DNA of 16,608 bases, from contig CAMVBD010000001.1 in assembly GCA_947165615.1 (NCBI GenBank), positions 1 through 16,608 of the forward strand. Direction: 5' to 3'. This stretch comes from an uncultured Clostridia bacterium. Its GTDB lineage: Bacteria > Bacillota > Clostridia > Oscillospirales > Acutalibacteraceae. The notes below the pieces were generated by a model that saw only the letters and a program-made list of their open reading frames with translations, was not told the origin of the DNA and ran no database searches. Below are positions 1 through 16,608 of the stretch, in pieces. A program made the position numbers and the translations under genes. Numbering within the stretch: the stretch's first letter is position 1; each line of letters opens with the position of its first letter.

Positions 1-1
1 G

Positions 2-853
2 TTCGGCGTGTCCACCGATTACCTTTTAAAAGATGATCTCGAAGCAGAGCCCGGACGGGGAGAGGCGATCCCCGAGGACGCGGGCGTGAAGCTGAGGCGC
101 GTGTCCATGGGAGAAGCCCAGTCGTTTTTGATGTACCGGGATCTGGTTTCCCGCCGCGTGCCGCTGGGGGTACTGTTCTGCATCCTGTCTCCGGTCGTGC
201 TGCTGCTGCTCGGCGCGCTCAGGGAGGGCGGCCTTTTGCCCCTTTCCGAGCAGGCGGCGGTCGGGATCGGCCTGCTGGTCCTCATCCTGCTGGTCGGCGG
301 TGCGGTCGCGCTGTTTGTTGTGACGGGCCTGTCCGGCAAGCCCTTCGAGTATCTGTCCAAGGAGCCCTTTGAGACCGAATACGGCGTCGACGGCTTTGTA
401 AAAGAGAGACGGGACCGCGAGCGCGGCACGTTTGCGGCGTTTTTGGTCAGCGGGATCGTATTGTGCGTATTGTCCGCCGTGCCGATCTTTGCGGCAATGA
501 TCCTTCCTTCGACGAACGAGGCGGGCGAAGCGCCGCGCTACGGCGTCGCCGTGTCGCTTTTGCTGGTCATGGTCGGCGTCGGCGTGTATCTGATCATTCG
601 CGCTTCGGTGCGCCGCGACAGCTGCGCCATTCTGCTGCAGGAGGGCGACTATTCCGAGGAGAAAAAGGAAGAACAGAAGCGGACCCAGACCTTGTCCGCC
701 GTGTACTGGGGCGTTGTGACCGCGGGATACCTCGGCTACAGTTTTGTGACGATGGACTGGAAAAGAAGCTGGATCGTCTGGCCCGTGGCGGCGGTGCTCT
801 ACGGCGTCGTAGTCGCGATCTTTACGGCGGTGAAAAAGAACGGCGGCAAATAA
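2..853 (+). CDS. XRE-family regulator with C-terminal membrane domain, 5'-truncated by the window edge
   Basis: The reading frame is open from base 2 and begins FGVSTDYLLKDD. That is the typical last helix and exit of an XRE (HTH_3) DNA-binding domain, which commonly ends in FGVS-DYLL before a linker. The GTG at 8 is therefore an internal valine codon, and the true start with the HTH lies left of the window. After a charged linker of about 35 residues the protein has about six hydrophobic segments, near window residues 50-70, 85-105, 142-165, 178-200, 230-250 and 255-275. A long charged cytoplasmic stretch containing EEKKEEQKR lies between the fourth and fifth. It ends in a lysine-rich tail. 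Membrane-tethered XRE regulators with this plan are common in Clostridia; their signals are mostly unknown. No clear terminator follows. The partial HTH is seen directly; the regulator role is inferred from it. Confidence 0.8.
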   Translation, partial: FGVSTDYLLKDDLEAEPGRGEAIPEDAGVKLRRVSMGEAQSFLMYRDLVSRRVPLGVLFCILSPVVLLLLGALREGGLLPLSEQAAVGIGLLVLILLVGGAVALFVVTGLSGKPFEYLSKEPFETEYGVDGFVKERRDRERGTFAAFLVSGIVLCVLSAVPIFAAMILPSTNEAGEAPRYGVAVSLLLVMVGVGVYLIIRASVRRDSCAILLQEGDYSEEKKEEQKRTQTLSAVYWGVVTAGYLGYSFVTMDWKRSWIVWPVAAVLYGVVVAIFTAVKKNGGK

Positions 854-905
854 AGCCCAAAATATGAACGAATCGTGAATTTTTGCGGACACACGGAAAT
901 TAAGG

Positions 906-934
906 TGGCAAACGGAAACCGGATGTGATACAAT
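906..934 (+). promoter_or_regulatory. Promoter of the HAD phosphatase gene
   Basis: The -10 hexamer TACAAT at 929-934 is preceded by TG at the extended -10 position. A weak -35 TGGCAA lies at 906-911, 17 bp upstream. An in-frame GTG at 925 lies inside the -10 region, so it cannot be the start of the downstream gene. Confidence 0.6.
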
Positions 935-947
935 ATCCTTCGCCTTT

Positions 948-1006
948 GCGCCGGGAATGCGGCAAAACGGAACCCCGGCGCCGAAAAACGGAGCGGAGAC
1001 CCGCTC
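948..1006 (+). other. Two hairpins in the HAD gene leader
   Basis: The untranslated leader between the promoter and the ATG at 1027 contains a perfect 8-bp inverted repeat (948-955 with 974-981, GCGCCGGG arms). A second 6-bp stem with a 4-base loop follows (991-996 with 1001-1006, GAGCGG arms). There is no U-tract, so this is not a terminator. I recognise no riboswitch class; it may stabilise the message or simply be GC-rich leader. Confidence 0.35.
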
Positions 1007-1026
1007 TATCAGAAAGGAAGAAGAGA

Positions 1027-2217
1027 ATGAACAACATCAAAACCTGGAAGATCCTGACCGCCGTGCTGCTGTGCGCTCTGTTCGCGGTCAGCTGTCTGTA
1101 CGGCTTCGGCGTGGGCATGAAAAAAGACGCCCCGGCGACGCCCGGCGAGCAGACAAGCGAGCAGCCCGCTTCGTCCTCTGAGCCCGGTTCGGTCCCCGCG
1201 GGCGACGACGCGCCGGCAAGCGAGGAGCCGAAGACCGACGGCGAAAGCATGCTGTCCCTGTGGGCAGCCGATGCCGCGTCCAAAAAGGCGCTGATCGAGT
1301 ACGTCGAGACGGTCACGGACGAGACGAGCGAAAACTTTATCCCGGTCGAAAACCGCGTGGCGGTGTTCGATCTGGACGGCACGCTGTTCTGCGAGACCGA
1401 CCCCAACTACTTTGACTATACCCTGCTCAAGTACCGCGTGCTCGAGGACCCCGATTACATCGACAAGGCCTCCGACTTTGAAAAGGAAGTCGCGAACAAG
1501 ATCAAGGAGCAAAACGAGACCGGCGCGTCCTTTAAGGGGCTGGAGGTCGACCACGGCAGAGCCGTCGCCTCCGCCTTTGCCGGTATGACCGTCGAGGAGT
1601 TCAACGCCTACATTCAGGAGTTCAAAAAGCAGCCCATGCCGAGTTACGAGGGCATGAACCGCGGCGACGGCTGGTATCTGCCCATGCTGCAGGTCGTCGA
1701 ATACCTCAAGGCCAACGATTTTACCGTCTACGTCGTCAGCGGCACCGACCGCTTCATCGTGCGCGGGATCGTGGACAACTCCCCGCTTCATCTCCCCATG
1801 GGGCAGATCATCGGCTCCGACGAAACGCTGGTCGCGCCGGATCAGGGCGATGCCGACGGCCTCGATTACGTCTATGACGACAACGACAAGCTCGTCCTCG
1901 GCGGCGAGTTCATCGTCAAGAACCTCAAGATGAACAAGGTCACCGTCATCATGCAGGAGATCGGCGTGCAGCCCGTGCTGTCCTTCGGCAACTCCACCGG
2001 CGACGCCAGCATGGCGGAGTACACGACGAGCGGCAACAAGTATCTGAGCCTTGCCTTTATGCTCTGCTGCGACGACACCGAGCGCGAAAACGGCAACGAG
2101 GAAAAGGCGCAGAAGATGGTCGACCTGTGCGCCGAGTTCGACTGGGTCCCGGTCTCCATGAAAAACGACTGGACCACCATCTACGGCGACGGCGTCACCA
2201 AAAAGGCCGCCGAATAA
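1027..2217 (+). CDS. Secreted or membrane-anchored HAD-superfamily phosphatase
   Basis: The 396-residue protein starts at ATG 1027, after the purine-rich site GGAAGAAGAG. Upstream in-frame starts lie in the promoter. Residues 8-30 are hydrophobic. Cys23 lies in AVSC, an imperfect lipobox, so a lipoprotein or an uncleaved anchor are both possible. Residues 35-72 are a Pro/Ser/Glu-rich linker typical of surface proteins. The catalytic core carries HAD motif I FDLDGT (nucleophile Asp115, Asp117), motif II VVSGT (Ser238), probable lysine motif III around 298-304, and motif IV GNSTGD (Asp326). This order, with a large helical insert after motif I, resembles phosphoserine-phosphatase-like (type I cap) enzymes. 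The substrate is unknown; an extracellular phosphomonoester is plausible. Its last 30 codons recur as a fragment at 4853-4945. Confidence 0.85.
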   Translation: MNNIKTWKILTAVLLCALFAVSCLYGFGVGMKKDAPATPGEQTSEQPASSSEPGSVPAGDDAPASEEPKTDGESMLSLWAADAASKKALIEYVETVTDETSENFIPVENRVAVFDLDGTLFCETDPNYFDYTLLKYRVLEDPDYIDKASDFEKEVANKIKEQNETGASFKGLEVDHGRAVASAFAGMTVEEFNAYIQEFKKQPMPSYEGMNRGDGWYLPMLQVVEYLKANDFTVYVVSGTDRFIVRGIVDNSPLHLPMGQIIGSDETLVAPDQGDADGLDYVYDDNDKLVLGGEFIVKNLKMNKVTVIMQEIGVQPVLSFGNSTGDASMAEYTTSGNKYLSLAFMLCCDDTERENGNEEKAQKMVDLCAEFDWVPVSMKNDWTTIYGDGVTKKAAE

Positions 2218-2252
2218 ACCGGACCTGTACAAAAAGACCGCCGTCGGAGTTT
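2125..2252 (+). repeat. Direct repeat, copy 1: HAD gene tail plus terminator (partner 4853-4980)
   Basis: By direct alignment these 128 bases match 4853-4980 except at three positions. All three are synonymous third-codon changes (ACC/ACG, GTC/GTG, AAG/AAA). The repeat covers the last 30 codons of the HAD gene, its stop and the left arm of its terminator. The two copies are 2728 bp apart and flank the AT-rich lipase region. Confidence 0.95.
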
Positions 2253-2273
2253 TTCCGGCGGCTTTTCCTTTTT
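2236..2273 (+). terminator. Rho-independent terminator of the HAD gene
   Basis: GCCGTCGG (2240-2247) pairs with CCGGCGGC (2255-2262) with one G-U pair. The hairpin is followed by a T-rich run TTTTCCTTTTT. Confidence 0.85.
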
Positions 2274-2292
2274 GCCGGATGGAGAAAGCATT

Positions 2293-2358
2293 TACAAAAA
2301 CCGCTTTTTCTGTCGAAATCGAGTCCGGGCTTTCAGGCTTGCCAAGCCGGAAAAATAA
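2293..2358 (+). pseudogene. Decayed 3' end of a lipid-kinase gene, paralogous to 7165-8073
   Basis: These 66 bases align with the last 66 bases of the intact kinase gene (8008-8073), both ending in TAA. Matching blocks include a 14-base run at the start (TACAAAAACCGCTT), an 11-base run TCGAAATCGAG, and CTTGCC plus GCCGGAA near the stop. One insertion and one deletion shift the frame in the middle, so the encoded tail is scrambled. There is no room for the rest of the gene: the HAD terminator lies just upstream. The following terminator (2433-2467) also matches the one after the intact kinase, which makes chance similarity unlikely. It is probably non-coding now. Confidence 0.75.
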
Positions 2359-2432
2359 ATATAAGAAAGTGGGCCGCCGGGACGTCGGCTCCCGCGGTGC
2401 GTCAACCGAACCCGGCGTTTCGCCGACAACAG
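2359..2432. other. GC-rich insert between kinase-tail stop and its terminator
   Basis: The intact kinase gene has only about 7 bases between its stop and terminator, whereas here about 74 bases intervene. The segment has a GC-rich core with GTCGGC/GCCGAC arms about 35 bases apart and no start codon with a ribosome site. I do not recognise it; it may be a small repetitive-element remnant or junction debris. Confidence 0.4.
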
Positions 2433-2467
2433 AAAAAAGGAGCGGATCTTCAAAAGTCCGCTTTTTT
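2433..2467 (+). terminator. Terminator matching the lipid-kinase terminator
   Basis: AGCGGA..CTT pairs with AAGTCCGCT around a CAAA loop and is followed by TTTTTT. The core GCGGANCTTCAAAAGTCCGC also occurs at 8086-8105 behind the intact kinase gene. It isolates the lipase promoter from upstream transcription. Confidence 0.85.
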
Positions 2468-2535
2468 ACACAACAGACCGCATTTGTATAAATCTGATTA
2501 CTTTTTTCAAAACTGTATAACATGAGACAAAGGGG

Positions 2536-2563
2536 TTGCTTCTTTTTCCGAAAGGGCTATAAT
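2536..2563 (+). promoter_or_regulatory. Promoter of the lipase / small membrane protein operon
   Basis: TTGCTT (2536-2541) and a perfect TATAAT (2558-2563) are separated by 16 bp. The composition turns AT-rich from about 2470 on. The rest of 2468-2535 shows no gene. Confidence 0.75.
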
Positions 2564-2568
2564 AAAAG

Positions 2569-2609
2569 TTCCAAATAACAAAGTATAGAGTCAAGATAGT
2601 TATTTGGAA
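2569..2609 (+). promoter_or_regulatory. Perfect 11-bp inverted repeat just downstream of the lipase -10
   Basis: TTCCAAATAAC (2569-2579) is exactly complementary to GTTATTTGGAA (2599-2609), with a 19-base spacer. It begins about 6 bases after the -10, so it spans the transcription start and early leader. It could be an operator, or an mRNA hairpin that sequesters or protects the 5' end. No U-tract follows the right arm, so a terminator is unlikely. Confidence 0.6.
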
Positions 2610-2622
2610 AAGAAAGGAGTCA

Positions 2623-2727
2623 ATGTCTAAAGAAAGTGCAAAATTCAGACATGCACTGAAAAACTATTCTATAAAGGGAAGAAAAAATGGTGAAGAAAGA
2701 AAAAAGTTTAAAAAGGAAAAACACTAA
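2623..2727 (+). CDS. Possible 34-residue leader peptide overlapping the lipase start
   Basis: ATG 2623 follows AAAGGAG by only 3 bases, which is closer than usual. The frame runs 34 codons to TAA at 2725-2727, overlapping the first 14 codons of the lipase gene in another frame. The product would be very basic and Lys-rich, starting MSKESAKFRHALKN. It could couple translation to the lipase. Equally, the AGGAG may be fortuitous in an AT-rich leader. I recognise no family. Confidence 0.25.
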   Translation: MSKESAKFRHALKNYSIKGRKNGEERKKFKKEKH

Positions 2728-4345
2728 AAGAGTTGGATCTCTTATAATTGCCGTACTGTTGGTTGTAGCATATTTTTCTCAAAGTAGTTCTGTCATAATA
2801 AAAAGTTATGCCGCAGCCGCAACAAAAAACAAAGCAATTGTTATTATTCCTGGAATTGCAGGAAGTTCCCTTGAAACTATGAGCGGTGATCATATTTGGC
2901 TCACTACCGATATAAATAAATTAATGCAAATGGAATGCAATGAGGATGGGACAAGTATTAATGAGTTAAGGAACAAAAAAGGTGATATTCATCTTATTGA
3001 ACTCGGATGTTTACGTCTTGAAACTTCTCTCATATTCTATTTTGGCACAAAGTATGATGTTAAATTATTCACATATGATTGGAGATTAAGTTGTTCAGAA
3101 GCAGCTATTAAACTTCAACAATTGGTCCAACCATATTCCGAGGTGATAATTGTTGCGCATAGTATGGGAGGATTGGTCGCATCCAAGTTTTTGGCTAATT
3201 CCAGTGAGAATCGAGCCAAAGTTTCAAAAGTGATTGCGATCGGAACGCCTTTTACGGGATCTGTTAAAGGCTTATATGTCATGGAAACCGGTGAATTTGC
3301 TTCTATTGCTTCAGGGCTGAATGATACATTTAAGTCATTAGCCAAAAATTTTCCTGCTGTATATGAGTTACTTCCTACAAAGGACTATCTAAAAGGGAAT
3401 GATCCATATATAAGTAAAACGCAAACCAATGGAGTGGAACAAACTCTTAGTACGCATGGACTGTCTTGGAGTTATATGAGAGGAAGACCGTGGGGGAGAA
3501 CGTCTTCAAACTTGGTTAAACCAATGTTCGGTCGAGCGCAGTCTTTTCATAATTCTTTAGTTGTTAATGGTTCTCACATCGCGAACGGTTTGTTAACAGA
3601 GTATCACATGATTATTGGGTTTGGACAGGATACTCCCTCCAGAGTTATTTATAATTCGGATGGCACGATTAAAAAGTACGAACTGAATAACAACGGAGAT
3701 GGAACTGTAACGACAGCGAGTGCGGTGTACAATAGAGGGTCAAACACAGTATTGCACGTTAGAGCATCTCATACTGGATTAACTTGGAATACTTCCGTAA
3801 GAGATATGGTAATAGAAATAATAAAAGGGACAGGCTCTTCTATTCCTAGTACGGTTAGTAAAAACTCTGATAAAAGCAAAGAATTATACCCGACTAACGA
3901 AAAAGGATGGCTAATAGGAGAGGATAATAATAGAACGGAAGTACTTGTTTATTCGGGGAAACTTGATAGAATGAGGAATTCAAAGGGAGAAGAATTAAAA
4001 ACAATAGGAAATACGATCTTTCTCGAAAAAGAAGACGGTTCCAGGGAAACGTATGGTACGGTTTGGTCTTTGGGCAATCATTCCTATCAGTATTCGTTTC
4101 TCAACAAAGAAGTCTCGTATGAAGTTGTTCCCGAAAAAAATACAGAGGCGGAAATGGTTGTTTCCTATATGTCAGACGGTTATTATACAAAATCTTTATC
4201 CGCTTCCGATATTTCCTCTGCATTTAGCATGATTGTCTCAGATAATAATGGGAAAAACATTGCAGTTGAAAATGAACATAAGACTTCTGTGGTGTTTGTT
4301 GAATCAACAGACGAGGAATTAGCGGAAATGAACAATACGAGGTGA
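2687..4345 (+). CDS. Secreted LCAT-like lipase/acyltransferase (alpha/beta hydrolase)
   Basis: The 552-residue protein starts at ATG 2687, preceded by AAAGGGA at good spacing. A basic N-terminus and hydrophobic stretch (residues 17-44) ending KSYAAA indicate a signal peptide. The lecithin:cholesterol acyltransferase fold is indicated by IIPGIAGSSL (52-61, oxyanion region), the family-typical YDWR (130-133), AHSMGG with nucleophile Ser159, GDGTV with Asp338, and SHTGL with His362. Order and spacing fit a complete Ser-Asp-His triad. Residues 380-552 form an additional, probably beta-rich C-terminal region that I do not recognise. Likely activity is hydrolysis or acyl transfer on glycero- or phospholipids outside the cell; the substrate is unknown. 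The gene is strikingly AT-rich: 21 of 60 bases are G/C at 3001-3060, against 43 of 60 at 7501-7560 in the kinase gene. This suggests recent acquisition. The next gene starts 7 bases after the stop. Confidence 0.85.
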   Translation: MVKKEKSLKRKNTKRVGSLIIAVLLVVAYFSQSSSVIIKSYAAAATKNKAIVIIPGIAGSSLETMSGDHIWLTTDINKLMQMECNEDGTSINELRNKKGDIHLIELGCLRLETSLIFYFGTKYDVKLFTYDWRLSCSEAAIKLQQLVQPYSEVIIVAHSMGGLVASKFLANSSENRAKVSKVIAIGTPFTGSVKGLYVMETGEFASIASGLNDTFKSLAKNFPAVYELLPTKDYLKGNDPYISKTQTNGVEQTLSTHGLSWSYMRGRPWGRTSSNLVKPMFGRAQSFHNSLVVNGSHIANGLLTEYHMIIGFGQDTPSRVIYNSDGTIKKYELNNNGDGTVTTASAVYNRGSNTVLHVRASHTGLTWNTSVRDMVIEIIKGTGSSIPSTVSKNSDKSKELYPTNEKGWLIGEDNNRTEVLVYSGKLDRMRNSKGEELKTIGNTIFLEKEDGSRETYGTVWSLGNHSYQYSFLNKEVSYEVVPEKNTEAEMVVSYMSDGYYTKSLSASDISSAFSMIVSDNNGKNIAVENEHKTSVVFVESTDEELAEMNNTR

Positions 4346-4352
4346 AGCCATA

Positions 4353-4778
4353 ATGAAAAAGCAAAAAGAGCCAAACGCCGGTCCTGTACGTGGCTACGTT
4401 CATTTTGTAAAACTTGTTATTGTGATTGCAAGCCTGCTGGGGTGCGTTTTGACGATTCTCGCGCGGTTGAAGGATGAAACAACGCTTTTTGATCCGATTA
4501 CAAAAGCCGACCCGATCGTCTTTCAGTCGTCGGCGTTTCACGGCGCGGTCGCGCTGATCTTTGTCGCCGTGGCGGCCTTGCTTATTCTGCTGGCGCTGTA
4601 TTTTTTGGGAAAAATCGATTTCGGAACGCTTGCAAAGCCCTATTTTTTGTCGGTCGCCGCGCTTGTTTCCCTGTTTTTGATCCTGTTTCTCTTTGTCCTG
4701 TTCCCCTTGTTTTGCTGGATCGTCGATCTGATCATCACGCTTATTTCTTTCGGCGCTTCGCAGTTTTTGTTCCACTGA
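4353..4778 (+). CDS. Small hydrophobic membrane protein, unknown function
   Basis: The 141-residue protein starts at ATG 4353, after GAGGTG, 7 bases beyond the lipase stop, so the two are almost certainly co-transcribed. It has three or four hydrophobic segments (about 19-40, 63-90, 98-118, possibly 118-132), a charged N-terminus, and the C-terminal motif CWIV..I....I..GASQF..H. I recognise no domain. Base composition shifts from lipase-like AT-richness to the GC-richness of the host within its first 100 bases. This suggests the membrane protein belongs to the resident genome and the lipase was placed in front of it. A diverged copy of its tail survives at 8131-8205. A role in anchoring or exporting the lipase is possible but not shown. 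Confidence 0.7.
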   Translation: MKKQKEPNAGPVRGYVHFVKLVIVIASLLGCVLTILARLKDETTLFDPITKADPIVFQSSAFHGAVALIFVAVAALLILLALYFLGKIDFGTLAKPYFLSVAALVSLFLILFLFVLFPLFCWIVDLIITLISFGASQFLFH

Positions 4779-4816
4779 GATGAAGACCATTCATTCCTTG
4801 GGAAAGGATATGTTTT

Positions 4817-4834
4817 AAGGGGCTGTCCCCTTTT
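4817..4834 (+). terminator. Terminator of the lipase operon
   Basis: AAGGGG (4817-4822) pairs with CCCCTT (4827-4832) around CTGT and runs into TTTTG. Confidence 0.65.
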
Positions 4835-4840
4835 GTATCG

Positions 4841-4861
4841 TAGGGGCGCACACTGTGCGCC
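4841..4861. repeat. REP-like palindrome at the mosaic junction
   Basis: GGCGCACA (4845-4852) and TGTGCGCC (4854-4861) form a perfect 8-bp palindrome around one base, preceded by TAGG. From memory, GTAGGGGCG...CGCC intergenic palindromes are frequent in Oscillospiraceae-type genomes. The right arm CTGTGCGCC is at the same time the first nine bases of the duplicated HAD tail, so the breakpoint lies within this short shared sequence. Confidence 0.6.
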
Positions 4862-4945
4862 GAGTTCGACTGGGTCCCGGTCTCCATGAAAAACGACTGG
4901 ACCACGATCTACGGCGACGGCGTGACCAAAAAAGCCGCCGAATAA
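4853..4945 (+). pseudogene. Truncated second copy of the HAD phosphatase gene (last 30 codons)
   Basis: The fragment corresponds to residues 367-396 of the protein encoded at 1027-2217 and ends at the same TAA. It has three synonymous differences and no amino-acid change. A TAG lies in frame at 4841-4843, and no start with a ribosome site is present, so it is not a gene. The complete absence of missense changes suggests the two copies diverged while both were translated and that this copy was cut off later. The alternative is a very recent duplication with too few changes to judge. The neighbours are a lipase-operon terminator on the left and the convergent GH43 gene on the right. Confidence 0.9.
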
Positions 4946-4965
4946 ACCGGACCTGTACAAAAAGA

Positions 4966-4998
4966 CCGCCGTCGGAGTTTACCGGCGGCGGCTTCATT
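4966..4998. terminator. Hairpin between the HAD tail fragment and the convergent GH43 gene
   Basis: GCCGTCGG (4968-4975) pairs with CCGGCGGC (4982-4989), the same stem as the HAD terminator. The loop is shorter and the T-tract poorer (CTTCATTTTT). Being immediately after the GH43 stop, it may now terminate that minus-strand gene. Confidence 0.55.
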
Positions 4999-4999
4999 T

Positions 5000-6304
5000 T
5001 TATTCGGTCTTTTTGAAAAACAGGGCGTCGAGTTCGCCCGGGGCGTCCCCGCAGCCGGTGACCGTCAGCGTGACGCCGAAGAGCCCCGCGTCCGCTATAA
5101 ACGAACCCGTTTCCTCCTTTAAGTCCTCCGTCGCCGGAAGCGGCAGGTCGAGGACGTGCCGCTTCCCGAGGGTCAGACGCAGAACGCCGCCCGCCGGAAA
5201 CCGGTGCCGCAGGGTCAAGGCGTACGTTCCTTCGGAAAACCGGGCGGGCGTGAACGCAAAGCCCGCGCCCGCGCTCAGTCCCACGGCGGGGTGCCGGCCG
5301 TCCTCGGTCTCGGTGACGTACGCCCCGCCGAAAAACCGGCAGGCGTTGACGGGACTTGTAAGGGATTCCGGCAAAAGGGTCTTTACAAAGCCGTTGGTGG
5401 TGGGAAAGGCCTGCTTTATGACGCCGTTTTTTTCGTCGACCTCCAGTTTTTCGACTCTGGCGCGGCGGGAATAGCAGGACCGGTTTGAGGACGCGTGGTA
5501 AAAAACGAACCAGTCGTCGGCGATCTTGCAGACGGAGCCGTGGTTGTTCCACGTTTCGGGGTCCAGCCCGTCGTTGTCGATCACCGTGCCCATTCGGACG
5601 TACGGCCCGTAGGGGGAGGGGGCAAGGGCGTAGTCGAGTTTTGTCGGCCTGCCGCCGCGGTTGGGACAGGCTTCGGTGTATTCCGAGGCGTAGATCATGC
5701 AGTACCGGTCTCCGAGTTTTTTCAGCGACGAGCCCTCATGAAAGCCCTCTTTTCCGTCGTCGTTGGTCAAAACGTCCGTGTGCAGCGTTTCGGGCTTTAA
5801 GGTGCACAGATCGTCCCCGAGCTCCGCCACGTTCAGATGAAACTGCCCCCACGTGTAGTAGCGTTTGCCGCCGGCGGACAAAAGGGACGGGTCGCTGCCC
5901 CGGATCGACTCACCGGCGAGCGTGATGCGCCGGGCATTCCCCAAGGGACCGGCGGGGGAGTCGCTTTCGGCAACGCCCTCGCTGCCGTCGGACAGGCAGA
6001 AAAAGAGATAATATTTTCCGTTGTGATACAAAGCGTCCGGCGCGTAAAGGTCGGCGTCCGACCACGGCACAGCCGCCGTCGAAAAACTGACGCCGTGGTC
6101 CGTCCAATCCGTCAGGTCCGAAACGGGCGCCGAAAAGGCGCGGTATTCCTTGGAGCAGTAGCCGCCGCCAAAGCGGTCAAGTGACCCGTACAGCCAGACG
6201 CGGGACCCGAAGACCTTGGGCTCCCCGTCGGGGACGTAGGTTGAAAAATCTAAAAAGGGATTGAGCCCCGGTGTGCGGGGGACGGGGGGAAAGACGTTTT
6301 TCAT
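5000..6304 (-). CDS. Cytoplasmic GH43-family glycosidase (arabinofuranosidase/xylosidase type)
   Basis: The 434-residue protein has its start chosen at the ATG at 6304-6302, which follows GGAGGG by four bases. The 18 extra upstream codons would run through the -10 element. The five-bladed propeller signatures of GH43 are present: an N-terminal PDGEPKVFG..VWLYGS stretch with candidate base Asp26, APD (Asp90, likely pKa modulator), FHEGSSL with candidate acid Glu190, and the NNHGS block near 253-257. The C-terminal 110 residues look like a beta-sandwich accessory domain. There is no signal peptide, so it would act on imported arabino- or xylo-oligosaccharides. Exact specificity cannot be assigned. 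It is a single-gene unit with its own promoter, divergent from the YhhN-kinase pair. No transporter or sugar regulator is next to it in this window. Confidence 0.85.
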   Translation of the reverse strand: MKNVFPPVPRTPGLNPFLDFSTYVPDGEPKVFGSRVWLYGSLDRFGGGYCSKEYRAFSAPVSDLTDWTDHGVSFSTAAVPWSDADLYAPDALYHNGKYYLFFCLSDGSEGVAESDSPAGPLGNARRITLAGESIRGSDPSLLSAGGKRYYTWGQFHLNVAELGDDLCTLKPETLHTDVLTNDDGKEGFHEGSSLKKLGDRYCMIYASEYTEACPNRGGRPTKLDYALAPSPYGPYVRMGTVIDNDGLDPETWNNHGSVCKIADDWFVFYHASSNRSCYSRRARVEKLEVDEKNGVIKQAFPTTNGFVKTLLPESLTSPVNACRFFGGAYVTETEDGRHPAVGLSAGAGFAFTPARFSEGTYALTLRHRFPAGGVLRLTLGKRHVLDLPLPATEDLKEETGSFIADAGLFGVTLTVTGCGDAPGELDALFFKKTE

Positions 6305-6340
6305 AAAGCCCTCCGGTTTGCGGCGACAGCCGTTTTTTTG

Positions 6341-6369
6341 ATTGTAGCAGAAACGCACAAAAAAGGCAA
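6341..6369 (-). promoter_or_regulatory. Promoter of the GH43 gene
   Basis: Read on the minus strand: TTGCCT (6369-6364), a 17-bp spacer, and TACAAT (6346-6341). The leader before the ATG at 6304 is about 30 bases. Confidence 0.75.
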
Positions 6370-6409
6370 GCAGGACGCCGGAAAACGCGGGATTTTGGGA
6401 AAAAGCCTC

Positions 6410-6438
6410 TTTTCAAACGAAAAAAACTGTGCTATATT
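6410..6438 (+). promoter_or_regulatory. Promoter of the YhhN-kinase operon
   Basis: A weak -35 TTTTCA (6410-6415) and a -10 TATATT (6433-6438) are separated by 17 bp, 42 bp before the ATG. Confidence 0.5.
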
Positions 6439-6479
6439 GAAAACAGGGAAGATCCATTATCCGAACGGGAGGTCTTTTT

Positions 6480-7145
6480 ATGCTGCCGTACGTGTTTTTA
6501 GCGCTGTTTCTTCTTGTCAGCGCCTTTCATCTTTACGACTCCTGGACCGACAGCGCCCGCCGCCGGGCGTACACCAAGCCCTTTCTACTGATCCTTTTGC
6601 TGCTCTATTACGTTTTTTCGGCAGGGGACGCGTTTTCGTGGGTGCTGGCCTCGGCGCTTTTGACCAGCTGGCTCGGCGACGTGCTGCTGATCCCCAAGGG
6701 CAACAAGTGGTTCGTTTCGGGCGGGATCAGTTTTCTTGTCAGCCACGTCCTGTTCATTTTCGTCTATCTGCCGCGCGTGCAGTGGGACAAGGTGATTCTT
6801 TGGGTCCTGATCCCGGCGGCGCTGGTCTATGCGGGCGTCTCGGTGGCGGTCACGCGCGCCATCCGTGAAAAAACGCCCAAAATGATGCTCGTGCCCCTGG
6901 CGCTGTATCTTCTGACCAATTCCACCATGAACCTCTTCGCCCTGTCGCAGCTCATGACCCTGAAAAGCGCCGGGGCGGTCGTGGCTTACATTGGCGCGGT
7001 GTGCTTTTTTGCCTCCGACTGCACGCTGTATCTTGTCCGCTACCACAAAAAGGAAGACCTCATTTTCAAAAAGCACTTCACGGTCATGCTGACCTATCTC
7101 CTCGGCGAGGCGCTGATTACGGTCGGCATGCTGTTGATCGGATAA
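6480..7145 (+). CDS. YhhN/TMEM86-family membrane protein (putative lysoplasmalogenase)
   Basis: The 221-residue protein starts at ATG 6480, preceded by GGGAGGTC. It is hydrophobic almost throughout, with about seven to eight membrane segments. The YhhN family signature is visible: WLGDVLL (residues 63-69, conserved Gly-Asp) and, about 12 residues later, FVSGGISFLVSHVLF with a conserved His. A further Asp (Ser-Asp-Cys) in a late helix also fits. Characterised members hydrolyse the vinyl-ether bond of lysoplasmalogen; many bacterial members are untested. Plasmalogens are common in anaerobic Clostridia, so this function is reasonable here. The lipid kinase starts 19 bases after the stop, suggesting an operon concerned with lipid turnover. 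Confidence 0.85.
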   Translation: MLPYVFLALFLLVSAFHLYDSWTDSARRRAYTKPFLLILLLLYYVFSAGDAFSWVLASALLTSWLGDVLLIPKGNKWFVSGGISFLVSHVLFIFVYLPRVQWDKVILWVLIPAALVYAGVSVAVTRAIREKTPKMMLVPLALYLLTNSTMNLFALSQLMTLKSAGAVVAYIGAVCFFASDCTLYLVRYHKKEDLIFKKHFTVMLTYLLGEALITVGMLLIG

Positions 7146-7164
7146 CAGGAAAGGAGAACGCGCA

Positions 7165-8073
7165 ATGAAAATCGTATTCATCGTCAATCCCCATGCCGGC
7201 GCCGCGGACAACACCGCCCGCATCCGCTCCGCCGTCGACGCCCTGCCCGAAAAGGAGGACTGCGAGATCTACACGACCAAGGCCCCCGGCGACGCGACCG
7301 CGTACGTCAAAAGCTGGTGCGAAACGCATCCCGGCGAGGAAGTCCGCTTTGTTGCCTGCGGCGGCGACGGCACTCTCAACGAGGTCTTTTCCGGCGCGGC
7401 GGGACAGGAAAACGTCAGCGTTACCTGCTACCCCTGCGGCAGCGGCAACGACTTTGTCAAGGCCTTCGGCGGGGCCGAGACCTTTTCGTCCATCCCGGCG
7501 CTCATCTCCGCGCCCACCCGCCCGCTCGATCTCCTCAAGGTGGACGGCCGGTACGCCGACAACGTGGTCAACTTCGGTTTTGACACCACCGTTGCCATCA
7601 CCATCAACGAGGAGCGCGCCAAAACCGGGCACGGCAACAAAAACGCCTACACCAAGGGCGTCGTCAAAGCGCTCATGACCGCCATGAAGAACACCTTTAC
7701 CGTCAAGGCCGACGGCGAAACGCTGAATCCAAAGGGCAAGGCCCTTTTGTGCACCGTGGCAAACGGACAGTACGTGGGCGGGTCCTTCCGCTGCGCGCCG
7801 AGGGCCAAGACCGACGACGGGCTCATTGAAGTCTGTCTCATAAAGCCCATCTCCCGCCTGCGTTTTGTGCGAATCTTAAAGCCCTACACAAACGGCGAGC
7901 ACCTCGACCGCGAGGATATGCGCGACATTGTCGTTTACCGCCGCGCCAAAAAGGTGGAGGTCGAGGCGCCCGACGGCTTTGCGTTTTCGCTGGACGGCGA
8001 GATCGTCTACAAAAACCGCTTCACGGTCGAAATCGAGCCAGGCGCGCTGCGCCTTGCCGTGCCGGAAGAATAA
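7165..8073 (+). CDS. Diacylglycerol-kinase-family lipid kinase (YegS/DgkB type)
   Basis: The 302-residue protein starts at ATG 7165 after AAAGGAG. Family motifs are all present: an N-terminal VNPHAG nucleotide-binding turn, the signature GGDGTLNEV (66-74), PCGSGNDF (90-97) and RPLDLLKVDG (119-128). The length of about 300 residues is normal. These cytosolic enzymes phosphorylate diacylglycerol or related lipids with ATP and recycle diacylglycerol in Gram-positive membranes; exact substrate is unknown. It is co-transcribed with the YhhN gene and ends with a strong terminator. Its last 66 bases and terminator recur in decayed form at 2293-2467. Confidence 0.9.
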   Translation: MKIVFIVNPHAGAADNTARIRSAVDALPEKEDCEIYTTKAPGDATAYVKSWCETHPGEEVRFVACGGDGTLNEVFSGAAGQENVSVTCYPCGSGNDFVKAFGGAETFSSIPALISAPTRPLDLLKVDGRYADNVVNFGFDTTVAITINEERAKTGHGNKNAYTKGVVKALMTAMKNTFTVKADGETLNPKGKALLCTVANGQYVGGSFRCAPRAKTDDGLIEVCLIKPISRLRFVRILKPYTNGEHLDREDMRDIVVYRRAKKVEVEAPDGFAFSLDGEIVYKNRFTVEIEPGALRLAVPEE

Positions 8074-8080
8074 AAAACAA

Positions 8081-8112
8081 AAAGAGCGGAACTTCAAAAG
8101 TCCGCTCTTTTT
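8081..8112 (+). terminator. Terminator of the YhhN-kinase operon
   Basis: AAAGAGCGGA (8081-8090) pairs with TCCGCTCTTT (8101-8110), extended by CTT/AAG with one bulge, followed by TT. It is homologous to 2433-2467. Confidence 0.9.
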
Positions 8113-8130
8113 ACATACCTGACTGGTTTT

Positions 8131-8205
8131 TTCTTGCTCTGCTGGATCGTCGAGCGGAGCATCAGGTTTATTCCCGTCGGCGCGTCGCAGTTTATCCTGC
8201 ACTGA
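8131..8205 (+). pseudogene. Decayed 3' end of a small membrane protein gene, paralogous to 4353-4778
   Basis: The frame reads FFLLCWIVERSIRF then IPVGASQFILH and stops at TGA 8203-8205. The intact gene ends with the same CWIV, GASQF and final His. By my count 53 of 66 bases match from the Cys codon through the stop, and GAYGAAGAC just after the stop also matches. Only about 25 residues remain. Upstream lies the kinase terminator, without a start or ribosome site, so it is a relic. The next gene's promoter begins 34 bases later. Confidence 0.75.
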
Positions 8206-8238
8206 GACGAAGACGATGCGGCTTTTTTCTCCGGACGC

Positions 8239-8267
8239 TTGAATCCGCCCGCCGGGTCTGCTATAAT
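8239..8267 (+). promoter_or_regulatory. Promoter of the PPC-repeat dockerin protein gene
   Basis: TTGAAT (8239-8244), a 17-bp spacer and a perfect TATAAT (8262-8267). An in-frame TTG at 8239 is part of the -35 and is not a start. Confidence 0.85.
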
Positions 8268-8292
8268 CAAAGCGGAAAAAGGAGGAAACCGT

Positions 8293-10092
8293 ATGAAACG
8301 CAAATTTTTGAAAATTCTGTCTGTTCTTTTGGTCTTCGCGCTGCTTTGCTGCCTCGCGCCCGCCGTATCCTTTGCGGCGACCGTGAACGAGACCGAGAAA
8401 AACGACGATTACAGGACCGCAAACAAGATCCCGGTCGGCGATACGGTCAACGGCAACATCGCGGACTCGTGGGACGAGGACTGGTTTTGCTGTGAGCCCG
8501 CCGCCGACGGCTATCTGACGCTCCGGTTCGAGCATCATCTTGTCCTGAAGGAAAACGCCTATTGGCAGGTGTCCGTTTACCGCTTTACGAACAAACTGGA
8601 AGAGATCTTTTCTGACACGATGGAGGCGACCGATCTCGGTCTCATCCCGCGCGTCGGCGTCGAAAAAGGCGGGATCTATTACGTCGAGATCGACGGCGAC
8701 AACTACGGCAACGTCGACGGCGTGCCGTACAGTCTGAAAGTCACCCTGACCGAGACGCCCTATTGGGAGAAGGAACCGAACGACTCCTATTCCGCCGCGA
8801 CACAAATGGACCTCGGCAAGACCTACGGCGGAAACGTCTGGGACAAATCGGACGAGGACTACTTTCGGCTGACGCCGGACAAAAACGGCTACCTTTCCAT
8901 CGACTTCGGGTATGAGCCCGTCAAACAGGAGCATACCTACTGGACGGTGACCGTCTACCGGTTTACAAACCAACTGGAAGAGATTTTCAGCAAGGACCTG
9001 GAAGCCTCGGCGGTCCCCTCCATGCCGCACATCGGCGTTGAGGGCGGCGCGACCTATTACATTGAGGTCGACGGCGACAACTACGGCAACGTCGACGGAC
9101 GGGATTACAGTCTGACCGCCGCCTTTACCGCGACCGAATACTGGGAAGCGGAAAAAAACGACGACTACAAGACCGCGAAGCGGATCCAGGCAAACCGGAC
9201 CTACGGCGGCATGATCGGGGACACGGCGGACGAGGACTGGTTCAAACTGACCCCCGAACAAAACGGCTATATCACGATCGGCTTTACGTTTGACCTCTTA
9301 AAAGAGGAACGCGCCTACTGGGACGTGACGGTCTACCGCTTTACGAACCGGCTGGAGGAGATCTACGAAAAGACGGTTTACACGACGGACGCCGCCGCCA
9401 TGCCGCGCATCGGCGTTCAGAAAGGCGCCGACTATTACATTGAGATCGACGGCGACAACTACGGCAACGTCAACGAACGGGACTATCACCTGACCGCCGC
9501 CTTTGCCGTGACGGAATACTGGGAAGCGGACCCCAACGAAGGGTATCAGACCGCGAATCCCATCACGCTCGATACGCCCTACGGCGGCATGATCGGGTCC
9601 ACCGCCGACGAAGACTGGTTCAAACTGGTCCCCGGCAAGGACGGGTACGTGACGCTTGCCTTCGGGCATGAGATCCTGAACGTGGAAAACGCTTACTGGA
9701 ACGTCACGGTCTACCGCTTTACGAACCAACTGGAACGGATCGCCGAGGTATGGCCGGAAGCATCCGGAACCGAAGGCGTGCCGGCGTTCGGCATTGAGGC
9801 CGGCGGGATCTATTACGTCTCCGTGGACGGCGACGGCTACGGCAACGTCAACGACCTCGACTATACCCTGACCGCCCGCTATTCCGAGACCCTGTATTTA
9901 TTGGGCGATCTGGACTTTGACGGCAAGGTCACGGCGTCCGACGCGCGGCTTGCTCTCCGCGGCGCCGTGGGTCTGGAAACGTTTGACGCGACCCTGACCC
10001 GGATCGGCGACGTGGACTTTGACAAAAAGATCACGGCGTCCGACGCGCGGCTGATCTTACGCGCGGCTGTGGGTCTGGAAACGCTGGGTTAA
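8293..10092 (+). CDS. Secreted protein with four PPC-like repeats and a C-terminal type I dockerin
   Basis: The 599-residue protein starts at ATG 8293 after AAAGGAGGAAA. Residues 1-28 are a signal peptide with likely cleavage at SFA-AT. Four tandem repeats of about 125 residues follow (about 33-155, 156-281, 282-407, 408-530). Each begins with E-x-ND-x-Y-x-A, has an acidic DEDWF/DEDYF turn and a VYRFTN block, and ends IYY(V/I)-x-(I/V)DGD-x-YGNV. This resembles bacterial pre-peptidase C-terminal (PPC) domains, beta-sandwiches of secreted proteins. No catalytic domain is visible. The dockerin (about 535-599) has two calcium loops, D539/D541/D543/D550 and D573/D575/D577/D584, each followed by ARL.LR.AVGLE. 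The protein should dock onto a cohesin partner outside the cell, or the two dockerin loops may simply stabilise it. It is a single-gene transcription unit. Confidence 0.85.
   Translation: MKRKFLKILSVLLVFALLCCLAPAVSFAATVNETEKNDDYRTANKIPVGDTVNGNIADSWDEDWFCCEPAADGYLTLRFEHHLVLKENAYWQVSVYRFTNKLEEIFSDTMEATDLGLIPRVGVEKGGIYYVEIDGDNYGNVDGVPYSLKVTLTETPYWEKEPNDSYSAATQMDLGKTYGGNVWDKSDEDYFRLTPDKNGYLSIDFGYEPVKQEHTYWTVTVYRFTNQLEEIFSKDLEASAVPSMPHIGVEGGATYYIEVDGDNYGNVDGRDYSLTAAFTATEYWEAEKNDDYKTAKRIQANRTYGGMIGDTADEDWFKLTPEQNGYITIGFTFDLLKEERAYWDVTVYRFTNRLEEIYEKTVYTTDAAAMPRIGVQKGADYYIEIDGDNYGNVNERDYHLTAAFAVTEYWEADPNEGYQTANPITLDTPYGGMIGSTADEDWFKLVPGKDGYVTLAFGHEILNVENAYWNVTVYRFTNQLERIAEVWPEASGTEGVPAFGIEAGGIYYVSVDGDGYGNVNDLDYTLTARYSETLYLLGDLDFDGKVTASDARLALRGAVGLETFDATLTRIGDVDFDKKITASDARLILRAAVGLETLG
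8389..9882 (+). repeat. Four tandem ~370-bp coding repeats
   Basis: Units begin at about 8389, 8758, 9136 and 9514. DNA identity is high in patches: GACGGCGACAACTACGGCAA occurs in the first three units, and a single-base variant in the fourth. This makes copy-number change by recombination and assembly collapse possible. Confidence 0.85.
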
Positions 10093-10104
10093 AAACACAC
10101 GATC

Positions 10105-10132
10105 ATAAAAAAGGACCGCAAGGTCCTTTTTT
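10105..10132 (+). terminator. Terminator of the PPC-dockerin gene
   Basis: The A-tract and GGACC (to 10117) pair with GGTCC and a T-run (10122-10132) around a GCAA tetraloop. Confidence 0.9.
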
Positions 10133-10177
10133 GTGTCCCCAAAACGGGACTCTGCCCGAAAAGCGGGCAAAACGGAC

Positions 10178-10207
10178 TTGCGCCAAAAGCCTGCCCGGTG
10201 CTACAAT
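10178..10207 (+). promoter_or_regulatory. Promoter of the 10240 gene
   Basis: TTGCGC (10178-10183), an 18-bp spacer and TACAAT (10202-10207). Just upstream is a small hairpin, TGCCCG/CGGGCA (10153-10169), of unknown meaning. Confidence 0.65.
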
Positions 10208-10239
10208 GGGGATGAAAAACGAAAAGGGAGGGACGCAGA

Positions 10240-11514
10240 ATGAGCGTCGGTATCGGCGTACGTCCGGACGGGGACGAAAAAGGACCGGCTGTCGTCTTCC
10301 ATGTGCCGGACGGCGGGACCGCCGAAGACGGAGGGGTTTTTCCGCGCCTTGCCCGTCCCCGGTTTTGTTATGACGACTGGACGGCGGCGCGGTACCCGGA
10401 CCCGGCGTCCGCCGCCAAAGGCTTGCAAAAAGCCTGCGGCAAGACGCTGGCGACGATCATTTTGATCGGGACGGCGGAGAAAGCGGGACAGACCGATGAT
10501 TCAGAAATCTGGAAGAAGTTCTATTGCGCCAAAACGGCGGACGAAAGGGGCCGGGTCCCCGTCCGCCGGTCCTTTGAGGCGGGGGAGCCGTTTCAGTTTG
10601 TTTTTACGGACGGGTCGACGCTTGAGTTTTTGCCGACGTCCGGGGGCGAAGTGCGGGTCGGCGAAAACAGCATCCCCGTCGGCACCACGGCGGGGCTCAA
10701 CCGAAACGATTTTTTGCCGAACGTCTTTTTCCGGGAACTGATCGGTCAGCGCCTGACGCACGTCGGCGCCGAAGCGGACGACCGACCGTGGGGGTACGGG
10801 TACAGTCTGTCATTTTTCTTCGAAAACGGCTGGTTTCTGTGGTTTTCGTTCGGCAACGCGCCGTGGCGGTATCGGCTGGAGGCGGAAGGGGGCGGCCGGG
10901 CATTTGATCTTGTGCCCTACCGTCGGATAAAGGAAGCGCGCCTTGCGCTTTGCCCGCCTGAGATCTCCATTCCGAACGGGTGGTTCGGACAAGAATACTT
11001 TACGGTGTATCCGCTGTCCCGGGCGGCGGCGGAAACGAGAAGGGCGGGGGAATACGTCGGCCCCCGCGGGGACGCGTTTTCGTTTTCCTCCCTCTATGTG
11101 ATGGACGGTTTTTTTCTTCGCGCGCTGGAGGAGGAATTCGACCCGTCGATCCGGCGGACGTACCTCTGTGGACCCGGCAGGGAACTCGCGGACTGGGAAC
11201 TGCGGTTTTTTGAATACGGCGAAAACGTCTACACCCGCGACGCCGTTTTCCGTGTGCTCCAAAAAACGCGGGCTGTCGTCCGGCGTATCCGGCAGGACCC
11301 GGCGGGCGAGGACGCGACGGCGTTCCGTCTGGATTTTTCGACGCTTTTGGAGGACAAAGAAGCCTGGAGCGACGTGCGGTACGAGCGGTTTTATCTCCCG
11401 GAAAACGAGCGGGTCGGGGTCTTTATGGACTTTTTTACCCGTCTGTGCGACCGGCTGGAGCGGCTGCTCTCCCGCGCCGGGGCGGACGATTTTATCGTGT
11501 TCGAAGGACCGTAA
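10240..11514 (+). CDS. Conserved-looking cytoplasmic protein, function unknown
   Basis: The 424-residue protein starts at ATG 10240 after GGGAGGG. There is no signal peptide or membrane segment. It is rich in aromatic residues, Arg and Asp/Glu. A middle part (about 110-220) reads like a beta-rich fold, with FVFTDGSTLEFLPT, GENSIPVG, NVFFRELIGQRL and FFFENGWFLWFSFG. A GWFGQEYFTVYPL block follows near 247-260, and the C-terminal 60 residues look helical. I recognise no family or catalytic motif. It is a monocistronic unit with its own promoter and shares a bidirectional terminator with the convergent XRE gene. Composition matches the neighbours, so there is no sign of recent transfer. Confidence 0.75.
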   Translation: MSVGIGVRPDGDEKGPAVVFHVPDGGTAEDGGVFPRLARPRFCYDDWTAARYPDPASAAKGLQKACGKTLATIILIGTAEKAGQTDDSEIWKKFYCAKTADERGRVPVRRSFEAGEPFQFVFTDGSTLEFLPTSGGEVRVGENSIPVGTTAGLNRNDFLPNVFFRELIGQRLTHVGAEADDRPWGYGYSLSFFFENGWFLWFSFGNAPWRYRLEAEGGGRAFDLVPYRRIKEARLALCPPEISIPNGWFGQEYFTVYPLSRAAAETRRAGEYVGPRGDAFSFSSLYVMDGFFLRALEEEFDPSIRRTYLCGPGRELADWELRFFEYGENVYTRDAVFRVLQKTRAVVRRIRQDPAGEDATAFRLDFSTLLEDKEAWSDVRYERFYLPENERVGVFMDFFTRLCDRLERLLSRAGADDFIVFEGP

Positions 11515-11521
11515 GAAAAAG

Positions 11522-11548
11522 CGGCAGGCTGCAAGGGCCTGCCGTTTT
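11522..11548. terminator. Bidirectional terminator between convergent genes
   Basis: CGGCAGGC (11522-11529) pairs with GCCTGCCG (11537-11544). It is flanked by an A-run on the left and TTTT on the right, so it can serve both 10240-11514 and 11552-12640. Confidence 0.85.
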
Positions 11549-11551
11549 GCG

Positions 11552-12640
11552 TTATTCTGCCGAGGCGCACGCTTCGTTCGAAAGGGAAGAAAGGAACGCC
11601 GAAAAAGAGGGGCTTTGCCGGAAGGCGTCCGGCAGGGGGTCGTGCCGTTCGGCTAAAAGCCGCAGGCGCGTTTTCATGTCCATATCCCGATAGACCGGCT
11701 CCGTCTCGTAGTACCGCGAAATCACGCCGGTTTTCTTTTCGTCCCGGTCCATGTCGGCGGCAAGGGCGGCGGCGTCCAAAAAAGCGGCAAGCGCCTTTTC
11801 TTCCTCCCCGAGACCGGCGTACAGCGTCCCGAGGCGGTTCAAATTGTACAACAGATGCAGCCGGTTTTTGCCCCCGTCCGCGCGGAGGAGGCGGAAAAGG
11901 CCGTTCATTTTTTCGAGCAAGTCGATAAGAAACGCGGGGGAGGCTGTCGGGTCGTAAACGTAAAAGCGGATCACGGTGTTCTGCAACAGATACAGGAGTT
12001 CTCCGATGGCTTTTTGTCCCGCGTCTTTGTCGCCGTCCATCGCCTCCCGGTACTCCCCGGCGTCCTCAAGGGCGGGGAGGGAAACGCGCAGAGTCTGGGC
12101 CGTCTTCATGGCTTCCCTGTCGCCGAACAGGTCGTACCGGCGGGTCAGGTGATCCGCCAAAAGCCGGTCCGCGCGGGCCAAAAGCGCAGGGGAGTCGGTA
12201 TTTTGCCGCACGGTTTTCCAAAGGTCACGGAAGCGGCGGTCAAGGGCGGCGGGGTCCGGCGCGTCGGAGCGGTCTTTTTCCAAAAACAGCAGTTCCATCA
12301 GGCGGACCGCAAACTCCGGGTCGCCGGGATTATCCCGCAGGGCGGCTTCAGTTCCCGCCAGCGCCGCCTCGGTTTCGGATAGCGTGCGCCCCTCCAAAAA
12401 CGCAAGAGTATCGGCGCGTCTTCTCTCGGCTCCCTCCCGGTCCAGTCCCAAAAGCCGGTCCACGGTCACGCCGAAAAAGAAGGAAATGGCAGGCAAGAGC
12501 GATACGTCGGGCAGCGTTTCGCCCCGTTCCCATTTGCTGACGGTCTGATATGCGACGCCGAGGGCGTTTCCGACGTCCTCCTGTGTCAGATCTCTTTCTC
12601 GCCGCAGGGCTTTCAGCGTTTCGGCAAAGCGGATGTCCAT
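11552..12640 (-). CDS. XRE-family transcriptional regulator with helical (TPR-like) C-terminal domain
   Basis: The 362-residue protein starts at the ATG at 12640-12638 after AAGGAGG. Residues 5-60 form a classic HTH_3 domain: LKALRRERDLTQEDVGNALG, then YQTVSKWERGETLPD, ending FGVTVDRLLGLD. From about 70 to 362 the protein is entirely helical and Leu/Ala/Arg-rich. Repeated helix-pair patterns such as LYNLNRLGTLYAGLGEEEKALAAF near 270 resemble tetratricopeptide repeats. Such C-terminal arrays in Firmicutes regulators often bind peptides or protein partners; here that is inference only. It is divergent from the dockerin-carboxypeptidase gene with about 156 bp between starts, so that gene is a candidate target along with its own promoter. 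Confidence 0.85.
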   Translation of the reverse strand: MDIRFAETLKALRRERDLTQEDVGNALGVAYQTVSKWERGETLPDVSLLPAISFFFGVTVDRLLGLDREGAERRRADTLAFLEGRTLSETEAALAGTEAALRDNPGDPEFAVRLMELLFLEKDRSDAPDPAALDRRFRDLWKTVRQNTDSPALLARADRLLADHLTRRYDLFGDREAMKTAQTLRVSLPALEDAGEYREAMDGDKDAGQKAIGELLYLLQNTVIRFYVYDPTASPAFLIDLLEKMNGLFRLLRADGGKNRLHLLYNLNRLGTLYAGLGEEEKALAAFLDAAALAADMDRDEKKTGVISRYYETEPVYRDMDMKTRLRLLAERHDPLPDAFRQSPSFSAFLSSLSNEACASAE

Positions 12641-12672
12641 AAAAAAAGCCTCCTTCGTGCGTCTTCTTCCTT

Positions 12673-12701
12673 ATCATACCCCGGTTTTTGTCCGATTGCA
12701 A
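12673..12701 (-). promoter_or_regulatory. Promoter of the XRE regulator gene
   Basis: Read on the minus strand: TTGCAA (12701-12696), a 17-bp spacer, TATGAT (12678-12673). Confidence 0.7.
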
Positions 12702-12744
12702 GCACGCGTCCGGCGAGCGCGGTCGCTAAAAACGGGAGTACGGC

Positions 12745-12773
12745 TTGCCAAGGGGGCGGCATTGTGGTAAAAT
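12745..12773 (+). promoter_or_regulatory. Promoter of the dockerin-carboxypeptidase gene
   Basis: TTGCCA (12745-12750), a 17-bp spacer and TAAAAT (12768-12773). The in-frame GTG at 12764 lies inside this promoter, upstream of the expected transcript start, which rules it out as the gene start. Confidence 0.75.
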
Positions 12774-12796
12774 GGGAGAAAAAAGGAGGGGTCCCG

Positions 12797-13897
12797 TTGA
12801 GGCGTACCCAAAAACAGAACAAAAAAGAGGCCTTGGCGCTGCTGCCGGCCGTTCTCTTTGTCCTCGGTTCCCTTCTTGTCCCGTCGCCGGTTTCCGCCGA
12901 CGCCGAGACCGGGGACCTTGACGGGGACGGGCGCGTGAGCGCGGCGGACGCAAGGCTTGTCGCCCGGTTCGTTTCGGGGATTTCGGACGCGCATCCGGGG
13001 TATGACGACCTGGACGCGGACCTTGACGGCGCCGTCACGTTTGACGACGCGCTGTTTTTGCTGCGCCTTGGGGTCGGGAAGGAAAAAGCGCCGGACCTTT
13101 TGCTGTCCGGGGAACGCGAGCCGGAGATCCCCTCCCGTGCCGCCGTCATGCTGGACGTGACGGAAAACCGCCTTTTGTACCGGAAAAACCCGGACGAACG
13201 CCTTGCGCCGGCAAGCCTTACAAAGCTTTTGACCGCCATAACGGCGCTGACCCTGATGCCTGAAAACGCCGCCTGTACGGTCGGGGATGAGATCGACCTC
13301 ATCGGCGCCAATTCCTCCGTCTGCTATCTTCAAAAAGGATGGACGCTGCCGCTCTCGTCCCTCCTTGCCGGAATGCTGACCGCCAGCGGCAACGACGCCG
13401 CCTATTCGGTCGCGGTCAACGCCGCGCGGTACGCGAGACTATCGGACGGGGACGACAGCGCGTGCGTTTCGGCCTTCGTCGAAAAAATGAACGCCGTCGG
13501 AAAAGACCTCGGTCTTCGCGACAGCGTGTTTCTGAATCCGGACGGGTATGACGAAGCGGGGCACGAGACCACCGTGCGGGATCTTCTGATCCTCTCCAAA
13601 GCCGCGATCCGGTTTCCCGCCATTCTCACCGCGACCGGGGAGCATGAAAAAACAGTCCTCCTTTCGGACGGGACGCCCGTTTCGTGGACCTCCACCAACC
13701 GCCTGCTGGACCCGGAGGACGAATACTTCCTCCCTGACGCCAAGGGCCTTAAGACCGGCACCACGCCAGACGCCGGGTACTGCCTCGCCGCCCTGATCGG
13801 GACGGGGGAAAGAACGGTCCTCTTCGTCACGGTCGGCAACGACACCGACGACGACCGCTACCGGAGCGTGCATACGCTGCTGGACGCCGTGGCATAA
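12797..13897 (+). CDS. Secreted D,D-carboxypeptidase (S11) with N-terminal type I dockerin
   Basis: The 366-residue protein has its start chosen at TTG 12797, five bases after AAAGGAGGGG. It then begins with a normal signal peptide (MRRTQKQNKK, hydrophobic 11-32, cleavage near VSA-DA). Residues 38-92 form a dockerin with two calcium loops: D40/D42/D44/D51 and D73/D75/D77/D84. Residues 112-366 are a D-alanyl-D-alanine carboxypeptidase domain with all three active-site motifs: SLTK (Ser140, Lys143), SGN (197-199) and KTG (319-321). Such enzymes trim the terminal D-Ala of peptidoglycan stem peptides. The usual C-terminal membrane-anchoring amphipathic helix of this family is not evident, so the dockerin may replace it as the localising module. 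It is a single-gene unit divergent from an XRE regulator. Confidence 0.85.
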   Translation: MRRTQKQNKKEALALLPAVLFVLGSLLVPSPVSADAETGDLDGDGRVSAADARLVARFVSGISDAHPGYDDLDADLDGAVTFDDALFLLRLGVGKEKAPDLLLSGEREPEIPSRAAVMLDVTENRLLYRKNPDERLAPASLTKLLTAITALTLMPENAACTVGDEIDLIGANSSVCYLQKGWTLPLSSLLAGMLTASGNDAAYSVAVNAARYARLSDGDDSACVSAFVEKMNAVGKDLGLRDSVFLNPDGYDEAGHETTVRDLLILSKAAIRFPAILTATGEHEKTVLLSDGTPVSWTSTNRLLDPEDEYFLPDAKGLKTGTTPDAGYCLAALIGTGERTVLFVTVGNDTDDDRYRSVHTLLDAVA

Positions 13898-13908
13898 GGC
13901 CGCCATTA

Positions 13909-13925
13909 GCCGCGCTTTGCGCGGC
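13909..13925. other. Hairpin after the carboxypeptidase gene
   Basis: GCCGCGC (13909-13915) pairs with GCGCGGC (13919-13925) around TTT. There is no T-tract, so this may be a weak terminator or part of the adjoining repeat region. Confidence 0.5.
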
Positions 13926-13973
13926 GGGCACACGGGCACACGGGTGCACGGGTGCACGGGTGCATGCGTGCAC
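13926..13973. repeat. Six-unit 8-bp tandem repeat
   Basis: Units read GGGCACAC twice, GGGTGCAC twice, GGGTGCAT and GCGTGCAC in strict 8-bp register. GTGCAC is itself palindromic. It lies in a non-coding spacer and may be a slippage-prone intergenic repeat. Confidence 0.85.
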
Positions 13974-14027
13974 GGGAAGAATACAGAATACACAATTTCG
14001 GTGATGAGCGCTTTTTCAGGATGGGGT

Positions 14028-14075
14028 GCGGGGCTCGCCCCGCCCTTCACTCCTCACCTCTCACTCCTCACTCCG
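14028..14075. repeat. GC palindrome followed by CT-rich repeats
   Basis: GCGGGGC (14028-14034) and GCCCCGC (14037-14043) form a near-perfect palindrome. TTCACTCCTCACCTCTCACT and similar CT-rich near-repeats follow, up to 14075. No reading frame here has a ribosome site. It looks like an interspersed intergenic repeat. Confidence 0.55.
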
Positions 14076-14080
14076 AAAAA

Positions 14081-14104
14081 AAATCCCCTTTCGGGGATTT
14101 TTTT
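14081..14104 (-). terminator. Terminator of the aconitase-X operon (works in both directions)
   Basis: AAATCCCC (14081-14088) pairs with GGGGATTT (14093-14100), with T-runs on both strands. It lies immediately after the minus-strand stop at 14103. Confidence 0.9.
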
Positions 14105-14543
14105 ATCGTAAAACCATCACCGTGCCGTCCTCCTTGACGGAGATGCGGTCGCCGTCTTGCACAAAGTCGAGGAATTCGTCGCCGAGGCGGTCGACGACCG
14201 GCATGCTGTTTTTGCTCCAGACGTCCGAAAGGATGGCGCCGGCGGCGGCAAGGGAATCAATGTCCTTGGAAAACAGCAGGCAGGCGGGGGCTTTGCCGCT
14301 TTCGACCGCCGAAAACAGGAACATGCCGCCCGTGGTGGAGCCGATGGTCTGCGGCAGGCACAGGGCCTTGCCGCCGAGGATCTTGTTGTAAAGGTCGGGG
14401 TTCGACTGGTCCACGCATCTGGTCTTCGGCTGGATGAACATCATCTGCATGGAGGCGAGGGTATTGAAGCCGTTTTTGGTGACGACGGCCTCGGCCGTGA
14501 CTTTGCCGGGCGCAATGACGCGCCCCTGAAACGTTTTCAGCAT
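14103..14543 (-). CDS. Aconitase-X small subunit (swivel domain, DUF126)
   Basis: The 146-residue protein starts at the ATG at 14543-14541. Its ribosome site AAAGGAGGG lies within the last codons of the large-subunit gene, and the two genes are separated by one base, so translation is coupled. The swivel-domain hallmarks are the N-terminal FQGRVIAPGKVTAEAVV strand pair, then GGKALCLPQTIGSTTGG (57-73), where GSTTG is the family glycine/serine loop, and a late SMPVVDRLG block. Length is typical for stand-alone small subunits. With the large subunit it should form an aconitase-X dehydratase. Characterised members act on cis-3-hydroxy-L-proline or, in archaea, on mevalonate 5-phosphate; which one applies here, if either, cannot be read from the sequence. 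Confidence 0.85.
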   Translation of the reverse strand: MLKTFQGRVIAPGKVTAEAVVTKNGFNTLASMQMMFIQPKTRCVDQSNPDLYNKILGGKALCLPQTIGSTTGGMFLFSAVESGKAPACLLFSKDIDSLAAAGAILSDVWSKNSMPVVDRLGDEFLDFVQDGDRISVKEDGTVMVLR

Positions 14544-14544
14544 C

Positions 14545-15816
14545 TTATTTGCCCTCCTTTGTGAGGATGTTCAGGATCTCCTCGTTCGAGTAATAGCGCG
14601 AGGAGGTGTAGGTCCTGAGTTTGTTGGACGAGGTGATGACGTTCATGGTCTTGCACAGGGGATTGTCCATGTACATCAGCGGACAGATGTAACTGACGAC
14701 GACGCCGGTTTTTTCGAGCCGGGCGGCGTATTCGGTCTGCCGGAAAGCCTTGATGACCGGCATGGAGGAGGTAAAGACCGTCGGCACCAGCACCTTTTCG
14801 TTTCCGGCTTCTCTCAGGCCCGCTTCGACCTTTTTCGTCCAGTCGATGAGTTGTTCCAGCGTCATGTGCGGGCAGCCGAGGAAGCAGAGCTGGGGCTTTG
14901 CGTCCGGGTTTTTCCAGATGCAGGGGTAGGAGTCCTTGACCCTTTGCAGTTCCGCTTCGTCAATGACGTAGACCTTCGCGTTTTCTTTGATGAGCGCCTC
15001 GCCCTGCTCCTTGGCTTCGGGGGTCAGGCCGTCGATGTGGTAAAGGCCCACCGCGCCGTTGGAGGCGGTGGCGGCGCCGAAGTCCTTAAGGTAGGTCTTG
15101 GCCTTGTCGTCCAGTTCGTTTCCGAGAAAGCGGTCAAGGCCCTTGACGTAGGGCACGTCCTCCATCACTTTCATACCGATGGCGGAGCCGAGGAGCTGCG
15201 CGTCGGGCAGGGACTCGGTTTTCAGCTCCACGATCCAGTCGGCCTTTCTGCCCTCGTCCGTCAAAAGACCGAAGTGCGGCACGTACCCGGCGACCGACCC
15301 GAACAGTTCGATAATGCCGGAATTGCGGTTGCAGCGGGCGCCGAGCACGGAATTGGCGTACACGACGGCGGAGGATTCCGCCCACGAGAGGACGTCGCCC
15401 TGCTTCGGGGTGTTGCCGATCTCGTCGAGATAGCAGGTGCAGGTGTAGGAGTCGTCGTTCAGAATGCCGAGTTTTTCAAGTTGGGCTTCATATTTTTTCT
15501 GCTTGCCGAACACGGCCTTGGCGACGGCCTTCTGCAGGGGGTTCTGCGGGACCTTCGGGTCGTAGGGGCGTGGGTCGCAGGTAAACTTTTGTCCCGCAAG
15601 GCACCCGTCGTCGATCAGTTTTTGGTACAGGTCGAATACCGGCCCCAAAAAGGTCAGGCCGAAGGACAGCACCAGATGTCCGTATTCGTTTGTCACCGGC
15701 ACCATTTTGTCCGCGCCGAAGACCTCGCCGTAGCGCACGAGCGTCTGCATGACCTTGGCCATGGTTTCACCCTTTTCGCCGTCCAGCAGCGCCTGCTGTT
15801 CTTTTGTCAATTCCAA
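14545..15816 (-). CDS. Aconitase-X large (catalytic) subunit
   Basis: The 423-residue protein has its start assigned to TTG at 15816-15814, eight bases after GGAG. The GTG at 15825 overlaps the end of that ribosome site with no spacing. Family landmarks are a VPVTNEYGHLVLSFG stretch near 40-53, CTCY (126-129), SWAESSAVVYANSVLGA (144-160) followed by RCNR, and cysteines in GCPH (315) and ICPLM (378) that are likely iron-sulphur ligands together with one in the 126-128 region. From memory the commoner forms read C-T/A-PY and ARTNREGG, so this belongs to a variant branch. It catalyses a dehydration using the iron-sulphur cluster; the substrate is unassigned. It is encoded between an XRE regulator (18 bases upstream) and the small subunit (1 base downstream). 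No proline-catabolism or mevalonate gene is in the window. Confidence 0.88.
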   Translation of the reverse strand: MELTKEQQALLDGEKGETMAKVMQTLVRYGEVFGADKMVPVTNEYGHLVLSFGLTFLGPVFDLYQKLIDDGCLAGQKFTCDPRPYDPKVPQNPLQKAVAKAVFGKQKKYEAQLEKLGILNDDSYTCTCYLDEIGNTPKQGDVLSWAESSAVVYANSVLGARCNRNSGIIELFGSVAGYVPHFGLLTDEGRKADWIVELKTESLPDAQLLGSAIGMKVMEDVPYVKGLDRFLGNELDDKAKTYLKDFGAATASNGAVGLYHIDGLTPEAKEQGEALIKENAKVYVIDEAELQRVKDSYPCIWKNPDAKPQLCFLGCPHMTLEQLIDWTKKVEAGLREAGNEKVLVPTVFTSSMPVIKAFRQTEYAARLEKTGVVVSYICPLMYMDNPLCKTMNVITSSNKLRTYTSSRYYSNEEILNILTKEGK

Positions 15817-15834
15817 AACAGTCACTCCTTTTCG

Positions 15835-16266
15835 TTATTTTTTTCCGGTCAGCGCGTCGATGGCGCTGCCGATCACGCTTTCCACCAGCGCCTCGGTCGT
15901 GTCGCCCTTTAAGACCTTCATCGCGTCCTTTTTGGACTGGGCGTCGGCCTTTCGGTAGGCTTCCACCAGTTTTTTCTCGGTCGCCGTGACCTTCATGGAG
16001 ACGGTCAGCGCCCCCGCCGCGGGCTTTGGCGAGGACGAGGAGGAGGTCGTCCCCTTCGCCGCGTCCAAAAGCGACTTCTGCGTCACGCCCGTCGCCTTTG
16101 CGATCTGCTTTAACTGGTCGGTCGTCAGTTCCTTTTCGCCGCGCTCGGCTTTACTGATGTCGGAAGCGGAGCAGTTTCGCACTTTTCGCGCCAGCTGCTC
16201 CTGCGTCAGCCCCGCGTCGGTGCGGGCGGCCTTGATCAGCGCGCCGACTTTTTTCGCGTTTGCCAT
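15835..16266 (-). CDS. Small XRE-family regulator heading the aconitase-X operon
   Basis: The 143-residue protein starts at the ATG at 16266-16264 after AAGGAAGGTG. Residues 8-65 form an HTH_3 domain: LIKAARTDAGLTQEQLARKV, then the recognition region CSASDISKAERGEKELT, ending IAKATGVTQKSLLDAA. A poly-Ser/Pro linker (about 72-83) leads to a short beta/helical C-terminal part (VSMKVTATEKKLVEAYRKA, then a Lys/Asp-rich helix). Its stop is 18 bases from the start of the catalytic subunit, whose ribosome site lies just after the TAA. An autoregulator of the operon is the simplest reading, though it could act elsewhere. Confidence 0.85.
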   Translation of the reverse strand: MANAKKVGALIKAARTDAGLTQEQLARKVRNCSASDISKAERGEKELTTDQLKQIAKATGVTQKSLLDAAKGTTSSSSSPKPAAGALTVSMKVTATEKKLVEAYRKADAQSKKDAMKVLKGDTTEALVESVIGSAIDALTGKK

Positions 16267-16297
16267 GGATGCACCTTCCTTTCGTTTGTTCGGTTTC

Positions 16298-16326
16298 AGT
16301 ATAACACAGTCGGGTGCGGTTTTCCA
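16298..16326 (-). promoter_or_regulatory. Promoter of the XRE-aconitase-X operon
   Basis: Read on the minus strand: a weak -35 TGGAAA (16326-16321), a 17-bp spacer and TATACT (16303-16298), preceded by TGT, which supplies an extended -10. Confidence 0.65.
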
Positions 16327-16337
16327 TAGAAATTTTT

Positions 16338-16436
16338 AAAAAGGAAAAGAGACCGAAAACGGCCTCTTTCCTTTTTGCAGTTCCGGGAGGAGCAGGGACT
16401 TCCTCCCGAAGGCGGCACGGGGATGCCGTCTTCTGA
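16338..16436 (-). ncRNA. Candidate ~100-nt structured small RNA
   Basis: Downstream of a good minus-strand promoter (16442-16470) and ending in a terminator lie three consecutive hairpins and no gene. The first is a 10-bp stem with a 6-base loop (16433-16424 with 16417-16408, one A-C mismatch on this strand). The second is a 10-bp stem with one bulge (16410-16401 with 16391-16381), sharing GAA with the first so that the two compete. The third is a 17-bp stem with one bulge at 16376-16338, with its A/T arms acting as terminator. I recognise no known RNA family. It could equally be a leader of the downstream operon, which however has its own promoter. The first stem pairs slightly better on the plus strand, so the strand is not certain. 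Confidence 0.4.
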
Positions 16437-16441
16437 GGCTT

Positions 16442-16470
16442 ATTATGCCATAAAACTTCATAAATTGCAA
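16442..16470 (-). promoter_or_regulatory. Promoter of the candidate small RNA
   Basis: Read on the minus strand: TTGCAA (16470-16465), a 17-bp spacer, and CATAAT (16447-16442) with an upstream TGG (extended -10). Confidence 0.6.
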
Positions 16471-16551
16471 CCGCTTTCCCCGAAATTTTTCAAAATTTAA
16501 TAATTTAGCGGTTTTTTTATGAAAGCGGCCTGTGCAGACCGCAGGAACTAC

Positions 16552-16580
16552 TTGACCGTGAGCGGGAAACAGCGTATAAT
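16552..16580 (+). promoter_or_regulatory. Strong promoter reading out of the right edge
   Basis: TTGACC (16552-16557), a 17-bp spacer and a perfect TATAAT (16575-16580). The window ends in AAAAAGGA, probably the start of a ribosome site, so a plus-strand gene should begin just beyond 16608. Confidence 0.85.
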
Positions 16581-16599
16581 ATTATAGAATTCTTATAAT
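16581..16599 (+). promoter_or_regulatory. Palindrome over the start of the rightmost transcript
   Basis: ATTATA (16581-16586) and TATAAT (16594-16599) form inverted arms around GAATTCT, directly after the -10. The position suits an operator for the gene beyond the window. Confidence 0.45.
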
Positions 16600-16608
16600 A
16601 AAAAGGAA

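Follow-up and report, generated by a model that had tools for sequence, protein, structure and literature searches.

In E. coli, duplications of the end of lacZ that span 109-950 bp have been attributed to one crossover involving a circular molecule that came in from outside, in the account given in PMC3240628. Homology-facilitated illegitimate recombination (HFIR) is described as joining incoming DNA by homology at one end and illegitimately at the other. At the T6SS effector-immunity and Rhs loci of Vibrio cholerae, newcomers lie behind a conserved anchor and displaced 3' ends are kept downstream as orphan 3' regions, for which the authors of PMC5361080 propose HFIR. The merodiploids formed by transformation in Streptococcus pneumoniae, as presented in PMC3784515, carry head-to-tail second copies of chromosomal segments, produced by the action of incoming DNA.

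The locus described here shares traits with each of these systems. As in HFIR or single-crossover integration, incoming DNA would leave a partly duplicated gene end, and there is a microhomology at the putative illegitimate joint (J2 below). The differences are that our case is drawn from one contig, with donor and recipient strains unseen, and that it requires two further deletions. The arrangement also recalls the Vibrio newcomers and orphan 3' regions, but the host genes here are unrelated metabolic genes, and neither a secretion system nor an effector or immunity gene is in evidence. The likeness to the pneumococcal merodiploids lies in the head-to-tail second copies, whereas those span about 100-900 kb and arise at repeats instead of microhomology.

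The window is the whole stretch of DNA analysed, 16,608 nucleotides with 56% G+C overall. It is an entire contig (C1), the longest among the 83 fetched from its genome, a draft of 398 contigs that is 58% complete. We detected relics by comparing the window DNA with itself, and identified genes from Pfam and also from NCBIfam (TIGR00147 was scored against its cut-off). The features are as follows.

925..2217, + strand: intact HAD-family hydrolase gene (Pfam PF12710, E 4e-7)
2125..2262, + strand: HAD 3' tail and terminator, intact copy; pairs with 4853-4989
2255..2265, + strand: junction J1, where the HAD terminator overlaps kinase sequence
2255..2359, + strand: relic of a lipid-kinase 3' end; pairs with 7970-8074
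2435..2478, + strand: relic of the kinase terminator; pairs with 8079-8123
2687..4345, + strand: intact LCAT-type lipase gene (Pfam PF02450, E 3e-17)
4353..4778, + strand: intact gene of a small membrane protein, MEM (141 aa), the lipase partner; relatives P0002-P0004
4840..4861, + strand: repeat element GTAGGGGCGCACACTGTGCGCC, cut at junction J2
4853..4989, + strand: HAD 3' tail and terminator, second copy, starting at J2
5000..6358, - strand: intact GH43 glycosidase gene (Pfam PF04616, E 4e-23), convergent with the HAD tail
6480..7145, + strand: intact YhhN-family membrane protein gene (Pfam PF07947, E 3e-31)
7165..8073, + strand: intact YegS/BmrU-type lipid kinase gene (Pfam PF00781 and PF19279; TIGR00147 above cut-off)
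8079..8123, + strand: kinase terminator, intact copy (window self-comparison and direct reading)
8133..8217, + strand: MEM 3'-end relic, comprising the final 23 codons, the stop codon and some 12 further bases

On balance, this locus is probably the joint of two related head-to-tail copies of a segment HAD-GH43-YhhN-kinase-lipase-MEM that underwent complementary losses, which is instructive, if not very unusual, as an example of how bacterial genomes are rearranged. An earlier note on this DNA had read three relics as the 3' tails of neighbouring intact genes, and the self-comparison shows them to be real (E 2e-59 to 7e-8). The coordinates then given are off by no more than some ten bases; the one exception is the start of the kinase relic, which lies near 2255 and not at 2293. 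The relic matches are all on the + strand and colinear (2125 < 2255 < 4706 corresponding to 4853 < 7970 < 8133). In copy 1, lipase-MEM is preceded by the kinase tail and terminator; in copy 2, the kinase is followed by the same terminator and then, directly adjoining, by the MEM tail. Together these arrangements make an ancestral order kinase-lipase-MEM well supported. The relic order and the common kinase terminator also speak for the earlier proposal of two related segment copies with complementary losses.

In copy 1 (925 to about 4861), a deletion from the HAD terminator to the kinase 3' end would have removed GH43, YhhN and the greater part of the kinase; its joint is J1, where CCGGCGGCTTT faces CCGACGGCTTT at 7970-7980 with 10 of 11 bases alike (direct reading and alignment). 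Copy 2 (4853-8217) would have lost the lipase-MEM module save for the MEM tail, and its HAD would start at J2, a microhomology between the repeat element behind MEM and the HAD interior. This microhomology is GTGCGCCG, of 8 bases, and the uncut element is known from two relatives, where its copies continue ...GCGCCGTTT (loci L162, L170 and L163). Both joints thus sit in microhomologies of 8-11 bases. The lack of a close copy of the element on the 82 other contigs of the genome that were scanned counts against this scheme, as do the some 70 bases between the kinase relic stop and the terminator, which the two-copy model leaves over. Since every gene is kept once, no change of function is needed.

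The three pairs have diverged unequally. The HAD tails are 96.4% identical over 138 columns (E 1.9e-59 in the window self-comparison); they differ at 5 of 138 positions, and all three coding differences are silent (P 0.009). The 125/128 reported before agrees with this, as 3 differences fall within that stretch; the start at 1027 given with it is an alternative in-frame start of the gene that we call from 925. The kinase relic is 75.5% identical to 7970-8074 over 106 columns (E 9e-13), with two single-base indels that compensate each other, and the terminator relic is 86.7% identical to 8079-8123 (E 7e-8). The kinase pair shows 24 differences in 103 positions, 12 of them non-silent and 12 silent, the latter above chance (P 0.006). 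We count this silent excess against our reading, because some of the divergence may be older than the loss. The MEM relic is 80.0% identical to 4706-4790 over 85 columns (E 1.8e-15), with 17 differences in 85, and 12 of its 15 coding differences are non-silent. Its C-terminus (translated by eye) is VGASQFILH, as in P0002 and P0003, while that of the intact MEM is FGASQFLFH; the C-terminus of P0004 is odd.

The HAD pair differs significantly from the kinase and MEM pairs (P 4e-6 and 1e-4), and a single duplication with even decay is rejected on these grounds. The evidence leads instead to the caveat voiced earlier, that more than one event took place or that a related allele recombined with this locus. 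As the HAD pair is little diverged and the other relics are decayed, either the HAD joint is young or the second HAD worked until lately. We infer that the relics of the kinase and of MEM date from long ago and that the second HAD tail was the end of a working gene until recently; the argument from silent changes draws on just three sites, and silent against non-silent changes, HAD versus kinase and MEM pooled, give P 0.07 only. The differences between the HAD tails may be those of two functional alleles, again at three sites only. If the tails are as old as two alleles, the kinase divergence demands a structural split older than the HAD split, which weighs against our reading. Two histories fit. 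In the first, related DNA would have entered and integrated on one side or through a single crossover, bringing together two structural alleles that each lacked one part already. In the second, a tandem duplication would be older and the second HAD would have been cut away late. We lean slightly towards the first.

Comparison with relatives places the segment in context. The comparison set has one genome per species. P0002, P0005 and P0125 mark further strains of this species or its closest kin, but for P0005 and P0125, both near-identical, only the protein is available and no genomic context. The earlier note looked to related genomes for the contiguous six-gene order, and it occurs at none of the close loci in the genus (14 HAD, 8 GH43 and 13 kinase loci; for the kinase, 13 of 14 close loci were compared, the partial locus of G020 being left out, and many contigs are short). 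Neither HAD-GH43, GH43-YhhN nor kinase-lipase neighbourhoods appear in the fetched loci of relatives, where YhhN-kinase is the only conserved pair. Hence, the ancestral block is deduced from our own contig alone. Close homologues of HAD are present in 13 of the 25 other genomes of the genus. Both HAD tails are about equally distant from the genes of 14 relatives and have in common a C-terminal KAAE that is present in 0 of the 14. For the HAD tail alone the DNA search covered the own genome, and relatives were covered by the HAD protein search. The kinase relic matches its own kinase best (79/103, against 61-70 of 99-103 in 13 relatives), which rules out a tail donated by another sampled species. 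No such terminator was seen by eye in the 130 bases 3' of the kinases in 13 relatives. A search with the kinase-relic region returned its own kinase and terminator only, apart from two matches of 29-33 bases to its HAD-terminator part (E 1e-4) in G022 and G006. As for the possibility that tails are scattered at many unrelated loci, this is not the case for kinase and MEM. There is one stand-alone HAD C-terminus, in G018 (48% protein identity; the 1.5 kb preceding it lack any match to HAD), and it counts against our explanation, because loose HAD ends can thus have other origins.

The relics also expose a module of an LCAT-type lipase and a small membrane protein, the second gene matching no Pfam or NCBIfam model. 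The lipase gene is A+T-rich (37% G+C against 56% in the window) and its product scores 63.4 bits with PF02450, for a curated cut-off of 21; the copies on contig C28 of the same genome and in the relative G009 score 49.6 and 49.1 bits. A MEM-like gene lies directly 3' of the LCAT gene in both. Lipase and MEM are therefore a two-gene module, found again in the own genome and in one relative, at differing loci in two species of the genus. An alpha/beta hydrolase gene precedes the MEM-like gene in all four places known here. Searching 98 genomes of relatives with the single protein retrieved MEM from the own genome only (C1 and C56). A profile search uncovered the MEM-like gene of G009 that this had missed; hence, absence by single-protein search is weak evidence. 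With the profile against 250 genomes of the family, the matches listed were from the own genome only, in 3 places; two other members of the genus figure in that listing, G009 not among them. MEM was absent from the plasmids and viral contigs searched, and the 20 LCAT records in plasmids all had less than 60% identity, none covering 80%. No third place matched the MEM tail better than E 0.001 in 26 genomes of the genus, which rules out a dispersed repeat; there were a few weak matches of 17-38 bases (E 0.001-0.1). A 145-aa membrane ORF on contig C61 resembled MEM by eye, but was absent from the profile matches up to E 10 and was therefore discarded as a MEM relative; its sole Pfam match is MFS_1, under the cut-off.

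Other explanations account for part of these observations. In one of them, template switching or an illegitimate insertion would have placed a single 2.6-kb piece (kinase tail, lipase-MEM and repeat element) between HAD and GH43, duplicating some 138 bases of HAD; the source would be a locus with lipase-MEM behind a kinase. The insert (2263-4852) is indeed flanked by both HAD tails with microhomology on each side, and the pattern of a gene, an extra gene and the tail of the first recurs on contigs C17, C61 and (twice) C20. Yet a separate loss would be needed to account for the MEM tail that follows the intact kinase, and the HAD tails are already 3.6% apart, so that we regard the insertion as unlikely. 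Colinear pieces, complementary losses and microhomology at the junctions would equally be expected from a one-time tandem duplication within one chromosome, with reciprocal loss and uniform decay afterwards. This is quite unlikely, since HAD divergence is far below that of the other pairs, with silent coding changes only, and both HAD tails are about equally far from relatives; homogenising recombination between the tails would have to be invoked.

The fragmented draft would be in keeping with a chimera, assembled from the haplotypes of two strains in the metagenome, all the more as our proposal itself amounts to two haplotypes of one locus. The longest exact repeat at positions 1-8400 of the window is 53 bases, and J1 and J2 share only 8-11. 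Common assemblers generally use a final word length above 53 bases. We hold a chimera to be very unlikely. A mobile element with target duplication (a transposon, an integrase or reverse-transcribed mRNA 3' ends) would explain why the relics are all 3' ends, two of them including terminators. It is the least credible account, being highly improbable: no inverted repeat of at least 25 bases flanks the insert, the two insert genes tested by Pfam are the lipase and MEM, with no recombinase, and no RVT_1 protein is found in the own genome at its 58% completeness, which also led us to reject copying of mRNA 3' ends by reverse transcriptase.

If the joining of two related copies is correct, short 3'-tail relics could reveal gene gain and the joining of alleles from one draft genome without close relatives. 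A broader reading is that one-sided recombination repeatedly places new genes behind older ones in this lineage, with the tails as footprints of gene gain: the host gene would remain whole, and its 3' tail would recur, displaced, beyond the newcomer. Lipase-MEM would then be a travelling module of an enzyme and its membrane partner or protector. We consider this rather doubtful. A relic scan of the own genome gave 6 pairs on 4 of 83 contigs (744 kb), three of them in the window; a second tail on C20 (7182-7372) was detected separately and is outside this list. In relatives, the same scan covered 54 stretches (788 kb) and gave 2 pairs, L217 and L221, each on a stretch of its own, and an excess of relics genome-wide (6 pairs in 744 kb against 2 in 788 kb) is not clear. 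The proteins of the L217 pair have, by eye, dockerin-like repeats.

The window is a complete contig (C1, 16,608 bases) of a source genome of 1,996,802 bases in 398 contigs, estimated to be 58% complete. Comparison of the window with itself gave four matches in the region, namely the HAD tail, the kinase tail, the kinase terminator and the tail of the small membrane protein MEM (E 1.9e-59 to 7e-8), confirming the three gene-tail relics observed in the earlier note. The four remaining lines came from repeats within a large gene (8239-10092), in which a unit occurs four times at 378-base spacing and which has a C-terminal dockerin domain. The features are as follows, with domains assigned from Pfam and NCBIfam; MEM matched no model in either.

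925..2217 (+), HAD gene
2255-2359, kinase tail (relic)
2435-2478, kinase terminator (relic)
2687..4345 (+), LCAT-type lipase gene
4353..4778 (+), MEM gene
4853-4989, second HAD tail (relic)
5000..6358 (-), GH43 gene
6480..7145 (+), YhhN gene
7165..8073 (+), YegS-type lipid kinase gene
8133-8217, MEM tail (relic)

The earlier note read this as two copies of a segment HAD-GH43-YhhN-kinase-lipase-MEM with reciprocal losses, each gene remaining intact once. This reading is partly supported. The order of genes and relics agrees with a duplicated segment, as does the match between the terminators behind the intact kinase and the kinase relic, but the six-gene block occurs in none of the relatives' loci fetched (some contigs being short). 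These loci comprised 14 close HAD homologues (75-90% identity), 8 close GH43 homologues (61-69%), 13 of the 14 close kinases (73-85%; a partial gene in G020 was excluded) and the relatives' 2 near full-length LCAT genes, so that long-flank synteny covers close rather than more distant homologues of these genes. YhhN adjoins the kinase, or in one case lies 1 kb away, in 12 of the 13 kinase loci, and the thirteenth contig starts inside the kinase. Three more kinase loci (L056-L058) had YhhN-kinase only. Apart from LCAT-MEM, no two of HAD, GH43, kinase, LCAT and MEM are adjacent in the fetched stretches, an absence that is weak given the short contigs. GH43 and HAD share a contig in G010, about 5.8 kb apart and in a different order. 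We infer the six-gene block from the window; it is at most lineage-specific.

The lipase and MEM form one two-gene module. A profile built from MEM, its relatives P0002-P0004 and a further relative on the genome's own contig C56 revealed MEM-like genes directly 3' of an LCAT paralogue on own contig C28 and of an LCAT gene on a contig of G009 (C36), both LCAT genes scoring above the Pfam cut-off. In the three lipase-MEM cases the lipase has a G+C content of 36-37% within stretches of 54-56%, with MEM intermediate (45-49%). On C56, where no LCAT match was found, the MEM-like gene lies about 165 bases after a same-strand alpha/beta hydrolase gene, BD-FAE (PF20434, E 2e-26). A MEM-like gene thus follows an alpha/beta hydrolase at all four places known here. 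The membrane protein after the LCAT gene of G024 differs and has no match to the profile. The loci, three lipase-MEM cases in two species and the hydrolase case, are:

window 2687-4778, lipase-MEM
L143 3724-5774, lipase-MEM
L144 6377-8492, lipase-MEM
L146 (C56) 5159-6552, MEM-like gene after BD-FAE-type hydrolase

As the two genes make one module, the loss of lipase and MEM from copy 2 (4853-8217) would be the loss of one module.

The relics differ in divergence. The two HAD tails show 4 base differences and one gap in 138 columns (5/138), against 24/103 for the kinase pair (P 4e-6) and 17/85 for the MEM pair (P 1e-4). All three coding differences between the HAD tails are at silent third positions (P 0.009 against 21% expected), and no decay is visible in the second tail. 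When the final 90 coding bases are compared with the HAD genes of 14 relatives, the two tails never differ by more than 2 in their identity to any one relative. The ending KAAE is shared by both tails and absent from all 14 relatives, of which nine have their stop right after the KK or RK that precedes it and five end otherwise. Because of these silent-only coding differences, the even distance to relatives and the KAAE ending, the second HAD tail would either have served as a functional gene end until recent times or be a recent copy, and would derive from the same species or close kin.

The kinase relic keeps its last 34 codons in outline, with two compensating one-base indels, and 12 of its 24 changes from the intact kinase are non-silent. 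It is closest to its own genome's kinase (79/103 identical aligned bases, compared with 61-70 of 99-103 for 13 relatives), and the terminator was not seen by eye in the 130 bases behind each of these relatives' kinases. Silent changes are commoner than expected by chance (P 0.006), a hint that some of the divergence dates from when the gene was still working. Nothing after the intact kinase corresponds to some 70 bases between the relic's stop and the terminator (2360-2434). The MEM relic has 15 coding differences from MEM, 12 of them non-silent, and some add charge within a hydrophobic stretch, as judged by reading. Its end, VGASQFILH, is that of P0002 and P0003, unlike FGASQFLFH in intact MEM, and therefore it probably retains the older form there. 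Identity between the relative P0004 and MEM is 85% across 94% of the length and 80% across the full alignment, and the C-terminus of P0004 becomes unlike MEM from about residue 120, a few residues from where the relic starts. When 26 genus genomes were searched as DNA with the kinase-relic and MEM-relic regions, no site beyond the two known ones had a strong E-value. The silent/non-silent contrast between pairs is only suggestive (P 0.07).

Order, terminator, microhomologies and ages are all compatible with two histories. Two structural alleles of the locus may have been joined by one-sided or single-crossover integration, in which case kinase and MEM would have been lost in separate lineages. 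Alternatively, an old tandem duplication would have lost its second HAD late, with both losses in one chromosome. It is rather probable that one or other of these applies, and we lean slightly towards allele joining because the second HAD tail is undecayed. Joins of incoming DNA and duplications are on record in PMC3240628, PMC5361080 and PMC3784515. At the first junction (2255..2265), the terminator of HAD matches kinase coding sequence at 10/11 bases (CCGGCGGCTTT/CCGACGGCTTT). At the second, which starts the second HAD tail, a repeat element ends within GTGCGCC and HAD sequence follows; HAD's own sequence there is CTGTGCGCCGAG. The element in G011 (L162, minus strand) reads GTAGGGGCGCACACCGTGCGCCGTTTACGGATGG, and further copies in G011 and G009 likewise continue as GCGCCGTTT; a scan of the 82 other own contigs gave no close copy. 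A word-graph assembly error seems less likely, since the longest exact repeat in window 1-8400 is 53 bases, within the HAD tails.

The locus is ordinary in kind and well preserved as an example. Within-contig scans found six pairs of repeated gene 3' ends on four own contigs (C1, C17, C20 and C61; 744 kb) and two in relatives (788 kb), with no clear excess in the own genome. Five of the six own pairs have the order intact gene, extra sequence, tail, expected both under one-sided integration of incoming DNA and under a tandem duplication whose left breakpoint falls within a gene; the kinase pair is reversed. On C17 (L187, 2234-4151), a WYL/WCX regulator gene comes first, then an ORF of 234 codons that matched no Pfam model, then the regulator's 3' tail repeated at 91%. 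On C61 (L249, 434-4428, on the minus strand), a 145-codon hydrophobic ORF lies between a BlaR1-type M56-peptidase gene and a downstream copy (90%) of that gene's 3' tail; the copied stretch extends over the terminator and apparently takes in the final codons of the convergent neighbour. A stand-alone HAD C-terminus in G018 (L077, contig C4, 1504-1776, minus strand; 48% identity to HAD query 336-426), whose 1.5 kb of upstream sequence lacks any HAD match, is apparently another loose HAD end, counting against uniqueness. C20 (L190, 977-8354) has two adjacent tyrosine integrases, then XRE-M78 peptidase + PIN, DUF3990 + HTH and Fic genes, the groups being set apart by stand-alone C-terminal tails of the second integrase (5427-5662, 7182-7372); this looks like a toxin-antitoxin cassette array bounded by integrase tails. 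The tail is matched in 4 of 25 other genus genomes, within a full integrase in G004 and at a contig start in G015, where an ORF that is Fic-like by eye follows.
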